The position numbers were made by a program, and so were the translations under genes. The notes under the pieces were generated by a model. It made no database searches. It was given only the letters and a program-made list of their open reading frames with translations, and was not told the origin of the DNA. Of a stretch of 64,000 nt of DNA, positions 1 to 64,000 are shown piece after piece (the first letter of the stretch is position 1; each line of letters begins with the position of its first letter). This DNA comes from Endobacter medicaginis (lineage in GTDB: Bacteria > Pseudomonadota > Alphaproteobacteria > Acetobacterales > Acetobacteraceae). The stretch lies in NCBI RefSeq assembly GCF_014192375.1, contig NZ_JACHXV010000004.1, forward strand, positions 186,001 through 250,000. Direction: 5' to 3'.

Positions 1-194
1 GCCAGCACTGGCATGCCGAAGACGGAGAAACGCGCCGGATCGCCATTCGCGCTGATCGCCAGACGATCGACCTGGGCCTCAAGCCGCGCCAGCACATGCT
101 CGAGCAGGGTGTGCCCGCCCGCCATCAGCAACGGCTTGTCGCCGCCCCCCATTCGCGAGGCCAGACCGCCCGCCAGGATCAACCCGACCTTCAA
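1..194 (-). CDS. mobA: Molybdenum cofactor guanylyltransferase, N-terminal part (cut by window edge)
   Basis: This is the N-terminal part of MobA, which transfers GMP from GTP to molybdopterin to make the guanine dinucleotide form of the molybdenum cofactor in the cytoplasm. The reading frame has no ATG. It begins with TTG (codes M-K-V-G-L-I-L) and runs off the left edge. The nucleotide-binding signature LILAGGLASRMGGGDKPL is complete, followed by a LLEHVLARLEAQV stretch and the typical ISANGD. The TTG places the LAGG motif at the family-normal distance from the N-terminus, and no ATG lies upstream in frame. Some related sugar-nucleotide transferases share the LAGG motif, but GGGDKPL and ISANGD favour MobA. 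The start codon is the main uncertainty. Confidence 0.85.
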   Translation of the reverse strand, partial: MKVGLILAGGLASRMGGGDKPLLMAGGHTLLEHVLARLEAQVDRLAISANGDPARFSVFGMPVL

Positions 195-249
195 GATGTG
201 ATGGGTCGAAAGCCGGGACAGATCGCCCCGGTCCTGTTCGACAGAATGC

Positions 250-326
250 TGGGGCGAACGACGGGGCTCGAACCCGCGACATCCAAGACCACAACCTGGC
301 GCTCTACCAACTGAGCTACGTCCGCC
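250..326 (-). tRNA. tRNA-His (anticodon GTG)
   Basis: A full cloverleaf can be drawn by eye. The acceptor stem GCGGACG pairs with CGTTCGC with one G-T pair. The extra 5' G (G-1) opposite discriminator C73 is the hallmark of tRNA-His. The D arm contains AGCTCAGTTGGTAGAGC, the anticodon stem is CCAGG/CTTGG around loop TTGTGGT, and the T loop is TTCGAGC. The CCA end is encoded. It lies between mobA and the aminotransferase gene and is transcribed in the same direction as both. Confidence 0.96.
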
Positions 327-341
327 ACAGCGGCGCTCGCT

Positions 342-1571
342 TTACGGAAACGAGGCAGGCGCGTCAAGCGATGGACGGGCGGTTTGGGGCATAAGCCAGG
401 CGTGCAGGCGCGAGACCGCCTCGTCGAGCACGCGCTCGCGCTTGCAGAAGGCGAAACGCACGCAGCGGCCCTCGAGTCCGCTGGTGGCACCGTCATAGAA
501 GGCGGAGAGCGGGATCGCGGTGACGCGGGCCTCCCGGGTCATGCGCTGGCAGAAGGCGAGGTCGTCCTCTCCGGGGCGCAGATGGGCGGAAATATCGGCA
601 ATCAGGAAATAGCTGCCGTCGCAACCGAGCACGTCGAGGCCGAGCGCGCGCAGGCCGGCCGCCAGCCGGTCGCGCCGCGCCGCGAGGGTGGCGGCGAGCT
701 GCGCGAAATAGGCATCGTCGAGACCCAGGCCGAGGGCGGTGGCGCGCTGGAGATTCGGCGCGGTGGTGAAGGTGAGATTCTGGTGCGCCTTGGCAATGGT
801 GGGCGCGAGCGAGGCGTCGGCGGTGACGTAGCCGACCTTCCAGCCGGTGAAGGAGAAGGTCTTGCCGGCGCTGCCGATGCGGATCGCACGATGGCGCATG
901 CCGGGCAGCGTCATCAGCGGGATGTGGCGCGCCGCGCCGAAGACGAGATGCTCGTACACCTCGTCGCAGACCGCATAGGCGTCGTGGCGTTCGAGCAGGC
1001 CGGCGAGGACGGCCAGCTCCTCGCGGGTGAACACCTTGCCGGTCGGGTTCATCGGCGAGTTGAACAGCAGCGCCTTCGTCTTCGGCCCGAATGCCGCCTC
1101 GAGGGCGGCGACCGGCAGGCGCCAGTCGGGCGGCTCCAGCCGCACCAGGCGCGGGGTGGCACCAAGCAGGCGCAGGGTCGGCAGGTAGGTGTCGTAGAGC
1201 GGTTCGATCACCACCACCTCGTCGCCGGGCGCGACCAGTGCGGCGAGCGAGGCGGCGAGCGCCTCCGTCGCACCCGAGGTGACGATCACCTCGCGGGCGG
1301 GGTCGATCTCGAGGCCGTGGAAACGACGGTTGGCGGCCGCCACCGCCTCGCGCAGCACGGGCAGGCCGGTCAGCGGCGGATACTGGTTGCGCGCCTCGCC
1401 CAGATCTGGATCGGACAGGGTCCGGGCGGCCTCGGCGACCAGCTCGGCCGGGCCCTCGGTGTCGGGGAAGCCCTGGCCGAGATTGATCGCCCCATGCTCC
1501 GCGGCGAGGGCGGACATCACCGTGAAGATGGTGGTGGGCAGGGCCGACAGACCGGGGTTGAGCGGCTTCAT
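342..1571 (-). CDS. PLP-dependent class I/II aminotransferase
   Basis: A fold-type I aminotransferase of 409 aa, close to the usual 390-410. It carries INLGQGFPD at 29-37, the NPTGK loop at 175-179, DEVYEH at 203-208, and the PLP-binding lysine K237 in SAGKTFSFTGWKVGY. This motif set is shared by methionine/kynurenine aminotransferases (YbdL type) and by enzymes annotated as N-succinyldiaminopimelate aminotransferase (DapC), so the amino-acid substrate cannot be fixed from sequence alone. The INLGQGFPD opening favours the YbdL-like group. It sits 15 bp upstream of the tRNA-His gene and runs divergently from glnB. Confidence 0.9.
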   Translation of the reverse strand: MKPLNPGLSALPTTIFTVMSALAAEHGAINLGQGFPDTEGPAELVAEAARTLSDPDLGEARNQYPPLTGLPVLREAVAAANRRFHGLEIDPAREVIVTSGATEALAASLAALVAPGDEVVVIEPLYDTYLPTLRLLGATPRLVRLEPPDWRLPVAALEAAFGPKTKALLFNSPMNPTGKVFTREELAVLAGLLERHDAYAVCDEVYEHLVFGAARHIPLMTLPGMRHRAIRIGSAGKTFSFTGWKVGYVTADASLAPTIAKAHQNLTFTTAPNLQRATALGLGLDDAYFAQLAATLAARRDRLAAGLRALGLDVLGCDGSYFLIADISAHLRPGEDDLAFCQRMTREARVTAIPLSAFYDGATSGLEGRCVRFAFCKRERVLDEAVSRLHAWLMPQTARPSLDAPASFP

Positions 1572-1575
1572 CTGA

Positions 1576-2001
<426 letters not shown>

Positions 2002-2201
2002 AAAGAGCCGGCGCGATTTGTGCGCAACGACCCACATGAAACGGTTGCGTGACGTTTTTCGTGCCTGTTCCCCCTTGCGAGAGGGCGCGGTTCCGGCCCA
2101 AAAATGTGCAGCCGTTTCGAGTTCGACGGACACCGCGCAACAATCGGCAAGACGCGGCCTTCCGAGTTTCCACTTGCTGCATCAAGGAGCAGAGACAGCC
2201 T

Positions 2202-3674
2202 ATGGCCAAGAAACCCGCGGCTTCGGCAGCGCCAGCCCCGTCGGCCGGCATCCCCAAGGCCGACCCGGCAGCGGTCGCCAAGGTGATGGCCATGCTCAAC
2301 GAGCATTCGGTCGAATATGTCGATCTCCGCTTCACTGACCCGAAAGGCAAGTGGCAGCACACCACCCAGCACGTCTCGACCATCGAGCCGGACGTGTTCA
2401 CCGACGGCTTCATGTTCGACGGCTCGTCGATCGGCGGCTGGAAGGCGATCAACGAGAGCGACATGATCCTGCTGCCCGACGCGAGCACGGCGGTGATGGA
2501 CCCGTTCGCCGCCAAGCCGCAGTTGATCCTGATCTGCGACATCGTCGAGCCCTCGACCGGCCAGTACTACAACCGCGATCCGCGCAGCACGGCCAAGCTG
2601 GCCGAGGCCTATCTGAAGTCCACCGGGCTCGGTGACACCGCCTTCTTCGGTCCCGAGGCCGAGTTCTTCGTCTTCGACAGCGTCAAGTTCGGCGTCGGCC
2701 CGAACTTCGCCCTCTACCAGCTCGACAGCGTCGAGGGCCCCGGCGCCTCGCTGAAGGACTACCCCGAAGGCAACATGGGCCACCGTCCGGTGGTCAAGGG
2801 CGGCTACTTCCCGGTCCCGCCCGTCGACAGCGAGAACGACCTGCGCGCCGAGATGCTCTCGACGATGGGCGAGATGGGCCTGGCGATCGAGAAGCACCAT
2901 CACGAGGTCGCCCAGAGCCAGCACGAGCTCGGCACCAAGTTCGGGCCGATGGTGCGCATGGCCGACGAGATGCAGATCTACAAATACTGTATCCACAACG
3001 TCGCGCACAGCTACGGCAAGACCGCGACCTTCATGCCGAAGCCGATCTATGGCGACAACGGCTCGGGCATGCATGTGCACCAGTCGATCTGGAAGGACGG
3101 CAAGCCGACCTTCGCCGGCAATGCCTATGCCGACCTCTCCGACACCGCGCTCTACTATATCGGCGGCATCATCAAGCACGCCAAGGCGCTCAATGCTTTC
3201 ACCAACCCGTCGACCAACTCCTACAAGCGGCTGATCCCGGGCTTCGAGGCGCCGGTGCTGCTGGCCTATTCGGCCCGCAACCGCTCCGCGTCCTGCCGCA
3301 TCCCGTATGCGACCAACCCGAAGGCCAAGCGCGTCGAGGTCCGCTTCCCCGACCCGACCGCCAACCCCTACCTCGCCTTCGCGGCGATGCTGATGGCAGG
3401 CCTCGACGGCATTCTCAACAAGATCCATCCCGGCGAGGCGATGGACAAGGATCTCTACGACCTGCCCCCCGAGGAACTGGCCGAGATCCCGACCGTCTGC
3501 GGCTCGCTCCGCGAGGCGCTCGACTCGCTCGCCGCCGATCACGACTTCCTGCTCGCCGGCGGCGTGTTCACCAAGGACCAGATCGAGAGCTACCTCGAGC
3601 TGAAGTGGAAGGATGTGTATCGCTTCGAGCACACGCCGCACCCGGTCGAGTTCGAGATGTACTACTCGGTCTGA
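2202..3674 (+). CDS. glnA: Glutamine synthetase, type I
   Basis: Catalyses ATP-dependent synthesis of glutamine from glutamate and ammonia and forms dodecamers in the cytoplasm. The product is 490 aa. The enzyme proper starts near residue 22, preceded by an Ala/Pro-rich N-terminal extension absent from most GlnA proteins. Visible are DGSSIGGW at 73-80, the ATP-site region with [10 protein letters not shown], and the adenylylation site Tyr419 in [10 protein letters not shown], so GlnE control is expected. The ATG at 2202 has AAGGAG about 12 bases upstream; the open frame extends back to 2049, but nothing there looks like GlnA. A strong terminator follows at 3721-3750. Confidence 0.97.
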
Positions 3675-3720
3675 CGCCGTAAGCCGGGGCCAAGTGCCCC
3701 GACTGCCCGATGATGTTCAG

Positions 3721-3750
3721 AAAATCCCGGCTTCGGCCGGGATTTTTTTT
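3721..3750 (+). terminator. Rho-independent terminator after glnA
   Basis: AAATCCCGGC and GCCGGGATTT form a 10-bp stem around a TTCG tetraloop, followed by a run of T. It lies 46 bp after the glnA stop and closes the glnBA unit. Confidence 0.93.
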
Positions 3751-3786
3751 GCGGTGTCGCCACCACGTCGAGAGCGATCGGATACT

Positions 3787-3828
3787 TGAAGTATAGCGAA
3801 AAACGTTACTTTGATTATGAAGTATAGC
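3787..3828. promoter_or_regulatory. Direct repeat TGAAGTATAGC x2 in AT-rich leader of the TonB receptor
   Basis: The 11-mer TGAAGTATAGC occurs at 3787-3797 and again at 3818-3828, 31 bp apart (about three helical turns). It lies in an AT-rich island (about 3780-3900) inside a GC-rich genome, about 170 bp before the TonB-receptor start. The helical phasing and location suggest an operator or promoter region. The binding factor is unknown. Confidence 0.5.
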
Positions 3829-3994
3829 CAGAATTTATTGTTCATAAACGCACTATAAAAATACCGTATATTTGCATAAAGTTTGCATAAAAATCACGAT
3901 CCCGTCTATTTGCCTTGCTCCCACGACCCGTCACCTCCCTGCGCACACAGCACCCGTGCTGCGGAGAGGTCCGGTTCGACACCCTGGAGCGCAG

Positions 3995-6493
3995 ATGTAC
4001 GAGACCCTTTCCCAACCGGCGGCACGGCCGCGACACGCACGATGCGGACGCCCCTCGCGCGCGTTCCTGTGCTCCAGTGTCGCGCTCATCACGCTCCTGC
4101 ATCACGCGCCGGCCCGCGCCGCCGGCGATCCGGCATCCTCGGCGGCGCCCCAGCCTCGCCATGCCCAGGCGCCTGCGACGAAGGCGCATCCTCGCCACGC
4201 TGTCGCTCAGACCATCTCCGATGTGGTGGTGACCGCGGTTTCGGCCGCCGGGCGCGCACAACGCAGGCCCGAGAGCCTCTCGGTCGTCGATGGTGCGCAA
4301 CTGCGCGCGCGCGGCATCCAGTCCTTTGCGACCCTTGCCCAGTCCACCCCGGGGGTGTCGCTCAAGAGCGAGGGACCCAGCCAGACCGAAATCGAGATGC
4401 GCGGCATCACCGCCAATGGCGGCAATGCGCCCACGGTCGGGTTCTACCTGGGCAACCTCGCGCTCACCGGACCGGCCGGCGCGCAGAACGGCCACGTCGT
4501 GATCGACCCGTCGCTGTATGATCTCAACCGCATCGAGATCGCACGCGGTCCCCAAGGCACCGATGGTGGCGTGATGGCGCTGGCCGGCAGTGCGCGCCTC
4601 ATCCCCAACGCCCCCGACACCAGCGCCTATCACGGCGCGATGAACAGCATCCTGTCCGGCACCGATGGCGGCGGCTTCAATCACGATGACAATCTGATGC
4701 TCAATCTGCCGCTGGTCCGCGACAAGCTCGCCCTGCGGCTGGTCGGCAGCGAGCAATACACCAACGGCTGGATCGACCGGATCGTCGCGGCCCCCTTTCC
4801 CCAGGCCGGGGGCGAGCCCGTCGGAACGGTGCGCGGCGACGTGCGCGATGCGCCGGTCGTGGCGCGCCATCCCGGCTCGAATGCCGCGCAGAACTACGCC
4901 ACCCGCGCCAGCCTGCTGTGGCAACCGACGGAGCGTATCACCGTCTCGCCCTCCTTCTTCTACGAGACCAGCCATCAGGACGGCATCAGCGCCTTCGACA
5001 GCGATCCCGGCACGCAGGCACACTACCAGCCCTTCGACATCGCCGAGCCGCTGACGGACCGGATCGCGATCTACGGGCTCGATGCGAGCTACCGGTTCGA
5101 TGCCTTCAAGGTGTCGTCGATCTTCGGCTACTGGACGCGCCATTCGACCCAGACCGAGGAAGCCTCGGAAAGCTTCAACAATCCCTTCCAGGCGCTGACC
5201 GTCGACGCCAATCCGCCGTTCCATGGCCCGTCGGGAACCGGGCCGGAATACGGCCATGAAATCGATCCCTCGCGGCAGTACAGCGAGGAACTGCGCTTCA
5301 GTTCCCTTGGTGGCAGCCGCCTGGGCTGGACCGGCGGCTTCTATTTCAGTCGATTCTCGTCGACGTGGAATTTCGACGGCACCACGCCGAACGCGGCGCC
5401 GTATGAGGACCTCGGCACACTCGGCCCGGCCACGACACCGGACTGGTTCGACGCCGATGCCCGCACGGCCGAATCACAATATGCTGTCTACGGCAACGTG
5501 CACTACAGCCTCACCCCCAAACTGACCGCACAGCTCGGCCTGCGGCTGACGCGCTACGATTACAGCTTCGCCTCCTGCATCAGTGGCTGGGGCTCGGGCC
5601 TGGGTGCCGCGACCCCGTCCTGCACCGGCGATGTCAGGCTGCACAACAACGACGCCAGCCCGAGCTTCAACCTGTCCTACAGGCTGGATCCACGCACCCT
5701 GTTCTATGTGAACATCGCGCGCGCGATGCGCCCGGCCGGCGGCAATTCGATCTACCCGACCACCGGCGGGGTGTGGGGGCCCGTCTTCCAGCAGTTCGGG
5801 TTCAACGGCAGTCGCTGGCCGCTCACCTACAAGCCCGATACGATGTGGAGCTACGAGGCAGGCACCAAGACCCGTTTCTGGCACGATCGCATCACCCTCG
5901 ATGCCGACCTCTACGCAGAGGACTGGCAGCACATCCAGCTCGAGGCCCTTCCCGCCGACTGGGCGCTGAACATCAACGGCCGCCACGCGACGATCTTCGG
6001 CGGAGAGGTCCAGGCACAGGCCGTGCTCGGCGCAGGCTTCACGCTGCAGGCCACGGCAAGCTACCTGCACGAACATCTCGACGGCGGCGATCACTGGGTG
6101 ATCACGCCGAGCGATGTCCTGCCGGAGGTCGCACGGGTCGTACAGAGCACGGTGCTGTCGTATTCCCACCCGCTCGACGCGACCTACAGCCTGATCGGCA
6201 ACATCCAGAACTCGTTTACCGGCCCGAGATACTCGATCGCCTTCCCGGTGATCGGCGGCACGTTTGCCGGCAACGGTGCCTGGACCCGTCTGAAGGGCTA
6301 CGATCTGACCGATTTGCGTCTCGGCCTGCGATCGGCGCGCGGCTGGAGCATCACCGCGTTCGTCGACAACGTCTTCAACACACGCGCCCGGCTCGAGAGC
6401 CTGTTCCAGGAGAACCTGCCGACGCCGACCTACAACCGCATCGTCACCAACCAGCCCCTCACGGGCGGCATCGATCTCAACGCCACGTTCTAA
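3995..6493 (+). CDS. TonB-dependent outer-membrane receptor
   Basis: An 832-aa outer-membrane beta-barrel receptor that takes up a scarce ligand using energy from TonB-ExbB-ExbD. It has a signal peptide (hydrophobic stretch about residues 24-35, likely cleaved near APARAA at 43), a TonB-box-like DVVVT at about 76-80, a plug domain (LAQSTPGV, then RIEIARGPQGT), and a long barrel ending in an aromatic residue (NATF). The ATG at 3995 is chosen because GGAG sits 5-8 bases upstream and the signal peptide follows; the open frame continues back to 3872. The ligand is unknown: the family covers siderophores, sugars and aromatics. A beta-barrel porin gene follows in the same direction. The upstream and downstream flanks are AT-rich, unlike the gene itself. 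Confidence 0.9.
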   Translation: MYETLSQPAARPRHARCGRPSRAFLCSSVALITLLHHAPARAAGDPASSAAPQPRHAQAPATKAHPRHAVAQTISDVVVTAVSAAGRAQRRPESLSVVDGAQLRARGIQSFATLAQSTPGVSLKSEGPSQTEIEMRGITANGGNAPTVGFYLGNLALTGPAGAQNGHVVIDPSLYDLNRIEIARGPQGTDGGVMALAGSARLIPNAPDTSAYHGAMNSILSGTDGGGFNHDDNLMLNLPLVRDKLALRLVGSEQYTNGWIDRIVAAPFPQAGGEPVGTVRGDVRDAPVVARHPGSNAAQNYATRASLLWQPTERITVSPSFFYETSHQDGISAFDSDPGTQAHYQPFDIAEPLTDRIAIYGLDASYRFDAFKVSSIFGYWTRHSTQTEEASESFNNPFQALTVDANPPFHGPSGTGPEYGHEIDPSRQYSEELRFSSLGGSRLGWTGGFYFSRFSSTWNFDGTTPNAAPYEDLGTLGPATTPDWFDADARTAESQYAVYGNVHYSLTPKLTAQLGLRLTRYDYSFASCISGWGSGLGAATPSCTGDVRLHNNDASPSFNLSYRLDPRTLFYVNIARAMRPAGGNSIYPTTGGVWGPVFQQFGFNGSRWPLTYKPDTMWSYEAGTKTRFWHDRITLDADLYAEDWQHIQLEALPADWALNINGRHATIFGGEVQAQAVLGAGFTLQATASYLHEHLDGGDHWVITPSDVLPEVARVVQSTVLSYSHPLDATYSLIGNIQNSFTGPRYSIAFPVIGGTFAGNGAWTRLKGYDLTDLRLGLRSARGWSITAFVDNVFNTRARLESLFQENLPTPTYNRIVTNQPLTGGIDLNATF

Positions 6494-6605
6494 GCGTGTC
6501 ACGGACCCGAACTCGCGGGGACGTACCGCTTCGAACGATAACTGCGCCTTTAGAGTGCTAAATATACCATACAGACCAAAAACAGAGCAATTTAAAATCA
6601 ACTGA

Positions 6606-6623
6606 ATTGCAATAATTTGCAAT
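6606..6623. promoter_or_regulatory. AT-rich near-palindrome upstream of the porin gene
   Basis: ATTGCAATAATTTGCAAT is an almost perfect inverted repeat (ATTGCAA / TTGCAAT arms), 35 bp before the porin ATG, in the AT-rich gap between the receptor and the porin. It has the size and symmetry of a dimeric repressor site. The regulator is unknown. Confidence 0.45.
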
Positions 6624-6657
6624 CCGTGACATGGCTGTTTCCTATAGGGAGGCAGCC

Positions 6658-7953
6658 ATGTCACTTTCCGGATGCTCACATCCGGCCCGGTTCAAAGGGC
6701 CATTTTTCGCTTTTGCGTTCGTGGCAGCGTACTCGAGCGGGCCCGGAGAGGCCCGCGCGCAGAGTGCGCAGCCGATAGTCAACACGACCACCCCCGCAAC
6801 CGCGCCGGCAGACGCATGGAGTGACTGGTTCTCCGGCATCACCGTGCAAGGCCTGGCCAATGCCGGCGCGACGTTCAATCCGGACGGGCCGAAATACAAT
6901 TTCGGCAACTTCCTTTCCGACCACGCCAACCAGTTCAACCTCAACCAGCTCGCGCTCACGGTCGCCAAGGCCACCGACCCGACCAAGGCGGAGTTCCAGC
7001 TCGGTTTCACGCTGGAAGCGCTCTACGGCTCGGATGCGCGCTACTATCACCTGCTCGGCGTGTCGGATAAATGGATCTCGTCGCGCTACCAGCTCATCCC
7101 CGCACAGGCGCATATCGATGCGCATATCCCGCTGCTGACCAAGGGTGGCATGGAGCTGCAGGCCGGCATCCTGCAGGCGCCAATGGGCGTCGAGGTGCTC
7201 GATCCGTCGGTGCGCCCGTTCTACACGCTCGCCTATACATCGGAATATTCGGTGCCGTTCGAGCATGTCGGCGCGATGTTCCGACTGCACGTCTCCGATC
7301 ACTGGGACGTGCTGTGGGGGGTCGATACCGGCAACCAGACCACCTTCGGCCGGCATGACAACAACGACGAGGCGGCGGGCTATTTCGGCGCCTCGTCGAC
7401 CGGGCTGCTCGGCGGCAACCTCGCGGTCAACTGGCTCAGCCGGATCGGGCCCGAGAACGCCGTCGCGGTGCTGGGGCCGGTGGCCAACAGCCGCATGCGC
7501 TACTGGAACGACATCAACGCCGCCTACACGCTCAACCCCAAGACCACGCTGACCGCGGAAGTGAACTTCCTGCATGATGCGGGGCTGCGCGCCGAGACCT
7601 GGAGCTTCGTGACGTTCGCGTCCTATCAGCTCAACAAGACCTGGACGCTGAACTATCGCGGCGAGCTGTACCGCGACAACACCGGCTTCTTCGTCGTCAA
7701 CTTCCTCAATAACCGCGCCTACATGGAGGCGGTGGCCGGGCAGAGTGTGCCCTACCAGTTCGCTGCCCCCACCACCTATGGCGCGCTCACGCTGGGTGCG
7801 TCGTATCACCCCGATCTCGGCCACGGCATCCGTGTGTTCCAGCTCCGCCCCGAGATCCGCTTCGACCGGGCGCTGAACGGCACCCATGCCTTCAACGACC
7901 AGACCGATGTCGGCGCCTTCACCCTCTCCACAGACGCTGTCATCGGGTTCTGA
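6658..7953 (+). CDS. Outer-membrane beta-barrel porin (BBP2-like)
   Basis: A secreted 431-aa protein with a signal peptide (hydrophobic PFFAFAFVAAY, cleavage near EARAQ at about 35) and a barrel of alternating strands ending in VIGF, a typical outer-membrane C-terminus. The pattern QAGILQAPMGVEVLDP followed by FYTLAYTSEYSVPFEHVGAM matches the putative beta-barrel porin-2 family. The ATG at 6658 is preferred over the one at 6631 because AGGGAGG lies 6 bases before it. It follows the TonB receptor in the same direction after a 164-bp AT-rich gap, so the two may serve the same substrate. It abuts the CLC channel gene tail to tail with no spacer. Confidence 0.82.
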   Translation: MSLSGCSHPARFKGPFFAFAFVAAYSSGPGEARAQSAQPIVNTTTPATAPADAWSDWFSGITVQGLANAGATFNPDGPKYNFGNFLSDHANQFNLNQLALTVAKATDPTKAEFQLGFTLEALYGSDARYYHLLGVSDKWISSRYQLIPAQAHIDAHIPLLTKGGMELQAGILQAPMGVEVLDPSVRPFYTLAYTSEYSVPFEHVGAMFRLHVSDHWDVLWGVDTGNQTTFGRHDNNDEAAGYFGASSTGLLGGNLAVNWLSRIGPENAVAVLGPVANSRMRYWNDINAAYTLNPKTTLTAEVNFLHDAGLRAETWSFVTFASYQLNKTWTLNYRGELYRDNTGFFVVNFLNNRAYMEAVAGQSVPYQFAAPTTYGALTLGASYHPDLGHGIRVFQLRPEIRFDRALNGTHAFNDQTDVGAFTLSTDAVIGF

Positions 7954-9909
7954 TCACCCTTCGCCGGAGAGCTCGCGACGACGGTTCTCGAGTTCTTCGG
8001 TGTAGCGCCGCAGGGCGTACTGCTCGGAGAGGATGCCGATCACCTGTCGGCGCTCGGTGTCCTCGACCACCACCAGCGCGTCGCTCTCCGAACGCTCGAA
8101 GGCGGCGATCGCCTCCTTGACCGACATCTGCGGGCGCAGCATCGCGTTCGCGTCGTGCAGCAGGCCGCTCAGGCCCCGCGCCTCGGCGGCTGCATCGCGC
8201 GCGGCGTGCAGCTCCGCCACCGCCACTTGGCCGAGATAGCGCGACTGCGCATCCACCACCACCACACGCTCCGCCGCCCCGAGCGGGAAGGCACGGCGCA
8301 CCGCGGCGATCGGCGTGTCGATCCGCGTCGTGCGCACGTCGCGACGCATCATCCGGCCCACGGTGAGCGAGCGCATCCAGCCGACATCCACCGCGCTGCG
8401 GATGCTCTCGCCGCGTAGATGGAAGCGCCAGGTGGCGAAGGAGTAGCCGAAGGTCCGCCGCACGGTGAGGGCCGAGACCACGGATGCGACCATCACCGCC
8501 ATGGTCAGCGGCAGCGAGCCGGTCGATTCCAGCGCGAGGAAACCCATGGTGAACGGGCCGCCGACCACGGCGACGGCGAAGGCGCTCATGCCGATCACCG
8601 CATAGACGGTCAGCGGCAGGGTCTGGCTGGTGATGAAGGAAAGCGTCTCGCCGAACAGGTCGCCGGTCAGCGTGCCAAGCAGCAGGGAGGCGAAGAACAG
8701 GCCGCCGCGGAAGCCGGTGCCGATCGAGATCGATGAGGCCAGCGCCTTGAGCAGCAGGATCAGTGCCGCCTGCTGGAGGCCGAACTGCATGTTCAGCGCC
8801 AGGCGCAGGGCCGCATGGCCAGAGGACAGCACCGCCGGGGTGACCAGCGCGAGCCCGCCGACGCACAGCCCGCCGATGCCGGGACGCAGCCAGCCAGGCA
8901 CGCGGCTGCCGCGGAAGATGCTTTCGGTGAGGGTGACGCCGCGCATCAGGGCGACCCCGGCGAGCGCGCTGACCACACCAAGCGCGACCACCGACAGATA
9001 GTCGAGCCCACCCATCGAGACGGTGACCGGCACGTCGAGGCTGATGCTGTTGCCGCCGATCAGATGGGTGACGAGGATCGCGCAGCAGGCGGCGGCCACG
9101 ACCGGCGCGAGGGCGGCGAGCGTGTAGGTGCCGATGACCAGTTCGAAGGCATAGAACGCGCCGGCCAGCGGCGCGTCGAAAGCGGCGGCGATCGCACCGG
9201 CCGCACCACAGCCGACCAGCAGGCGCAGATCGCCGCGTCGGACGCGGAAGCTGCGCCCGATGCGCGAGCCGATCGCCGAACCGATCTGGGTATAGGCGGC
9301 CTCCAGCCCGACCGAGGCACCGACGCCGTTGGACATCACGGTCTGGATCACCACCACGATGCTGTCGCGCAACGACATCCGTCCGCCGTACAGCGCATTG
9401 GCCTCGATCGGGTCGATCGGTCGGCCGGGGGCGAGGCGGGCCAGAAGCAGACCGGTCCCGCCGAGCGCCAGCCCGCCCAGGGTCGGCACCAGCAAGGCGC
9501 GGGCCGGCTCGATCCAGTCCAGCCCTGACAGGCGCCCATCCGGATCGACGTCGAACAGCACCCGGTGCATCAGCGTGGTGGCATCGTTGATCGCCACCAC
9601 CATCAGCCCGCACAGCGAGCCGAGGATGGCGGCCAGCGCGACGAACCACAGCTCGTCGGTGCGGACCAGCGCGCGCAACGTCTGCGGCGCGTGCACGATG
9701 CGATCGGCCACCGCCGACCCCACCGCGGCGGGCGTGCGAAGGGCATGTCGCAGGCGCGCCGTCTGGGCGTGACCAAGGCCGAGATCGTTGGCCTGCGCCG
9801 AACGCATCTGCGAATCAAGAGACGGGGCCGGACCGCCGAGGTCGACCACGCCACGCTCATCGTCGCCGGCGGCCTGCTCCGGCCTGATCTTCTCGTCGGC
9901 CTCCTGCAT
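7954..9909 (-). CDS. CLC-family chloride channel/antiporter with two CBS domains
   Basis: An inner-membrane CLC protein of 651 aa: about ten membrane segments, then a cytoplasmic pair of CBS domains (about the last 140 residues, with RVVVVDAQSRYLGQV and DALVVVEDTERRQVIGIL). CLC signatures are present in modified form: GVGASVGLEAAY in place of GREGP keeps the gating-type glutamate, GAAGAIAAAFDAPLAGAFYAFE matches the helix H-I region, and GTGFRGGLFFASLLLG matches the GGxFxPSLxxG region. Retaining the glutamate is compatible with a channel or a proton antiporter. The ATG at 9909 is chosen over a TTG at 9972. CBS domains usually bind adenosyl nucleotides, so energy-state control is plausible. Confidence 0.88.
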   Translation of the reverse strand: MQEADEKIRPEQAAGDDERGVVDLGGPAPSLDSQMRSAQANDLGLGHAQTARLRHALRTPAAVGSAVADRIVHAPQTLRALVRTDELWFVALAAILGSLCGLMVVAINDATTLMHRVLFDVDPDGRLSGLDWIEPARALLVPTLGGLALGGTGLLLARLAPGRPIDPIEANALYGGRMSLRDSIVVVIQTVMSNGVGASVGLEAAYTQIGSAIGSRIGRSFRVRRGDLRLLVGCGAAGAIAAAFDAPLAGAFYAFELVIGTYTLAALAPVVAAACCAILVTHLIGGNSISLDVPVTVSMGGLDYLSVVALGVVSALAGVALMRGVTLTESIFRGSRVPGWLRPGIGGLCVGGLALVTPAVLSSGHAALRLALNMQFGLQQAALILLLKALASSISIGTGFRGGLFFASLLLGTLTGDLFGETLSFITSQTLPLTVYAVIGMSAFAVAVVGGPFTMGFLALESTGSLPLTMAVMVASVVSALTVRRTFGYSFATWRFHLRGESIRSAVDVGWMRSLTVGRMMRRDVRTTRIDTPIAAVRRAFPLGAAERVVVVDAQSRYLGQVAVAELHAARDAAAEARGLSGLLHDANAMLRPQMSVKEAIAAFERSESDALVVVEDTERRQVIGILSEQYALRRYTEELENRRRELSGEG

Positions 9910-10047
9910 CGCAGCGGGATTCCCTGCTCTGTCAGGCAGTCTTAACAGCCCGGGTCGATTGCGACAGCGCAATCCGTCACAGGCGCCGCGCCGACGGGAT
10001 CAATCCATGCCGGGCTGCGGCAGGATCGCCACACACATGTGTGTGTT

Positions 10048-10299
10048 TTAGCCCGCGACATGCAGCGGCGGCGGTGCCGAGGGTCCGGGGACGGGAATTG
10101 GGATCGGCGGATCGCCGAGCGGCTCCGGATCGGCCGGTCCAGGCGCGTCGGGATCCGCGTCGGGGTCGTCGCCGGGCGGCGGCGGCACCATCGGGGGGAG
10201 CGGCTGGTTGCCGGAGGCGACCGATCGCGGCGACATCGCGTCGCCGGCAAGCCAGTCGAGCGGTCGCCTGCGCGAGGTCTCGCCGAGCAGTCGTCTCAT
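10048..10299 (-). CDS. Small proline-rich protein of unknown function
   Basis: An 83-aa open frame on the minus strand, with a basic N-terminus (MRRLLGETSRRRPLDW) and a second half very rich in Pro, Asp and Gly (PMVPPPPGDDPDADPD, then PIPIPVPGPSAPPP). The ATG is preceded by GGAGGG at a good distance, which supports translation. There is no signal peptide or membrane segment and no recognisable domain. The high-GC composition makes chance open frames common here, so this is a cautious call based on the ribosome site and biased composition. Confidence 0.4.
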   Translation of the reverse strand: MRRLLGETSRRRPLDWLAGDAMSPRSVASGNQPLPPMVPPPPGDDPDADPDAPGPADPEPLGDPPIPIPVPGPSAPPPLHVAG

Positions 10300-10478
10300 C
10301 GCATGCCCTCCATCGTCTGTCAGACCCAACACCGTCGGCCGACCCAAGGTTCAACGCCAGCCGATCCGAACAACGCTTCATGGCGCCCGAAGGGCGACAT
10401 TCGGGCAGACACGGGGCGGGATCGGCCAGGTGCGGCGTTGTTTTGTCATGCATCATCGCCCATAAGGCTTTCCGGCAT

Positions 10479-11285
10479 ATGAACGATGGGTCGACCGATT
10501 TGCGCCTGAACGTGATCGAACGCGCGCCTGAGGGGGATGTGCCGGCCGGGCCACCGGTGGTGCTGATCCATGGCCTGTTCGGCCGGGCGCGCAATCTGGG
10601 CTTCATCCAGCGCCAGCTTTCTGCACGCTGGCGCACGCTGGCGATCGACCTGCGCAGTCATGGCGACAGCCCGCACGGCATGCTGGACTATCACGCGCTG
10701 GCCGGCGACATCGTCGAGACACTGGCCGTGCACGACGCACTTCCGGCGATGATCATGGGCCATTCGATGGGCGGCAAGGCGGCGATGATGACCGCGCTGC
10801 TGCACCCGGCGCAGGTGGAACGGCTGGTGGTGGCCGACATCCCGCCCGCCCGCACCGGACACGGTAATTCCGATGTCGCGCAGGCGATGCTCGATCTTGA
10901 ATTTCCCCGCCCGCTGGACCGCAAAAGCGCGGAAGCCGCGCTCGCGGCGGTGATCGAGGACGGGGGCACCCGTGCGCTGATGGTGCAGAACATCCGCCTC
11001 GGCGACGATCCCGGCTGGACCATCGGCCTGCGCGAGATCGTCGCCTCGATGAGCAACATCGAGAGCTGGCCCTATATCCCCGACGGCTACGCCTATACCG
11101 GCCCGACCCTGTTCCTGCGCGGCGCGAACTCGCCCTATCTGCGCGCCGAGCATCTGCCGGAGATCCGCCGTCTGTTTCCCCGCTTCGAGCTCGAAACCAT
11201 CCCCGATGCCGGGCACTGGCTGCATGTCGAGCAGCCGGAGCGCTTCGTCGCGTTGCTGAAGGCATTCCTGGAGCGGTCTTTCTAA
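10479..11285 (+). CDS. Alpha/beta-fold hydrolase (YbfF-like esterase)
   Basis: A 268-aa cytoplasmic alpha/beta hydrolase. It shows the oxyanion HGLFGRARNLG near the N-terminus, DLRSHGDSPH, the nucleophile elbow GHSMGGKAAM, and the catalytic histidine in DAGHWLHVEQPE near the end. The set HGLFG - DLRxHGxS - GHSMGGK is typical of YbfF-type esterases acting on short acyl esters or acyl-CoA. The ATG at 10479 starts right before the conserved fold; the open frame continues far upstream without similarity. It converges on the DNA glycosylase gene with a 4-bp overlap of stop codons. Confidence 0.88.
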   Translation: MNDGSTDLRLNVIERAPEGDVPAGPPVVLIHGLFGRARNLGFIQRQLSARWRTLAIDLRSHGDSPHGMLDYHALAGDIVETLAVHDALPAMIMGHSMGGKAAMMTALLHPAQVERLVVADIPPARTGHGNSDVAQAMLDLEFPRPLDRKSAEAALAAVIEDGGTRALMVQNIRLGDDPGWTIGLREIVASMSNIESWPYIPDGYAYTGPTLFLRGANSPYLRAEHLPEIRRLFPRFELETIPDAGHWLHVEQPERFVALLKAFLERSF

Positions 11286-11989
11286 AGCGCCGCTGGGGCT
11301 CTGAAGCCACCCGGCTTTTCTTCCGCCGCGCGCCATAGATACCACGCAGCAGCCGAGCGGAACGGAGCGAGGTGGGCGGTTGCCTGCGCCATCGCCTTCG
11401 GCGCGAGTTGCCTGTCCAGCTCCTTGAGGCGTCGCCAGCCCTCGCGGACGCCGAAATCGTCCACCGGCATGATGTCGCGGCGGCCGAGGCTGAACATCAG
11501 CAGCATCTCCACCGTCCAGCGGCCGATTCCGCGCAGCGAGGTCAGCCGCTCGATCAGCACGGCGTCGTCGAGCCGCGCCGCGAGGCGACGGCTGGGCACG
11601 ATGCCGTCGAGTGTCGCCTGTGCGACGCCGCGCATCGCCGCCAGCTTCGCGCCCGATAGCCCCGCACCGCGCAGGGGTGCGTCCGGCAGGGCCAGCAGCA
11701 CCGCCGGCGGCAGGAACCCCTCCCCCGCATGCAGCGCCAGCATCCGGCCGAGGATCGCCTCCGCCGCACGGCCATGAAGCTGCTGATGCGCGATGGCGCG
11801 GATCAGCGCCTCATAGGGTTCGCGGGCGCGATCGACCCTGAGCCCGCACCGTCCGACGCGGCCGATCAGCGCCGCCATCGCGGGATCGGCGGCGGCGAGA
11901 TGGCGACGGATGGCCGGCTCGGCAGCGGAGGCAGGCAGGGCCAGCGCTTCGGCACCGATCGCGGCGACGGCATCATCGGCGAGAGTCAT
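11282..11989 (-). CDS. DNA-3-methyladenine glycosylase (AlkA/Mag family)
   Basis: A helix-hairpin-helix base-excision enzyme that removes alkylated purines from DNA. The product is 235 aa. It has an AHQQLHGRAAEAI helix at 67-79, the hairpin LRGIGRWTVEMLL at 152-164, and the catalytic aspartate D178 in MPVDDFGVREGW, matching the PVxDxGV signature of Mag-type enzymes. There is no iron-sulfur cluster motif, which separates it from Nth/MutY. The ATG at 11989 is chosen because homology starts there. It is divergent from the TonB-like gene. Confidence 0.88.
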   Translation of the reverse strand: MTLADDAVAAIGAEALALPASAAEPAIRRHLAAADPAMAALIGRVGRCGLRVDRAREPYEALIRAIAHQQLHGRAAEAILGRMLALHAGEGFLPPAVLLALPDAPLRGAGLSGAKLAAMRGVAQATLDGIVPSRRLAARLDDAVLIERLTSLRGIGRWTVEMLLMFSLGRRDIMPVDDFGVREGWRRLKELDRQLAPKAMAQATAHLAPFRSAAAWYLWRAAEEKPGGFRAPAAL

Positions 11990-12100
11990 GCGTTGATCGC
12001 AGCACCGGACGGGATAGCCGTGCAAGGCCCCGGGTGGCAGAATACGGCGCGATGATCGGGCGCGGTCCGTGACGGGAGAGCGGGTATTTCGGACAGCGTG

Positions 12101-13099
12101 ATGCAGCGCCTCGGCGCGCCGGTGCCGAGCATCGAGGGGTTCGGGCTGTTCGCCCCGCCCCAGGGGCGCGCGCGCGCGCCGGTGCCGCGGGGCGACGCGA
12201 GACCCCTCTCGCCGCCCGAGCGTCGCGTTCTGGAGCCCCGCGTCGCGCATGCCGCACTCGGACGTGCCGCCGGCTGGCCGATCGGCGCGCTGCGCGGTGG
12301 CACGCTGCGCTGGTGGATGGTCGCCGTCTCGCTGGCCGTGCATCTGCTGATCCTGGCGTTCCTGCTGCACCAGGTGCCCGACGCGCATCCGCCGCAGACC
12401 ATGCTGCCGCCGGTGGAGATGGTCTATGAGCCCGACTCGAAGGATCTCGGCCCGGGTCGCGGCGCACCGCCCACCGCCGATCAGGAGCCGATGGTCAACG
12501 TCCCGCTCGGCGTGGCCCCCAACCCGGACATGCCCGACGACCTGCCGCCGCCACCGCCGATCCCCGCCCCCGATGCCGCCCCGGTGCCGCAGCACCGCGC
12601 GGCCGGCAATCCGCACGGGCGCGGACGCCGCTCGGGCGGGACAAGCTCGCCGTTCTCGCATCCGATGGACCTCTCCTTCGGCCCCGGCAGCGCCGGCGCG
12701 CCGGTCAGCCGCCGTGGCCGCGTAGGCGGGCCGGTGGACCTCTCGCTCGGTCCGATCGCCCAGCAGAAAGCGTTCAGCACCCAGGACCGCTCGGCGATGA
12801 TCGAAGGCGCGACCGGCAACTATGCCGCCCTGCTGGAGCCCTGGGTCTACCGGCGCTGGAAATATCCCATCACCGCCGCGATGCACGGCGAGCAGGGCCT
12901 GACCAAGCTGCACGTGCGCGCCGACAAGGACGGCAACATCCTCAGCCTGTCACTGGAGGGGCCGTCCGGGTCGGTTGCCCTCGACCAGGCGGCGGAGGAC
13001 GTGTTCCGTCACACCCGGCTGCCGAAACCCACGCCCGACATGCTGACCAAGGGGCCGGTGTTCGATCTGTATCTGGACATGCAGTATATCCTGAACTGA
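12101..13099 (+). CDS. TonB-family energy transducer
   Basis: A 332-aa inner-membrane-anchored protein with the TonB layout. A roughly 70-residue cytoplasmic N-terminus is followed by one membrane helix (about 73-90), a Pro-rich periplasmic linker (PPPPPIPAPDAAPVPQ), and a C-terminal TonB-like domain (about 240-332: LHVRADKDGNILSLSLEGPSGS, YLDMQYILN). The cytoplasmic part is longer than in classical TonB. No exbB/exbD is adjacent; those lie at the far right of the window with another tonB. Its stop codon shares an A with the start of amn. A GTG at 12098 directly precedes the ATG, and the start remains uncertain. Confidence 0.75.
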   Translation: MQRLGAPVPSIEGFGLFAPPQGRARAPVPRGDARPLSPPERRVLEPRVAHAALGRAAGWPIGALRGGTLRWWMVAVSLAVHLLILAFLLHQVPDAHPPQTMLPPVEMVYEPDSKDLGPGRGAPPTADQEPMVNVPLGVAPNPDMPDDLPPPPPIPAPDAAPVPQHRAAGNPHGRGRRSGGTSSPFSHPMDLSFGPGSAGAPVSRRGRVGGPVDLSLGPIAQQKAFSTQDRSAMIEGATGNYAALLEPWVYRRWKYPITAAMHGEQGLTKLHVRADKDGNILSLSLEGPSGSVALDQAAEDVFRHTRLPKPTPDMLTKGPVFDLYLDMQYILN

Positions 13100-14589
13100 T
13101 GAGCCCCGACCTCACCCCCGCCCCGATCGCCGCCGCTCTGGATCTGTCGGCCTATGCGAGCGATCTGGAACCCTTCAGCGATGCGACGGCGGCGGTCGCC
13201 CGGATCACCGAGCTCTACGACCAGAGCGCGTCGATCCTGCGCTCGGCGTTCATCGCCTTCAGCCATGGCGAGGACGACGCGCCAGACACCGCCGGCGCGG
13301 TCTATCCCTATCTGGCGATGTCGGTGGACCGCGCCGGGCTGCATCACGATTCGCGCCTGCCCTACGGCGTGCTGCTGGAACCCGGCTTCTACGGCATCAC
13401 GCTCACCCGGCCGGACCTGTTCCACAGCTACTGGCTCGAACAGATCGGCCTGTTGCTGGCCCATCACCCGGGCCCGGTCCTGGTCGGGCGCTCGCGCCGG
13501 CCAATCCCGCTACCCTATGTGATCGAGGATGCGGTCGCCGATCTCGGCGAGGACAAGCTGCGCCGGCTGCTCGATGTCTTCACCCTGCCGGACCTGCAGT
13601 TCACCGACGACGTGATCGCCAATGGCGAGAGCCTGCCGGAGCCTTCGGTGCCGCGCCCGCTGGCGCTGTTCACCGCCGAGCGCACCGACTACTCTCTCAA
13701 CCGGCTGCATCACTACACCGGCACCGCGCCGACCCATTTCCAGCGTTTCGTGCTGTTCACCAATTACCAGCGCTATGTCGACGAGTTCGTCGCCATCGGC
13801 CGCGCCGCGGTCGCCCAGGGCGGCGAGTATGACGCCTTCGTCGAACCCGGCGACCTGGTCAGCCGCCACGGTGCACCGGCCCCCGAGCATCGCGGCGGTC
13901 TGCCGCAGATGCCGGCCTATCATCTGTGTCGCCCCGATGGCGACGGCATCACGCTGATCAACATCGGCGTCGGCCCGTCGAACGCCAAGACCATCACCGA
14001 CCATGTCGCGGTGCTGCGCCCGCATTGCTGGCTGATGGTCGGCCACTGTGCAGGGCTGCGCCGCACGCAGCGGCTCGGCGACTATGTGCTCGCCCATGGC
14101 TATGTGCGCGCCGATCACGTGCTCGACGACGACCTGCCGGTGTGGATCCCGGTGCCACCCATCGCCGAGGTGCAGGTCGCGCTGCAGGAAGCCACCGTGA
14201 AGGTCACGGGGGTGGCGGATTCCGAACTCAAGACCCGGCTGCGCACCGGCACGGTGGCGACGGTGGACAATCGCAACTGGGAGTTGCGCTTCAACACGCT
14301 GTTCCGACAGCTCAACATGAGCCGCTCGATCGCGGTGGACATGGAAAGTGCCACCATCGCCGCCAACGGCTTCCGTTTCCGCGTGCCTTACGGAACACTG
14401 CTGTGCGTGTCGGACAAGCCGCTGCACGGCGAACTCAAGCTGCGCGGCATGGCACGGGCCTTCTACCGCGAGCGCGTCAGCCAGCACCTGCTGGTCGGCA
14501 TCGAGACGATGAAGAAGCTCCGCCACGACGGTGTCGAGCGGCTGCATTCGCGCAAGCTGCGTGGCTTCGACGAGCCGCCGTTCCGTTGA
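13099..14589 (+). CDS. amn: AMP nucleosidase
   Basis: Hydrolyses AMP to adenine and ribose 5-phosphate, balancing the adenylate pool. The product is 496 aa, close to the usual 480-500. The N-terminal regulatory domain includes YPYLAMSVDR, and the C-terminal nucleoside-phosphorylase-like domain contains LINIGVGPSNAKTITDHVA, LMVGHCAGLR, VDMESATIAANGFRFRVPYG and the catalytic-type aspartate D439 in CVSDKPLHGE. The ATG overlaps the stop of the TonB-like gene by one base (TGATG), suggesting translational coupling between two functionally unrelated proteins. Confidence 0.95.
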   Translation: MSPDLTPAPIAAALDLSAYASDLEPFSDATAAVARITELYDQSASILRSAFIAFSHGEDDAPDTAGAVYPYLAMSVDRAGLHHDSRLPYGVLLEPGFYGITLTRPDLFHSYWLEQIGLLLAHHPGPVLVGRSRRPIPLPYVIEDAVADLGEDKLRRLLDVFTLPDLQFTDDVIANGESLPEPSVPRPLALFTAERTDYSLNRLHHYTGTAPTHFQRFVLFTNYQRYVDEFVAIGRAAVAQGGEYDAFVEPGDLVSRHGAPAPEHRGGLPQMPAYHLCRPDGDGITLINIGVGPSNAKTITDHVAVLRPHCWLMVGHCAGLRRTQRLGDYVLAHGYVRADHVLDDDLPVWIPVPPIAEVQVALQEATVKVTGVADSELKTRLRTGTVATVDNRNWELRFNTLFRQLNMSRSIAVDMESATIAANGFRFRVPYGTLLCVSDKPLHGELKLRGMARAFYRERVSQHLLVGIETMKKLRHDGVERLHSRKLRGFDEPPFR

Positions 14590-14632
14590 GGCATCGCTAC
14601 AGGCCCAAGGCGAGGCCGGAAATCCGGCAACT

Positions 14633-14998
14633 CTACGTGTCGCGCAGGACCTGAACCCTGACCCAGTCGTCTGCCGAAAGCCTGTCGCCATCGGTGGCAA
14701 GCCCGAGGCGACGATGCGGCCCGTGTCGGGATCGCTGTCGAAGGCAAGTCGCCGATACCGTAGCCGAGAAAACGTTCGAACGGGCGATAGGCCTGCGGTG
14801 ACCCGCCAATGACGAACGTTGCGTCAACGGCGGACCGCTCGTGACAATCCGTGCTGCGGATCACCGCCGGAGGATTGTTGTCGATGGCCACGAGCCGGTC
14901 GGTCTCCAGCAGCAGCAGCACGAAGCGCACCTCCACATGTCGGGCTGGATGCCGATGAAGGTCGGAGACGGGACCGTCGAGACAACCAGATACCGCAT
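14633..14998 (-). pseudogene. Decayed small gene with a good start and several frameshifts
   Basis: A clean start (GGGGAGG then ATG at 14998) opens MRYLVVSTVPSPTFIGIQPD. The reading then makes sense only by moving between frames: the second frame gives VEVRFVLLLLETDRLVAIDN and IGGSPQAYRPFERFLGYG, the third FDSDPDTGRIVAS, and the last GLATDGDRLSADDWVRVQV before a TAG at 14633. Joined, these pieces would make a protein of about 120 aa with no family I recognise. None of the frames alone is open across it. At least three indels in 366 bp argue for decay rather than one sequencing error. Confidence 0.5.
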
Positions 14999-15176
14999 GA
15001 CGCCACCTCCCCGTTCTGCGTGAGACGAGGCCGGCCTGCCCCAGGCGCCTGTGCCGGTGTGTGACAAACCTCGCCGGTCCTGTGTCGGCGCCTCTCGCCC
15101 CTCTCCGGTGCCCGGGCGGTGGAACTGTCGTTACAAAAGCCGCGTTGCGGCGGCAATCGCGCTGGGGGCACGCCTG

Positions 15177-16511
15177 TTGCACATTCTTCACCTTTCGCTG
15201 ACCGGATGCCTGCGCGCCCCTCCCGTGCGTTACGGTGTGACCGGTGATACCGGCGGCCATGTCGCCTATGTGCTCGATGCGGCGGCGGCGCAGGCCCGGC
15301 TGGCGGACGTGTCGAAGGTCACGATCGTCACCCGGCGTTTCGACGAACCGTCGCTGGACCGGATTCACCTCGTCGCGCACGAACCCGTCTCGCCGAAGCT
15401 CGATATCCGCAGGATCTCGGACAGCGACAGCCAATATCTCGACAAGTCGCAACTGCTCGACCGGCTCCCGGAACTCGCCGATTCGCTCGCCGCGCTCCTT
15501 GCCGGGATGTCGCCGCGCGTCGATGTCATTCATGCGCATTTCGCCGATGCGGCCTGGATCGCCGGGCAGATGGCGCGGCGACTGTCGATCCCCTTCGTCT
15601 ATACGCCGCACTCGCTCGGGATCGACAAGGCACGCTGCCTGCCCGACACGGTCGCCGGATACGGACAGCGGGTCGCCCAGGAGAGACACGCGATCGCCTC
15701 CGCCGACGGCATCATCGTCTCCTCGCTCGACGAGGCGCAGCGCCAGGTGCCTAATTATGGCGTCTGCACCGAGGGCCGGCTGGAGGTGATCGAGCCCGGT
15801 GCGCCGGTCTGTGCGGCGGCCGATGCGTCCGCAGCACGGTATCTGCTCGCCACCCTGCTGAACGATCCGACGCGGCCGATCGTGCTCGCCGTCGCGCGCC
15901 CGGTGCGGCGCAAGAATCTCGTTGCCCTTGCCGAAGCCTTTGCCGACTGCCCTGCCCTGTCGGACCGCGCCAACCTCGTCATCATCGCCGGCGATCACCA
16001 CTCGCCTCGCCTCGACGACGAGGAGCGCGACACGCTGCGCGCGCTGCGGCACGTGCGTGACCGCCTGCCGGGGCGCTTCGCGCTGCCGCCGCGTCACGAT
16101 CGTGCACTGGTGCAGTCGCTTTATGCCGCCGCGGCAGAAAGCGGCGGCGTGTTCGTCAATCCGGCCCTGCACGAGCCGTTCGGACTGACGCTGCTGGAAG
16201 CGGCCCAGGCCGGACTGCCGGTCGTGGCCACCTGCCATGGCGGCCCGGTGGAGATCGTCGCAAGCATCGGTCATGGCTTGCTGGTCGATCCGAACGTGCC
16301 GGCAGACATCGCCACCGCCTGCCTGGGGATCATCGACGATCCTGACGCCTACGCGCGCTTCGCCGAAGCCGGCAGGCGACACTCCGGCCGGCTCGACTGG
16401 ACACGTTACGCGCAGCGATCGCGCCACCTGTATCGTCGCCTGTGCCGCGACGCGACGGCGACCCACAGGCGGCCCGAGCAGGCATCGACGTTGCCTGCGG
16501 GGGCGGCGTGA
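15177..16511 (+). CDS. Glycosyltransferase family 4, sucrose-phosphate-synthase-like
   Basis: A retaining GT-B glycosyltransferase of 444 aa, first of four overlapping transferase genes. Near the N-terminus GDTGGHVAYVLDAA matches the sugar-donor loop of sucrose-phosphate-synthase-like GT4 enzymes. The C-terminal half has the EX7E motif HEPFGLTLLEAAQAGLPVV followed by HGGPVEIV. The start is taken as TTG at 15177 (reading M-H-I-L-H-L-S-L), with GGGGG eight bases upstream, because family members begin with this strand; the open frame continues back to a GTG at 15051 with no similarity. The sugar donor and acceptor are unknown. It overlaps the next gene by 4 bp. Confidence 0.82.
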   Translation: MHILHLSLTGCLRAPPVRYGVTGDTGGHVAYVLDAAAAQARLADVSKVTIVTRRFDEPSLDRIHLVAHEPVSPKLDIRRISDSDSQYLDKSQLLDRLPELADSLAALLAGMSPRVDVIHAHFADAAWIAGQMARRLSIPFVYTPHSLGIDKARCLPDTVAGYGQRVAQERHAIASADGIIVSSLDEAQRQVPNYGVCTEGRLEVIEPGAPVCAAADASAARYLLATLLNDPTRPIVLAVARPVRRKNLVALAEAFADCPALSDRANLVIIAGDHHSPRLDDEERDTLRALRHVRDRLPGRFALPPRHDRALVQSLYAAAAESGGVFVNPALHEPFGLTLLEAAQAGLPVVATCHGGPVEIVASIGHGLLVDPNVPADIATACLGIIDDPDAYARFAEAGRRHSGRLDWTRYAQRSRHLYRRLCRDATATHRRPEQASTLPAGAA

Positions 16512-17647
16512 CGCAGCCGATCGGCTATTTCGTCCATCACCAGGGACGCGGGCATGCGCTGCGTTGTGCGGCCATCGCGCATGCGCTGTCGCCTGGGCGG
16601 CCGATCCGCATCTTCTGCGCGCGGGCCGACATCTTTCCGGAACTGCCACCACACGCGAGCGTGGAGGTGATCGAATCGCTGTTCGAGCTCCAGGGCGACG
16701 AACCGAGCGGGCCCGCGCATCTCGACACCCCGCAGACGTTGCACTGCGCACCGGTCGGCTGGGGTGGCATCCGACGCAGCATGGGCACGCTCGCAGGCTG
16801 GTTCGCGCAGCAGAACCCTGCCCTGATGATCTGCGACGTCTCGGCCGAGATCGCACAGCTCTGCCGGATCTGCTCGGTGCCGCATGTGTGCGTGATCCAG
16901 CATGGCGATCGTTCCGACCAGGGCCATGTCGCCGCTTATGATGGAGCAGCCGGGTTGCTGGCACCGTTCAGCCGCAGCCTCGCGCAGCCGGAATGGAGTG
17001 TGGCGCGCAATGCCCGCACCTGTTTCGCGGGCGGGATCGGCTGGCGCAACACGGCCATCGGGCGCGAGGCCGCACGCGCACGCATCGGCATCGCGCCCGA
17101 CGAGGAGGTGATCGTGGTGATGTCGGGCGGTGGCGGCAGCGGCTTTGCCTCCGCCTCGCTCGGGGTCGGCGCGCGGACCGCGATCTCGGCGCGCTGGATC
17201 AGCATCGGCACCGTGCAGCGCGACTGGCATGCAACGGAACCGCCGAATCTCGAACATCGCGGCTGGGTCGACAATCCTCTCGACTATATCGAGGCGGCGG
17301 ATCTGGTGGTCAGCTCGACCGGCAACACCACCTGCGAACAGGTGCTCGGCATCGGACGGCCCTGGATCGCGGTGCCGGAATGGCGTTATTTCGACGAGCA
17401 GCACTGCAAGGCGGCAGCACTCGAATGTGCCGGGCTCGCCGCCTGTGCACCCCACCTGCCGTCCTCGGCGCATCGCTGGCGCGCCCTCATCGAACAGGCC
17501 TACATGACCCATGATGCGGAGCGGCAGCGCGCGATGCTCGATCCCGATGCGGCGCGCACCGTGTCCTCGTGGATCGAGACACTGATCGCACGGCTGTGGT
17601 CGGGCGATCGCCACGACGCCATCGACAGGAAACGGCACGATGCATGA
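16508..17647 (+). CDS. MurG-like (GT28-type) glycosyltransferase
   Basis: A 379-aa GT-B fold protein. The N-terminus GYFVHHQGRGHALRC is the typical opening of MurG/GT28-type enzymes acting on lipid- or cell-surface-linked acceptors. A Gly-rich donor loop (VVMSGGGGSG) follows near the middle, then DLVVSSTGNTTCEQVLGIGRPWIAVP, the expected nucleotide-sugar motif of the C-terminal domain. The start is the GTG at 16508, which forms a GTGA overlap with the preceding stop; an ATG at 16442 lies inside the previous gene. It overlaps the GT2 gene by 8 bp. Confidence 0.78.
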   Translation: MTQPIGYFVHHQGRGHALRCAAIAHALSPGRPIRIFCARADIFPELPPHASVEVIESLFELQGDEPSGPAHLDTPQTLHCAPVGWGGIRRSMGTLAGWFAQQNPALMICDVSAEIAQLCRICSVPHVCVIQHGDRSDQGHVAAYDGAAGLLAPFSRSLAQPEWSVARNARTCFAGGIGWRNTAIGREAARARIGIAPDEEVIVVMSGGGGSGFASASLGVGARTAISARWISIGTVQRDWHATEPPNLEHRGWVDNPLDYIEAADLVVSSTGNTTCEQVLGIGRPWIAVPEWRYFDEQHCKAAALECAGLAACAPHLPSSAHRWRALIEQAYMTHDAERQRAMLDPDAARTVSSWIETLIARLWSGDRHDAIDRKRHDA

Positions 17648-18551
17648 TGTCTCGGTCCTCACACTCGCGCGCGGCCGGGCCGGGCATCTGCGCAACCTGA
17701 TCCTCGGACTTTCACGACAGACCGTGCGCCCGCGCGAACTGGTGATCGCGGCGATGCAACCCGCGCCATTCGAGGATCTTCCCAACCCTGGCTTCCCGGT
17801 CCGCCAGGTGCTGGTTCCGGGCGAGAGCCTGCCGCTGTCGGCGGCACGCAACCGGATCGCCCGGCAGGCGGTCGGGCGCGATCTGGTGTTCCTCGATGTC
17901 GACTGCATCCCCGCGCCGACGCTGCTTGCCGATTATGCAGACGCGCTCGACGGCTTTGGCGGCGTGCTGATGGGCGAGGTGATGTATCTGCCCGCGGGTG
18001 CCGCCGATCCCGGCTGGAGCTACGCGGGCTTCGAGGCGGTCTGCGAGCGGCATTCCGACCGGCGCGGGCCGCCGGCGTATGGCATCGAGGCATGTGACGA
18101 CTACCGCTGCTTCTGGTCGCTGAACTTCGCGATGCGGGCAGCGACGTTCGCCGCCAGCGGCGGGTTCGACGAGCGCTATGTCGGCTATGGCGGCGAGGAT
18201 ACCGATTTCGCCAAATCATTCACCACACAGGGCATCCTACTCGCCTGGCTGAACGGTGCGCGCGCCTATCACCAGCATCATCCGCATCACATGCCACCGG
18301 TGCACCATCTCGAAAGCGTCGTGCGCAACGCCGAGATCTTCGAGAGCAAATGGGGCTACCGCACCATGGGCCACTGGCTGCATGCGTTCGGCCTGCTCGG
18401 GCTGATCGACCATGCGCCCGGGCGGCCGATCCGCATCCTGCGCGACCCGGAGGCACGCGAACGCGACGTCACCGCGCAGGCCCGTCATCAGCCCTATGCC
18501 AACACGGCCAGCGTGATCCGCAAGCTCGAAGCCCAGCCCGGTACGGTGTGA
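17640..18551 (+). CDS. Glycosyltransferase family 2
   Basis: A 303-aa GT-A transferase. It opens HDVSVLTLARGRAGHLRNLI, has the DXD-type metal motif in VFLDVDCIP, and ends with the galactosyltransferase-like module GGFDERYVGYGGEDTDFAKSF that binds the acceptor and provides the catalytic base. There are no membrane segments. It lies between two other transferase genes with 8-bp and 4-bp overlaps, so the four are almost certainly cotranscribed and act on one glycan or glycolipid. Confidence 0.85.
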   Translation: MHDVSVLTLARGRAGHLRNLILGLSRQTVRPRELVIAAMQPAPFEDLPNPGFPVRQVLVPGESLPLSAARNRIARQAVGRDLVFLDVDCIPAPTLLADYADALDGFGGVLMGEVMYLPAGAADPGWSYAGFEAVCERHSDRRGPPAYGIEACDDYRCFWSLNFAMRAATFAASGGFDERYVGYGGEDTDFAKSFTTQGILLAWLNGARAYHQHHPHHMPPVHHLESVVRNAEIFESKWGYRTMGHWLHAFGLLGLIDHAPGRPIRILRDPEARERDVTAQARHQPYANTASVIRKLEAQPGTV

Positions 18552-19657
18552 GGATCGCGCTGGTCGCGCATCTGCGCCACCGCATCGCCGAGCCCTTCAT
18601 GGGCGGCATGGAGGCGCACACCTTCCGTCTCGCCGAGGCGCTGATACGGCGCGGCCATCGGGTGACGCTGTTTGCCGCCGGCGACAGCGATCCGCGCTTC
18701 GAGATCGACGCCGTGATCGACGAGCATTACGAGGCGCGCTACCCGTGGCGCATCTACCGACAGGACCAGCGCCTCTACAGCTATCTCGACACGGCGATGG
18801 CGCAGGCCCGGGATCGGATCTTCTCCGGCGCCTACGACGTCGTTCACAACAACGGCCTGCACCGCTTCATCCTGCAGGCGGCCTGTGCGAGCGGCAGGCC
18901 GATGGTGACCTCGGTGCATATCCCGCCCTTCGACCCGCTGCATGGCGAGGTGCTGGCGGCCAATGCGCCCAACCATCGCTACGCCGTGGTCTCGCATGAC
19001 CAGGTCGGGCGCTGGTGGCCGGGCGAGGTCCCCGACGAAGTCTGCGTGATCCATAACGGCATCGACCTCGACCGCTGGGCATTCGCCGGGCAGGCGCAGG
19101 ACCATGCCCTATGGTGCGGACGCCTCACGCCGGACAAGGGGCCGCATCTGGCCATCGCCGCCGCCCGGCACGCGGGGATCGCGCTGCGGCTGTTCGGGCT
19201 GATCGAGGATCAGGCCTATTTCGACCGCGAGATCGCGCCATGGCTGGGCGACGACATCCGCTATGGCGGCAACCTGACCGGAGAGCGACTGGGCGCGGAG
19301 ATGCGCCAGGCGGGCGTGCTGGTGTTCACACCGTGCTGGCACGAGCCGTTCGGGCTGGTGCTGGTCGAGGCGATGGCCTCGGGCACGCCGGTGGCCGCCT
19401 TCGACCGCGGCGCGGTGCGCGAGATCGTCGATGACACCTGCGGCGTGCTGGCGCCGCCGGGGGATGTCGCAGCCCTTGCCGACGCGATGCTCGCGGCCCG
19501 CCACCTGCCACGCACCGCGCCCCGGCAGCGCGTGGAGAGCGCGTTCGGGATCGACCGGATGGTCGACGGCTACGAGCGTCTCTACGGGCTGGCGATCGCC
19601 GCCGCCGCGCGGATCAGAAATCCGGCATCGCCTGCGACAGCCGCCCACCCAGCCTGA
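18548..19657 (+). CDS. Glycosyltransferase family 4
   Basis: A 369-aa GT-B transferase. The start is GTG at 18548, overlapping the previous TGA (GTGTGA), and gives MRIALVAHLRHRIAEPFMGGMEAHTFRLAEAL, a textbook GT4 N-terminus. The middle has VVSHDQVGRWWP and VIHNGIDLDRW; the C-terminal domain has CWHEPFGLVLVEAMASGTPVAAF (EX7E). The open frame upstream to 18350 lies inside the GT2 gene in another frame and is not used. Its last 44 bp overlap the 3' end of the convergent ymdB. Confidence 0.87.
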   Translation: MRIALVAHLRHRIAEPFMGGMEAHTFRLAEALIRRGHRVTLFAAGDSDPRFEIDAVIDEHYEARYPWRIYRQDQRLYSYLDTAMAQARDRIFSGAYDVVHNNGLHRFILQAACASGRPMVTSVHIPPFDPLHGEVLAANAPNHRYAVVSHDQVGRWWPGEVPDEVCVIHNGIDLDRWAFAGQAQDHALWCGRLTPDKGPHLAIAAARHAGIALRLFGLIEDQAYFDREIAPWLGDDIRYGGNLTGERLGAEMRQAGVLVFTPCWHEPFGLVLVEAMASGTPVAAFDRGAVREIVDDTCGVLAPPGDVAALADAMLAARHLPRTAPRQRVESAFGIDRMVDGYERLYGLAIAAAARIRNPASPATAAHPA

Positions 19658-20429
19658 CCGGGGCGACCCGCAGGGCGAGGCCATCGGTAGGCGATGTCTC
19701 GACGAAAATTCCGCACAAGGTCGCCTCGCCTGCGGCAGGTGCGAGGCGCTCGCCCGGCAGCTTCTTCCAGAACCGGGCGGCGGCGACCGCCTTGTCCATG
19801 CCGATGACGCTGTCGTAGTCGCCGCACATGCCGGCATCGGTCTGATAGGCGGTCCCTCCCGGCAGGATCTGGTGATCCGCACTCGGGGTATGGGTGTGGG
19901 TGCCGACGACGAGGCTGACGCGGCCGTCGAAACTGTGGCCGAACGCCATCTTCTCGCTGCTCGCCTCGGCATGCAGATCGACCACGATCGCGTCCACCGT
20001 GGCGCCGAGCCGGTGGCGGGTCAGCAATTCGGCCATGCCCGCGAACGGATCGTCGAGCGGGTCCATGAACAGCCGCCCCATCGCGTTGACCACCAGCACA
20101 CGCCTCCCGTCGGCCAGTACCGCCACATACGACCCCGCCCCTGGCGTGCCGGCGGGGAAATTCAGCGGGCGGACGATGCGCGGCTCGGTGCCGATATGGG
20201 CGATCATCTCGCGACGGTCCCAGGCATGATTGCCGAGCGTGACGACGTCCGCACCGGCCGCGAACATCGCCCGCGCCATGTCGGGGGCGAGACCGAAACC
20301 GTGCGACGCGTTCTCACCGTTGACCACCACCAGATCGGCACGCAGACGCGCACGCAGTGCCGGCAGGCGGGCGTCGATCGCGTCGCGGCCGCTGCGGCCG
20401 ATCACGTCGCCCAGAAAAAGGATCCTCAC
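19614..20429 (-). CDS. ymdB: YmdB-type metallophosphoesterase
   Basis: A 271-aa dimetal phosphoesterase of the TIGR00282 family. Some members hydrolyse 2',3'-cyclic nucleotides, and the Bacillus protein affects biofilm and motility decisions. Metal ligands are visible: D8 in FLGDVIG, E39-N40 in VVNGENASHG, N67-H68 in TLGNHAWD, then DLHAEASSEK and GTHTHTPSADHQILPGG. Length and motif order are complete. It overlaps fau by 4 bp (shared transcript zapA-6S-fau-ymdB) and converges on the GT4 gene with a 44-bp overlap. Confidence 0.93.
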   Translation of the reverse strand: MRILFLGDVIGRSGRDAIDARLPALRARLRADLVVVNGENASHGFGLAPDMARAMFAAGADVVTLGNHAWDRREMIAHIGTEPRIVRPLNFPAGTPGAGSYVAVLADGRRVLVVNAMGRLFMDPLDDPFAGMAELLTRHRLGATVDAIVVDLHAEASSEKMAFGHSFDGRVSLVVGTHTHTPSADHQILPGGTAYQTDAGMCGDYDSVIGMDKAVAAARFWKKLPGERLAPAAGEATLCGIFVETSPTDGLALRVAPVRLGGRLSQAMPDF

Positions 20430-21010
20430 GCCGCGCCACCTTTCATCCGCAACCTCGTCTCGGTCGCCACCGCATCGAGGCCGATGTCATGCGGCCCGAC
20501 CGGCACGCTGTCCAGCAGCAGGGCCTCTATGCCGACGCCCACACTGCGCGCGCCCGGCAGGGCGGCCAGCGTGCGGTCGTAGAAACCGCCGCCCTGGCCG
20601 AGCCGGTGCAGGTCCGCATCGAAGCCCAGCAGCGGCACGATCAGCAGTTCGGGCACGATTTCCATCGTCTGCGGGACCAGCGTGCCGAAACGGCCAGCAC
20701 GCATCGCGCAGCCCGGCCACCAGCGCCGGAAGCGCAGCGGCGCGGGGCACTCCGGCGTGTCGGGCAGCGCAATGGCGAGGCCCTGCGCATGCAGGCGTGC
20801 AAGGAGCGCAGAAAGATCCGGCTCGCCGCCGATCGGCAGGAAGGCCGCGATGACCGGCGAATGATCCGGTCGCAGCACGTCGATCGCCTGTTCGAGATGG
20901 CGTTCGAGCGCCATCAGTGCCTCACCATGCGGGGGCCGCCGAACCGCACGCAATCGCGCCCTCAGGGCGCTCTTGTCGAGATCGAAGGGGGAAATGTGCG
21001 GAGCCGCCAT
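20426..21010 (-). CDS. fau: 5-formyltetrahydrofolate cyclo-ligase
   Basis: Converts 5-formyl-THF to 5,10-methenyl-THF using ATP, rescuing the inhibitory folate form. The product is 194 aa, family-normal. It shows the N-terminal KSALRARLRAVRR basic segment, FLPIGGEPD, and the C-terminal signature LLGFDADLHRLGQGGGFYDRTL that binds ATP and Mg. It sits directly after the 6S RNA and zapA, the conserved ssrS-fau (ygfA) linkage known from E. coli and other proteobacteria. Confidence 0.95.
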   Translation of the reverse strand: MAAPHISPFDLDKSALRARLRAVRRPPHGEALMALERHLEQAIDVLRPDHSPVIAAFLPIGGEPDLSALLARLHAQGLAIALPDTPECPAPLRFRRWWPGCAMRAGRFGTLVPQTMEIVPELLIVPLLGFDADLHRLGQGGGFYDRTLAALPGARSVGVGIEALLLDSVPVGPHDIGLDAVATETRLRMKGGAA

Positions 21011-21012
21011 GG

Positions 21013-21160
21013 CCGTCGGACTGTCAGCCTCCCAGAGCCTGCAAGTGCAGGTGGGCGCCGGATAACGTGACCAAGGCCACGTCAGAGCCAGCTCCCGAGG
21101 AAGTGCTTATCGGCCCAGGGGATGAATTGCCGTCGAACCGGGCAGCCCCGCCTGATGAAC
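21013..21160 (-). ncRNA. ssrS: 6S RNA (ssrS), boundaries approximate
   Basis: The gap of about 150 bp between zapA and fau is the conserved site of 6S RNA, the regulator that binds RNA polymerase holoenzyme like an open promoter. The minus strand contains CATCCCCTGGGCCGATAAGC, close to the E. coli 6S segment CCCCTGAGCCGATA at the edge of the central bubble. An apical hairpin with GACGTGGCC/GGTCACGTT follows, then a 3' arm with GCACTTGCAGGCTCTGGGAGGC. No open frame fills the gap. The exact ends are not fixed. Confidence 0.8.
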
Positions 21161-21532
21161 TTAGTGATGCTCCAGCGCCTCTGCAATCTCTTCCGCACGC
21201 TGCGCGAAGCGAACCAGATGCGCCTCCGCCGCCTCCGCCCGCGCCTCGGCGCGAGCGAGATCGGCGCGTAGGCGGTTGAGCTCGGGGGTGAGGTCGCGTG
21301 CGGCCGGGGCGGCGCCGTCGGCGGGCGCGATCTGCATGTCGTGGATCTCGTCGGCCATCAGCAGCGCGGCCAGCACCAGCATGCGCGATTCGCCGCTCTG
21401 GTTACCGAGCGCCTTGACCTGATCGACACGGCGATCGATCTCGCTCGCCATGGAGTTGAGATGGCCCTCCTGCCCGTCCGCACAGCCGACGGTGTAGGGG
21501 TAGCCGTTGATCCGGATCGTCACCTGCGCCAT
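21161..21532 (-). CDS. zapA: Cell division protein ZapA
   Basis: A 123-aa FtsZ-binding protein that bundles FtsZ protofilaments at midcell. It has the N-terminal globular part MAQVTIRINGYPYTVGC and DGQEGHLNSMASEIDRRV, the conserved helix ESRMLVLAALLMADEI, and a C-terminal coiled coil (LTPELNRLRADLARAEARAE to the end). It is followed at once by 6S RNA and preceded by a small coiled-coil gene, the usual alphaproteobacterial order. Confidence 0.93.
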   Translation of the reverse strand: MAQVTIRINGYPYTVGCADGQEGHLNSMASEIDRRVDQVKALGNQSGESRMLVLAALLMADEIHDMQIAPADGAAPAARDLTPELNRLRADLARAEARAEAAEAHLVRFAQRAEEIAEALEHH

Positions 21533-21553
21533 GGGCGGTCTCCTGTCCGGGGG

Positions 21554-21901
21554 TCAGCCGTCGTGATGCGGGGCGTCGTGATGGGCCGCTGCCTCCGCCT
21601 CGCCAGGCGGCTCTGCCGATGCGACCGGCGTGTTGAGCACCGAGCGCAGCATGGCGATGGCGGAGTCGAGCCGTTCCTCGACCAGGGCGATGGTATGGTG
21701 ATCGGCGATCGCCACCCGCTCCGGCGGCGGCTGATCGGCGGCCGGCGGCGCCTGGTCGCGCTCGAGCGTGAGGCTCACCAGCGCATCGGCGATCCGGTCG
21801 AGCGCGGCAGAGAGCCGCTGCGGCGCACCTGCGACGGCCTGCGTCCTCAGCCCCGCATTGCGATCACGGTCCTCGCCGCGCTGCCAGTCGAAACCGCTCA
21901 T
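21554..21901 (-). CDS. Small acidic protein upstream of zapA (DUF4164-like position)
   Basis: A 115-aa product of unknown function. The middle (APQRLSAALDRIADALVSLTLERD and HTIALVEERLDSAIAMLRSVL) is predicted helical with heptad character. The tail is rich in His, Asp and Ala (AAAHHDAPHHDG). In many alphaproteobacteria a short DUF4164-type coiled-coil gene precedes zapA, and this gene holds that place, but I cannot confirm the domain by eye. The ATG at 21901 is used; a TTG directly precedes it. It lies 21 bp upstream of zapA, so cotranscription and a link to division are likely. Confidence 0.7.
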   Translation of the reverse strand: MSGFDWQRGEDRDRNAGLRTQAVAGAPQRLSAALDRIADALVSLTLERDQAPPAADQPPPERVAIADHHTIALVEERLDSAIAMLRSVLNTPVASAEPPGEAEAAAHHDAPHHDG

Positions 21902-21955
21902 CAAATCCCCCAGAGGAACTTGCAGTGATGTCGCGCAGCCGGTTGAACGTCAAGC

Positions 21956-22315
21956 ATGAACCCGTCGCATGTCATGACCGCCGCCTGCCTTGCCGACGCC
22001 CTCGCAGCACTGGACGCGGCGCCCCCGGGCCCGCTGCTGCTGGTCTCGCCGCCGCAGGCCGGGGCGTCGCTGGGGCCGGGCTGGTGGCTCGCACTGGTGT
22101 CGGCGGCGCGCGCCGGATCGGGGCGGGATTTCACCGATCTGCTCGATTGCGGCGATGCCTCCGGCCGTGCGCTGGAGGCGCTGCGACTCGGTCTGCGCGG
22201 TCTGGTCCTCGCCCCCGACGCGCCCGGCCGGCAGACGGTGGCGGCACGCGCGGCACTGCTGGGCGCGATCGTGCTGGACGACGCACCCTCGCCTACCCCG
22301 GCGGCCGGCCCTTGA
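21956..22315 (+). CDS. Hypothetical protein
   Basis: A 119-aa frame with MNPSHVMTAACLADALAAL, then GPLLLVSPPQAGASLGPGWWLALVSAARA and a D-L-L-D-C-G-D segment, suggesting an alpha/beta fold with hydrophobic strands alternating with helices. I recognise no family. It runs divergently from the zapA cluster and its last 23 bp overlap the 3' end of the convergent DUF2335 gene. No ribosome site stands out. Codon composition is like its neighbours. Confidence 0.5.
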   Translation: MNPSHVMTAACLADALAALDAAPPGPLLLVSPPQAGASLGPGWWLALVSAARAGSGRDFTDLLDCGDASGRALEALRLGLRGLVLAPDAPGRQTVAARAALLGAIVLDDAPSPTPAAGP

Positions 22316-22664
22316 GGATGGCGACGACGATGCCGACCACGGTGGTGCCGCCGATGATGCCGGCGACCGCGTCATGGCCTGCGAGGGCGAGGCCGCAGGA
22401 GACCGCGATCGCCACCACCGAGAAGCCGAGCGCCATCCAGCGCCCCTCGCGCTCGGATGCGGCGGTGAAGCGCATCGCAAGGCCGCGCTGGTCGCGCTCC
22501 GCCTCGGCATTGCGCTCCGCCATGGTCATGATGCGGTCTGGAAAGGACGGATCGATCGCGCCATAGCCGGCCAGGGTCATCGGGTCCGGCAGCGGCCCGG
22601 AATGGATGGCGACGCCGACCGTGCGCGCCTGCGCGCCGTCGCCGACAGGCTCCCGCCCGGCCAT
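22293..22664 (-). CDS. DUF2335 small membrane protein
   Basis: A 123-aa protein with the signature HSGPLPDPMTLAGYGAIDP, a helical segment rich in Glu/Arg (DRIMTMAERNAEAERDQRG), then two hydrophobic helices (ALGFSVVAIAVSCGLALAG and VAGIIGGTTVVGIVVAIL) and a short basic end. This layout is that of the DUF2335 family, predicted holin-like inner-membrane proteins of unknown role, often found near mobile or toxin-like genes. Its start overlaps the stop of the upstream small gene by one base, so the two are translated together. Confidence 0.8.
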   Translation of the reverse strand: MAGREPVGDGAQARTVGVAIHSGPLPDPMTLAGYGAIDPSFPDRIMTMAERNAEAERDQRGLAMRFTAASEREGRWMALGFSVVAIAVSCGLALAGHDAVAGIIGGTTVVGIVVAILKGRPPG

Positions 22665-22921
22665 CAGCGCGTGGTGGCGATGCCTCGCTGCGCCTGCTGC
22701 ATCGCGCCGCGCAAGGCGGCGCCCGTCTGCGCCCAGGCAGCCGCCTCGATCTCGGCGGCGGTCGCAGGATGGTAGCCGCGTGTCGGGCCGGCAAAGGCGA
22801 ACAGACCCCCCATCGCGTCGAATAGCCGTCCAGCCATGCCGCGAATGCCGCGATCCGGTCGGCCCGGCGCGGCTGTCAGCGCGTTGGGCATCAGACCGGA
22901 TGACATCACTGTGCTTGACAT
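22664..22921 (-). CDS. Small protein coupled to the DUF2335 gene
   Basis: An 85-aa frame whose TGA overlaps the ATG of the DUF2335 gene. It contains a central hydrophobic, Gly-rich stretch (MAGRLFDAMGGLFAFAGPT) followed by YHPATAAEIEAAAWAQTGAAL, which looks like an amphipathic helix. No family is recognised. The start at 22921 is one of several in-frame ATGs (22906 and 22888 are also possible). The tight coupling suggests a two-protein unit with the DUF2335 product. Confidence 0.5.
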   Translation of the reverse strand: MSSTVMSSGLMPNALTAAPGRPDRGIRGMAGRLFDAMGGLFAFAGPTRGYHPATAAEIEAAAWAQTGAALRGAMQQAQRGIATTR

Positions 22922-22952
22922 GAACAAAGCATGGTCATGCCCCATGGGCACG

Positions 22953-24176
22953 TCAAGACAAACCGGCATAATGCGCGCGTGCGGCGTCCACCGCAGCGCC
23001 CGAGACCAGCGCGAAACCATGCCCGCGCAGCACCGCCTCGAGTGCTGCCAGCGTGGTCAGCACCGCGTCGCGCCGCGCATTGTAGCCCATCGTGCCGATG
23101 CGCCAGATGCGGCCGGCAAGCGGGCCGAACGAGGTGCCGATCTCGATGCCGAACTCGTCGAGCATCTCCGAGCGCACCGCCTCGCCCGGCACGCCGGCGG
23201 GAATCTCGATACCGACGACGTTGAACATCTTGTGGCCCTGGTCGCCGTACAGCGTCAGCCCCATCGCCCGCAGTCCGGCCGCCATCGCCTCGCCGGCGGC
23301 GCGGTGGCGCGCGACCCGGGCCTCGATCCCTTCCTCGAGGATCAGCCGCGCGCATTCACGGGCGGCATAAAGCATCGAACTCGCCTCGGTGTGATGGTTG
23401 AGCCGGCGCTCCGACCAGTAATCCATCACCATCGCCAGATCGAAATAGTTCGAGCCGATGCGCGCACCACGCGCCGGCGCGTCAGCTGCGGTCGCGATAC
23501 CGCCCTCGACGTGACGGCGTGAGAAGATGTGCGCGGCTGCGCGGTCGGAGATGGTGATGGGCGCGATGCCCGGCGGCCCGGCGAGGCATTTCTGCAGGCC
23601 TGCGGTGACGATGTCGGCCCCCCAGGCGTCGACCGGCACCCGCATCCCGCCCAGGGTCGCGGTGGCGTCGACATAAAGCAGCGCGCTATGACGGGCGCAG
23701 ATATCGCCCAGGGTCTCGATCGGCTGTGCCATGGTGGTGGAGGTGTCGCCATGCACGGTGGCGACCACACGCGGCTTGACCCGTGCGACCGCCGCCTCGA
23801 TCTCGGCCGCCGGCACCACCTCGCCCCAGGGCGCCTCCACCAGGGTCACCACCGCGCCGCAGCGCTCGGCGATCTCGCGCAGCAGCAGGCCGAAGCGGCC
23901 CGAGCTGAGCACCACCACCGCCTCGCCGGGTGCCAGCAGCGAGACCAGCGACGCCTCGATCGCCGCGCGCGCGGTGCCGTCGATGAGGAAGGTCCAGCGG
24001 TTGTCGGTCTCGAACACGGCGCGATACAGCGCCATGGTCTCGTTCATGTAGGTGGTCATCTGCGGGTCGAACTGGCCCAGCAGCGGCACCGACATCGCGC
24101 GCAGCACACGCGGATGTGCATTCACCGGCCCCGGCCCCATCAGCAGGCGGAACGGGGGGTCGAGTTCGCTGAACAT
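22953..24176 (-). CDS. PLP aminotransferase of the PucG / alanine-glyoxylate type
   Basis: A 407-aa class V aminotransferase. It begins MFSELDPPFRLLMGPGPVNAHPRVL with FDPQMTTYMNE, and has HGDTSTTMAQP, YVDATATLGG and the PLP lysine K196 in TAGLQKCLAGPPG. These features fit (S)-ureidoglycine-glyoxylate aminotransferase (PucG) and the closely related serine/alanine-glyoxylate aminotransferases. An NCS1 permease of the allantoin/uracil/purine type lies 2 kb away, which leans towards purine breakdown, but no allantoinase or urate genes are present. The ATG at 24176 fits the family start; the open frame extends to 24356 without similarity. Confidence 0.8.
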   Translation of the reverse strand: MFSELDPPFRLLMGPGPVNAHPRVLRAMSVPLLGQFDPQMTTYMNETMALYRAVFETDNRWTFLIDGTARAAIEASLVSLLAPGEAVVVLSSGRFGLLLREIAERCGAVVTLVEAPWGEVVPAAEIEAAVARVKPRVVATVHGDTSTTMAQPIETLGDICARHSALLYVDATATLGGMRVPVDAWGADIVTAGLQKCLAGPPGIAPITISDRAAAHIFSRRHVEGGIATAADAPARGARIGSNYFDLAMVMDYWSERRLNHHTEASSMLYAARECARLILEEGIEARVARHRAAGEAMAAGLRAMGLTLYGDQGHKMFNVVGIEIPAGVPGEAVRSEMLDEFGIEIGTSFGPLAGRIWRIGTMGYNARRDAVLTTLAALEAVLRGHGFALVSGAAVDAARAHYAGLS

Positions 24177-24349
24177 CGTCGGGCAGGCTCCAGGGGCAGG
24201 GCGATTTACGACAAATTGCGCTGTCACCGGGCCAGGCGCAATCTTCGACCACATATGCACGCGCCGCATCGCTTGCGCCCATGATTCCCACGACTGCAAC
24301 TGCAACGCGTCGCCGACGCTGACACGTCTGCAGGACAAGGAGACTTGCG

Positions 24350-24745
24350 GTGACATCGCCCGACCCGCCGAACATGCCGCCGGCCGCAGCCATTGTCCTC
24401 GTGGTCGAGGACGAGACCCTGCTGCGCATGCATTCGGTCGATTTCATCGAGGCGGCCGGCTATCGCGTGCTCGAGGCCGCCGATACCGATACGGCGATCG
24501 CGGTCCTCGAGGCCAACCCCGCGATCCGCGTCGTGCTCACCGATGTCGACCTGCCCGGCTCGATGGACGGGCTCAAGCTCGCCGCCGCGATCCGACGCCG
24601 CTGGCCGCCGATCGAGCTGATCGTCACCTCGGGCGCGGTCACGCCACAGCCGGGCGACCTGCCCGAACGCAGCATCTTCGTGCCGAAACCGGTCGATCCA
24701 CGCCGCGTGCTCTCCGCCATCGACGGATTCATCGGTCTGGACTAG
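24350..24745 (+). CDS. Stand-alone response-regulator receiver domain
   Basis: A 131-aa single-domain receiver: the acidic pair E20-D21 in LVVEDETLLR, the phosphoacceptor D65 in LTDVDLPG, the Thr/Ser switch in IVTSGAV, and K113 in FVPKPVDP. There is no output domain. The protein is translated from GTG at 24350 with AAGGAG upstream. Such one-domain proteins act as phosphate shuttles or are paired with HWE/HisKA2-type kinases, but no kinase is in this window. It precedes rph by 45 bp and may be cotranscribed with it. Confidence 0.9.
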   Translation: MTSPDPPNMPPAAAIVLVVEDETLLRMHSVDFIEAAGYRVLEAADTDTAIAVLEANPAIRVVLTDVDLPGSMDGLKLAAAIRRRWPPIELIVTSGAVTPQPGDLPERSIFVPKPVDPRRVLSAIDGFIGLD

Positions 24746-24790
24746 ACCGGGCGCGCGATCCCGCATGACGCGACTGGAGACACGACCAAC

Positions 24791-25531
24791 GTGACCCGAC
24801 CTTCCGGTCGCGCGGCCGACACGCTGCGCGACATCTCGATCACCACCGGTTTCGCCCGCCATGCCGAGGGCTCGGCACTGATCCGGGTCGGCCATACCGA
24901 GGTGCTGTGCACCGCCAGTGTCGAGGGGCGCGTGCCGGGCTTCCTGCGCGGCCAGGGCCAGGGCTGGGTGACGGCGGAATACGGCATGCTGCCGCGCGCC
25001 ACCCACAAGCGTGGCGACCGCGAGGCCGCGCGCGGCAAGCAGGGCGGGCGCACGCTTGAAATCCAGCGCCTGATCGGTCGCAGCCTGCGCGCCGTGGTCG
25101 ATCGCCGGGCGATGGGCGAGATGAGTGTCACCATCGACTGCGACGTGCTCAATGCCGATGGCGGGACGCGCTGCGCCGCCATCACCGGCGGCTGGGTGGC
25201 GCTGCATCTGGCCTTCGCGAAACTGGTGTCGCTGCGTGCGCTGCCGGCCAATCCGCTGACCGGGCAGGTGGCGGCGGTGTCGTGCGGGCTGGTGGCGCGC
25301 GACGACTCCGGGCCGGAAGCGGTGCTCGACCTGGATTATGCGGAGGATTCCGCCGCGATCGCGGATGCCAATTTCGTACTCACCGATGCCGGCGCGATCG
25401 TCGAGATCCAGGCCAGCGCGGAGGGCGCGCCGTTCGCGCCGGACGCGTTCGCGCGACTGCACGAGCTGGCACGAAGCGGCATGGAGGGGCTGTTCGCCGC
25501 CCAGCGCCGGGCGATCGGGGTGGAGGTCTGA
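24791..25531 (+). CDS. rph: Ribonuclease PH
   Basis: A phosphate-dependent 3'-5' exonuclease that trims tRNA 3' ends and helps degrade structured RNA. The product is 246 aa with [19 protein letters not shown] at the N-terminus, [36 protein letters not shown], and the phosphate-binding region [18 protein letters not shown]. The start is GTG at 24791. It is followed two bases later by rdgB, a frequent pairing. Confidence 0.96.
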
Positions 25532-25533
25532 CG

Positions 25534-26154
25534 ATGCCGATCGATCCGAACGCGCCGCGACGGCTGGCGGCAGGAGGCCGTGTGGTGCTGGCCAGCCACA
25601 ATCGCGGCAAGCTCGCCGAGTTCGGTGCCGTGCTCGGCGCGTGGGACATCACCGTGCTGCTCGCCTCCGATCTCGGTCTGCCGGAGCCGGACGAGACCGA
25701 GGACAGCTTCGCCGGCAATGCCCGGCTGAAAGCGCTGGCGGCGGCGAAGGCCTCGATGCAGCCGTCGCTCGCCGACGATTCCGGCTTCGCGGTCGACGCG
25801 CTGGGCGGCGCGCCCGGCATCTTCTCGGCCCGATGGGCGGGTCCGGAGAAGGATTTCGCCGCCGCGATGCGCCGCATCCATCACGAGGCGGCCGCCAATC
25901 CCGACCATTCGGCCGCGTTCGTCTGCGCGCTCTGCCTCGCCTGGCCGGACGGGCATGTCGTGGAGGTGGAGCGCACGCTTCGCGGCGAATGGGTGTGGCC
26001 GCCGCGCGGTTCGGGCGGATTCGGCTACGATCCGATGTTCGCACCGCGTGGCAGCGCGCTCACCTTCGGCGAGATGAGCCGCGAGGCCAAGGCGGCGATC
26101 AGCCATCGCGCGCTGGCGATCGCCGATCTCGCCGCGATGGTCCGGCCGTTGTAG
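25534..26154 (+). CDS. rdgB: XTP/dITP diphosphatase (HAM1 family)
   Basis: Hydrolyses non-canonical purine nucleotides such as XTP and dITP to keep them out of nucleic acids. The product is 206 aa, with the signature VLASHNRGKLAEF, DSFAGNARLKALAAA, SLADDSGFAVDALGGAPGIFSARWAG, and GFGYDPMFAPRG. It is in the rph operon, two bases after its stop. Its 3' end is convergent with the permease gene, 18 bp away. Confidence 0.95.
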   Translation: MPIDPNAPRRLAAGGRVVLASHNRGKLAEFGAVLGAWDITVLLASDLGLPEPDETEDSFAGNARLKALAAAKASMQPSLADDSGFAVDALGGAPGIFSARWAGPEKDFAAAMRRIHHEAAANPDHSAAFVCALCLAWPDGHVVEVERTLRGEWVWPPRGSGGFGYDPMFAPRGSALTFGEMSREAKAAISHRALAIADLAAMVRPL

Positions 26155-26172
26155 GAGGCTGGCCGCACAGGA

Positions 26173-27627
26173 TCAGACCACGCGAAGCGGGCCGGTTGCG
26201 AGGGCGCTCCCGCGCCGGGCCAGCACGGCATAGGTTCCGGCCCCGATGGCGATGCCTATGAACCACGAGAAGCCGGTCAGCGACGCGAGCGCGGGGATCA
26301 CATAGCCGGCGGACGCGATCGCGCCGCCGAGCACGAAAGCGATCAGCCCGGCCGGATTCCAGCCCGACCGGGCGCCATAGATCCCGTCATAGCGATACAG
26401 GTCGGCGACCGAGAGGTGCTGGCGGCGGATGAGGTAGAAATCCACCAGCATGATCCCCGTCACCGGACCGAGCAACCCGCCGAGCGCGCCGAGCACCGCG
26501 AAGATGCCCTGCGCATCACGAAACCACAGCCACGGCGCGAACAGCACGGCGATGGCCAGCACCAGCGTCGCCGCACTGCCGAAACGCAGCCGTCGCGGCA
26601 TCAGGTTCACCAGATCATAGCTCGCCGGCATGATGTTGGCTGCCACGTTGACCGACAGGGTGGCGAGGATGATGGTCGCCCCTCCGAACATCAACAACCA
26701 CTTGCTGTGGAAGGCGAGCAGCAGCTCGACGGGGTCCCAGATCGCATGGCCGAACACGATCACGGTGGCCGAGGTGGTGATGACGCTCATCGCCATGAAC
26801 ACCACCGCGGTGATCGGCAGGCCGATGAGCTGGCCGAGCGCCTGGTCGCGCTCGGAGCGGGCGAAGCGGGAGAGATCGGGGATGTTGACTGCGAAGGTCG
26901 ACCACACGCCGATCATGCCGGTGACACCGACGAAGAAGGTGGTCCACGAGGCCGGATGATGCCCGGGCGGCACGGCGAACAGCGGTCCCAGCCCGTGCGC
27001 GACATGCAGGCCCCAGGCGGTGGCACAGGCGCCGACCGCGATCACCGCCGGCCCGGCGACGAGTTCGAAATTGCGGATACGGTGCACGCCATGGCTCACG
27101 ATCCAGGCATGCAGTGCCCAAAACAGCGCCATCGCCAGCCACAGCCGCAGGCTCATCCCCAGCACCGCACCGCCGATCGCGGCCCAGCCCGGCGACAGCG
27201 CGGCGAGCATGGCGTCGAGCGCCTGCGCACCCGCATACCCCTGCACCGAGACCCAGAAGATGGCACAGAAGCCGCGCAGTACCACCGGTACCTGGCCGCC
27301 GTGCGGGCCGAAGGCACTGCGGATCAGCACGCAGAACGGCAGCCCGTAGCGCGTGCCGGCACGGGCGTTGAACCACATCGCAAGAAACAGGACGGCATAG
27401 CCGACCGCCACCGCGGCGAGCGATTCCCACGCCGTCAGCCCCAGCGCCATCAGCCCCGCCGCGGCCTCATAGACCACGACATTGTGCACCATGCCCATCC
27501 AGACGGTGGCCATGTTGACCCAGGACCAGTCGCGCTGGGCCTGCGGCACCGGCGCGAGATCGGGATTGTAGAGCCCCGCATCGGCCCATGACGGCCGCTC
27601 CGCCCCATCGACTGCCGCACGCTGCAT
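26173..27627 (-). CDS. NCS1-family nucleobase/allantoin/cytosine permease
   Basis: A 484-aa inner-membrane transporter with about 12 hydrophobic segments. The N-terminus LYNPDLAPVPQAQRDWSWVNMATVWMGM is characteristic of NCS1 symporters: the NPDL(A)P motif followed by a Trp-rich entry to helix 1. The mid-region has NIPDLSRFARSERDQALGQ, and GSAATLVLAIAVLFAPW lies further on. Members carry uracil, cytosine, hydantoins, allantoin or thiamine with Na+ or H+. The ligand cannot be fixed here; the nearby PucG-like aminotransferase is compatible with purine or allantoin use. Confidence 0.88.
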   Translation of the reverse strand: MQRAAVDGAERPSWADAGLYNPDLAPVPQAQRDWSWVNMATVWMGMVHNVVVYEAAAGLMALGLTAWESLAAVAVGYAVLFLAMWFNARAGTRYGLPFCVLIRSAFGPHGGQVPVVLRGFCAIFWVSVQGYAGAQALDAMLAALSPGWAAIGGAVLGMSLRLWLAMALFWALHAWIVSHGVHRIRNFELVAGPAVIAVGACATAWGLHVAHGLGPLFAVPPGHHPASWTTFFVGVTGMIGVWSTFAVNIPDLSRFARSERDQALGQLIGLPITAVVFMAMSVITTSATVIVFGHAIWDPVELLLAFHSKWLLMFGGATIILATLSVNVAANIMPASYDLVNLMPRRLRFGSAATLVLAIAVLFAPWLWFRDAQGIFAVLGALGGLLGPVTGIMLVDFYLIRRQHLSVADLYRYDGIYGARSGWNPAGLIAFVLGGAIASAGYVIPALASLTGFSWFIGIAIGAGTYAVLARRGSALATGPLRVV

Positions 27628-27694
27628 CCGCTTTTCCGCTCCGCCTCAGTGACACGGGATCAGCAAGAATCGTGCCGGATTGCCCTGCATGACC

Positions 27695-28399
27695 CTAATC
27701 CGGGCGAGCGCCGGCGATGATCGAGTTCCAGGACGGGAAGAACGATCCCCTGTGCGCCAGCACCCGGCGCCGGGAATCCACGCAGCCCTCGAAGGCCTCG
27801 CGCGCCTGGGCGAACCCGTCGGCCCGGACGATCCAGGGCAGGTCGCGGCCCTGCGGGAAGCTGATGCGGACATAGCCCTTCATCAGGATCAACTGGCTGA
27901 TGAATACGAAGTCGCGCGGCGCGAACAGCGTTCCGATGGTCCCGTCATGCAGGGTGCCGGAGAGCATCTTCTGCGGCAGACCGGGCATGTCGATCGCATA
28001 GGACGTCCTGCCATGCTTCGGTGACTTCCAGGAGGCCTGGCTGAGCAGCAGCAGGATGTCGGAGCTGTTGTCATGCCATGCGAAGGCCAGCTTCGGCATG
28101 CCGGACTCGCGATGCAGCCCGATATAGCAGCTCCCGATCCCGTCCGGGCCGACCCCGTGGCCGAAATCCCAGAAGGCGTTCACCGGCGCGAACGGGATGC
28201 CCGGCTGGCCGGCATGCTCGCCCTGGTTGGGAAAGGTCGGCGTGAGCATCGCCTGCTCGGCAAACGACCCCGGCGCCGGGACCAGCGCGGGCGTGGACTG
28301 TGCGGCGGCGCGAGCGAGAGGGCCCGGCGCCAGCAGGACGCAGGCCAGCAGAGACCTTGCCCGCCGCGATCGCGAGGCCGGGCCGAGGGTGATACGCAT
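27695..28399 (-). CDS. Exported protein of unknown function
   Basis: A 234-aa protein with a basic N-terminus and a hydrophobic signal segment (SLLACVLLAPGPLARAAAQ; cleavage near AAA-Q), so it is probably periplasmic. The mature part has FWDFGHGVGPDGIGSCYIGLHRESG, SYAIDMPGLPQKM, FAPRDFVFISQLILMKG and ends in a basic region. It suggests a compact beta-rich domain, but I recognise no family. The ATG at 28399 begins directly before the signal peptide; the open frame reaches 28444. It follows the LysR gene by 123 bp in the same direction. Confidence 0.65.
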   Translation of the reverse strand: MRITLGPASRSRRARSLLACVLLAPGPLARAAAQSTPALVPAPGSFAEQAMLTPTFPNQGEHAGQPGIPFAPVNAFWDFGHGVGPDGIGSCYIGLHRESGMPKLAFAWHDNSSDILLLLSQASWKSPKHGRTSYAIDMPGLPQKMLSGTLHDGTIGTLFAPRDFVFISQLILMKGYVRISFPQGRDLPWIVRADGFAQAREAFEGCVDSRRRVLAHRGSFFPSWNSIIAGARPD

Positions 28400-28522
28400 G
28401 ACGCCAGTCACATCCCGTTGGTGATGCGCAACATTATACCGCACCGGCAGGATGCTGACGACCCGGGTGGCAGACGGAACGGATCGCGCGTCTGCGATGC
28501 CGCGGCCTTCCCCCGGAGCCCG

Positions 28523-29491
28523 TCACGCAGGAAACGGCGGCTCGGCCGCAAATCGCGCGGCGAGCGCATTGCCGAAGGCACGCGCACCGGAGGTCAGCCC
28601 GGCATTGCGCTGCCATACCAGACCGAGCACCGTCTGGGGCTCCGGCAGCAGCGTCTCCTCCGCAACCAACCGGTCGGTATCGAGGATCGACAACGGTGCC
28701 CAGGCGACGCTGCCGGGCATCTCCAGAAGTGCCACGGATTCGATCTGTGAATTGATCTCGATCCGGTTGGGCGGCATGCGCAGCCCGGCGGTGGCCAGCA
28801 TGCGCTCGAACAACGGCCGCATCGCCAGACCGGCGGTGGGAATGATCCAGCAACGCTGGCTGAGGCGATCCCAGTCCATGGCGTCGTCGCGCGGCAACCG
28901 GCGGTCCCTCGGCGCCACCACCACGCAGCGATCGCGCGCCAGAGGCAGACTGGCCACCCACGGATGGTTCTCGATCTCGAACAGATCGAAAACCACCAGG
29001 TCGAGCCGGTTCATCTGCAGATCGCCCAGCAGGCGCTCGCGCATGCCGTAGTCGAACTGCACCATCAGATAGGGATGGCGGGTCTTGATGTCGCAGATCG
29101 TGCGCGCCACCGCGGCCTGCAGTGCCGGCGCCTGCAGGCCGATGCGTACCGTGCCGTGCACCGACCCGTCGAGCGCGGGCAGTTCCTCGTTGAGCACCCG
29201 CAACTCGGCCTCGATGCGCCGGCCGCTCTCGAGCAGCCGGATGCACACCGCCGAGGGCATCAGCCCGTCCTTGGTCCGGTCGAACAGGCGCATGCCGATC
29301 AGGCTCTCGATCTCGATGCAGCTCTTCGAGACCGCCGCGGCACTCAGGCCCAGCCGCTCGCCGGCAAGACGCATGTTGCGGGTGCCGACCAGGGTCTCGA
29401 CGAGCCGGAAGTGTCGCAGCTTCAGCACGCGGCGCAGATCGACCAGCGTCGGGAGGGGCGGGGCGGGAGTCAGCAGGTTCGACAGGCTCAC
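28523..29491 (-). CDS. LysR-family transcriptional regulator
   Basis: A 322-aa regulator with the LysR winged helix at about residues 22-85 (HFRLVETLVGTRNMRLAGERLGLSAAAVSKS, then the SLIGMRLFDRTKDGLMPS wing) and a periplasmic-binding-like co-inducer domain after about 110. It is divergent from the TonB receptor - MFS - AbgB gene set, with a 116-bp gap between starts. LysR proteins usually control the divergent neighbour, so it is the likely switch of that uptake cluster. The inducer may be the transported substrate or its breakdown product. Confidence 0.92.
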   Translation of the reverse strand: MSLSNLLTPAPPLPTLVDLRRVLKLRHFRLVETLVGTRNMRLAGERLGLSAAAVSKSCIEIESLIGMRLFDRTKDGLMPSAVCIRLLESGRRIEAELRVLNEELPALDGSVHGTVRIGLQAPALQAAVARTICDIKTRHPYLMVQFDYGMRERLLGDLQMNRLDLVVFDLFEIENHPWVASLPLARDRCVVVAPRDRRLPRDDAMDWDRLSQRCWIIPTAGLAMRPLFERMLATAGLRMPPNRIEINSQIESVALLEMPGSVAWAPLSILDTDRLVAEETLLPEPQTVLGLVWQRNAGLTSGARAFGNALAARFAAEPPFPA

Positions 29492-29607
29492 GTCAACTTT
29501 CCGTTGATGACCACAAACTTCATTTCCCTACCACTTCTGAGCACGGATTAGCCATTTTCTTCGCAACGCCAGCAATTTTTCTATGTCGTGGGCCAGGAAA
29601 GACACAG

Positions 29608-31965
29608 ATGCCCGTTTCATGTTCATATGATCCGATCCAAGGCAGCGAGATAGGCCAGTTCGCCGGCCCCGCGACGACCAAATTTCCTCGCCGGTCGCAC
29701 CGGCAGCACCTGCGGGCGGGGTTTGCCGCCGTCGTCCTGGCCGGGACGACGCTGGGAGCGACCCTGGCAGCCGCACAGGCCGCAGATCCGCCGCGCCGGA
29801 AGCATCCGGCCGCGCGCCATGCCCCGGCCGAGACCGCCGAGGAGGTCGACGTGGTCGCCCGCCGACCGGCCTTCCGCTTCTCGGCCGCCCAGCATGCGGC
29901 GGATTCAACCATCCGGCTGACCGGTCAGGATCTGATCCGGCGTGGCGTGGTCAGCAAGACCGACCTGCAGAACCTCGCCCCGAACCTGTCGGTGCAGAGC
30001 GTCAACGGCACCTCGTCGACCAATTTCCAGCTTCGCGGCATCGGCACCTCCGACTACACGCAGAACAGCACGCCCTCGGTGCTGACCTATATCGACGATG
30101 TCGCCTTCCCGGTCAGCACGATGAGCAACGGCATGCTGTTCGACATCGATTCGGTGGACATCCAGCCGGGGCCTGCGGGTTTCACGCATGGCTTCGCCAG
30201 TTCCGGCGGCGAGGTCGCGCTGCATACAGCCGATCCGACCCCGCAATGGCATGGCGGCGTCACAGAGGATATCGCCAGCTACGCCCGCAGCCGCACCACG
30301 GGCTACATCTCCGGCCCGATCAGCCCGACGCTGTCGTTCCGCATCGCCGCCGAGACCATCCATGGCGGCGGCTGGCAGTATGATCCCGCCAATCGCACCC
30401 ATCTCGGCGATTCCGACGAGACCGCGCTGCGCGCCAAGCTGAAATGGACGCCCGACAGCCGCACCACGGTGAAACTGACCGGGCATTTCGTGCGCGACAG
30501 AAGCGGCGTGGTGGTCGGCCAGCCGATGATCAACCTGCTCGGCACCAGGCTACCGCCCAACGAGCCGCAGCAGGCCTACTGGGACCTTTCGCCGCGCTTC
30601 GCCCGGCTGATCGGCCGCAGCCCGGACACCAAGCCGAGCGAGGACAACACCTTCTGGGGCGCGAACATCACCGCGACCCATCGTTTCGATCTCGCGATGC
30701 TGACCTCGATCAGCGATTACGAGAGCGAGCGCGTCGGCGAATACACCGACCAAGACGCCACCACCGCGCGCACCGGCGATACCTACCGCAACATCGTCGC
30801 CGACAGCTTCATCCAGGAACTGCGCCTCGGCGCGGTCGATCCGGATGCGAAGCTGCAATGGGATCTCGGCGCGAGCTACAATCGCGTGCGGATGTACCAG
30901 CAGTTCTTCTTCGACTTCTCCGACTATCCGCTGCGCGGCTATCTGTCCGAGACCTCGTTCGAACAGCATCAGCAGACCTTCGCGCAGTACGCGCATGTCT
31001 CCTACGCGCTGCCCTGGCATCTGAAGATCTTCGGCGGCCTCAACCACGAGGCCGACGACCGTCAGCTCATCGGCCTGCGCACGGTGCACTACAACGTCAA
31101 CGCGCTCGACTTCGCCGACACCGCGACCAACGCCAACCAGTTCAGCGGCGAGGTCGGGCTGCAATGGCAGCCGAGCCGCGGGTTCATGAGCTACGTGAAG
31201 GTCTCGCGGGGTTTCCGTCCCGGCGGCTTCACCGCGAACAACACCGTCGTGCAGGACCAGCTCGCGCCCTACAAGCCCGAATGGCTGCTGGCCTACGAGG
31301 CCGGCTTCAAGAGCGAGCCGATCCCCAACGTGCTGCGGCTCAACGGGGCGGCGTTCTACGACGACTATCACGACCAGCAATATCTGGGCTCGTTCGTGGT
31401 GCCGAGCTACGGCCCGCTCGGGCGCTTCACCAACATCCCCAAATCCGAGATCTGGGGCCTCGAGGGCAGCATCGACCTGCACCCGCTGCCGCACCTGTAT
31501 CTGGTGCAGAACATCGGTTACGAGCGCGGCAAGTATCAGGATTTCTCCGCGGTCAATTCGGCCGCGACCAACCAGTACTATCTCGCCCACCATGTCTGGA
31601 CGCCGATCTACACCAGTTACAACGGCGTCGATTCCGGCATTCCCAAGCTCACGCTCAACGGCACCGCCACGCTGCGCTTCGATCCGCTGCCGGCGCACCA
31701 GATCGAGGGCGGTCTGGACTGGTCGTATCGCGGTGCGCAGGCGCTGGTGCCGGGCGGACAGGGCTATTATCGGCTGCCGGACTACTTCCTGCTGGGCGCG
31801 CATCTGACCTGGCGGGCGACGAAGCAGCACTGGTTCGCGACCGTCTACGCCACCAATCTGCTCGACCGGCAGTACTACGTGACCGGCGGCCAGGCGACGA
31901 CGACCTATTTCTACATCCCCGGCGCGCCACGCATCATCGGCGGCCGCTTCGGCGTCGATTTCTGA
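29608..31965 (+). CDS. TonB-dependent outer-membrane receptor of a LysR/MFS/amidohydrolase cluster
   Basis: A 785-aa receptor. A signal segment lies near residues 38-56 (FAAVVLAGTTLGATLAAAQA, cleaved before ADPPR). VDVVARRPAF follows where a TonB box is expected. The plug contains LQNLAPNLSVQSVNGTSSTNFQLRGIGTSDYTQ and the barrel ends in GRFGVDF. The ATG at 29608 has AGGAAAG upstream. It is followed by an MFS symporter and an M20 amidohydrolase, all in one direction behind a divergent LysR gene. That implies outer-membrane uptake, inner-membrane transport and intracellular hydrolysis of one substrate. Confidence 0.9.
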   Translation: MPVSCSYDPIQGSEIGQFAGPATTKFPRRSHRQHLRAGFAAVVLAGTTLGATLAAAQAADPPRRKHPAARHAPAETAEEVDVVARRPAFRFSAAQHAADSTIRLTGQDLIRRGVVSKTDLQNLAPNLSVQSVNGTSSTNFQLRGIGTSDYTQNSTPSVLTYIDDVAFPVSTMSNGMLFDIDSVDIQPGPAGFTHGFASSGGEVALHTADPTPQWHGGVTEDIASYARSRTTGYISGPISPTLSFRIAAETIHGGGWQYDPANRTHLGDSDETALRAKLKWTPDSRTTVKLTGHFVRDRSGVVVGQPMINLLGTRLPPNEPQQAYWDLSPRFARLIGRSPDTKPSEDNTFWGANITATHRFDLAMLTSISDYESERVGEYTDQDATTARTGDTYRNIVADSFIQELRLGAVDPDAKLQWDLGASYNRVRMYQQFFFDFSDYPLRGYLSETSFEQHQQTFAQYAHVSYALPWHLKIFGGLNHEADDRQLIGLRTVHYNVNALDFADTATNANQFSGEVGLQWQPSRGFMSYVKVSRGFRPGGFTANNTVVQDQLAPYKPEWLLAYEAGFKSEPIPNVLRLNGAAFYDDYHDQQYLGSFVVPSYGPLGRFTNIPKSEIWGLEGSIDLHPLPHLYLVQNIGYERGKYQDFSAVNSAATNQYYLAHHVWTPIYTSYNGVDSGIPKLTLNGTATLRFDPLPAHQIEGGLDWSYRGAQALVPGGQGYYRLPDYFLLGAHLTWRATKQHWFATVYATNLLDRQYYVTGGQATTTYFYIPGAPRIIGGRFGVDF

Positions 31966-32030
31966 TGCGCGCCGGCGCGTCTGCCCTCACCATCGGGGCG
32001 GTGCCCCCCACAGCCAGCGGAGCCTTGCCC

Positions 32031-33302
32031 ATGGCCGTCGCCAGCCCGTCACCGCGCAAGCGGATGCTGATCGGCATCTGTGCAGGCAATTTCCTCGAAT
32101 TCTACAATTTCGGCGTCTACGCCTTCTTCGCGCCGATGCTCGCGGCGGCCTATTTCCCCAAGGGCGACCATCTCGTCGCCCTCACCCTCGCACTGCTGAC
32201 CTTCGCGATCGGCTTCCTCGCCCGGCCGGTGGGTGCGGCGGTGGTCGCCGCCTATGCCGCGCGCGCCGGACGACGCGCCGCCCTGATGCTCACCTTCTCG
32301 CTGATGGGCCTGGGCTCGGCGCTGATCGCGCTGACCCCTGGCTACAACCGCATCGGCATCGCCGCCCCGGTGATCGTGCTGCTCGGCCGCCTGATCCAGG
32401 GCTTCTCCGATGGTGGCGAGGTCGGACCGGCGACGACGCTGCTGTTCGATCTTGAGGCCGCGCATGGGCGCGGCGGCATCGTCTCGCTGCAATACATCAC
32501 CCAGCTCTGCGCGATGCTGGTCTCGGTGATGGTCGGCGCCGTGCTGGCGGCAGTGCTGCCGCACGACGCGCTCTATGGCTGGGGCTGGCGAGTGCCGTTC
32601 CTGCTCGGTCTGATGGTGGTGCCGGTGGGGCTGTTCATCCGCGGCAGCGAAACCATGGACCATGCACCGCCGCCGCAGCCGGCCCCCGTCACCACCACCG
32701 CCCCCGTCGCCGCCATCGCGCTCGTGCTGACAGTGATCGCCTGCGGCACCATCGGCACCTACATGCGCGCCTATGGCGTCAGCTACGCCGTCTCCGTGCT
32801 GCATCTGTCGCCCGGCATCGGCATGCTGGCAATGTCGGCCGGGCTTGCGACCGGCATCCTCGCCACCATCGCAGGCATCCCGCTCGCCGCCAGGATCGGT
32901 ACCATCCCGCTGGTGCTGGCGAGCACGCTCGCCGCCATGGTGCTGACCTGGCCGCTGTATCACCACGCCATCACCACGCCGGGCCTGTCATCGCAACTGC
33001 TGCTCAACATCGCACTGTTCGCCATCACCAACCTGCCGGCGGGGGTGCTGTGGAAGACGATGCTGGGCGCGCTGCCCGAGCGCAACCGCTCGCTCGCCTT
33101 CGGCCTGATCTATGCGCTGGCGGTGTCGATCTTCGGCGGCTTCACCCAGCCCGTGGTGACCTGGCTGATCACTGTCACCGGCAGCGCGATGGTGCCGGCC
33201 TGGGTGTCGATCGCGCTGGCGCCGGTCGGCACTGCGGCCCTGCTGCTTCTGCTTCGCAAACAGCGCGGGACACAGACCCGCGCCGCCCCCGCCCTCGCCT
33301 GA
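32031..33302 (+). CDS. MFS transporter, metabolite:H+ symporter (MHS) type
   Basis: A 423-aa inner-membrane symporter with 12 hydrophobic helices. The N-terminal segment GICAGNFLEFYNFGVYAFFAPMLA and the loop FLARPVGAAVVAAYAARAGRRAALMLTFSLMGLGSALIAL match the MHS group of the major facilitator superfamily (citrate, proline/betaine, shikimate and similar carriers); GRLIQGFSDGGEVGPATTLL is also typical. ATG 32031 has GGAG about eight bases upstream, and an ATG at 31965 overlapping the receptor stop is an alternative. It probably moves the substrate received by the TonB receptor across the inner membrane. Confidence 0.86.
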   Translation: MAVASPSPRKRMLIGICAGNFLEFYNFGVYAFFAPMLAAAYFPKGDHLVALTLALLTFAIGFLARPVGAAVVAAYAARAGRRAALMLTFSLMGLGSALIALTPGYNRIGIAAPVIVLLGRLIQGFSDGGEVGPATTLLFDLEAAHGRGGIVSLQYITQLCAMLVSVMVGAVLAAVLPHDALYGWGWRVPFLLGLMVVPVGLFIRGSETMDHAPPPQPAPVTTTAPVAAIALVLTVIACGTIGTYMRAYGVSYAVSVLHLSPGIGMLAMSAGLATGILATIAGIPLAARIGTIPLVLASTLAAMVLTWPLYHHAITTPGLSSQLLLNIALFAITNLPAGVLWKTMLGALPERNRSLAFGLIYALAVSIFGGFTQPVVTWLITVTGSAMVPAWVSIALAPVGTAALLLLLRKQRGTQTRAAPALA

Positions 33303-33327
33303 CGATCTCAAGACAAGGACCGATGTC

Positions 33328-34749
33328 ATGGACAACGCCGAACGGATCTGGACGCATGTGGATGCGCTGCGCGACGATTTCGTCGCCCTCGCCGACGCCG
33401 TGTGGGCCACGCCCGAGCTCAATTTCCACGAGGAGCGCTCCTGCGCCGAGCATCGCCACATGCTCGAGGACAAGGGCTTCACCGTCACCCCCCACGCCGG
33501 CGGCCTGCCGACCGCACTGATCGGGGAGGCCGGCGAAGGCGGCCCGGTGATCGCCTTCCTCGGCGAGTACGACGCCCTGCCCGCGCTCAGCCAGGAAGCC
33601 AACATCGCCGAGGAGCGCCCGATCGAGGCGGGCGGCAACGGCCATGGCTGCGGCCACAACCTGCTTGGCTCGGCCGCCCTGCTCGCCGCCACCGCACTGA
33701 AGGACTACCTCGCCGCCAACAACATCCCCGGCCGTGTGCGCTATTACGGCTGCCCGGCCGAAGAGGGCGGCGCGGGCAAGGTGTTCATGGTGCGCGCCGG
33801 CCTGTTCGACGATGTCGACGTCGCCATCACCTGGCATCCGATGTCGATCGCCGCCGTGTTCCCGGCCCGCTCGCTCGCCAACACCGCGATCGACTTCACC
33901 TTCTCCGGCCGCTCCGCACATGCCGCCGCCGCCCCGCATCTCGGCCGCTCGGCGCAGGATGCGGCGGAGCTGATGAATGTCGGCGTCAACTACATGCGCG
34001 AACACATGCCGAGCTCGGCGCGCATCCACTCCGCCTATCAGGACACCGGCGGCAAGGCGCCGAACGTGATCCCCAACCATTGCGTGATCCGCTTCATCAT
34101 CCGCGCCGAGACCTCCTCGGAGGTGAAGCCGCTGGTCGAGCGGGTGCGCAAGATCGCCGACGGCGCGGCGCTGATGACCGAGACCACGGTGAAGACGCGG
34201 GTGATCAGCGCGATGGCCGACCTGCTCGGCAACGCGGCCCTGGAGGAGACCATGCAGGCCAATCTGGACCGGCTCGGCCCGCCGCCCTTCGACGCCGAGG
34301 ACCGCGCCTTCGCCGGTGCGATCCAGAAGACCCTCTCGCCGCAGGATCTCGAGACCATGCGCCGGATGCTGCGCCTGCCGCCCGGCGTGACCAAGGAGCT
34401 GTGCGACTTCATCGTCCCGCTCGGCGCCTGGCCGCGCGACGGCATGGCCGGCTCGACCGATGTCGGCGATGTGAGCTGGGCGGTGCCCACGGTGCAGGCG
34501 CTGGGCGCCACCTGCGCGCTCGGCACCGCGCTGCATTCATGGCAGATGGTGGCGCAAGGCAAGTCCGGCATCGCCCACAAGGGCATGGTGCATGTCGCCA
34601 AGGCGATGGCCGGCACCGCGGTGGACCTGTTCGCCGACCCCGCCCTGCTGGCGCGGGCCAAGCAGGAGCATGCCGACCGGCTGAAGGCGACGCCCTATGT
34701 CGCGCTGCTGCCCGAGGATGCGGAGCCGGCCTTCGAGATGTCGCTCTGA
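33328..34749 (+). CDS. M20 amidohydrolase, AbgB (p-aminobenzoyl-glutamate hydrolase)-like
   Basis: A 473-aa zinc metallopeptidase-type hydrolase. The metal-site motif GNGHGCGHN has H106 and H110, the catalytic-type pair E145-E146 lies in CPAEEGGAGK, and the dimerisation domain includes SGRSAHAAAAPHLGRSAQDAAELMN. The C-terminal part has GSTDVGDVSWAVPTVQ. This arrangement and the length fit AbgB, which cleaves folate breakdown products such as p-aminobenzoyl-glutamate, rather than shorter M20 acyl-amino-acid hydrolases. The true substrate is inferred. It is the last gene of the receptor-MFS unit and its 3' end overlaps the convergent transferase gene by 55 bp. Confidence 0.88.
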   Translation: MDNAERIWTHVDALRDDFVALADAVWATPELNFHEERSCAEHRHMLEDKGFTVTPHAGGLPTALIGEAGEGGPVIAFLGEYDALPALSQEANIAEERPIEAGGNGHGCGHNLLGSAALLAATALKDYLAANNIPGRVRYYGCPAEEGGAGKVFMVRAGLFDDVDVAITWHPMSIAAVFPARSLANTAIDFTFSGRSAHAAAAPHLGRSAQDAAELMNVGVNYMREHMPSSARIHSAYQDTGGKAPNVIPNHCVIRFIIRAETSSEVKPLVERVRKIADGAALMTETTVKTRVISAMADLLGNAALEETMQANLDRLGPPPFDAEDRAFAGAIQKTLSPQDLETMRRMLRLPPGVTKELCDFIVPLGAWPRDGMAGSTDVGDVSWAVPTVQALGATCALGTALHSWQMVAQGKSGIAHKGMVHVAKAMAGTAVDLFADPALLARAKQEHADRLKATPYVALLPEDAEPAFEMSL

Positions 34750-36050
34750 GCGGGCAGAGCGAGATCGGCGGCCGCCTCGCCGAACAGCGCGCCGGTCGCG
34801 CGCCGGGCGAGATGCCGCTCGGCCGGTGAGGCCAGCCGGAACTGCTGAGCCAGACGACGCGCCATCGCATTCGATCGCCGGGCGGGCTCGTCGCGCAGCA
34901 GGTCGAGCAGGCGGGCGACATAGGCCCGTGGGTCATGCGTCTGCACGACATGGCGACGACCGCGCTCGCCCATCCGCCGATAATGGTGCGGGCGGCAGCA
35001 CAGATCGATCAGCAGATGCCCCACATCATCGACCTCGCTGTCGGGGTCGATCGCGGCCACGCAGTCGGGCGGCAGCTCCGCATACCAGCCATGGTCGCTG
35101 ACCGCGGACGCGGCTCCGTTGGCCCAGATGCGCAACTGGCTGCCCGACGCCTCGCCCACCGTCGGGTTGCGCAGGTTGAGCACCAGGTCGGCATCCGCGA
35201 TCGCCGCATTCAGCTCGGCGAAGCTGACGAAGCCATGCAGCGTGACGCAGGCCCCGAGCGACAGTTCCTCGACCAGCGCCACCAGCGCCTCGGGATCGTG
35301 GTACAGCCCGTAGATGTCGAGGCTGAGCGAGCCACGCATCGGACTTTCGGCCAGGATGCGCAGGATCTGCTCGACGCGACGGTTCTTCGCAAGGTAGCCG
35401 AAGACCACCAGCCGGTGCGGCGGCCGCGGCGCGCGGCGAGGGGCAAGCTCCGGCCAGACCGTATCGGCATAGGGCAGCGGCAGGGCGAAAACCTCGATGC
35501 CGGTCTGTTCACGCAGGATATCCGCCTCCGCCTCGTTGTGCATCAGGATCGAGGTCGCGCGTGCGCAGGCGGCCAGCGCGCAGGAATAACGCCGCAGCAC
35601 CGCATCCATCCCGCCATGCGCGAGTGCGTGCTTCGCCTCGTTGAGTGCTCCAGGTCCGTGGCAGCGCAGCAGGATCTCGTAATAGGTCGCATGCCGCCCG
35701 GCATGGTACATCTCCAGCGCGAATTCATGCAGGTTCGCATCATGCAGCACCACCATGCCGGGCACCCTGCGCGCGATGTCGAAGATGTCCTCGTGCATCT
35801 CGCGATTGTTGCCGATATGGAAGATATTGGCGTCGGCCTCGTTGAGATCCCAGAACGCCAGCGCATCGGCGCGGAACGGGCTGACGTGGATGCCGGGGTG
35901 CTCGATCGGTTCCCAGTATTCCTGCGGCGTCCAGACATGGACGTCCGCGCTCTCGGCCATGATCTTCAGGATCGCCAGATTGACATTGGCGATATCGGTC
36001 TGCGCGGGCGGCAGCGGCGTGAAGACGTTGATCCTCAGCCGAGCAGGCAT
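34695..36050 (-). CDS. Glycosyltransferase (GT-B, family 4-like)
   Basis: A 451-aa transferase in a four-gene minus-strand operon. The N-terminal domain includes INVFTPLPPAQTDIANVNLA and NIFHIGNNREMHEDIF. The C-terminal domain contains RLVVFGYLAKNRRVEQILRIL, LDIYGLYHDPEALVAL and DADLVLNLRNPTVGEASGSQLRIWANG, the expected nucleotide-sugar region with its EASGS loop. The start at 36050 lies 16 bp inside the preceding gene. The last 55 bp run antiparallel into the end of the abgB-like gene. The sugar and acceptor are unknown. Confidence 0.78.
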   Translation of the reverse strand: MPARLRINVFTPLPPAQTDIANVNLAILKIMAESADVHVWTPQEYWEPIEHPGIHVSPFRADALAFWDLNEADANIFHIGNNREMHEDIFDIARRVPGMVVLHDANLHEFALEMYHAGRHATYYEILLRCHGPGALNEAKHALAHGGMDAVLRRYSCALAACARATSILMHNEAEADILREQTGIEVFALPLPYADTVWPELAPRRAPRPPHRLVVFGYLAKNRRVEQILRILAESPMRGSLSLDIYGLYHDPEALVALVEELSLGACVTLHGFVSFAELNAAIADADLVLNLRNPTVGEASGSQLRIWANGAASAVSDHGWYAELPPDCVAAIDPDSEVDDVGHLLIDLCCRPHHYRRMGERGRRHVVQTHDPRAYVARLLDLLRDEPARRSNAMARRLAQQFRLASPAERHLARRATGALFGEAAADLALPAQSDISKAGSASSGSSAT

Positions 36051-37075
36051 GACACCGCATTGTCCCAGGAGATGCCGAGCGAACGCCAGCGCTCGAACCC
36101 GGCCCGCCCGGCCTGGCGCGCGAAGCCGGGCCGCGACCACAACGAGACCATCGCATCCGCGAGGGCCGCGGGTTCGGGCGGAACGATCAGGCCGGTGACA
36201 TCGTGCTCGACGAATTCGAGCGAGCCGCCGGAATCGGTGCAGGTGATGACCGGCTTCGCCGACACCATCGCCTCGAGCGTGACGTAGCCGTAATCCTCGT
36301 CCACCGGTGGGAAGACCACCGCGCGCGCATTGGCATAGAGGCGGATGCGCTCCTCGTCGGACACGAATCCGGTCCAGACGACGCGATCGCCCAAGGGCGC
36401 CGCCAGCCTGCGCAGCGCCTCGCCGTAATCCAGCCGGTCGGGATGTCCCATGAAAACCACGCGCATGTCGCCGCCCCGCAGCAGCATCGCCTCGATGACC
36501 AGCTTCTGTCGCTTGATCTCGTTGATGCGCGCCGGCACCAGCAGATAGTCGCCATACTCGCCCTGCTGGAGACGTTCGACACCCGGCGGCGGGTGGTAGA
36601 GAACGCGCGAGCCGAGGCCGCAATACTGCTCAAGGCGGCGCGCGACATTGCGCGAATTGGCGAATACGTGCCGGGCGCGCGGGATGTATTCGCGATCCAT
36701 CTGCCGCATCAACTCGCGCACCGCACCGCCCTCGGGGTCGACGGCGAGGGCGTTGTGCGTCTCGCCCCACAGGTCATAGGCCTCGCGATGCTGGTGCAGC
36801 ATCCAGATCACCTGGTCGCGGTGGCTGGCCAGCCAGGCCGGGAATTTCAGCGAGATCACCTTGTCGATGGCGACACCGTTGCTGGTCGACAGGTCGATCA
36901 GGCGCCAGATCGCCATCTGATCGACGAGGCGCGCGGCCGGATACCATTTGAACGGCACCGACACGATATCGACCTCGTGACCGGCGGCGATCAGCGCGCG
37001 CCTGAGTTCCTCGGCATGGAATTCCGCACCGCCGCGAACGAACGGCACCTGCACCGTGGTGATGGCAATGCGCAT
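36035..37075 (-). CDS. Glycosyltransferase family 4
   Basis: A 346-aa GT4 enzyme. The N-terminus MRIAITTVQVPFVRGGAEFHAEELRRAL is typical of the family. HVFANSRNVARRL and YLLVPARINEIKRQKLVIEAM follow, then VVFPPVDEDYGYVTLEAMVSAKPVITCTDSGG with the EX7E element and EFVEHDVTGLIVPPEP. It starts one base after the methyltransferase stop and overlaps the next transferase gene by 16 bp, so the three are cotranslated. It likely adds a sugar in the same glycan pathway as the methyltransferase. Confidence 0.9.
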   Translation of the reverse strand: MRIAITTVQVPFVRGGAEFHAEELRRALIAAGHEVDIVSVPFKWYPAARLVDQMAIWRLIDLSTSNGVAIDKVISLKFPAWLASHRDQVIWMLHQHREAYDLWGETHNALAVDPEGGAVRELMRQMDREYIPRARHVFANSRNVARRLEQYCGLGSRVLYHPPPGVERLQQGEYGDYLLVPARINEIKRQKLVIEAMLLRGGDMRVVFMGHPDRLDYGEALRRLAAPLGDRVVWTGFVSDEERIRLYANARAVVFPPVDEDYGYVTLEAMVSAKPVITCTDSGGSLEFVEHDVTGLIVPPEPAALADAMVSLWSRPGFARQAGRAGFERWRSLGISWDNAVSCLLG

Positions 37076-37076
37076 C

Positions 37077-38468
37077 TCAGATCTTGCGCCCGATCACCGC
37101 GTAATCCTGAGGACCATAGAAAAGCTCGTCGAGCTGGGCTGCAAGTTCGCGATCCTGCCCGGCGAAGCGCGTCGGGGACGGGTTGAGCCGGCGGATCTCC
37201 ACATCAGCGAAACCCCTCGCCTCGGCGATGATGCGCACCATCGCGCTCGGCAGCGGGTTGCGGTGCGTCGGGTCCATGTAGAAACCATGGCTGCCCACCA
37301 GCACGTTCTGCGGATCGGGTGTCTCCAGCAGCAGCACGCCGCCGGGCTTGAGCACGCGCAGCGCCTCGTCGAGCAGGCTGACGAACACCTCGTGCGGCAG
37401 GTGCTCGATGACGTGAAAGCCGCTGATCATGCCGAGCGACTCGTCGGGCAGCGCGACCAGCGCGCCCAGCGCGTCGGCATCCGCGCAGTCGATGTCGAGC
37501 GACGCGCATAGGGCCACCATCGCCTCGTTGGTGTCGACGCCGCGCGCGACCAGACCGCGTTCGCGCAGCAGTTCGAGCCACTCTCCACGCCCCGCGCCGA
37601 GATCGAGCACCGGTCGGTCGGCCGTGCCGGCGCCGCATTGCTCGACCAGCGGCAGGAACACCGCCTGACGCGCCTTGATCTCGTCGCGGCTGCCGCGGGC
37701 GCGGTCCTCGAACGCGAGATAGAGCAGATCGAGCGCGTGGCCGTGCAGGCCGCCGGCCACGGGACCGGGAGCGGCAGCGGAATGATCCGCCTCGCCGCCG
37801 AGCAGGCCGATCGTGCGATCGATGCGCCGGATCTGCTGCGAACGACCCGACATCACCCGCTGGAGCATGTCCTGACGCTCGGCGAACGCAGTCAGGCGGT
37901 CGTCCATGCGGTCGAGCTCCGCCTGCTGGCCTGTCTCGATCGCCGCGATCCTGGCCTGCATCGCCTCGATCTCGAGCCCGAAGGCATCGATCCGCTCGGC
38001 CAGACCGGCCAGCGAGGCGATGAATTTCTCGGTCATGCGCTGCTGGCCGGCGATCTGTCGCGCACGCGCCATGCGAAAGCCGTCCACATCGGCCACCATG
38101 CTCTCGACGAACGACGTGCGCTCCGCGGAATTGCGTGCCCAGCCCTCGATCTGGTCGAGACGCTTCTCGACCGCGTCCGAGCGCAGCCGCAACCGGTCGA
38201 GCTCGGCGCCCGTCTGGCCGAAGCCGACGGCGTCCCAGACCGAGCCCGCGCGGGCGCTCGCCGGTGCCGGCTGGACCTGTGGGGTGACCGGCACCGGCGC
38301 CTCGCCCTCGACCGGCTCGGTCAGAGGTGTGGCAGGGACCGCTGGTGCCTGCGGAGGCGAGGATGGCTGGGCCATGCGGCGCAATCTGGCGGCGATCCGG
38401 CGGCTCAAGGTGCGACCCGCCGGGCTGGCTGATGATGACAAGGCCGATTGAACTCCATCGGTCTGCAT
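37077..38468 (-). CDS. SAM-dependent methyltransferase with long N-terminal coiled coil
   Basis: A 463-aa protein: a short basic and Pro-rich N-terminus, a long helical coiled-coil region (about 85-225, rich in Glu/Arg/Ala heptads), then a class I methyltransferase domain starting near 245. The SAM motif VLDLGAGRGEW is at 287-297, followed by GVDTNEAMV, ISGFHVIEHLPHEVFVSLL and RVLKPGGVLLLETPDPQN. This combination recalls polymer-capping or chain-length-controlling methyltransferases of O-polysaccharide pathways. That role is inference from layout and from the neighbouring transferases. The ATG at 38468 is uncertain; 38375 is an alternative. Confidence 0.82.
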   Translation of the reverse strand: MQTDGVQSALSSSASPAGRTLSRRIAARLRRMAQPSSPPQAPAVPATPLTEPVEGEAPVPVTPQVQPAPASARAGSVWDAVGFGQTGAELDRLRLRSDAVEKRLDQIEGWARNSAERTSFVESMVADVDGFRMARARQIAGQQRMTEKFIASLAGLAERIDAFGLEIEAMQARIAAIETGQQAELDRMDDRLTAFAERQDMLQRVMSGRSQQIRRIDRTIGLLGGEADHSAAAPGPVAGGLHGHALDLLYLAFEDRARGSRDEIKARQAVFLPLVEQCGAGTADRPVLDLGAGRGEWLELLRERGLVARGVDTNEAMVALCASLDIDCADADALGALVALPDESLGMISGFHVIEHLPHEVFVSLLDEALRVLKPGGVLLLETPDPQNVLVGSHGFYMDPTHRNPLPSAMVRIIAEARGFADVEIRRLNPSPTRFAGQDRELAAQLDELFYGPQDYAVIGRKI

Positions 38469-38493
38469 GAAGATTTGGCAAGCTAGGCCAGCG

Positions 38494-40122
38494 TCAACGA
38501 GGTGTAAACGCATCCCGAGGCAGCGCCGGCCGACAGGAGGCGCGCTTCGGCAGGACCGCGCACGGCAGGCCAAAAGACAGCCGCATCCTGGCCAGGTAGG
38601 GGGGCGAATCCGGCGCGACCTCGATGCCCGGCGCGAGGCGGATCACGGCATCCCCCGCCGGCAGCCGGCGCAGCACGCTCAGCACCATGCCCCCCGGCAG
38701 GGGCCAGGCCTTCACGTCGCCATTATAGGCCCAGACCCGGCCATGCTGTTCCAGCAGTTCGGGGCCGACATACATGGTCATCGCATCGCCGCGCGCCGGG
38801 ACCACGAGAACCTGCGTCGGGTCGGTCATTCCGCCCGGTATGGCGAGCTCGCCCGGCCCGAGCACCCGCACCGTCGCCGCGTGCGGATCGCGCTCCAGGC
38901 GCGACTGCCAGCAGCAGGCCAGCAGCACCAGCGCGATCGACCCCGCCCCAGCCAGCCGCTCGCCGCGTCGGGCCAGACGCAGCACCAGCAGCAGCGCATA
39001 GAAACACAGCAGCGGCTGGGTCCATTTGAAATAGTGGTAGTTGCCGAAGCGCCACAGACCTTCGGCATGCAGGTCGCGGTAGCAGAGATAGACCGCCCAG
39101 TGCACCATCACCGCGGCCGCCACCAGCACATGCGCCGGCCGGTTGCCGCGCGGGGCGAGCAGGCCGGCGATCATCCCGGCGAATCCGGGCAGCACCCAGG
39201 GAAACACCACCGCCAGCCCGTGATAGCGCTCGTGAATCGGCCGGGCATCGAGCACCAGCCAGTTCCAGCGCAGCGCCAGCAGCCGCGGCTCGAAGCCGGT
39301 GCCGAGCGATTCGAGGAAATACTGCCCCCAGCTCCAGCCCCAGACCATCAGGTGCAGGCCCAGCCCGATCGCCGCCAGCACGGCCGCCGGCGCGATGCCC
39401 GCCGCCGCGAAGCCGAGGCGCGTCCGCACCGGCCGCCGCGCCCACAGCACGGCGATGGCGCAGAACACGATCGCCGGCAGCGACGACCAGACGGCCTCGG
39501 TCGGCCGGGTGATCAGGATCAGCCCCCACAGCAGCCCGCACACCGCCGCCCTGCCCGCACCCGGACGCTCGCGCAGCCGCAGGGCGGCGAGCAGCAGCCC
39601 GAGCAGCAGCGGCGCGGTCGGCGTCGTGGTCCAGGGCTCGATCCAGCTCTTGAGCGCGAACTGCCCGTCGATGTGGCGCAGATGGGTGGTGCCGTCGGCG
39701 ACGCAGAAGGCAATCGCGCCCCACAGTGCGGCGAATTTCAACTCGGGTGCGAGGCGTCGGGCCAGCGCCATCACCAGCAGCCCGCTGGCGACGTAGCAGA
39801 CCAGATCGGGCAGCCGGAACGGATCGACCCGGTCGAACGGCACCATCGCCGCGCCGATCAGCGAATACAGCGGCAGGTACCAGTGTTCGGAAGGACGCAG
39901 GTCGCCGGCCGCCCAGGCCAGCGCCTCGCGCCAGTAGCGGCCCTGATCGGTCCAGCGCCACCAGCCGTCATCGAACGAGGCACGGGTCGGGACCGGAAAG
40001 TAGTGACTGTAGGCAATCAGGTAGCATTGCGCGGCGAGCGCGATCAGCAGCACGCCCAGCGCGATGGCGAGCCGGTCGCGACCATCATGGTCGGGCCGTG
40101 CCTCGATCGGCGACAAGGTCAT
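38494..40122 (-). CDS. Polytopic membrane protein, glycosyltransferase-like
   Basis: A 542-aa integral membrane protein with roughly 10-12 hydrophobic segments. An early loop holds PTRASFDDGWWRWTDQGRYWREALAW with acidic residues after the first helix, the position where polyprenyl-phosphate-dependent GT-C enzymes have their metal-binding acid pair. Then come WYLPLYSLIGAAMVPF and THLRHIDGQFALKSWIEPW. I do not recognise a named family, but the shape and place at the head of a glycan operon favour a GT-C enzyme or an export factor. The start at 40122 has GGGAGC eight bases upstream. Confidence 0.72.
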   Translation of the reverse strand: MTLSPIEARPDHDGRDRLAIALGVLLIALAAQCYLIAYSHYFPVPTRASFDDGWWRWTDQGRYWREALAWAAGDLRPSEHWYLPLYSLIGAAMVPFDRVDPFRLPDLVCYVASGLLVMALARRLAPELKFAALWGAIAFCVADGTTHLRHIDGQFALKSWIEPWTTTPTAPLLLGLLLAALRLRERPGAGRAAVCGLLWGLILITRPTEAVWSSLPAIVFCAIAVLWARRPVRTRLGFAAAGIAPAAVLAAIGLGLHLMVWGWSWGQYFLESLGTGFEPRLLALRWNWLVLDARPIHERYHGLAVVFPWVLPGFAGMIAGLLAPRGNRPAHVLVAAAVMVHWAVYLCYRDLHAEGLWRFGNYHYFKWTQPLLCFYALLLVLRLARRGERLAGAGSIALVLLACCWQSRLERDPHAATVRVLGPGELAIPGGMTDPTQVLVVPARGDAMTMYVGPELLEQHGRVWAYNGDVKAWPLPGGMVLSVLRRLPAGDAVIRLAPGIEVAPDSPPYLARMRLSFGLPCAVLPKRASCRPALPRDAFTPR

Positions 40123-40228
40123 GGCGATGCTCCCGAAAACGCCGGGAAGCACCCCCAGCCGCTGATCCGATGGGCGGCGTGATGGCACATCCGCGGTCCT
40201 GCCGCCAAGACGAGCCGTGCGGGCCGCC

Positions 40229-41641
40229 CTATTTGCGCCCGGACCTGAACGGGTAACGGGTGAGCGTGCGGTGGTGCATGTCGAGCGAGAGGCGGTGCTC
40301 CAGCGGCGGGAAGGCGCGCGAGCGGCAGTTCTGCCAGTCGCACAGCCGGCAGGACGGGCCGATCCGCACCGCCGCCGCCTCCGGGTCGATGCCGTCGCCA
40401 TAGACGATGTGGGGCGCGTGCTCGATCTCGCAGCCCATCACGATCGAGTGGATCGGCGGGATGTCGCCCCAGCCCAGCGAGGGGGCGGAGACGGTGCGCG
40501 CGAAGCACAGATAGGTGCCGCCATCGGAGAACTTGCCAACCTGGGTACGCATCTGCCCCGGCGTGGTCATCGCCAGATTGCCGATCCAGCGCGGACACGA
40601 CCCGCCCTGCTGCGGCAGCGGGAAACCGCCGGCCGAGAAGCTCTTGGTCACGTTCGACGCCGCATCGAGCCGCACGAAGAACAGCGGCACGCCCCGCCTT
40701 CCGGGTCGCTGGAGGGTGGAGAGCCGCTGCGCCGCCTGCTCGAACGAGACCGAGAAACGGGCCGCGAGCAGGGCGATATCGTAGCGCAGATCCTCGGCCG
40801 CGGCGATGAACGGCTCATACGGCATCAGCAGGGCGGCCGCGGCATAGTTCAGCAGGCCGATGCGGATCAGCGTGTCGGCTTCCGGCGAGGTCGGCTCGAT
40901 GCGCTCGACCATGTCGTCGAGCACGCGATGCGCCTCGATCAGCATGAGCTGGAAGGCGAGCTGGAAGCCACGGCTCTCGCGCGGCAGCAGCTCGGACAGG
41001 GTCAGCATCCGGCTGGCCGCATCATAGGCGCGCATCGCGTTGTCCAGGGCCGCGATCGACACCACCAGCCCGTGCCTCCGACGCAGCCGCCAGATCAGCG
41101 CCTGCTCGATCTCGGAGGGTGCCAGCGAGGCGCCGTCCTCGCCGACCATCTGCTCGCGCACCTGTTCGGCGGCGGCCTCCAGCTCGGGGAAATGGTTGAG
41201 CCGGTCGTGATAGAGCTGCCGCGCCTCGTCGGCCGGCAGCCGGATGCGCCGCCCCGACGGCAACATCATCCCCGACGCATCGTCGCGCGCCACGCGCAGC
41301 GCGCGATGCAGCGCAATCACCGAACGTGCCAGGGCGGGGCGCGCGCCCAGGGCTGCGAGTTCCTCGGGCGGCGGCGTGTCCTTGGCCAGGGCCGGGTCGG
41401 ACAGCGCCTCGCGCACGCCCAGCATCAGCAGCCGCTCGCGCTCGCCCGACAGCATGTCGAGCTCGACATCGAGCGCGCGCGTGAGCTTGAACAGCAGCGA
41501 GGCCGTCACCGCGCGACGGTCGTGCTCGATGAGGTTGAGATAGCTGGCCGAAATGCCCAGCGTCGCCGCCAGGCGCTGCTGGGTCAGCCCGCGCTCGGCC
41601 CGCAGCCGGGCGATGGTCTGTCCGATCAACTGCCTCGACAC
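40229..41641 (-). CDS. ScfR/RamB-type short-chain fatty acyl transcriptional regulator
   Basis: A 470-aa regulator with an N-terminal XRE-type helix-turn-helix (residues about 7-60: IGQTIARLRAERGLTQQRLA and SASYLNLIEHDRR), a long helical sensor region, and a C-terminal domain with the Cys pair in CRLCDWQNCRSRAFPP. Members include RamB of Corynebacterium, which controls isocitrate lyase and acetate genes, and related ScfRs. Translation from GTG 41641 is supported by GGGAGG six bases upstream. It is divergent from aceA, and palindromic TGTAAA/TTTACA sites lie between them, so it very likely regulates the glyoxylate bypass. Confidence 0.92.
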   Translation of the reverse strand: MSRQLIGQTIARLRAERGLTQQRLAATLGISASYLNLIEHDRRAVTASLLFKLTRALDVELDMLSGERERLLMLGVREALSDPALAKDTPPPEELAALGARPALARSVIALHRALRVARDDASGMMLPSGRRIRLPADEARQLYHDRLNHFPELEAAAEQVREQMVGEDGASLAPSEIEQALIWRLRRRHGLVVSIAALDNAMRAYDAASRMLTLSELLPRESRGFQLAFQLMLIEAHRVLDDMVERIEPTSPEADTLIRIGLLNYAAAALLMPYEPFIAAAEDLRYDIALLAARFSVSFEQAAQRLSTLQRPGRRGVPLFFVRLDAASNVTKSFSAGGFPLPQQGGSCPRWIGNLAMTTPGQMRTQVGKFSDGGTYLCFARTVSAPSLGWGDIPPIHSIVMGCEIEHAPHIVYGDGIDPEAAAVRIGPSCRLCDWQNCRSRAFPPLEHRLSLDMHHRTLTRYPFRSGRK

Positions 41642-41664
41642 GCGGCCTCCCTCGCTCCCGTTCC

Positions 41665-41728
41665 TGTAAAGTTTACAAACACAAGCGATTGGACGCGAGC
41701 GGTTTGTAAAGGGTTTTACCTCTTTACA
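41665..41728. promoter_or_regulatory. TGTAAA/TTTACA operator sites between scfR-like gene and aceA
   Basis: A perfect palindrome TGTAAAGTTTACA is at 41665-41677, and further half-sites TGTAAA at 41705-41710 and TTTACA at 41723-41728 lie nearer aceA (TTTTAC at 41714 in between). They sit in the 235-bp divergent promoter region. The repeated half-site and spacing suit binding by the dimeric XRE-type regulator encoded next door, affecting both transcripts. Confidence 0.65.
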
Positions 41729-41837
41729 TGTTTTGCAGTGTGTTGACTGTTTTCTTGCGCCACACCCGGGGCCAGTGTCTGCCGCAGGAAGACCCCGCCG
41801 CTTTCGGGGCCGCACGCCGACCACACCCGGTCGCAAG

Positions 41838-41856
41838 CCCCGCCCGCCCGGCGGGG
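41838..41856 (+). promoter_or_regulatory. Leader hairpin just before the aceA ribosome site
   Basis: CCCCGCC and GGCGGGG pair perfectly (7 bp) around loop CGCCC. The hairpin ends seven bases before the AAGGAG ribosome site of aceA and might limit access or stabilise the mRNA. Confidence 0.4.
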
Positions 41857-41876
41857 TCGTGAAAGGAGCGCCTGAC

Positions 41877-43184
<1,308 letters not shown>

Positions 43185-43215
43185 GCTCCCCTCTTCGCTC
43201 AGTGACGTGAGACTT

Positions 43216-43247
43216 GGGGCGGCGGTCTGACCGCCGCCCCTTTTTTT
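43216..43247 (+). terminator. Rho-independent terminator after aceA
   Basis: GGGGCGGCGGT pairs with ACCGCCGCCCC (11 bp) around CTG and is followed by seven T. It lies 32 bp after the aceA stop and separates it from glcB, so glcB has its own promoter or depends on read-through. Confidence 0.93.
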
Positions 43248-43290
43248 CTTTGGCGCAATCTGTCCGCACGACAAGGACGGGAGAAACGAA

Positions 43291-45477
43291 ATGGCACCGA
43301 TCACCGAAGCCGGACTGCAGATCGACAAGGGGCTGCACGCGTTCGTCGCGAGCCGGCTGCTCGCCGGCACGTCGGTCACGCCTGCCGCGTTCTGGTCGGG
43401 CCTGTCCGCGATCGTCGCCGATCTCACCCCCGAACTGAACGCGCTGCTCGCCGAGCGCGACCGCCTCCAGGCGGCGATCGATGCGAAATACGAATCCGAC
43501 CCCGCCATTGCCCGCGATCCGAAGGCGCAGGAAGCGTTCCTGCGCGAGATCGGCTGGCTGGTGGCCGCACCCGCCACTGTCGCCGCGACCACCACCGGTG
43601 TCGATCCCGAGATCGCCACCCTCGCCGGTCCGCAGCTCGTGGTGCCGGCGACGAATGCCCGCTATGCGCTCAATGCCGCCAACGCCCGCTGGGGCAGCCT
43701 CTACGACGCGTTCTACGGCACCGACCTGCTGCCCGACGAGGGCGAGATCGCCCGCGGTCGCGGCTTCAACGACACCCGCGCCGGCGAGGTGGTCAAACAG
43801 GTCCGCGCGCTGCTCGACACCTTCTTCCCGCTCGCCGAGGGCAGCCATGCGGCGGCGATCCGCTACACCATCCAGCACGGCAGCCTGGCGGTGAAGATCG
43901 CCGAGGAATGGACCGTGGCGTTGCGCAACCCCGCGCAGTTCGTCGGCTACACCGGCAGCGCCGACAGGCCCGAGACCATCGCGCTGCGCCATAACGGCCT
44001 GCACATGGTGCTCAAGATCGATCCGACCAACCGCATCGGCGCGCTCGATCATGCCGGCATCGCCGATGTGCTGGTCGAATCGGCCCTCTCCGCGATCATC
44101 GATTTCGAGGACAGCGTCGCCACCGTCGATGCCGAGGACAAGCTGGTCGTCTACGGCAACTGGCTCGGCCTGATGCAGGGCGATCTCACCGCCTCGTTCG
44201 ACAAGGGCGGCAAGACCCTTACCCGCGCGATGGAGCCCGACCTGGTCTTCACCACGCCCGACGGCAAGGGCAGCCTGACCCTGCATGGCCGCTCGCTGAT
44301 GCTGGTGCGTTCGGTGGGCCATCACATGTTCACCGACGCGGTGCGCGACGAGGCGGGCAACCCGATCGCCGAGGGCTTCCTCGATGCGCTGGTCGGCTCG
44401 GCCGCCGCCCTGCACGACCTCGCCAAGCGCCCCGGCGAGCTGCGCAACAGCCGCGCCGGCTCGGTCTACATCGTCAAGCCGAAGATGCACGGCCCCAAGG
44501 AGGTCGCGCTGACCGAGACGCTGTTCGGCCGCATCGAGCAGGTGCTCGGCCTGCCGCCCCTCACCCTCAAGATGGGCGTGATGGACGAGGAGCGTCGCAC
44601 CTCCGCCAACCTCGCCGCCTGCATCGCGGCCACCGCCGACCGCATCGTGTTCATCAACACCGGCTTCCTCGACCGCACCGGCGACGAGATCCACACCGCG
44701 ATGCGCGCCGGCCCCGTGGTCGGCAAGGCCGGCATGAAGCGCGCCACCTGGCTGTCCACCTACGAGCAGCGCAACGTCGCCATCGGCCTCGAATGCGGCC
44801 TGCGCGGCCGCGCGCAGATCGGCAAGGGCATGTGGGCGATGCCCGACCGCATGGCCGAGATGCGCGAGACCAAGCGCGCCCATCCGCAGGCCGGTGCCAA
44901 CACCGCCTGGGTCCCCTCGCCCACCGCCGCCACCATCCACGCCCTGCACTATCACGAGGTCGATGTCGCCGCCCGGCAGACCGCGCTCGGCAATGCCGTG
45001 CCGGAGCCGCTGGAGAAGCTGCTCACCCTGCCGCTCGCCGACCGCTCCGAACTCACCGACGCGCTGGTCAGCCGCGAGCTCGACAACAACGTCCAGTCGA
45101 TCCTCGGCTATGTGGTGCGCTGGGTCGACCAGGGCGTGGGCTGCTCGAAGGTGCCCGATCTCGACGATGTCGGCCTGATGGAAGACCGCGCCACCCTGCG
45201 CATCTCCAGCCAGGCTCTGGCCAACTGGCTCGCGCACGGGGTGATCACCGCCGACCAGGTCGACGAGGCGCTGCGCCGCATCGCCCCGGTGGTGGACCGC
45301 CAGAACGCCTCCGATGCCGCCTACACGCCAATGGCGCCGGGCTTCGACGGTCCCGCCTTCGCCGCCGCCCGTCAGCTCATCTTCGACGGCGCGAAGGCGC
45401 CGAACGGCTACACCGAGCCGACGCTCACCCACTGGCGTCAGGTGGCCAAGGCACGGGTCGCCGAACCGGCGATCTGA
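43291..45477 (+). CDS. glcB: Malate synthase G
   Basis: Condenses glyoxylate with acetyl-CoA to malate, completing the glyoxylate bypass and also serving glycolate use. The product is 728 aa, the monomeric G-isoform length, far longer than the 530-aa A isoform. It shows IDFEDSVATVDAEDKL, a large alpha-helical insert, PLTLKMGVMDEERRTSANL, NTGFLDRTGDEIHTAM and QGVGCSKVPDLDDVGLMEDRATLRISSQ near the end. It has a GGAG ribosome site and follows the aceA terminator by about 45 bp. Confidence 0.97.
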   Translation: MAPITEAGLQIDKGLHAFVASRLLAGTSVTPAAFWSGLSAIVADLTPELNALLAERDRLQAAIDAKYESDPAIARDPKAQEAFLREIGWLVAAPATVAATTTGVDPEIATLAGPQLVVPATNARYALNAANARWGSLYDAFYGTDLLPDEGEIARGRGFNDTRAGEVVKQVRALLDTFFPLAEGSHAAAIRYTIQHGSLAVKIAEEWTVALRNPAQFVGYTGSADRPETIALRHNGLHMVLKIDPTNRIGALDHAGIADVLVESALSAIIDFEDSVATVDAEDKLVVYGNWLGLMQGDLTASFDKGGKTLTRAMEPDLVFTTPDGKGSLTLHGRSLMLVRSVGHHMFTDAVRDEAGNPIAEGFLDALVGSAAALHDLAKRPGELRNSRAGSVYIVKPKMHGPKEVALTETLFGRIEQVLGLPPLTLKMGVMDEERRTSANLAACIAATADRIVFINTGFLDRTGDEIHTAMRAGPVVGKAGMKRATWLSTYEQRNVAIGLECGLRGRAQIGKGMWAMPDRMAEMRETKRAHPQAGANTAWVPSPTAATIHALHYHEVDVAARQTALGNAVPEPLEKLLTLPLADRSELTDALVSRELDNNVQSILGYVVRWVDQGVGCSKVPDLDDVGLMEDRATLRISSQALANWLAHGVITADQVDEALRRIAPVVDRQNASDAAYTPMAPGFDGPAFAAARQLIFDGAKAPNGYTEPTLTHWRQVAKARVAEPAI

Positions 45478-45487
45478 TCCCCCGACG

Positions 45488-45521
45488 ACGGCGCACGCGG
45501 CAATTGCACCGCGTGCGCCGT
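45488..45521 (+). other. Perfect 13-bp inverted repeat after glcB
   Basis: ACGGCGCACGCGG (45488-45500) and CCGCGTGCGCCGT (45509-45521) are fully complementary around loop CAATTGCA. There is no T run after it, so it is not a classical terminator. It ends 20 bp before the UPF0262 start and could stabilise the glcB transcript or influence translation of the next gene. Confidence 0.6.
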
Positions 45522-45541
45522 TGGCGGATGCTCCCGCGATC

Positions 45542-46114
45542 ATGGAAGACGACGTGCCCCAGCCTGCCGACACCCGTGCCGCGCGTCCGAAGCCCAACGA
45601 GGGCCCGCGCGAGATCGTCCCGCCGCAGCGCGGCTCGCTGATCGACGTCATCTTCGACGCCGGCGGCGCCCCGGCCGCCGTGCGCAAGGCGCCCACCGGC
45701 CATCAGGACCGTGCCCAGGCCGCGCGCGACCTGCGCCTGTCAGGCCATTTCGAGCCCGTTGGCCTCACCGGCCCTTACCGGCTGCATCTGTCGGTGCGGC
45801 AGACCTGGCTGGTGTTCGACATCCGTGATCGCGACGACGAGCCGCTCCACACCCACGCCCTGTCGCTGTCGCCGTTCCGCAGCCTGATCAAGGATTACTG
45901 CATGATCGTCGACAGCTACGAGGAGGCGATGGCCGAGGGCGCCTCGGCTCGCGTGCAGGCGATCGACATGGGTCGGCGCGGCCTGCATAACGAGGGCGCG
46001 GAGCTAATGATGGAGCGGCTGCGCGACAAGATCGAGGTCGATTTCGAGACCGCGCGGCGGCTGTTCACCATCCTGTGCGTACTTTATCCCAACCGTCCGA
46101 GCAACGCCGCGTAG
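45542..46114 (+). CDS. UPF0262 family protein
   Basis: A 190-aa protein of the alphaproteobacterial UPF0262 family, function unknown. The first 45 residues are an extension rich in Pro/Arg, then the conserved body: DRAQAARDLRLSGHFEPVG, SVRQTWLVFDIRDRDDEPL, LSLSPFRSLIKDYCMIVDSYEEAM and IEVDFETARRLFTILCVLYPNR. No catalytic residues are obvious. The start at 45542 could instead be an internal ATG, but family members also carry some N-terminal extension. A palindromic element follows the stop. Confidence 0.88.
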   Translation: MEDDVPQPADTRAARPKPNEGPREIVPPQRGSLIDVIFDAGGAPAAVRKAPTGHQDRAQAARDLRLSGHFEPVGLTGPYRLHLSVRQTWLVFDIRDRDDEPLHTHALSLSPFRSLIKDYCMIVDSYEEAMAEGASARVQAIDMGRRGLHNEGAELMMERLRDKIEVDFETARRLFTILCVLYPNRPSNAA

Positions 46115-46119
46115 AGAAT

Positions 46120-46245
46120 GTTCTTTTTTGTAAAAAGAACCAAAAAACTTCTAGATGTTGAAGTGGTCCGAAGGCCGTCATCGCCCTCCGGACCCTCCAG
46201 AAACGAGTAAAAGTCTTTTTGCTTCTTTTTCTTCAGAAAAAGAAG
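46120..46245. repeat. Pair of AT-rich hairpins in opposite orientation
   Basis: GTTCTTTTT at 46120-46128 pairs with AAAAAGAAC at 46132-46140. CTTCTTTTTCT at 46222-46232 pairs with AGAAAAAGAAG at 46235-46245. On opposite strands the flanks read AAGTTTTTTGGTTCTTTTT and AAGTCTTTTTGCTTCTTTTT, so they are diverged copies of the same motif facing each other around about 80 bp. The poly-T arms could act as bidirectional terminators. I recall similar elements between genes of acetic acid bacteria. Confidence 0.75.
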
Positions 46246-46249
46246 ACCT

Positions 46250-47179
46250 TTAGAACCCCAGCACCCGCGTCCACGACTTCTTCGGCTTCGGCGGCGTCCA
46301 TCCCGCCTTGACCAGCGCATCGCGCAGCGCCACCGGCACACCCGCCGCATCCTGGGCCGCGATTTTCGCCGAGCCCGCGGCCTTCGTCGCCTGAGCCTTC
46401 ACGGGTGCGGTATCGAGCTGTGCGCTCATGGCCTGCAGCTTCTGCGCGGCATCCTTCAGCCAGTCGGTGCCAGCCTTCACGTTGGCCTGCAGGTTCTGTG
46501 TGTTGAGCACCGGGGCGGCCGCCTCGCGCAGGGCAGCGAGCTGGTCGGCCGGCGAGAACTGGCCGAGCTGCTTTTTCGCCTTCCTGCGGGCCTTGTCGAG
46601 CTTCTTGCGAGCCTCGGCGGCGGCGGCGGCGGATGCGTCTGCCGCGTCCTGGATGCGGGCCTCCGCCTTCTTGCGCGCCTTGCGCGATAGCTTGCCAAGC
46701 TTCTCGGCGGCTGCCGTCGCCTCCGGGCCGAGCTCGATCTGGTGGCCGCCGGGCAGGGTCAGCGTCGAGGTCTTCGGCTTCGAGCGGGTCAGGGCGACGA
46801 TCACGCCGGCCGCCGTCGCACTCGCGCCCGCGACGATACCCAGCAGGGTCGCGTCCGACAGTCCGGTGCTGTCGCGCAGCCTGCGATAGCCGCCCACGGC
46901 CCGATCGACGAGCCGTGTGGAGGCGTCGGCAGCGGCACTGACCCGATCCACCGCCTCGCTGAACGTCGCGCTGACCTTCTCGGCCACGTCACTGACCGCG
47001 GCACGCGCCTCGTCCGCCTGCGCATGCACGCGATCGCTGATCTGCTCGATCTTTTCGCCGACCGGTGCGACCGCCTCCTTGACCGCCGGGCCGATCGCGG
47101 CGAGGTCGGGCGTCTCGGACGACAATGTATCGAGCTGCGCCTGGAGATCGTGCAGCTTGGCGGCGTCGGAACGGGGCAT
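46250..47179 (-). CDS. Ala/Lys-rich protein with one membrane helix, function unknown
   Basis: A 309-aa protein. Residues 1-105 are helical and heptad-rich (AAVSDVAEKVSATFSEAVDRV), a hydrophobic helix at 111-130 (TLLGIVAGASATAAGVIVAL) follows, and then a long helical stretch rich in Ala and Lys (KLGKLSRKARKKAEARIQDA, ARKKLDKARRKAKKQLGQF) with repeats resembling phasin or apolipoprotein amphipathic helices. No named family is recognised. The start is the ATG at 47179; the open frame upstream overlaps the divergent flavoprotein gene and is rejected. Confidence 0.62.
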   Translation of the reverse strand: MPRSDAAKLHDLQAQLDTLSSETPDLAAIGPAVKEAVAPVGEKIEQISDRVHAQADEARAAVSDVAEKVSATFSEAVDRVSAAADASTRLVDRAVGGYRRLRDSTGLSDATLLGIVAGASATAAGVIVALTRSKPKTSTLTLPGGHQIELGPEATAAAEKLGKLSRKARKKAEARIQDAADASAAAAAEARKKLDKARRKAKKQLGQFSPADQLAALREAAAPVLNTQNLQANVKAGTDWLKDAAQKLQAMSAQLDTAPVKAQATKAAGSAKIAAQDAAGVPVALRDALVKAGWTPPKPKKSWTRVLGF

Positions 47180-47311
47180 GGTGGTCTCGTCTCCCTGCTG
47201 GGCATGACAATGGCGGCGCGTGGAGGCCTGATCGTTGCATAACGCCCACCACGAGCCCCGGTTCGACGGCGGCTGGCGCGCGACGCGCCCGCCTGCCAGA
47301 CTCCGGTCGTG

Positions 47312-48511
47312 ATGATGGACGACGTGATCGTGATCGGCGCAGGCGCGGCGGGGCTGTTCTGCGCGATGACCGCGGCCCGGCGCGGGCGGCGTGTCAGCGT
47401 GCTGGAGGCAGGGCCGAAGCCGGGGGCGAAGATCCTGATTTCCGGCGGCGGGCGCTGCAATTTCACCAATCTCGGCACCACGGCCGCGAACTTCTTCTCC
47501 GACAATCCGCATTTCGCCAAATCCGCCCTGGCCGGCTTCACGCCGCGCGACTTCCTCGCTCTCGTCGAAGGCGCCGGCATCGCCTGGCACGAGAAGACGC
47601 TCGGCCAGCTGTTCTGTGATGGCTCGGCGCGGCAGATCGTCGATCTGCTGGTGGGCGCGAGCACCGAGGCGGGCGCGCGGATCGAGACCGGCTGCGCGAT
47701 CGGCGAGATCACCCGCACCGAGGAGGGTTTCGTGCTGCACACCGATCGCGGCACGCGACGCGCGGCGCGGCTGGTGGTGGCGACCGGCGGACCGTCGATC
47801 CCGAAGCTGGGGGCAAGCGATTTCGCGTGGCGGCTGGCGAGGAAGTTCGGCCTGCGGGTCGTACCGGCGCACCCGGCGCTGGTGCCGCTGACCATCACCG
47901 ATGCCGCGATCGGTGCAGCCTTCGGCGCGGGGAGCGCGGCCGAACTGGCGGGCGTGTCGTTCGAGACCATCGCCGGCTGCGGCCGCGCGCGGTTCCGCGA
48001 GGCGGCACTGATCACCCATCGCGGCCTGTCCGGACCGGCGATCCTGCAGGTGTCCACACCGTGGCGGCCAGGGGCTGCGATCACGCTCGACCTGCTGCCC
48101 GGCCAGGATGCGCAGGCGATGCTGCGGGAGGCCAAGCGCCGCCGGCCCCGCGCCTCGCTCGGCGGCGTGCTGGGCGAGCACCTGCCGCAACGTCTCGCCG
48201 CCAGCCTCGCCACCCTGCTGCCGCAGGCGACGGGACGGGGGATGGCCGACCTGCCCGACCGCGCGCTCGACGGGCTCGCCGCCCATCTCGGCGCCTGCCC
48301 GGTGCAGCCCTCCGGCAGCGAGGGCTTCGCCAGGGCCGAGGTCAGCGCCGGCGGGGTGGCGACCTCGGCGCTGTCATCGAAGACCATGGAAGCGCGCGAC
48401 ATCCCCGGCCTGTTCGTGATTGGCGAGGCGGTGGACGTGACCGGCTGGCTCGGCGGCTACAATTTCCAATGGGCGTGGTCGAGCGGATACTGTGCAGGCA
48501 ACAACGTCTGA
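47312..48511 (+). CDS. HI0933-type FAD-binding oxidoreductase
   Basis: A 399-aa flavoprotein. The FAD dinucleotide fold is at the N-terminus ([29 protein letters not shown]), then ISGGGRCNFTN, the diagnostic motif of HI0933/YhiN proteins. VVATGGPSIPKLGASD follows, then a C-terminal FAD site (GLFVIGEAVDVTGWLGGYNFQWAWSSGYCAG). The physiological substrate of the family is uncertain; several members are annotated as aminoacetone oxidase-like. GTG 47309 and ATG 47312/47315 are possible starts. It precedes the thioesterase by 29 bp. Confidence 0.9.
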   Translation: MMDDVIVIGAGAAGLFCAMTAARRGRRVSVLEAGPKPGAKILISGGGRCNFTNLGTTAANFFSDNPHFAKSALAGFTPRDFLALVEGAGIAWHEKTLGQLFCDGSARQIVDLLVGASTEAGARIETGCAIGEITRTEEGFVLHTDRGTRRAARLVVATGGPSIPKLGASDFAWRLARKFGLRVVPAHPALVPLTITDAAIGAAFGAGSAAELAGVSFETIAGCGRARFREAALITHRGLSGPAILQVSTPWRPGAAITLDLLPGQDAQAMLREAKRRRPRASLGGVLGEHLPQRLAASLATLLPQATGRGMADLPDRALDGLAAHLGACPVQPSGSEGFARAEVSAGGVATSALSSKTMEARDIPGLFVIGEAVDVTGWLGGYNFQWAWSSGYCAGNNV

Positions 48512-48540
48512 CCAACGGACGTGAACGGGAGGGCATCCAG

Positions 48541-48975
48541 ATGGACCTGACGGAATTCGGCCGCGACATCCTCGCACGGCAGTCGTTCAGCCGCCTGCTC
48601 GGCACGCGGCTCGAACGCTTCGACCGCGACGGTGTGGAACTGCGGCTGATGGTGCGCGAGGACATGCACCAGCAGCACGGCTTCACGCATGGCGGGTTGC
48701 TGGCCTATCTCGCCGACAACGCGCTGACCTTTGCCGGAGCGCTGGCCTTCGACGGGCTGCCGGTGGTGACGGTGGAGATGAAGGTGAACTATCTCCGTCC
48801 GGCAATCGGGCGCGAACTGATCGCCCGCGCCACGCTGCTGTCGGGCGGGCGCACGCAGTCGGTGAGCCGATGCGAGATCTACGTGGTCGGCGAGGACGGG
48901 GCCGAAAAACTCTGTGCCGCCGGCCAGGGCACCACCGCGTTGCTGCCGGAGAAGCGAAGCCCGAACGTCAATTGA
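48541..48975 (+). CDS. PaaI-type hotdog-fold acyl-CoA thioesterase
   Basis: A 144-aa single-domain hotdog protein. HGFTHGGLLAYLADNALTFA is the active-site helix with its Gly-Gly loop, and VVTVEMKVNYLRPAIGRELIARA and SRCEIYVVG are the expected strands. Such enzymes cleave acyl- or aryl-CoA. The ATG at 48541 has GGGAGGG 13 bases upstream. It is cotranscribed with the upstream flavoprotein and the downstream dehydrogenase-like gene, separated by 8 bp. Confidence 0.9.
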   Translation: MDLTEFGRDILARQSFSRLLGTRLERFDRDGVELRLMVREDMHQQHGFTHGGLLAYLADNALTFAGALAFDGLPVVTVEMKVNYLRPAIGRELIARATLLSGGRTQSVSRCEIYVVGEDGAEKLCAAGQGTTALLPEKRSPNVN

Positions 48976-48983
48976 GAGGTCTC

Positions 48984-50072
48984 ATGCTGCGCAGGCTGAT
49001 CGTCTCCCTCCTCGCCATGACCTGCCTGCCCGCGCTGGCCCGGCCGCTGCCGAGCGTGCCGGCGAGGTTCCATCTCGACGTGGTGACCGACCAGGTGCCG
49101 GATGCCCGCGAGATCGCGCTCGGGCCGCCGGGGGTGATCTTCGTCGGCTCGATGGACGAGGGTGCGGTGTATGCGGTGCGCTGGCGGCCCGGACAGACGG
49201 CGAAGGTCACCACCCTCGCCCGCGATCTCGCCGATCCGGCCGGTGTCGCCTTCCATGGCGGCGACCTCTACGTCTCGGCGACGAACCGCATCCTGGTGCT
49301 GCGCGACATCATCGATCATCTCGACGATCCGCCGAAGCCGGAGATCGCCGTCGATCACCTGCCGTGGAAACGCGGCGACCACTACTGGAAGTTCATCGCC
49401 TTCGGCCCGGACGGGCTGCTGTATGTGCCGATCGGCGCGCCGTGCAATGTCTGCGCGGTCGGCCACGATTACGGCAAGCTGATGCGCATGCGGCCCGACG
49501 GTTCGGCGCGTGAGGACATCGCCTACGGCATCCGCAATTCCGTCGGCATCGCCTGGCCGACCGGTGCGACCGCGCCGCTGCCGCTCTATTTCACCGATAA
49601 CGGCCGTGACGGCATGGGCGACGACCTGCCCAGCGACGAGCTGAACCGTCTCGACCGCGTGGGACAGGATTTCGGCTTCCCCTTCTGCCACCAGGGCGAC
49701 ACGCCCGACCCGGATTTCGGCGCCGGCCACCCCTGCGCGGACTTCACCCCGCCGCTCGCTCGCCCCGGCGCCCATGTCGCGACACTCGGCCTGCGCTTCT
49801 ATGACGGACCGATGTTCCCCGCCGCCCTGCGCGGCAGCGTGATCATCGCCGAACACGGTTCGTGGGACCGCTCCACCCCCTCCGGCTACCGCGTGGTCGC
49901 GATCCCCCTGCGGGACGGACACCCGGGCAGGCAGACGGTGCTGCTCGAAGCCCTTAGCGGCCTGACCCCCCTTGCCCGCCCCGCCGACGTGCAACCCTTG
50001 CCCGACGGCTCGCTGCTGATCTCCGACCAGCTCGACGGCCGCCTGTTCCGCCTCACCTACGAGGCTCCGTAG
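48984..50072 (+). CDS. Exported sorbosone/glucose-dehydrogenase-like beta-propeller protein
   Basis: A 362-aa protein with a signal peptide (VSLLAMTCLPALARPL, cleavage near residue 20) and a six-bladed propeller of the L-sorbosone/PQQ-glucose dehydrogenase family. It shows DPAGVAFHGGDLYVSATN, LPWKRGDHYWKFIAFGPDGLLYVPIGAP with CNVC, the calcium/PQQ-type region YGIRNSVGIAWP, and EHGSWDRSTPSGYRV. It is periplasmic and likely oxidises sugars or related carbonyls with PQQ, although the substrate cannot be fixed. Confidence 0.82.
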   Translation: MLRRLIVSLLAMTCLPALARPLPSVPARFHLDVVTDQVPDAREIALGPPGVIFVGSMDEGAVYAVRWRPGQTAKVTTLARDLADPAGVAFHGGDLYVSATNRILVLRDIIDHLDDPPKPEIAVDHLPWKRGDHYWKFIAFGPDGLLYVPIGAPCNVCAVGHDYGKLMRMRPDGSAREDIAYGIRNSVGIAWPTGATAPLPLYFTDNGRDGMGDDLPSDELNRLDRVGQDFGFPFCHQGDTPDPDFGAGHPCADFTPPLARPGAHVATLGLRFYDGPMFPAALRGSVIIAEHGSWDRSTPSGYRVVAIPLRDGHPGRQTVLLEALSGLTPLARPADVQPLPDGSLLISDQLDGRLFRLTYEAP

Positions 50073-50153
50073 CACGGGCGCGAGGGGGCCTTTACAGCGC
50101 GCGGCCGGCTTTCTACGGATGCAAAACCCCTCGATCCGGAAACCGACATAGCC

Positions 50154-50774
50154 TTGTCCGAGCCCATCTCACGCGAGTCCGCGCTGCGTCATTCGCTGTT
50201 CGAGGACGCCTATGCGCTGGTGATCGGCTGTTCGCTGATCGTGCTCGGGCTGGCCTGCCTGCATCGTGCCGGGCTGGTGACCGGAGGGGTGGCGGGGATC
50301 GCGCTGCTGCTGTCCTACGTTCTCGGAGAGCCGACGGGACTGCTGTTCACGCTGATCAACATCCCGTTCCTGATCTTCGCCAGCCGCACGATGGGCTGGG
50401 CCTTCACCATCAAGACCTTCCTCGTCAGCAGCAGCATCACCCTGCTTGCCCTGGTGTTTCCGCGTCTGATGACGCTGGGCTCCATCTCGCCGCTCTGGGC
50501 CGCGTTCTTCGGCGGCACGGTGATCGGCATGGGCATCCTCTCCCTTGCGCGTCACCAGGCCGGCGTGGGCGGCACCGGGGTGGTCTGCCTGTGGCTGCAC
50601 AGGCAGCGGGGCTGGAACGTGGGCAAGGTGCAGCTCTCGATCGACTGCGTGATCCTGGCGGTGTCGACCACCGTGATCGACCTGGCCCATGTCGCGCTGT
50701 CGCTGGTGAGTGCGATCGCGATCAGCGGCGTGGTGGCAATCTTTCACCGCCCGGACCGCTACACCGGCTACTGA
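50154..50774 (+). CDS. YitT-family membrane protein
   Basis: A 206-aa integral membrane protein with five hydrophobic segments. The conserved core is LHRAGLVTGGVAGIALLLSY, the family hallmark (GLVTGGVAGI), followed by TGLLFTLINIPFLIFASR and FFGGTVIGMGILSLARHQAGVGGTGVVCLWLH. It starts with TTG at 50154, directly after which S-E-P-I-S-R is seen. The function of YitT proteins is unknown. It converges on the nitroreductase gene at a distance of 9 bp. Confidence 0.85.
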   Translation: MSEPISRESALRHSLFEDAYALVIGCSLIVLGLACLHRAGLVTGGVAGIALLLSYVLGEPTGLLFTLINIPFLIFASRTMGWAFTIKTFLVSSSITLLALVFPRLMTLGSISPLWAAFFGGTVIGMGILSLARHQAGVGGTGVVCLWLHRQRGWNVGKVQLSIDCVILAVSTTVIDLAHVALSLVSAIAISGVVAIFHRPDRYTGY

Positions 50775-50783
50775 GCCCCCGCC

Positions 50784-51614
50784 TCAGCGCAACGCGAAGC
50801 CGAGCGCGTCGAGGGCGGCCCGCAGTCGGTCGCGGCCGCTCAGCGTCTGCGGGCCGGCGACGCGGCGGATGGCGTCCTCGCTCCAGTCGCGGGCCGGCCG
50901 GCCCGCGGCCGCACTCGCCTCGGCAGCGGCGCGGCCATAGGCGGCGATGGCATCGGCCTCGCCCACGGGATCATAGCGGTCGTGATGCAGCACCACCGAC
51001 GGCGGCAGGCGCGGCTTGATGTCGGGACGCTGGGCGGGATCGGGGATGCCGACCGTCATGCCGAACAGCACCATCGCCAGAGGTGGCAGGCCGGCGAGGT
51101 CCGCCACCTGCTCGGGATGGTTGCGCATGCCGCCGATATAGCAGGTGCCGTAGCCGCGATGCTCGAGGAAGGCGGCGGCGTTCTGCGCGCCCAGCGCCAC
51201 ATCGACGGCGCCGACGACGAACATCTCCAGCCAGTCGAGCGCCTCGGTGGGCTGCCCCGACGCCTCACCCATGCGGCGCAGGCGCGACAGGTCGAGCACC
51301 CAGAGCAGCAGCAGCGGCGCATCACGCACATGCGCCTGACCGCCGGCGAGTTCGGCGTAGCGGGCGCGCAGGGCCGGGTCGCGCACGGCGACGACGCTGA
51401 AACACTGCAGGTTCGACGACGTAGCGGCGGATTGCGCCGCGGCGATCGCGCCGTCGAGATCCGCCGCGGCCACATCACCCGCCGCGAAGGCGCGCACCGA
51501 ACGATGGTCGAGCAGCGCCGACAGCATCGCGTCATCGGCGAGGGCCGAAAGATCGGGTGTACCGAGGGGTATGCGGGCGCGCAGCCGGTCATGCAGTGGA
51601 TGGGGCAGGCTCAT
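50784..51614 (-). CDS. Nitroreductase-family FMN oxidoreductase (NfsA-like)
   Basis: A 276-aa protein of the nitroreductase fold. HRSVRAFAAGDV is the FMN-binding N-terminal motif, then AAQSAATSSNLQCFSVVAV, LGAQNAAAFLEHRGYGTCYIGGMRNHPEQVADLAGL and VLFGMTVGIPDPAQRPDIKPRLPPSVVLH, which is the NfsA-like C-terminal signature with the PRLP core. It acts as an NAD(P)H-dependent reductase on nitro- or quinone-type compounds. The start overlaps the stop of the epimerase gene by 4 bp, giving a two-gene unit. Confidence 0.9.
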   Translation of the reverse strand: MSLPHPLHDRLRARIPLGTPDLSALADDAMLSALLDHRSVRAFAAGDVAAADLDGAIAAAQSAATSSNLQCFSVVAVRDPALRARYAELAGGQAHVRDAPLLLLWVLDLSRLRRMGEASGQPTEALDWLEMFVVGAVDVALGAQNAAAFLEHRGYGTCYIGGMRNHPEQVADLAGLPPLAMVLFGMTVGIPDPAQRPDIKPRLPPSVVLHHDRYDPVGEADAIAAYGRAAAEASAAAGRPARDWSEDAIRRVAGPQTLSGRDRLRAALDALGFALR

Positions 51615-52492
51615 GCGACGAGCCTGACCTGCCAGCCGAGTTCGAGGCGCCCGCCCGGGGGAATGGCGACCACGCCCGGCTTGTCGCGGAACTCGCCATC
51701 GAATCCCTCGGGGCTGGCATGCCCACGCCAGGGTTCGATGCAGAGGAAACCGCCGCCGCGCTTGCTCCACAGACCGAGCGTATCGGCGCCGCGCCAGGCG
51801 AAGACCAGCGCACGGCCCCCGCCCTCATAGCGGACCGAAGTACTGGCCGGGCCGGGCAGGATCAGTGCGTCATCGTCGAACAGCGCCTCGTCGAGCGGCA
51901 GGATCGCGCCCTCGATGGGGCTCGGATGGGCGGTGGGCGTGAGCAGCCCGCCGGCGACGCGACGCACGGGTGCGGGCTCGGGGTGCTCGAACACCAGGCG
52001 GTGATCGGTCTTTGGCGTGCCCGGCACCAGCGGCCAGACGAAGGCGGGATGCGCGCCAAGCGAGGCCAGCAGGTCGGTGCCGGCCGCTTCGGGATTGATC
52101 GCGGTCATGCTGACCGACAGCGTGAGACCGTCGATCGCATAGGCGATGTCGAGCGCGAAGGCGAAGGGATAGATCGCGCGGCTGGCCTCGTCGTCGGTGA
52201 GCCGGAAGGTGCAGCGATCGGCGGCACGTTCGATCAGCGTGAAGCGGCGATCGCGGGCGAAACCATGCTGGGTGAGGCGGGTGCTGCGCCCGTCATGGCG
52301 CAGCGTGTCGCCGGCCAGACGGCCGACGATGGGAAACAGTACCGGCGCATGCCGCGCCCAGGCGGCACCGCCATCCCACAGCAGCTCGCTGCCATCGGGC
52401 GCGGTCAGCCGCACCAGCTCCGCCCCCTCGGCGGCGATGGTGGCGGACAGGCCGCCGGGAGCACTGATCTGGACATGATCGGGATCGGACAT
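51611..52492 (-). CDS. Aldose 1-epimerase family protein
   Basis: A 293-aa galactose-mutarotase-fold protein. It shows ELLWDGGAAWARHAPVLFPIVGRLAGD, TRLTQHGFARDRRFTL with the conserved His, LLASLGAHPAFVWPL with the second His-containing motif, and CIEPWRGHASPEGFDGEF near the end. The RDR/LFPIVGRL pattern is that of the YeaD/YphB-like group rather than GalM proper. Substrates may be aldoses or sugar phosphates. The gene is in a short minus-strand unit with the nitroreductase. Confidence 0.88.
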   Translation of the reverse strand: MSDPDHVQISAPGGLSATIAAEGAELVRLTAPDGSELLWDGGAAWARHAPVLFPIVGRLAGDTLRHDGRSTRLTQHGFARDRRFTLIERAADRCTFRLTDDEASRAIYPFAFALDIAYAIDGLTLSVSMTAINPEAAGTDLLASLGAHPAFVWPLVPGTPKTDHRLVFEHPEPAPVRRVAGGLLTPTAHPSPIEGAILPLDEALFDDDALILPGPASTSVRYEGGGRALVFAWRGADTLGLWSKRGGGFLCIEPWRGHASPEGFDGEFRDKPGVVAIPPGGRLELGWQVRLVA

Positions 52493-52545
52493 GACCCCGA
52501 GCCTGCCACAGACCGGGCGGCGGTCAAACCGCCCGGCGGAACCGA

Positions 52546-53058
52546 TTACTTCGCGTCGGCGATGCCGGCATCCGCGTGCTGCTCGGGGGCAGAGGCGGAG
52601 TTCAGCAGCGTATAGCGCTCGATGCCGATCAGCTTGATGAGGTCGAACTGGCGGTCGAGGAAGTCGAGATGCTCTTCCTCGTTCTCGAGGATCTTCAGCA
52701 GCAGGTCGCGCGAGACGTAGTCGCGGACGCTCTCGCAATAGGCGATGCCCTCGCGCAGGTCGACGATCGCCTTCTCCTCGATCTTGAGGTCGCAGCGCAG
52801 CACCTCCTCGACGCTCTCACCCACCAGGATCTGGTTGAGGCGCTGCACGTTGGGCAGGCCGCCGAGGAACAGGATGCGCTCGATCAGCCAGTCGGCGTGA
52901 CGCATCTCCTCGATCGACTCGTCGTATTCGTGCTTGCCGAGCTTGGTCACGCCCCAGTGGCGCAGGGTGCGGGCGTGCAGGAAATACTGGTTGATGGCGG
53001 TCAGCTCGTTGGTGAGCTGGGTGTTGAGGTGTTCGACCACCTTGGGATCGCGAATCAT
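52546..53058 (-). CDS. bfr: Bacterioferritin
   Basis: A 24-subunit iron-storage protein with ferroxidase activity. The product is 170 aa. All diiron ligands are present at canonical positions: E18, E51, H54, E94, E127 and H130; the heme-binding M52 is also there. It begins MIRDPKVVEHLNTQLTNELTAINQYFLHAR, a textbook N-terminus. It is divergent from bfd, the ferredoxin that releases iron from it, with a Fur-like box between the two. Confidence 0.97.
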   Translation of the reverse strand: MIRDPKVVEHLNTQLTNELTAINQYFLHARTLRHWGVTKLGKHEYDESIEEMRHADWLIERILFLGGLPNVQRLNQILVGESVEEVLRCDLKIEEKAIVDLREGIAYCESVRDYVSRDLLLKILENEEEHLDFLDRQFDLIKLIGIERYTLLNSASAPEQHADAGIADAK

Positions 53059-53167
53059 GACTGGGCTCCTTCATTCGTTGCGCGCACCGTAGCGAAGCCC
53101 TCCATCACCCGCAACCCATTGATATCATTTGCAGTTGAGAGTTGTTCGCGATTCCAGTTGAGAATGC

Positions 53168-53188
53168 GGTTGCGAATAATTCTCAGAT
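53168..53188. promoter_or_regulatory. Fur-like box between bfr and bfd
   Basis: TTGCGAATAATTCTCAG matches the common gamma/alphaproteobacterial Fur-site core (GCGAATnATTCTCA). It lies about 20 bp before the bfd start in the 148-bp divergent gap. TGAGAAT at 53159-53165 and ATTCTCA at 53179-53185 also form an inverted repeat. Location next to iron storage genes fits iron control. Confidence 0.7.
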
Positions 53189-53206
53189 ATGGTGTCTTCG
53201 GTGGCG

Positions 53207-53422
53207 ATGTATATCTGCTCCTGCAATGGCCTCACCGATCATGATGTTCGCGATGCAGCCTGTCATGGTGCCACCCGACCGGGCGAGGTCTACGCCCATC
53301 GGCAGTGCCGCGCGCAGTGCGGCAACTGCGCCCCCACGGTGCTGTGCCTGCTGCGCGAGGCGATCGCGGCTGCGCATCTGAACGCGCATCCCGCCATGCA
53401 GGGACGCGTCGCGCACGCTTGA
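53207..53422 (+). CDS. bfd: Bacterioferritin-associated ferredoxin
   Basis: A 71-aa [2Fe-2S] protein that reduces bacterioferritin to mobilise iron. Cysteines C4, C6, C38 and C41 match the Bfd cluster ligands exactly (MYICSCNG and QCGNC). ATG 53207 gives the usual short N-terminus; an upstream in-frame ATG at 53189 would add six residues across the Fur-like box and is not used. It is divergent from bfr and precedes aroA in the same direction. Confidence 0.95.
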   Translation: MYICSCNGLTDHDVRDAACHGATRPGEVYAHRQCRAQCGNCAPTVLCLLREAIAAAHLNAHPAMQGRVAHA

Positions 53423-53456
53423 CCTTCGGGCGGGGCTGCCGCAAGCCCGCCGGGAC

Positions 53457-54737
53457 ATGTCCGCCCTCCCCGACCCCGTCCTGATCCACCCCGTTGGCCG
53501 GCCGATCGTCGGCCACGCGGCGCCGCCGGGGTCGAAATCGATCACCAACCGGGTGCTGCTGCTCGCCGCCCTCGCCACGGGCCGCTCGCATCTCACCGGC
53601 GCACTCAAGAGTGACGACACCACCCATATGGCCACCGCGCTGCGGGCGATGGGCGTGCATATCGACGAGCCGGCAGCGACCGAATTCACCGTCACCGGCA
53701 GCGGCGTGCTGCGCGCACCGGCCGCACCGCTGTTTCTGGGCAATGCCGGCACCGCGATCCGCTTCCTTACCGCCGCCTGTGCCACCGCGGAGGGACCGGT
53801 CGCGCTCGATGGCGATGTGCATATGCGCCAGCGCCCGATCGGACCGCTCGTCGCAGCGCTCGACCGGCTCGGCGTGCCGGCCGAGGCGGCCACGGGCTGC
53901 CCGCCGGTGCGCGTGCAGGGTCTGGGCGCGCACGGGCTGGCCGGTGGCCGCGTCGAGATCGATGCCGGGCTGTCGAGCCAGTATGTCTCCGCCCTGCTGA
54001 TGCTCGCACCCCGTGCGCGCGCGCCGGTCGAGATCGCGCTGGTGGGCGGAGGCGACATCGGCGCACGCGGCTATGTCGAGCTCACGCTGGCGGCGATGCG
54101 TCGTTTCGGCGTGCAGGCCGAGACGGTCGACGCCGCATGCTGGCGCGTGCAGCCCGGCACCTATCACGCCGCCGACATCGCCATCGAGCCAGACGCCTCG
54201 GCCGCGACCTATCTGTGGGCCGCCGCCGCACTCACCGGCGGCACGATCGATCTCGGCCTGCGCGCGGAGGATTTCACCCAGCCCGACGCCGCCGCCCAGG
54301 CGCTGATCGCCCGCTTCCCCGAGTTGCCGCCGGTGATCGAGGGCAGCCAGATGCAGGACGCGATCCCGACGCTCGCGGTGATGGCGGCCTTCAACCGCGC
54401 TCCGGTGCGCTTCACCGGCATCGCCAATCTCCGCGTCAAGGAATGCGACCGCGTCTCGGCGCTCAATGAAGGGCTCAACCGCCTGCGGCCGGGTCTGGCG
54501 CGCGAGGCGGGCGACGATCTGCTGGTGTCAGGCGATCCCGCCCTGGCCGAACAGGTGGCGGGCGATGGCGGCGCGCGCATCGATCCGCGCCACGATCATC
54601 GCATGGCGATGAGCTTCGCCCTCGCCGGGCTGCTGATGCGCGGCGTGGCGATCGAGGATCCGGGCTGTGTCGCCAAGACCTGGCCGGGCTACTGGGACAC
54701 GCTGCGCGCGCTTGGCGTGCGGCTGTCGGCGGCCTGA
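53457..54737 (+). CDS. aroA: 3-phosphoshikimate 1-carboxyvinyltransferase (EPSP synthase)
   Basis: Sixth step of the shikimate pathway: transfers enolpyruvyl from PEP to shikimate 3-phosphate. The product is 426 aa. It has the S3P/PEP lysine in GSKSITNR (K27), LGNAGTAIRFLTAA at 94-107, EGSQMQDAIPTLAVMAAF, NLRVKECDRVSALNEGL and DHRMAMSFALAG. The otherwise conserved Pro after GTAxR is Phe103 here, which separates the protein from the E. coli-type class I sequence. It lies downstream of bfd with a 34-bp gap. Confidence 0.96.
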   Translation: MSALPDPVLIHPVGRPIVGHAAPPGSKSITNRVLLLAALATGRSHLTGALKSDDTTHMATALRAMGVHIDEPAATEFTVTGSGVLRAPAAPLFLGNAGTAIRFLTAACATAEGPVALDGDVHMRQRPIGPLVAALDRLGVPAEAATGCPPVRVQGLGAHGLAGGRVEIDAGLSSQYVSALLMLAPRARAPVEIALVGGGDIGARGYVELTLAAMRRFGVQAETVDAACWRVQPGTYHAADIAIEPDASAATYLWAAAALTGGTIDLGLRAEDFTQPDAAAQALIARFPELPPVIEGSQMQDAIPTLAVMAAFNRAPVRFTGIANLRVKECDRVSALNEGLNRLRPGLAREAGDDLLVSGDPALAEQVAGDGGARIDPRHDHRMAMSFALAGLLMRGVAIEDPGCVAKTWPGYWDTLRALGVRLSAA

Positions 54738-54747
54738 GCCTCGTCAC

Positions 54748-55638
54748 TCAGGGCTTCGCGACCGACGGGCCACGCAGCACCTCGGCGCCGTCGATGATCG
54801 CCGCCGCGAGCCGGGCCGCCGGACCCTGGAGCCGCGCGGAGCGTCCATAGACGACGAAGGCGAGTTCGGGCGGCTCCGGCAGCCCCAGCCCTTCGGGTGC
54901 CATCGTCACCCCCGCCGCCAGCACCTGACGCGACTGCAGCGAGACGCCGAGGCCGGAGCGCACCGCCGCCAGCAGCCCGGTCAGCGTGCCGGACGTCCCC
55001 GCCAGCCGCCAGCGACGGCCCGCCGTGTCGAGCGACGCGATCGCCAGCCGCCGGGTGATCGAGGCGAGATCGTCATAGACCACGATCGGCAGCGGCGCGT
55101 CGTCGGAGGGCGCGGGGCGCGGATCGCCGACCCAGACCGGCCGCTCCCGCCACAGCAGGTGCAGCCGGCTCTCTTCGGCGCCCGGCGTGGCGGCAGGGAC
55201 CTTGGCGAGTACGAGATCGAGCCGCCCGGCATCGAGCGACTGGCGCAGATGTCCCGACAGACCCACCGTCAGGTCGAGGTCGATCCAGGGCGACGCCTCG
55301 ATGAAGCGCGACAGCAGCCCCGGCAGCCGGTCCAGCGTGAGGTCTTCGGAGACGCCGAAGCGGATCCGTGCCCGGCGCTCCGAGCCCGATCGCCAGGCGC
55401 AAATGCGGGTCTCGACGTCGAGGATCTCGCGGGCGAACCCGAACAGGGTCTCGCCATCGGCGGTCGGCTGCACGTGATGGGTGTCGCGCATCAGCAGCAC
55501 CCGCCCGAGCTGCGCCTCGAGACGGGCCACATGTTGGCTCACCGTCGACTGGCGCAGGCCGAGCCGACGCGCGGCCTGCGTGAAGTGCCGGCTCTCGACG
55601 ACGGCACAGAAGGAGCGGAGCTGGACCGGGCTGAGCAT
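54748..55638 (-). CDS. LysR-family transcriptional regulator next to oxalate decarboxylase
   Basis: A 296-aa regulator with the LysR helix-turn-helix at residues 1-60 (QLRSFCAVVESRHFTQAARR, LRQSTVSQHVARLEAQLG, LLMRDTHHVQPTADG) and a C-terminal ligand-binding domain after about 90. It is divergent from the oxalate decarboxylase gene with 116 bp between the starts, where a perfect 9-bp palindrome lies. It is therefore the probable regulator of that enzyme. The inducer is unknown but oxalate is a natural candidate. Confidence 0.93.
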   Translation of the reverse strand: MLSPVQLRSFCAVVESRHFTQAARRLGLRQSTVSQHVARLEAQLGRVLLMRDTHHVQPTADGETLFGFAREILDVETRICAWRSGSERRARIRFGVSEDLTLDRLPGLLSRFIEASPWIDLDLTVGLSGHLRQSLDAGRLDLVLAKVPAATPGAEESRLHLLWRERPVWVGDPRPAPSDDAPLPIVVYDDLASITRRLAIASLDTAGRRWRLAGTSGTLTGLLAAVRSGLGVSLQSRQVLAAGVTMAPEGLGLPEPPELAFVVYGRSARLQGPAARLAAAIIDGAEVLRGPSVAKP

Positions 55639-55664
55639 CGCACCTTCGTTTCGAACGGCACGAT

Positions 55665-55685
55665 GTCATCACGAACCGTGATGAC
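55665..55685. promoter_or_regulatory. Perfect palindrome between LysR gene and oxdC
   Basis: GTCATCACG (55665-55673) and CGTGATGAC (55677-55685) form an uninterrupted 9-bp inverted repeat around AAC, 27 bp before the LysR start and 70 bp before oxdC. This is the expected size and place for a LysR-type recognition site. Confidence 0.75.
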
Positions 55686-55754
55686 AGTGAAGCGTGGATC
55701 GGCGGCGGCGGCCGGTCCACCTCCTGTTCGGGTGGACAAACTGGAGGACGACAC

Positions 55755-57041
55755 ATGAGCAGGCAGGACGATTTGCCGACACCATCGCCGTTGTCGCGCC
55801 GGGTGATGCTGGGTGCTGCGACGCTCGGTTCGGCGGGGCTCGCGGCCCGCGCCCTGGCCGCGCCACGCGGGTTCGGCAATCCCGACGCGCCGGCCGAGGG
55901 ACGCATCAATGCCGCCATCCCGGGTGCCGCGAGCAATCCGGGGCCGCAGAACCCGGCCCTTGCGGCGCAGTTTCCCAACACCGGGAACCCGCCGGCGACC
56001 GACATCAACGGGCTGCCGCAATTCTGGGCGTCGTTCAACAACGCCCATCTGCGCCAGCAGAGCGGCGGCTGGGCCCGGCAGGTCACGCAGGACGATTTCG
56101 CGATCTCGACGGAGATTTCCGGCGTCAACATGCGGCTGTCGGCCGGCGGCATCCGCGAGATGCACTGGCACCAGCAGGCGGAATGGGCGTTCGTGTCCAA
56201 CGGCACAATCCGCATCACCGTGCTCGATACGAAGGGGCGCGCGCAGGTCGCCGACGTCAATGCGGGGGGCCTGTGGTATTTTCCCGCCGGCCTGCCGCAT
56301 TCGCTTCAGGGTGTGGGGCCGGATGGCGGCGAGTTCATCCTCGCCTTCGACAACGGCCGTTCGTCGGAATTCAACACCCTGCTGCTGACCGACTGGATCG
56401 CGCATACCCCGCCGGAGGTGCTGGCGAAGAACTTCCAGGTGCCCGCGGACGCCTTCAGGAACATCCCGCTCGACAATCTGTGGATCTTCCAGGCCCCCGA
56501 GCCCGGGCCGCTGGCGTCCGACCAGCAGGAGGTGGGCGGCAGCGCCAACCTGCCCCCCGAAAGCTTCGTCTTCGACCTCTCGGGCATGAAGCCGACCAGG
56601 ACCACCGCCGGTGGCTCGGTGCGGATCGCCGATTCAGTGACCAATTTCCACGCCTCGAAGACGGTGGCGGTGGCCGAGGTGCGTCTCAGGCCCGGAGGCT
56701 TGCGCGAGATGCACTGGCACCCGAACGCCGACGAATGGCAGTACTACGTCGAGGGCCAGGCACGCATGACGGTGTTCAACACCGGGCCCAAGGCGCAGAC
56801 CGAGGATTTCCGCCCCGGCGATATCGGCTACATCCCCAAGGCGCTCGGCCACTACATCGAAAACACCGGCCCCGATGAGCTGGTGTTCCTCGAGATCTTC
56901 CGCACCGCCGAATATCAGGAGATCAGCCTCAACGACTGGCTGACACGCACGCCGAAAGCCATGGTGCAGGCCACGCTCAACATCTCGGCCGACACCATCG
57001 CGCGCTTCCCGCGAGGCATCCCTGACGTGCTGCCCGGATAG
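55755..57041 (+). CDS. oxdC: Oxalate decarboxylase, Tat-exported bicupin
   Basis: Converts oxalate to formate and CO2 with Mn, consuming a proton. The product is 428 aa: a twin-arginine signal (SRRVMLGAATLGSAGLAARALA, R15-R16), then two cupin domains. Mn ligands are visible in both: H137, H139, E143, H182 in the first; H320, H322, E327, H366 in the second. The lid loop reads SEFNT at 204-208 in place of the Bacillus SENST, retaining the Glu thought to act as proton donor. Export to the periplasm is expected. Neighbours are a divergent LysR gene and a lipase-like gene downstream. Confidence 0.93.
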   Translation: MSRQDDLPTPSPLSRRVMLGAATLGSAGLAARALAAPRGFGNPDAPAEGRINAAIPGAASNPGPQNPALAAQFPNTGNPPATDINGLPQFWASFNNAHLRQQSGGWARQVTQDDFAISTEISGVNMRLSAGGIREMHWHQQAEWAFVSNGTIRITVLDTKGRAQVADVNAGGLWYFPAGLPHSLQGVGPDGGEFILAFDNGRSSEFNTLLLTDWIAHTPPEVLAKNFQVPADAFRNIPLDNLWIFQAPEPGPLASDQQEVGGSANLPPESFVFDLSGMKPTRTTAGGSVRIADSVTNFHASKTVAVAEVRLRPGGLREMHWHPNADEWQYYVEGQARMTVFNTGPKAQTEDFRPGDIGYIPKALGHYIENTGPDELVFLEIFRTAEYQEISLNDWLTRTPKAMVQATLNISADTIARFPRGIPDVLPG

Positions 57042-57164
57042 GTCGCGCCGCCCGGCGGAGGAGGCGACGTCGACCGGCGAGGATTGACCTGTACACGTTT
57101 TACTCGTGCAATGGTCTCGCCCTTTACGGGCCCACATAAAAAAGCACGCACCGGGAGACTTCCA

Positions 57165-58241
57165 ATGAGCGCGACCCATCTCTCCGGGCAGGACACCCTG
57201 CTCGGCCGGAGTCAGGACGTATTCAGGCCTGCCGCACAGAATTCGACAACCACCTCGACGACAGCAGGCATGCAGGCGTTCAACCATGACGGTCTGGGAT
57301 TCCTGACCGCGCAGACCGCGATCCCCGTCAGTCCGCTGACGCCGACCGTCACCGAGTTCCTCAATGCCGCGATCAGCGAATATGTCATCGGCGGCGTGCC
57401 GGCGGGGATGACGCCGTTCACCGTCGGCGGCCAGCAGATGACCTACTACGACACGCTGACCGGCGCGGTGGCCCATGCCTGGGTGAGCGCCGAACATCAG
57501 GTCGTGATCTCCTATGCCGGCACCACCGGCGGCGAGAATCTGCTGCTCAATCCGCTGCTGACGGCCGGCGGGCTCATCAGCGACCTGCAGATCTACAGCC
57601 AGCAGGTCTCGACCGCCCAGACCGAGTCGCTTGCCTTCGCGAGATCGGTCATCGCGGCGGCGAACGCGCAGGGCTATGCGAACAGCCAGATCTTCGTCAC
57701 CGGCCATTCGCTCGGCGGCATCGAGGCCTCCTACGTCGCCCAGCAGACCGGGCTCGGTGGCATCGCCTTCGAGGCAACCGGCATTCCCGCCGCCAGCGGT
57801 GCGGTCGGCAAGGGGACGAACTTCGTCTCCGTGGTCACCGACGGCGATCCGGTCGGCAATTACAGCACCGACATCCAGGGCGAGCAGCCCTTCGCGCCAG
57901 CCTATGTGCCGACCTCACAGGGCGGTGGCAGCTACGCGCATTACGGCACGATCCTGCAGATCGGCAGTGCCGCCGACCAGGCGGCGCTGACGACGGCCGC
58001 AACCCTCACCACCAACCTGCTGACCTCCGTGGTGGGCGTGGCCGATCTGGTGTCGCTGATCGCCGAGTTCCATCTGCCGAAAAGCCTCTATACCGACCTC
58101 GACGTGACCGCGACCGGCAACCTGCTCGCGACCCTGCCGAGCAATATCGGGGTCGCCCATGGCGCGGTGCTGCCGGTCTCGGGCGATACGATCGGGCAGT
58201 TGCAGGCCTATATCTCGACCCACGCCACCACGACGGCCTGA
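57165..58241 (+). CDS. Lipase-like alpha/beta hydrolase, function unknown
   Basis: A 358-aa protein without a classical signal peptide. It holds the nucleophile elbow GHSLGGIEASYVAQQ, and FVSVVTDGDPVGNYSTD with an Asp suited to the triad. The sequence is rich in Thr, Gly, Ala and Asn, as in type I-secreted proteins, and ends TTA. A catalytic His may lie near YAHYGTILQ. The ATG at 57165 has GGGAG upstream; the open frame starts at 57084. No secretion genes are nearby. Substrate unknown; likely esterase or lipase. Confidence 0.7.
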   Translation: MSATHLSGQDTLLGRSQDVFRPAAQNSTTTSTTAGMQAFNHDGLGFLTAQTAIPVSPLTPTVTEFLNAAISEYVIGGVPAGMTPFTVGGQQMTYYDTLTGAVAHAWVSAEHQVVISYAGTTGGENLLLNPLLTAGGLISDLQIYSQQVSTAQTESLAFARSVIAAANAQGYANSQIFVTGHSLGGIEASYVAQQTGLGGIAFEATGIPAASGAVGKGTNFVSVVTDGDPVGNYSTDIQGEQPFAPAYVPTSQGGGSYAHYGTILQIGSAADQAALTTAATLTTNLLTSVVGVADLVSLIAEFHLPKSLYTDLDVTATGNLLATLPSNIGVAHGAVLPVSGDTIGQLQAYISTHATTTA

Positions 58242-58282
58242 TCGCGTCACCCGCCTTCCCGGCATGGCGCGACGTTGCTAGA

Positions 58283-58780
58283 ATGTTCACCATGCCGGTC
58301 ACGCTCAGCCTGCCCGAGAACCAGCTCGCCATCCGCAGGGCCGCCGATCGGTTCTGCGCGCTCTCCGGTTGGTCGGTGCTGCACGAGATGGCGCTCGCCA
58401 ACGGCCGACGCGCCGACATCCTTGCCCTGCGTCCCGATGGCGGCTTCGTCTGCATCGAGGTCAAGTCCGGCCCGCGCGACTTCCTGCTCGACGTCAAATG
58501 GCCCGACTACCGCGACTATTGCGACGAGCTGTATTTTGCCGTCGATACCGACTTCCCCGCCGGGCTGATCCCCGAGAGCGCCGGCCTGATCGTCGCCTGC
58601 ACCCGCGACAACCACCCCGAGCCGGCCGAGCTGGTCCGCCCTGCCCTGCCCCATCCCCTGCCCGCCCCGCGTCGTCGCGCCCTGACGCATCGTTTCGCCA
58701 TGGCGGCGGCCCAGCGCCTCGCCTTGCTCGAGGACCCCGCCATCACCGCCTCGCTCCGCGCCGCGCTCCGCGTCGAGTAG
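58283..58780 (+). CDS. mmcB: MmcB-family DNA repair protein
   Basis: A 165-aa protein of the MmcB family, which in Caulobacter is an SOS-linked factor with a PD-(D/E)XK nuclease-like fold. It shows RRADILALRPDGGFVCIEVKSGPRDFLLDVKWPDYRDYCDELYFAV, with the D..EVK-type active site, and FPAGLIPESAGLIVA. Length and motifs match. It lies between the lipase-like gene and an inositol-monophosphatase-like gene in the same direction. Confidence 0.9.
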   Translation: MFTMPVTLSLPENQLAIRRAADRFCALSGWSVLHEMALANGRRADILALRPDGGFVCIEVKSGPRDFLLDVKWPDYRDYCDELYFAVDTDFPAGLIPESAGLIVACTRDNHPEPAELVRPALPHPLPAPRRRALTHRFAMAAAQRLALLEDPAITASLRAALRVE

Positions 58781-58818
58781 GCAGGGGCGCTGCCGACAGC
58801 GACGGAGGAGTACAGACG

Positions 58819-59658
58819 ATGAGTGACGCATTACGGCGGCGGCTCGAGACGGGAGCTGCCGTGGTGGCCGAGGGGGCTGCGCTGGCGATGCGGATGCGCC
58901 CGCCGCCGGGCGGACCGAGCGGCACGCTGAAGAGCGCGCAGGATTACCTGACCGAGGCGGATGGCGCCGTCGAGGCGCTGATCGGAGCGCGGCTGGCCGA
59001 GCTGTTCCCCGCGGACGGATTCCAGGGCGAGGAAGGCGGACGCCAGCGCACCGGCACCCTGCGCTGGGTGGTCGACCCGATCGACGGCACCTCGAATTAT
59101 GCGCGCGGGCGCGAGCGCTGGTGCGTGTCGCTGGGGCTGCTGGAAGGCGATGTGCCGGTGGCAGGGATCGTGGTGGCCCCTGTGCTGGACGAGACCTGGC
59201 TGGCGCTGCGCGGGGCCGGGGTGACGCTGAACGGGGTGGCGGTGCGGGCGGCGCCGACGCGGTCGCTGGACACCGCGATGATCGAGGTCGGCTGGGGCTC
59301 GAAACAGCCACCCGAAGCGTTCCCCCGCTTCATGGCGGCGATCCGGGCCGAGGGCGCGATGCCGCGATCGGGCGGTTCGGGCACGCTCGGACTGGCGGAT
59401 GTCGCGGCCGGCCGGTCGGACGGCTATGTCGAGGCCTATATCAACCTGTGGGACGTGGCGGCCGCGCTCTGCCTGCTGGAGGAGGCGGGCGCGGTGGTGT
59501 CGCCATTCCTGCGCGATGGCGGGCTGGAGCGCGGCATCCCGATCCTCGCCGCAGCACCCGGCGTGGCGGAGCGGCTGTCGGAGATCACCGGCATCGACCT
59601 TGGCATCGACCTTGGCATCGACCTTGGCGGTCGGGTTGCGCAGATGCCGCGCTTCTGA
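58819..59658 (+). CDS. Inositol-monophosphatase-family phosphatase
   Basis: A 279-aa Mg-dependent phosphatase. It has FQGEEGGRQ (metal Glu), WVVDPIDGTSNYARGRERWCVSLGLL (DPIDGT core) and YINLWDVAAALCLLEEAGAVVS (WDVAA motif), the three signatures of the IMPase/CysQ/HisN superfamily. The substrate is not fixed: inositol phosphate, histidinol phosphate or PAP are all possible. Near the C-terminus three exact copies of a 12-bp unit give GIDL three times. The ATG at 58819 follows GGAGGAG. Confidence 0.9.
   Translation: MSDALRRRLETGAAVVAEGAALAMRMRPPPGGPSGTLKSAQDYLTEADGAVEALIGARLAELFPADGFQGEEGGRQRTGTLRWVVDPIDGTSNYARGRERWCVSLGLLEGDVPVAGIVVAPVLDETWLALRGAGVTLNGVAVRAAPTRSLDTAMIEVGWGSKQPPEAFPRFMAAIRAEGAMPRSGGSGTLGLADVAAGRSDGYVEAYINLWDVAAALCLLEEAGAVVSPFLRDGGLERGIPILAAAPGVAERLSEITGIDLGIDLGIDLGGRVAQMPRF
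59590..59625. repeat. In-frame 12-bp tandem repeat, 3 copies
   Basis: Three exact copies of GGCATCGACCTT code Gly-Ile-Asp-Leu three times near the end of the phosphatase. Being a multiple of three, copy-number change would alter length without frameshift. Confidence 0.95.
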
Positions 59659-59718
59659 CTCAATCACCGCCCAGTTTGGCATCGCCCAATCCGCGGCCCC
59701 GACAGGAGACAGATCGCC

Positions 59719-60552
59719 ATGAGACCTAATCTGAAACGGGGCCTGCGCCTTGCCTGCGCGGCGGGGATCGCCGCGACGCTCGCCGCCTGCCAGGACACCA
59801 CGCGCTCGACGCAGGAACTGCAAGGCGAGGCGCAGCAGCTCGTCGACCGCTCGACGCTGACCGTGCAGGACATCCTCGCCTACAACCAGAACGGCGGCGA
59901 GGCGCAGCGCTTCCTGCGCAATGCCAAGGCGGTTCTGGTGTGTCCGAGCATCTTCAAGATGGGCTTCGTGATCGGCGGCTCCGGCGGCGGCTGCACGCTG
60001 CTGGCGCGCGGCGGGCGCGGCTCGTGGTCGGCGCCGGCCTTCTACCACATGGGCTCGGGCAGCGTCGGTGCCCAGGTCGGCATCCAGGATGCGGAGCTGG
60101 TGCTGTTCATCCTTACCCAGAAGGGGCTGCGGGCGATCGAGGACAGCCAGTTCAAGTTCGGCGGCGATGCGTCGATCTCGATCGCGACGATGGGCGCCGG
60201 CATGGAGGGTGCGACCACCGCCGCGCTGCGCGCCGACATCGTCGCGGTGTCGAAATCCAAGGGGCTGTATGCCGGGCTGTCGCTCCAGGGGAGCATCCTG
60301 AGCTCGAACAGCGACTACAACCGCGCCTATTACAACCAGCCGGTGGGCGCGGTGGACATCGTCGAGGCGATGCGGGTCAATAATCCGGGCGCGGACCCGC
60401 TGCGCTCGGCGCTGATGAAATTCGATTCGGTGGCGCCGCCGAGCTACCGGCCCGCGGCGGGCTCAGGCGCGGCCACGGATGGCGGCCAGCCGATGCAGCT
60501 GGCACCGCGCGGCAGCGTGCAGACCCAATCCCTCGCACCGCTGCACCGGTAG
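59719..60552 (+). CDS. SYLF-domain lipoprotein (YSC84-like)
   Basis: A 277-aa lipid-binding SYLF (DUF500) protein with a lipobox (LAAC, Cys at about 24) after a hydrophobic signal, so probably anchored in a membrane. The body has FLRNAKAVLVCPSIFKMGFVIGGSGGGCTLLARGG, GSVGAQVGIQDAELVLFILTQKG and GLYAGLSLQGSILSSN, all SYLF features. Function in bacteria is unknown; eukaryotic members bind phosphoinositides. A terminator follows directly after the stop. Confidence 0.9.
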   Translation: MRPNLKRGLRLACAAGIAATLAACQDTTRSTQELQGEAQQLVDRSTLTVQDILAYNQNGGEAQRFLRNAKAVLVCPSIFKMGFVIGGSGGGCTLLARGGRGSWSAPAFYHMGSGSVGAQVGIQDAELVLFILTQKGLRAIEDSQFKFGGDASISIATMGAGMEGATTAALRADIVAVSKSKGLYAGLSLQGSILSSNSDYNRAYYNQPVGAVDIVEAMRVNNPGADPLRSALMKFDSVAPPSYRPAAGSGAATDGGQPMQLAPRGSVQTQSLAPLHR

Positions 60553-60562
60553 GACAAAGGAT

Positions 60563-60586
60563 AACCCCCGGCGCGCCGGGGGTTTT
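60563..60586. terminator. Bidirectional terminator-like palindrome
   Basis: AACCCCCGGCGCGCCGGGGGTT is a long perfect palindrome followed by TT, 10 bp after the SYLF stop and 19 bp after the end of the convergent TPR gene, so it can end both transcripts. Confidence 0.85.
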
Positions 60587-60604
60587 CCATGCTTCGCGCC
60601 TCGG

Positions 60605-61846
60605 TCAGTGCGTCTTGAGATACAGCACCCAAAGCCGCGACAGGCGCGATTCCGGGGTGCCAGGAGTGACGCTCTTGAACGTCGCCACCGCATCGGCCTT
60701 CTTGCCGGCCTTCATCTGCGCATAGCCGAGATCGAGCTTCGCCTGGTCGGGGAAGCGCAGGCCGCCCTTGGCGATCCCCTGCTGGATGAGGGCGATGCCC
60801 TTGTCGGAATTGCCCAGCGAGGCCTCGGTGATGCCGTCATCGACGAGATCGGAACCATCCTTCTCGTTCGCTGCCGCGGCCTCGTCCTTGGGCAGCGAGG
60901 CGGTCTTGGCCGCGATGCGCTTGTCGATCAGCGCGGCAAGGCGCTGCTCACGGGCGGCGTCGGCCTTGCCCATCACCCCGGCCGAGGTGCCGGCGGCCAT
61001 GATCGACTTGCCCTCGCCGAGCGCGCCGTCCTGCACGGCGGATTCGGTCGCATCCATATAGGCCGCCTCGTCGCCGAGCAGGCCGAGGGCGAGCTGGAGG
61101 CGCTGGAGCTCGAACGACAGATGCGCCGGGAAGGACGGATCGGTCTGGATGCCGTGCACGAGGTTCTGCCAGTAATCGGGCTTGGGATAGTAGGTGACCA
61201 GCAGCTCCAGCGTATGGGTGAAGCCGGCGGTGTCGTTCATCGCGCGCTGGCAGGCGGACAGCAGCTGGAGCTGCTCCTCGGCCGGCTTGCCGCCGGCCTT
61301 CACGGTCTGATCGATCTGCGCCTGCTGCAGCTTCGCCGCGTTGGCGTAGTCCTTTTTTTCGTAATACGCCTGGATCTTCAGACGGGTGGTCTGCGGGTTC
61401 GGCCCCGCGAGCTTGGTGTAGCGGTCGAGCCAGGTGATGGCGCGGTCGTAGTCATGCGCCGAATAGGCCATCGAGGCGATCGCCAGCGTCATCTGCGCCT
61501 GCTGTGCGGACGACAGCTTGCCCGACGCGATCAGCTTCTCGTAGGCATTGGCCGCGGTCTTGGTGTCGCCCGCCTGCTGGGCGATGGCACCGCGCATCTC
61601 GGTGATGATGAAGTCTTCATAGGACGACTTGCCACCGACCGCGTCGGCCTCGTTCACATCCGCCTGGGCCTTGGCATAGTTGTGCCGGGCGAGCTCGGCC
61701 TTGGCGGCAGCGAGCGGCTTGCCGACCGCCGGTCGCAGGTCTTCGGCATTCGCGCCCCCCGCACCGACCCCGGCCACGACCCCGCAGGCCAGCATCGCCG
61801 CACTGCCGAGAAGGATGCGCCGGAATGCGAAAGAGACAGACATCAT
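60605..61846 (-). CDS. Exported tetratricopeptide-repeat protein of the TonB operon
   Basis: A 413-aa protein with a signal segment (ILLGSAAMLACGVVAGVGAGGANA, cleaved before EDLRP) and helical repeats of TPR/Sel1-like length (AAKAELARHNYAKAQADVNEA, DTKTAANAYEKLIASGKL, SAHDYDRAITWLDRYTKL, KKDYANAAKLQQAQID). The last gene of a tonB-exbB-exbD-exbD set on the minus strand; it begins three bases after the second exbD stop. Its place suggests a periplasmic scaffold for the energy-transducing complex, but that is inference. GTG 61849 and ATG 61843 are alternative starts. Confidence 0.82.
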   Translation of the reverse strand: MMSVSFAFRRILLGSAAMLACGVVAGVGAGGANAEDLRPAVGKPLAAAKAELARHNYAKAQADVNEADAVGGKSSYEDFIITEMRGAIAQQAGDTKTAANAYEKLIASGKLSSAQQAQMTLAIASMAYSAHDYDRAITWLDRYTKLAGPNPQTTRLKIQAYYEKKDYANAAKLQQAQIDQTVKAGGKPAEEQLQLLSACQRAMNDTAGFTHTLELLVTYYPKPDYWQNLVHGIQTDPSFPAHLSFELQRLQLALGLLGDEAAYMDATESAVQDGALGEGKSIMAAGTSAGVMGKADAAREQRLAALIDKRIAAKTASLPKDEAAAANEKDGSDLVDDGITEASLGNSDKGIALIQQGIAKGGLRFPDQAKLDLGYAQMKAGKKADAVATFKSVTPGTPESRLSRLWVLYLKTH

Positions 61847-61849
61847 CAC

Positions 61850-62287
61850 TCAGTTGTTTCCCATATACTGTTCGTTGCCGACGATGCCGAGCTTGTCGAC
61901 ACCGACGCGCTGCGCATCCGCCATCACGTGGGCGACAACGTCGTAGGAGGCCAGCTTGTTCGGCCGCACATGCACTTCCGGCTGATCCTGCTGGGCCACC
62001 ACGTTGCGGAAATGCGCGATCAGGTCGTTCTCGTTGCCGATCGCCGTCCCGTCCCACAGGATCGAGCCGTCGAAATCGATATCGATGGTCACCACGGTCG
62101 GCTGCACCAGCGGCGGCGGCGGGTTGCCCTGCGGCAGGTCGATGTTCACCGAATGCGTCTGCATCGGAATGGTGATGATGAGCATGATCAGCAGCACCAG
62201 CATCACGTCGATCAGCGGCGTGGTGTTGATGTCGAGCATCGGCTCTTCGTTGTCGCCGGCCGAGCCGGATCCGACAGTCATGGCCAT
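61850..62287 (-). CDS. exbD: ExbD/TolR proton-channel subunit (copy 2)
   Basis: A 145-aa inner-membrane protein. The N-terminal helix has the essential aspartate of the proton path in INTTPLIDVMLVLLIMLIITI, with the conserved MLDINTTPLIDVMLVLL pattern, then a periplasmic domain with RPNKLASYDVVAHVM. It lies 70 bp after the first exbD. Two different ExbD copies in one operon suggest a mixed or specialised ExbB-ExbD motor. Confidence 0.94.
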   Translation of the reverse strand: MAMTVGSGSAGDNEEPMLDINTTPLIDVMLVLLIMLIITIPMQTHSVNIDLPQGNPPPPLVQPTVVTIDIDFDGSILWDGTAIGNENDLIAHFRNVVAQQDQPEVHVRPNKLASYDVVAHVMADAQRVGVDKLGIVGNEQYMGNN

Positions 62288-62357
62288 GGCGTTGTGCCTC
62301 CGCGGTCACATCGGCGAGGCACCGGAAGGAATCGCGTCCTTCCGGTGCGTCGTGGTT

Positions 62358-62789
62358 TCAGTTGTTGGTCGGGCGTTCGGTGATGAAGCCGACCTTGGCG
62401 ATGCCCGAGCGCTGGAGGTCGTAGACGACCTTGCCGACATACTCGTAGCGCGCCGCCATGTCGCCGCGGATATGAACCGCCGGCTGCGGCACCGTCACCG
62501 CAGCCTTGTGCAGACGGTCGAGCAGTTCGGCGTTGTCCTTCATCAGCGTCGTGTCCCAGAACACATCGCCATCCTTGTTGATGGCGATGGTGATGTCCTT
62601 GGGCTTGGTCTGCGACGCCTGGTTGGCGACGGTCGGCAGCTTGACCGGCACCGTGTGCGTCACGACCGGGATGGTGATCAGGAAGATGATCAGCAGCACC
62701 AGCATGACGTCGACGAGCGGCGTGGTGTTGATGGTCGACACCACGGTGTCGTCGTCGGCATCACCGTCGGAGGGGACGTTGACCGCCAT
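62358..62789 (-). CDS. exbD: ExbD/TolR proton-channel subunit (copy 1)
   Basis: A 143-aa protein with the channel helix VSTINTTPLVDVMLVLLIIFLITI carrying the essential Asp, followed by a periplasmic domain with INKDGDVFWDTTLMKDN and YEYVGKVVYDLQRSGIAKVGF. It starts 5 bp after exbB, so translation is coupled. The two ExbDs share the channel pattern but differ clearly elsewhere. Confidence 0.95.
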   Translation of the reverse strand: MAVNVPSDGDADDDTVVSTINTTPLVDVMLVLLIIFLITIPVVTHTVPVKLPTVANQASQTKPKDITIAINKDGDVFWDTTLMKDNAELLDRLHKAAVTVPQPAVHIRGDMAARYEYVGKVVYDLQRSGIAKVGFITERPTNN

Positions 62790-62794
62790 GGCGT

Positions 62795-63808
62795 TCAGCC
62801 GACCTTGCCGGGCAGGCCGACGCGCGCACCGCTGACGGTCACGGTCTGCACGTCGGTCGAGAAGTAGCGGACGAACTCCATCGCGCTCTTGTTGCGGCGG
62901 ACCAGCCAGTTGTAGCCGAGCAGCGCCGGCACGGCGGTGGCCAGACCGATCGCGGTCATGATCAGCGCCTCACCCACGGGGCCGGCGACCTTGTCGATCG
63001 AGGCCTGGCCGGCGATGCCGATCGCGGTCAGCGCGTGATAGATGCCCCACACCGTGCCGAACAGACCGACGAACGGCGAGGCCGAGGCGACGGTGGCGAG
63101 GAAGGCCAGGCCGCCCTGGAGGCGCGACTGGATGGTCTCGACGCCGCGCTGGATCGACATCGTCACCCACGACGAGCGGTCGATGTCCTCGAGCATGCCG
63201 CCTTCGTGATGCTCGTTGGCGACCAGGGCATTCTCGGCGATGTAGCGGAACGGCGAGTTCGCCTTGAGCGAATCCGCACCCTCGCGCACCGAGGACTTGC
63301 TCCAGAACGATTTCTGCGCGGCCTTGGCGGCAGAGAACAGGCGCTGCTGCTCGAGCAGCTTGGTCACGATGATGTACCACGAGCCGACCATCATGATCAG
63401 CAGGATGATGAGCACGCCGCGAGCGACGAAATCGCCGTTCTTCCACAGCGCGCCGAGACCGTAGGGGTTGGCGACGTCGGCGGTCTTGGGTGCCTCCGGC
63501 GGCGGCTGCGGGGCATCCGCGGCGGGGGCGGGCGTCTCGGCAGGGGCCGCGGTGGCGGGCGCGGCGGTGCCGGCATCGGGAGCGGGAGCGGGCGCGGCAG
63601 CGGCCGGAGCCGCATCCGGGGCCGGAGTGGCGGCCGGCGGGGTCGCGGCCGGCGGCGGGCTGGCGGGCGCCGGCTCGCTGGACGGCGCCGACTGGGCAAG
63701 GGCCGACGGCGCGAAGGCGATGGTCGGCGCCACCAGGGAGGTCGTCGCACTGAGCGACAGGACCAGGCCGGTTGCGAGTGCGGGCAGGCGAGTCTTGCGG
63801 GTCATCAT
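62795..63808 (-). CDS. exbB: ExbB proton-channel protein with signal peptide and Ala/Pro-rich segment
   Basis: A 337-aa ExbB/TolQ protein, about 100 aa longer than E. coli ExbB. A signal peptide (ATGLVLSLSATTSLVA, cleaved near ALA-Q at about 38) precedes a segment of some 70 residues rich in Ala and Pro (about 40-110). Then come helix 1 (GVLIILLIMMVGSWYIIVTKLLEQQR) and the conserved part LATVASASPFVGLFGTVWGIYHALTAIG and GPVGEALIMTAIGLATAVPALLGYNWLVRR. ATG 63808 or 63805 is used; AGAGGA lies just upstream. It powers TonB with ExbD in the inner membrane. Confidence 0.93.
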   Translation of the reverse strand: MMTRKTRLPALATGLVLSLSATTSLVAPTIAFAPSALAQSAPSSEPAPASPPPAATPPAATPAPDAAPAAAAPAPAPDAGTAAPATAAPAETPAPAADAPQPPPEAPKTADVANPYGLGALWKNGDFVARGVLIILLIMMVGSWYIIVTKLLEQQRLFSAAKAAQKSFWSKSSVREGADSLKANSPFRYIAENALVANEHHEGGMLEDIDRSSWVTMSIQRGVETIQSRLQGGLAFLATVASASPFVGLFGTVWGIYHALTAIGIAGQASIDKVAGPVGEALIMTAIGLATAVPALLGYNWLVRRNKSAMEFVRYFSTDVQTVTVSGARVGLPGKVG

Positions 63809-63876
63809 GGTTCCTCTTGCCTGGGGCTGTCTTCGGCCCCGCCGGTCGTGTCGCTTGGTTCGGTCGGCTTTAAAGA

Positions 63877-63904
63877 TCCCGCCCCGGCCGAGGCCGGAGC
63901 GGGA
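63877..63904 (-). terminator. GC hairpin between tonB and exbB
   Basis: TCCCGCTCCGGCC pairs with GGCCGGGGCGGGA (one mismatch) around TC on the minus strand, followed by TCTTT. It is a weak terminator-like stem and may lower expression of exbB relative to tonB. Confidence 0.55.
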
Positions 63905-63916
63905 GGGCATCACGGA

Positions 63917-64000
63917 TCACTCGCTGCCGAGACGATACGTGATGTGGAAGGTGTGGCGGCTCTCCACCGGCACGCCATTGTGGACGCGGGGCGTGTAACG
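63917..64000 (-). CDS. tonB: TonB C-terminal end (cut by window edge)
   Basis: Only the last 27 residues are in the window: YTPRVHNGVPVESRHTFHIT and YRLGSE before the stop. The pattern Y-x-P-x-x-x-x-G-x-P-V followed by alternating hydrophobic strand residues is that of the TonB C-terminal domain. Together with exbB, two exbD and the TPR gene downstream it forms a standard energy-transduction operon. The rest of the gene lies outside the window. Confidence 0.78.
   Translation of the reverse strand, partial: RYTPRVHNGVPVESRHTFHITYRLGSE

Follow-up and report, generated by a model that had tools for sequence, protein, structure and literature searches.

The 64,000-nucleotide stretch of Endobacter medicaginis DNA analysed here (the window) contains a compact group of four genes, with a LysR-type regulator reading away from a TonB-dependent receptor, an MFS carrier and an M20 hydrolase:

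28523-29491, minus strand: LysR-type regulator, 322 aa, GTG start, divergent from the unit; Pfam HTH_1 and LysR_substrate
29492-29607, no strand: divergent regulatory region, 116 bp, with a second conserved block (CAAC-like, then ATTTC) 3' of the palindrome
29493-29507, no strand: palindrome TCAACTTTCCGTTGA, probable LysR operator, 1 base from the predicted lysR start codon
29608-31965, plus strand: TonB-dependent receptor, 785 aa; Pfam Plug and barrel
31965-33302, plus strand: MFS (MHS-like) symporter, 445 aa, its ATG overlapping the receptor TGA (TGATG)
33328-34749, plus strand: AbgB-family M20D amide hydrolase, 473 aa, starting 25 bp after the MFS stop

All four open reading frames are intact and tightly packed, as a sequence-only reading of the same DNA had reported, and domain searches agree with its assignment of them to the LysR, TonB receptor, MFS and M20 families. 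Given the TGATG overlap, the 25-bp spacing and the divergent position of LysR across the 116-bp gap, the receptor, MFS and M20 genes look like one transcript with the regulator alongside. No riboswitch was detected near the unit (at the Rfam gathering threshold the window yields one 6S RNA, one tRNA and nothing else), and scans of positions 27600-35000 for promoters and terminators gave counts close to those of shuffled sequence (1 vs 0.7 and 3 vs 2.4, respectively). An upstream NCS1 permease (26173-27627), an upstream hypothetical gene (27695-28444) and an aminotransferase (22953-24356) were considered as further members and rejected, since no homologue of any of them adjoins the unit in the fetched relatives.

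The hydrolase has Peptidase_M20 and M20_dimer domains, scores 243.8 bits against the amidohydrolase model TIGR01891 (cut-off 153.75), and aligns over its full length with E. coli AbgB (45% identity over 468 aa) and more distantly with AbgA (29% over 241 aa). The 14 positions that were compared do not vary in any of 37 alignment rows, E. coli AbgB being one of them, and together with the 45% identity this bears out the AbgB features first noticed from the sequence; the invariant residues E80, D82, C108, H110, E145, E146, H170 and H403 we take to be metal-site or catalytic residues by the M20 family pattern. A hydropathy scan found no hydrophobic leader or segment, and the enzyme is taken as cytosolic. 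Its structure was modelled with 36 sequences from the window and the loci (pLDDT 88.2), and the model is nearest to HmrA (Z 42.5, rmsd 2.2, 383 aligned) and then PM20D2 (Z 40.6, rmsd 2.2, 379 aligned), followed after a gap in Z by an IAA-amino-acid hydrolase (30.5), an N-acyl-glutamine aminoacylase (30.2) and 3io1 (29.6), the last being Klebsiella AbgA (740.7 bits to E. coli AbgA). PM20D2 is named a beta-alanyl-lysine dipeptidase in PDB titles, and HmrA a Met-X carboxydipeptidase in the title of a paper (Jamdar 2015, cited in PMC11511702). Score, retained residues and nearest fold all place the window enzyme in the AbgB/PM20D2/HmrA clade of M20D; AbgB-like is thus right as a family name, yet the family includes dipeptidases too. 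On the enzyme tree the window protein sits on a long branch and is not placed with other receptor-linked M20 proteins. The neighbours of close M20 relatives lacking a receptor were considered as a clue to substrate and set aside, as ten annotated representatives show mixed contexts (TctC, ABC permeases, an M28 peptidase, M20b, a glycosylase, a helicase and others) that give no single answer.

The receptor carries the plug (PF07715) and C-terminal barrel (PF00593) domains above cut-off, one hydrophobic signal-like segment at about residues 37-55 in a simple hydropathy scan, and at residues 78-86 the sequence EEVDVVARR, which we take to be a TonB-box-like motif. Its predicted fold is a barrel (pLDDT 79.7) nearest to FyuA (Z 36.3, rmsd 2.5, 614 aligned) and also near FoxA (Z 33.8) and PqqU (Z 32.9). 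The carrier has Sugar_tr/MFS_1 domains, 11 hydrophobic segments by the same simple scan, and a near full-length match (7.5e-72) to the metabolite/H+ symporter model TIGR00883. At 242.6 bits against a cut-off of 443.45, the protein, an MHS-type carrier in the earlier description, is related to metabolite/H+ symporters (MHS) without its score establishing membership. LysR has no hydrophobic segment in the hydropathy scan and shares 22% identity with AbgR over 198 aa. Searching by sequence at the limits used gave no solved homologue of either the MFS or the LysR protein.

The named best matches of the M20 enzyme come mostly from Acetobacteraceae and their kin. Across a sample of 397 genomes of this family, the receptor was found in 66 and the MFS carrier in 68 (both at E <= 1e-60), and the M20 enzyme in 209 (E <= 1e-100). 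The M20 subfamily is therefore wider than the unit, and the enzyme is not specific to the receptor uptake route. A non-random set of 44 receptor sites, hand-chosen from receptor, M20 and MFS matches, had this M20 gene within 3 kb of the receptor in 15 cases and the order LysR<-/->receptor-MFS-(M20b)-M20 in 10: the window, L021 (Acetobacter nitrogenifigens), L142, L143, L149, L150, L152, L154, L197 and L198. Half of these (L149, L150, L154, L197, L198) come from one genus (g85), genes are interrupted in L197 and L198, and the layout of L143 matches an Ameyamaea chiangmaiensis locus (L047). LysR homologues of 35-45% identity occupy the equivalent divergent position in the nine other records. The search for the same four-gene order that the sequence-only reading had proposed thus returned nine further records with the same divergent regulator, and this recurrence of order and regulator indicates that the grouping is more than chance.

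The unit also varies. A second M20 gene (M20b), whose products in the relatives are 27-31% identical to AbgA and not clearly AbgA by sequence, flanks the main M20 on both sides in three of the nine relatives (L021, L142, L143); L143 has the arrangement M20b-M20-M20b together with an amidase relative (32%) after the MFS gene. Rearranged versions containing M20 were found in L144, L151 and L153, and in L164 and L166 the M20 gene is divergent and adjoins a receptor of 42% identity. Among 80 named loci picked by M20 alone, a receptor lies nearby only in L021, L047 and a Gluconacetobacter tumulisoli locus (L078). At L193, in one genome, the genes ahead of an MFS-M20 pair encode a TonB receptor other than this one, a flavin oxidase-like protein and a multicopper oxidase, and L192, judged by gene sizes, has the same layout; this arrangement again ties together an MFS carrier, an M20 enzyme and a TonB receptor.

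Further evidence for a regulated unit comes from the palindrome in the divergent gap. The pattern TCAAC-N5/6-GTTGA has one exact copy in the 3,626,145-base genome, the one in this gap; a reversed control pattern also has one match and about 1.5 chance copies are expected from base composition, and the single copy is no enrichment. Because the genome count matches chance, the weight of the palindrome rests on its position and conservation. The chance of one site falling in this 116-bp gap is about 3 in 100,000, and the palindrome occurs in the regulator/receptor gap of all ten full units (seven exact, three with one mismatch), with a spacer of 5 bases in the window and 6 in most relatives. Alignment of eight intergenic gaps revealed the second block (CAAC, then ATTTC) 3' of it. 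An exact palindrome lies less than 6 kb from the receptor at 9 of the 15 sites with M20 within 3 kb and at none of the 29 sites without; when 2,696,056 bases of loci were scanned (overlapping stretches counted, E. coli left out), 14 of the 17 loci with an exact copy were at these units and three (L058, L060, L192) were background. Two rearranged M20 units also carry it exactly at LysR, L153 in the LysR/M20 gap and L144 where a weaker LysR homologue (28%) begins. It is absent from the M20-linked L151, L164 and L166, and from L163, which has a LysR homologue of 41% identity. We regard the palindrome as a probable LysR operator, to which the regulator would bind.

The receptor belongs to a family whose partners differ from copy to copy. 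Members of 38-60% identity, with neighbours annotated in part, were found beside gamma-glutamyltransferase and MFS genes (L146, L147, L148, L175); beside an amidase and MFS (in the Endobacter genome itself and L204); beside Amidohydro_3, a GTPase (PRK11537 model, below cut-off), MFS and a class III aminotransferase (the Endobacter genome and L141); beside Amidohydro_3, CobW, M81/MlrC and MFS (L191); and beside a hydantoinase/carbamoylase-type hydrolase, a PGA_cap relative and MFS (L164, L166). Others adjoin DctA and a malate-type dehydrogenase (L162, L165, L167, L168) or ProP and serine dehydratase (L178), and many copies have no partner recognised by the probes used. Of the partners that could be identified, many are amide-bond enzymes, but non-amide ones occur as well. 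The sequence-only reading had proposed that its case would fall if homologues of the receptor and carrier occurred with unrelated hydrolases; this is partly what is seen, as receptor homologues of 51-60% identity adjoin gamma-glutamyltransferase, amidase or amidohydrolase genes, and the carrier does so once, in L175, where the MFS protein is 45% identical to that of the window. On the receptor tree the 11 M20-linked rows are clustered: they require 5 changes, where shuffling gave 9.8 on average and a value this low only once in 500 trials, and 10 of the 11 fall in one 14-row group (SH-aLRT 81). All four DctA-linked rows share a single branch (100), with L165 labelled 'rest' in that run. The tree was built by a quick method and has some long branches, which makes its details soft.

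Combining gene content, fold class, conserved order and the conserved palindrome, all established by computation, we consider it likely, at the level of functional class, that the unit, under the control of LysR, takes up a dipeptide or N-acyl amino acid by TonB-driven transport and cleaves it in the cytosol. More specifically, the receptor would bring a small compound with an amide-linked amino acid (either a dipeptide or an N-acyl or N-aroyl amino acid) across the outer membrane, and the MFS carrier would take the same compound through the inner membrane, presumably by symport. The M20D enzyme, as a two-metal amidase of the AbgB/PM20D2/HmrA clade, would then cut the amide bond, putatively in the cytosol, releasing an amino acid together with either a carboxylic acid or another amino acid. 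LysR may bind the palindrome in the divergent promoter and turn the unit on, with the substrate or product inside the cell as its probable inducer, and it is probably also self-regulating. Several observations speak against it: the M20 subfamily reaches beyond the unit, some receptor homologues adjoin non-amide genes and many have no recognised partner, the palindrome is not enriched in the genome, differs in spacer and is missing at some related loci, half of the full units stem from one genus, the window M20 is not grouped with the other receptor-linked ones, and the best PDB matches of the receptor are siderophore receptors. The suggestion of 'another N-acyl amino acid' in the sequence-only reading, once widened to dipeptides, forms part of this reading and is likely to the same degree.

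The cargo named first in that earlier reading was a folate fragment: p-aminobenzoyl-glutamate would be imported via the TonB receptor and the AbgB-like enzyme would free PABA and glutamate. The identity of the M20 enzyme to AbgB is in keeping with this, as is the LysR gene adjoining the enzyme operon as in the abg locus, and the absence of AbgT means that other carriers would be needed. However, in E. coli the PABA-glutamate hydrolase is built as a heterotetramer of AbgA and AbgB and reportedly left a range of dipeptides uncut (PMC5082436), whereas the window unit contains no second M20 gene that could be an AbgA partner. The best Endobacter M20 paralogue among those compared lies on another contig and is 26% identical to AbgA over 329 aa, and the low identity of the M20b proteins of relatives to AbgA also counts against this cargo. 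AbgT (PF03806) has no match in the Endobacter genome, while 4 of 14 control genomes matched, E. coli included. With no AbgA in the unit and no AbgT in the genome, the folate reading fails two defining features of the Abg system; the nearest solved enzymes are moreover of dipeptidase or aminoacylase type, LysR resembles AbgR only distantly, and close M20 relatives occur in mixed contexts within the family. We therefore did not retain folate-fragment salvage, which appears very improbable. The regulator-receptor-symporter-hydrolase unit itself does hold, being conserved across genera with an AbgB-family enzyme in a genome that lacks AbgT.

A different cargo is suggested by the receptor, whose best PDB matches are siderophore receptors and whose nearest folds include PqqU: the imported molecule could be a siderophore or a cofactor, for instance PQQ, with the MFS and M20 proteins processing it and amide cleavage freeing the cargo. 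Against this, the receptor reaches 106.9 bits with the siderophore-receptor model TIGR01783, far under the cut-off of 223.5 and hence outside membership by curated score, and the partners annotated in homologous loci are enzymes acting on organic acids, amino acids and amides, and carriers for these, not iron genes. We judge this explanation unlikely, if somewhat less so than folate salvage. That four unrelated genes simply happen to lie side by side is scarcely credible; the adjacent NCS1 permease, hypothetical protein and aminotransferase are indeed not conserved with the unit in the fetched loci, but the recurrence of gene order and orientation in nine further records, the receptor/MFS stop-start overlap and the palindrome common to the divergent gaps all argue against an accident of neighbourhood.

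Uptake and cleavage of an amide-linked amino-acid compound, the reading preferred here, can be compared with several known systems. The E. coli abg locus likewise combines a regulator of LysR type with an M20 hydrolase of the AbgB family and a carrier in the inner membrane, but that carrier is AbgT rather than an MFS protein, AbgA is present there and not in the window unit, the window regulator is only 22% identical to AbgR, and the window adds a TonB receptor. HmrA and PM20D2 offer the closest solved folds and sequences to the window enzyme, though at 29-31% identity on the aligned parts; HmrA being Gram-positive and PM20D2 human, no outer-membrane receptor accompanies them. The nearest parallel in transport is DdvT/DdvK of Sphingobium SYK-6, in which a TonB receptor and an MFS carrier take up one organic compound for catabolism and are accompanied by the enzymes that degrade it and a regulator of their own (PMC6874591). 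That system differs in serving lignin biphenyl catabolism under a MarR-type regulator, and no M20 enzyme is mentioned in the cluster as described; its likeness to the window unit is one of described components (PMC6874591). The earlier statement that such a route was not known as described thus stands at most for the M20-linked combination, the pairing of TonB receptor, MFS carrier and catabolic enzyme having already been described for DdvT/DdvK (PMC6874591). None of the titles and abstracts found, with subscription journals largely outside their scope, describes an M20 or AbgB-like amide hydrolase in association with a TonB receptor. The known receptor-plus-MFS kind of uptake is here most likely extended by three things, an amide cargo class, an enzyme of the AbgB family and a receptor family of the Acetobacteraceae.

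To our knowledge, most TonB receptors have no known cargo. In the present unit the receptor subfamily, carrier, hydrolase and palindrome travel together, so that the cargo may be guessed from the hydrolase, and the guess is testable in the culturable Acetobacter nitrogenifigens and Ameyamaea chiangmaiensis. Should it prove to be a dipeptide or acyl-amino acid, TonB transport would gain a cargo class and one use would be explained for the common, unexplained AbgB-like enzymes of Acetobacteraceae. A broader and more tentative possibility is that the Acetobacteraceae receptor family, bound to this lineage, has come to serve as a common entry for amino-acid compounds with an amide link, each copy having its own carrier and one exchangeable cytosolic hydrolase (M20, gamma-glutamyltransferase, amidase, amidohydrolase or M81), with the adjoining hydrolase revealing the cargo. 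If so, the window unit would bring in dipeptides or N-acyl amino acids by a TonB-dependent route and have a LysR switch of its own. As far as sampled, and for close relatives only, the receptor family appears centred on Acetobacteraceae: at E <= 1e-100 the receptor was found only in the Endobacter genome among 385 genomes of the class, a draw with few Acetobacteraceae, and distant relatives (31-32%) occur on Burkholderia and Sphingomonas plasmids.

Besides the TonB receptor of the window's unit, two additional members of its receptor family are encoded in the same genome, and homologues of the unit's proteins occur in other arrangements at further loci examined (positions are those within each locus):

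L204:8956-14039, own genome, ~22 kb ahead of the window start: receptor-family member, MFS carrier and amidase
L141:6323-13917, own genome: receptor-family member, amidohydrolase, GTPase, MFS carrier and class III aminotransferase
L191:9126-17211, genome G387: TonB receptor, Amidohydro_3 protein, CobW-type GTPase, M81/MlrC-like metallopeptidase and MFS carrier, in a single run
L193:2337-11140 and L192:2368-11428: TonB receptor of another kind, then flavin oxidase-like protein, multicopper oxidase, MFS carrier and AbgB-like M20 hydrolase

The L191 run, in which the receptor is 38-40% and the MFS carrier 50% identical to those of the window, may possibly be an uptake unit for a peptide. At L193 and L192 the corresponding values are 50-53% for the MFS carrier and 60-62% for the AbgB-like M20 hydrolase, with the receptor and both oxidases of this layout annotated from L193 only.

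A PGA_cap-domain protein adjoins the receptor family, MFS carriers and amide hydrolases at three loci (L163, L164 and L166); the top NCBIfam model for the L163 copy is a lasso peptide C-terminal Trp epimerase, scoring below cut-off.

Two other features lie within the window:

20997-21151, - strand: 6S RNA (Rfam RF00013, 67.2 bits)
22953-27627: class V aminotransferase and NCS1 carrier, flanking RNase PH- and RdgB-like genes (these two judged by eye)

The models nearest to the aminotransferase are pyridoxamine-pyruvate and aspartate-glyoxylate aminotransferase, both below cut-off, as is the match that makes the carrier allantoin-permease-like.
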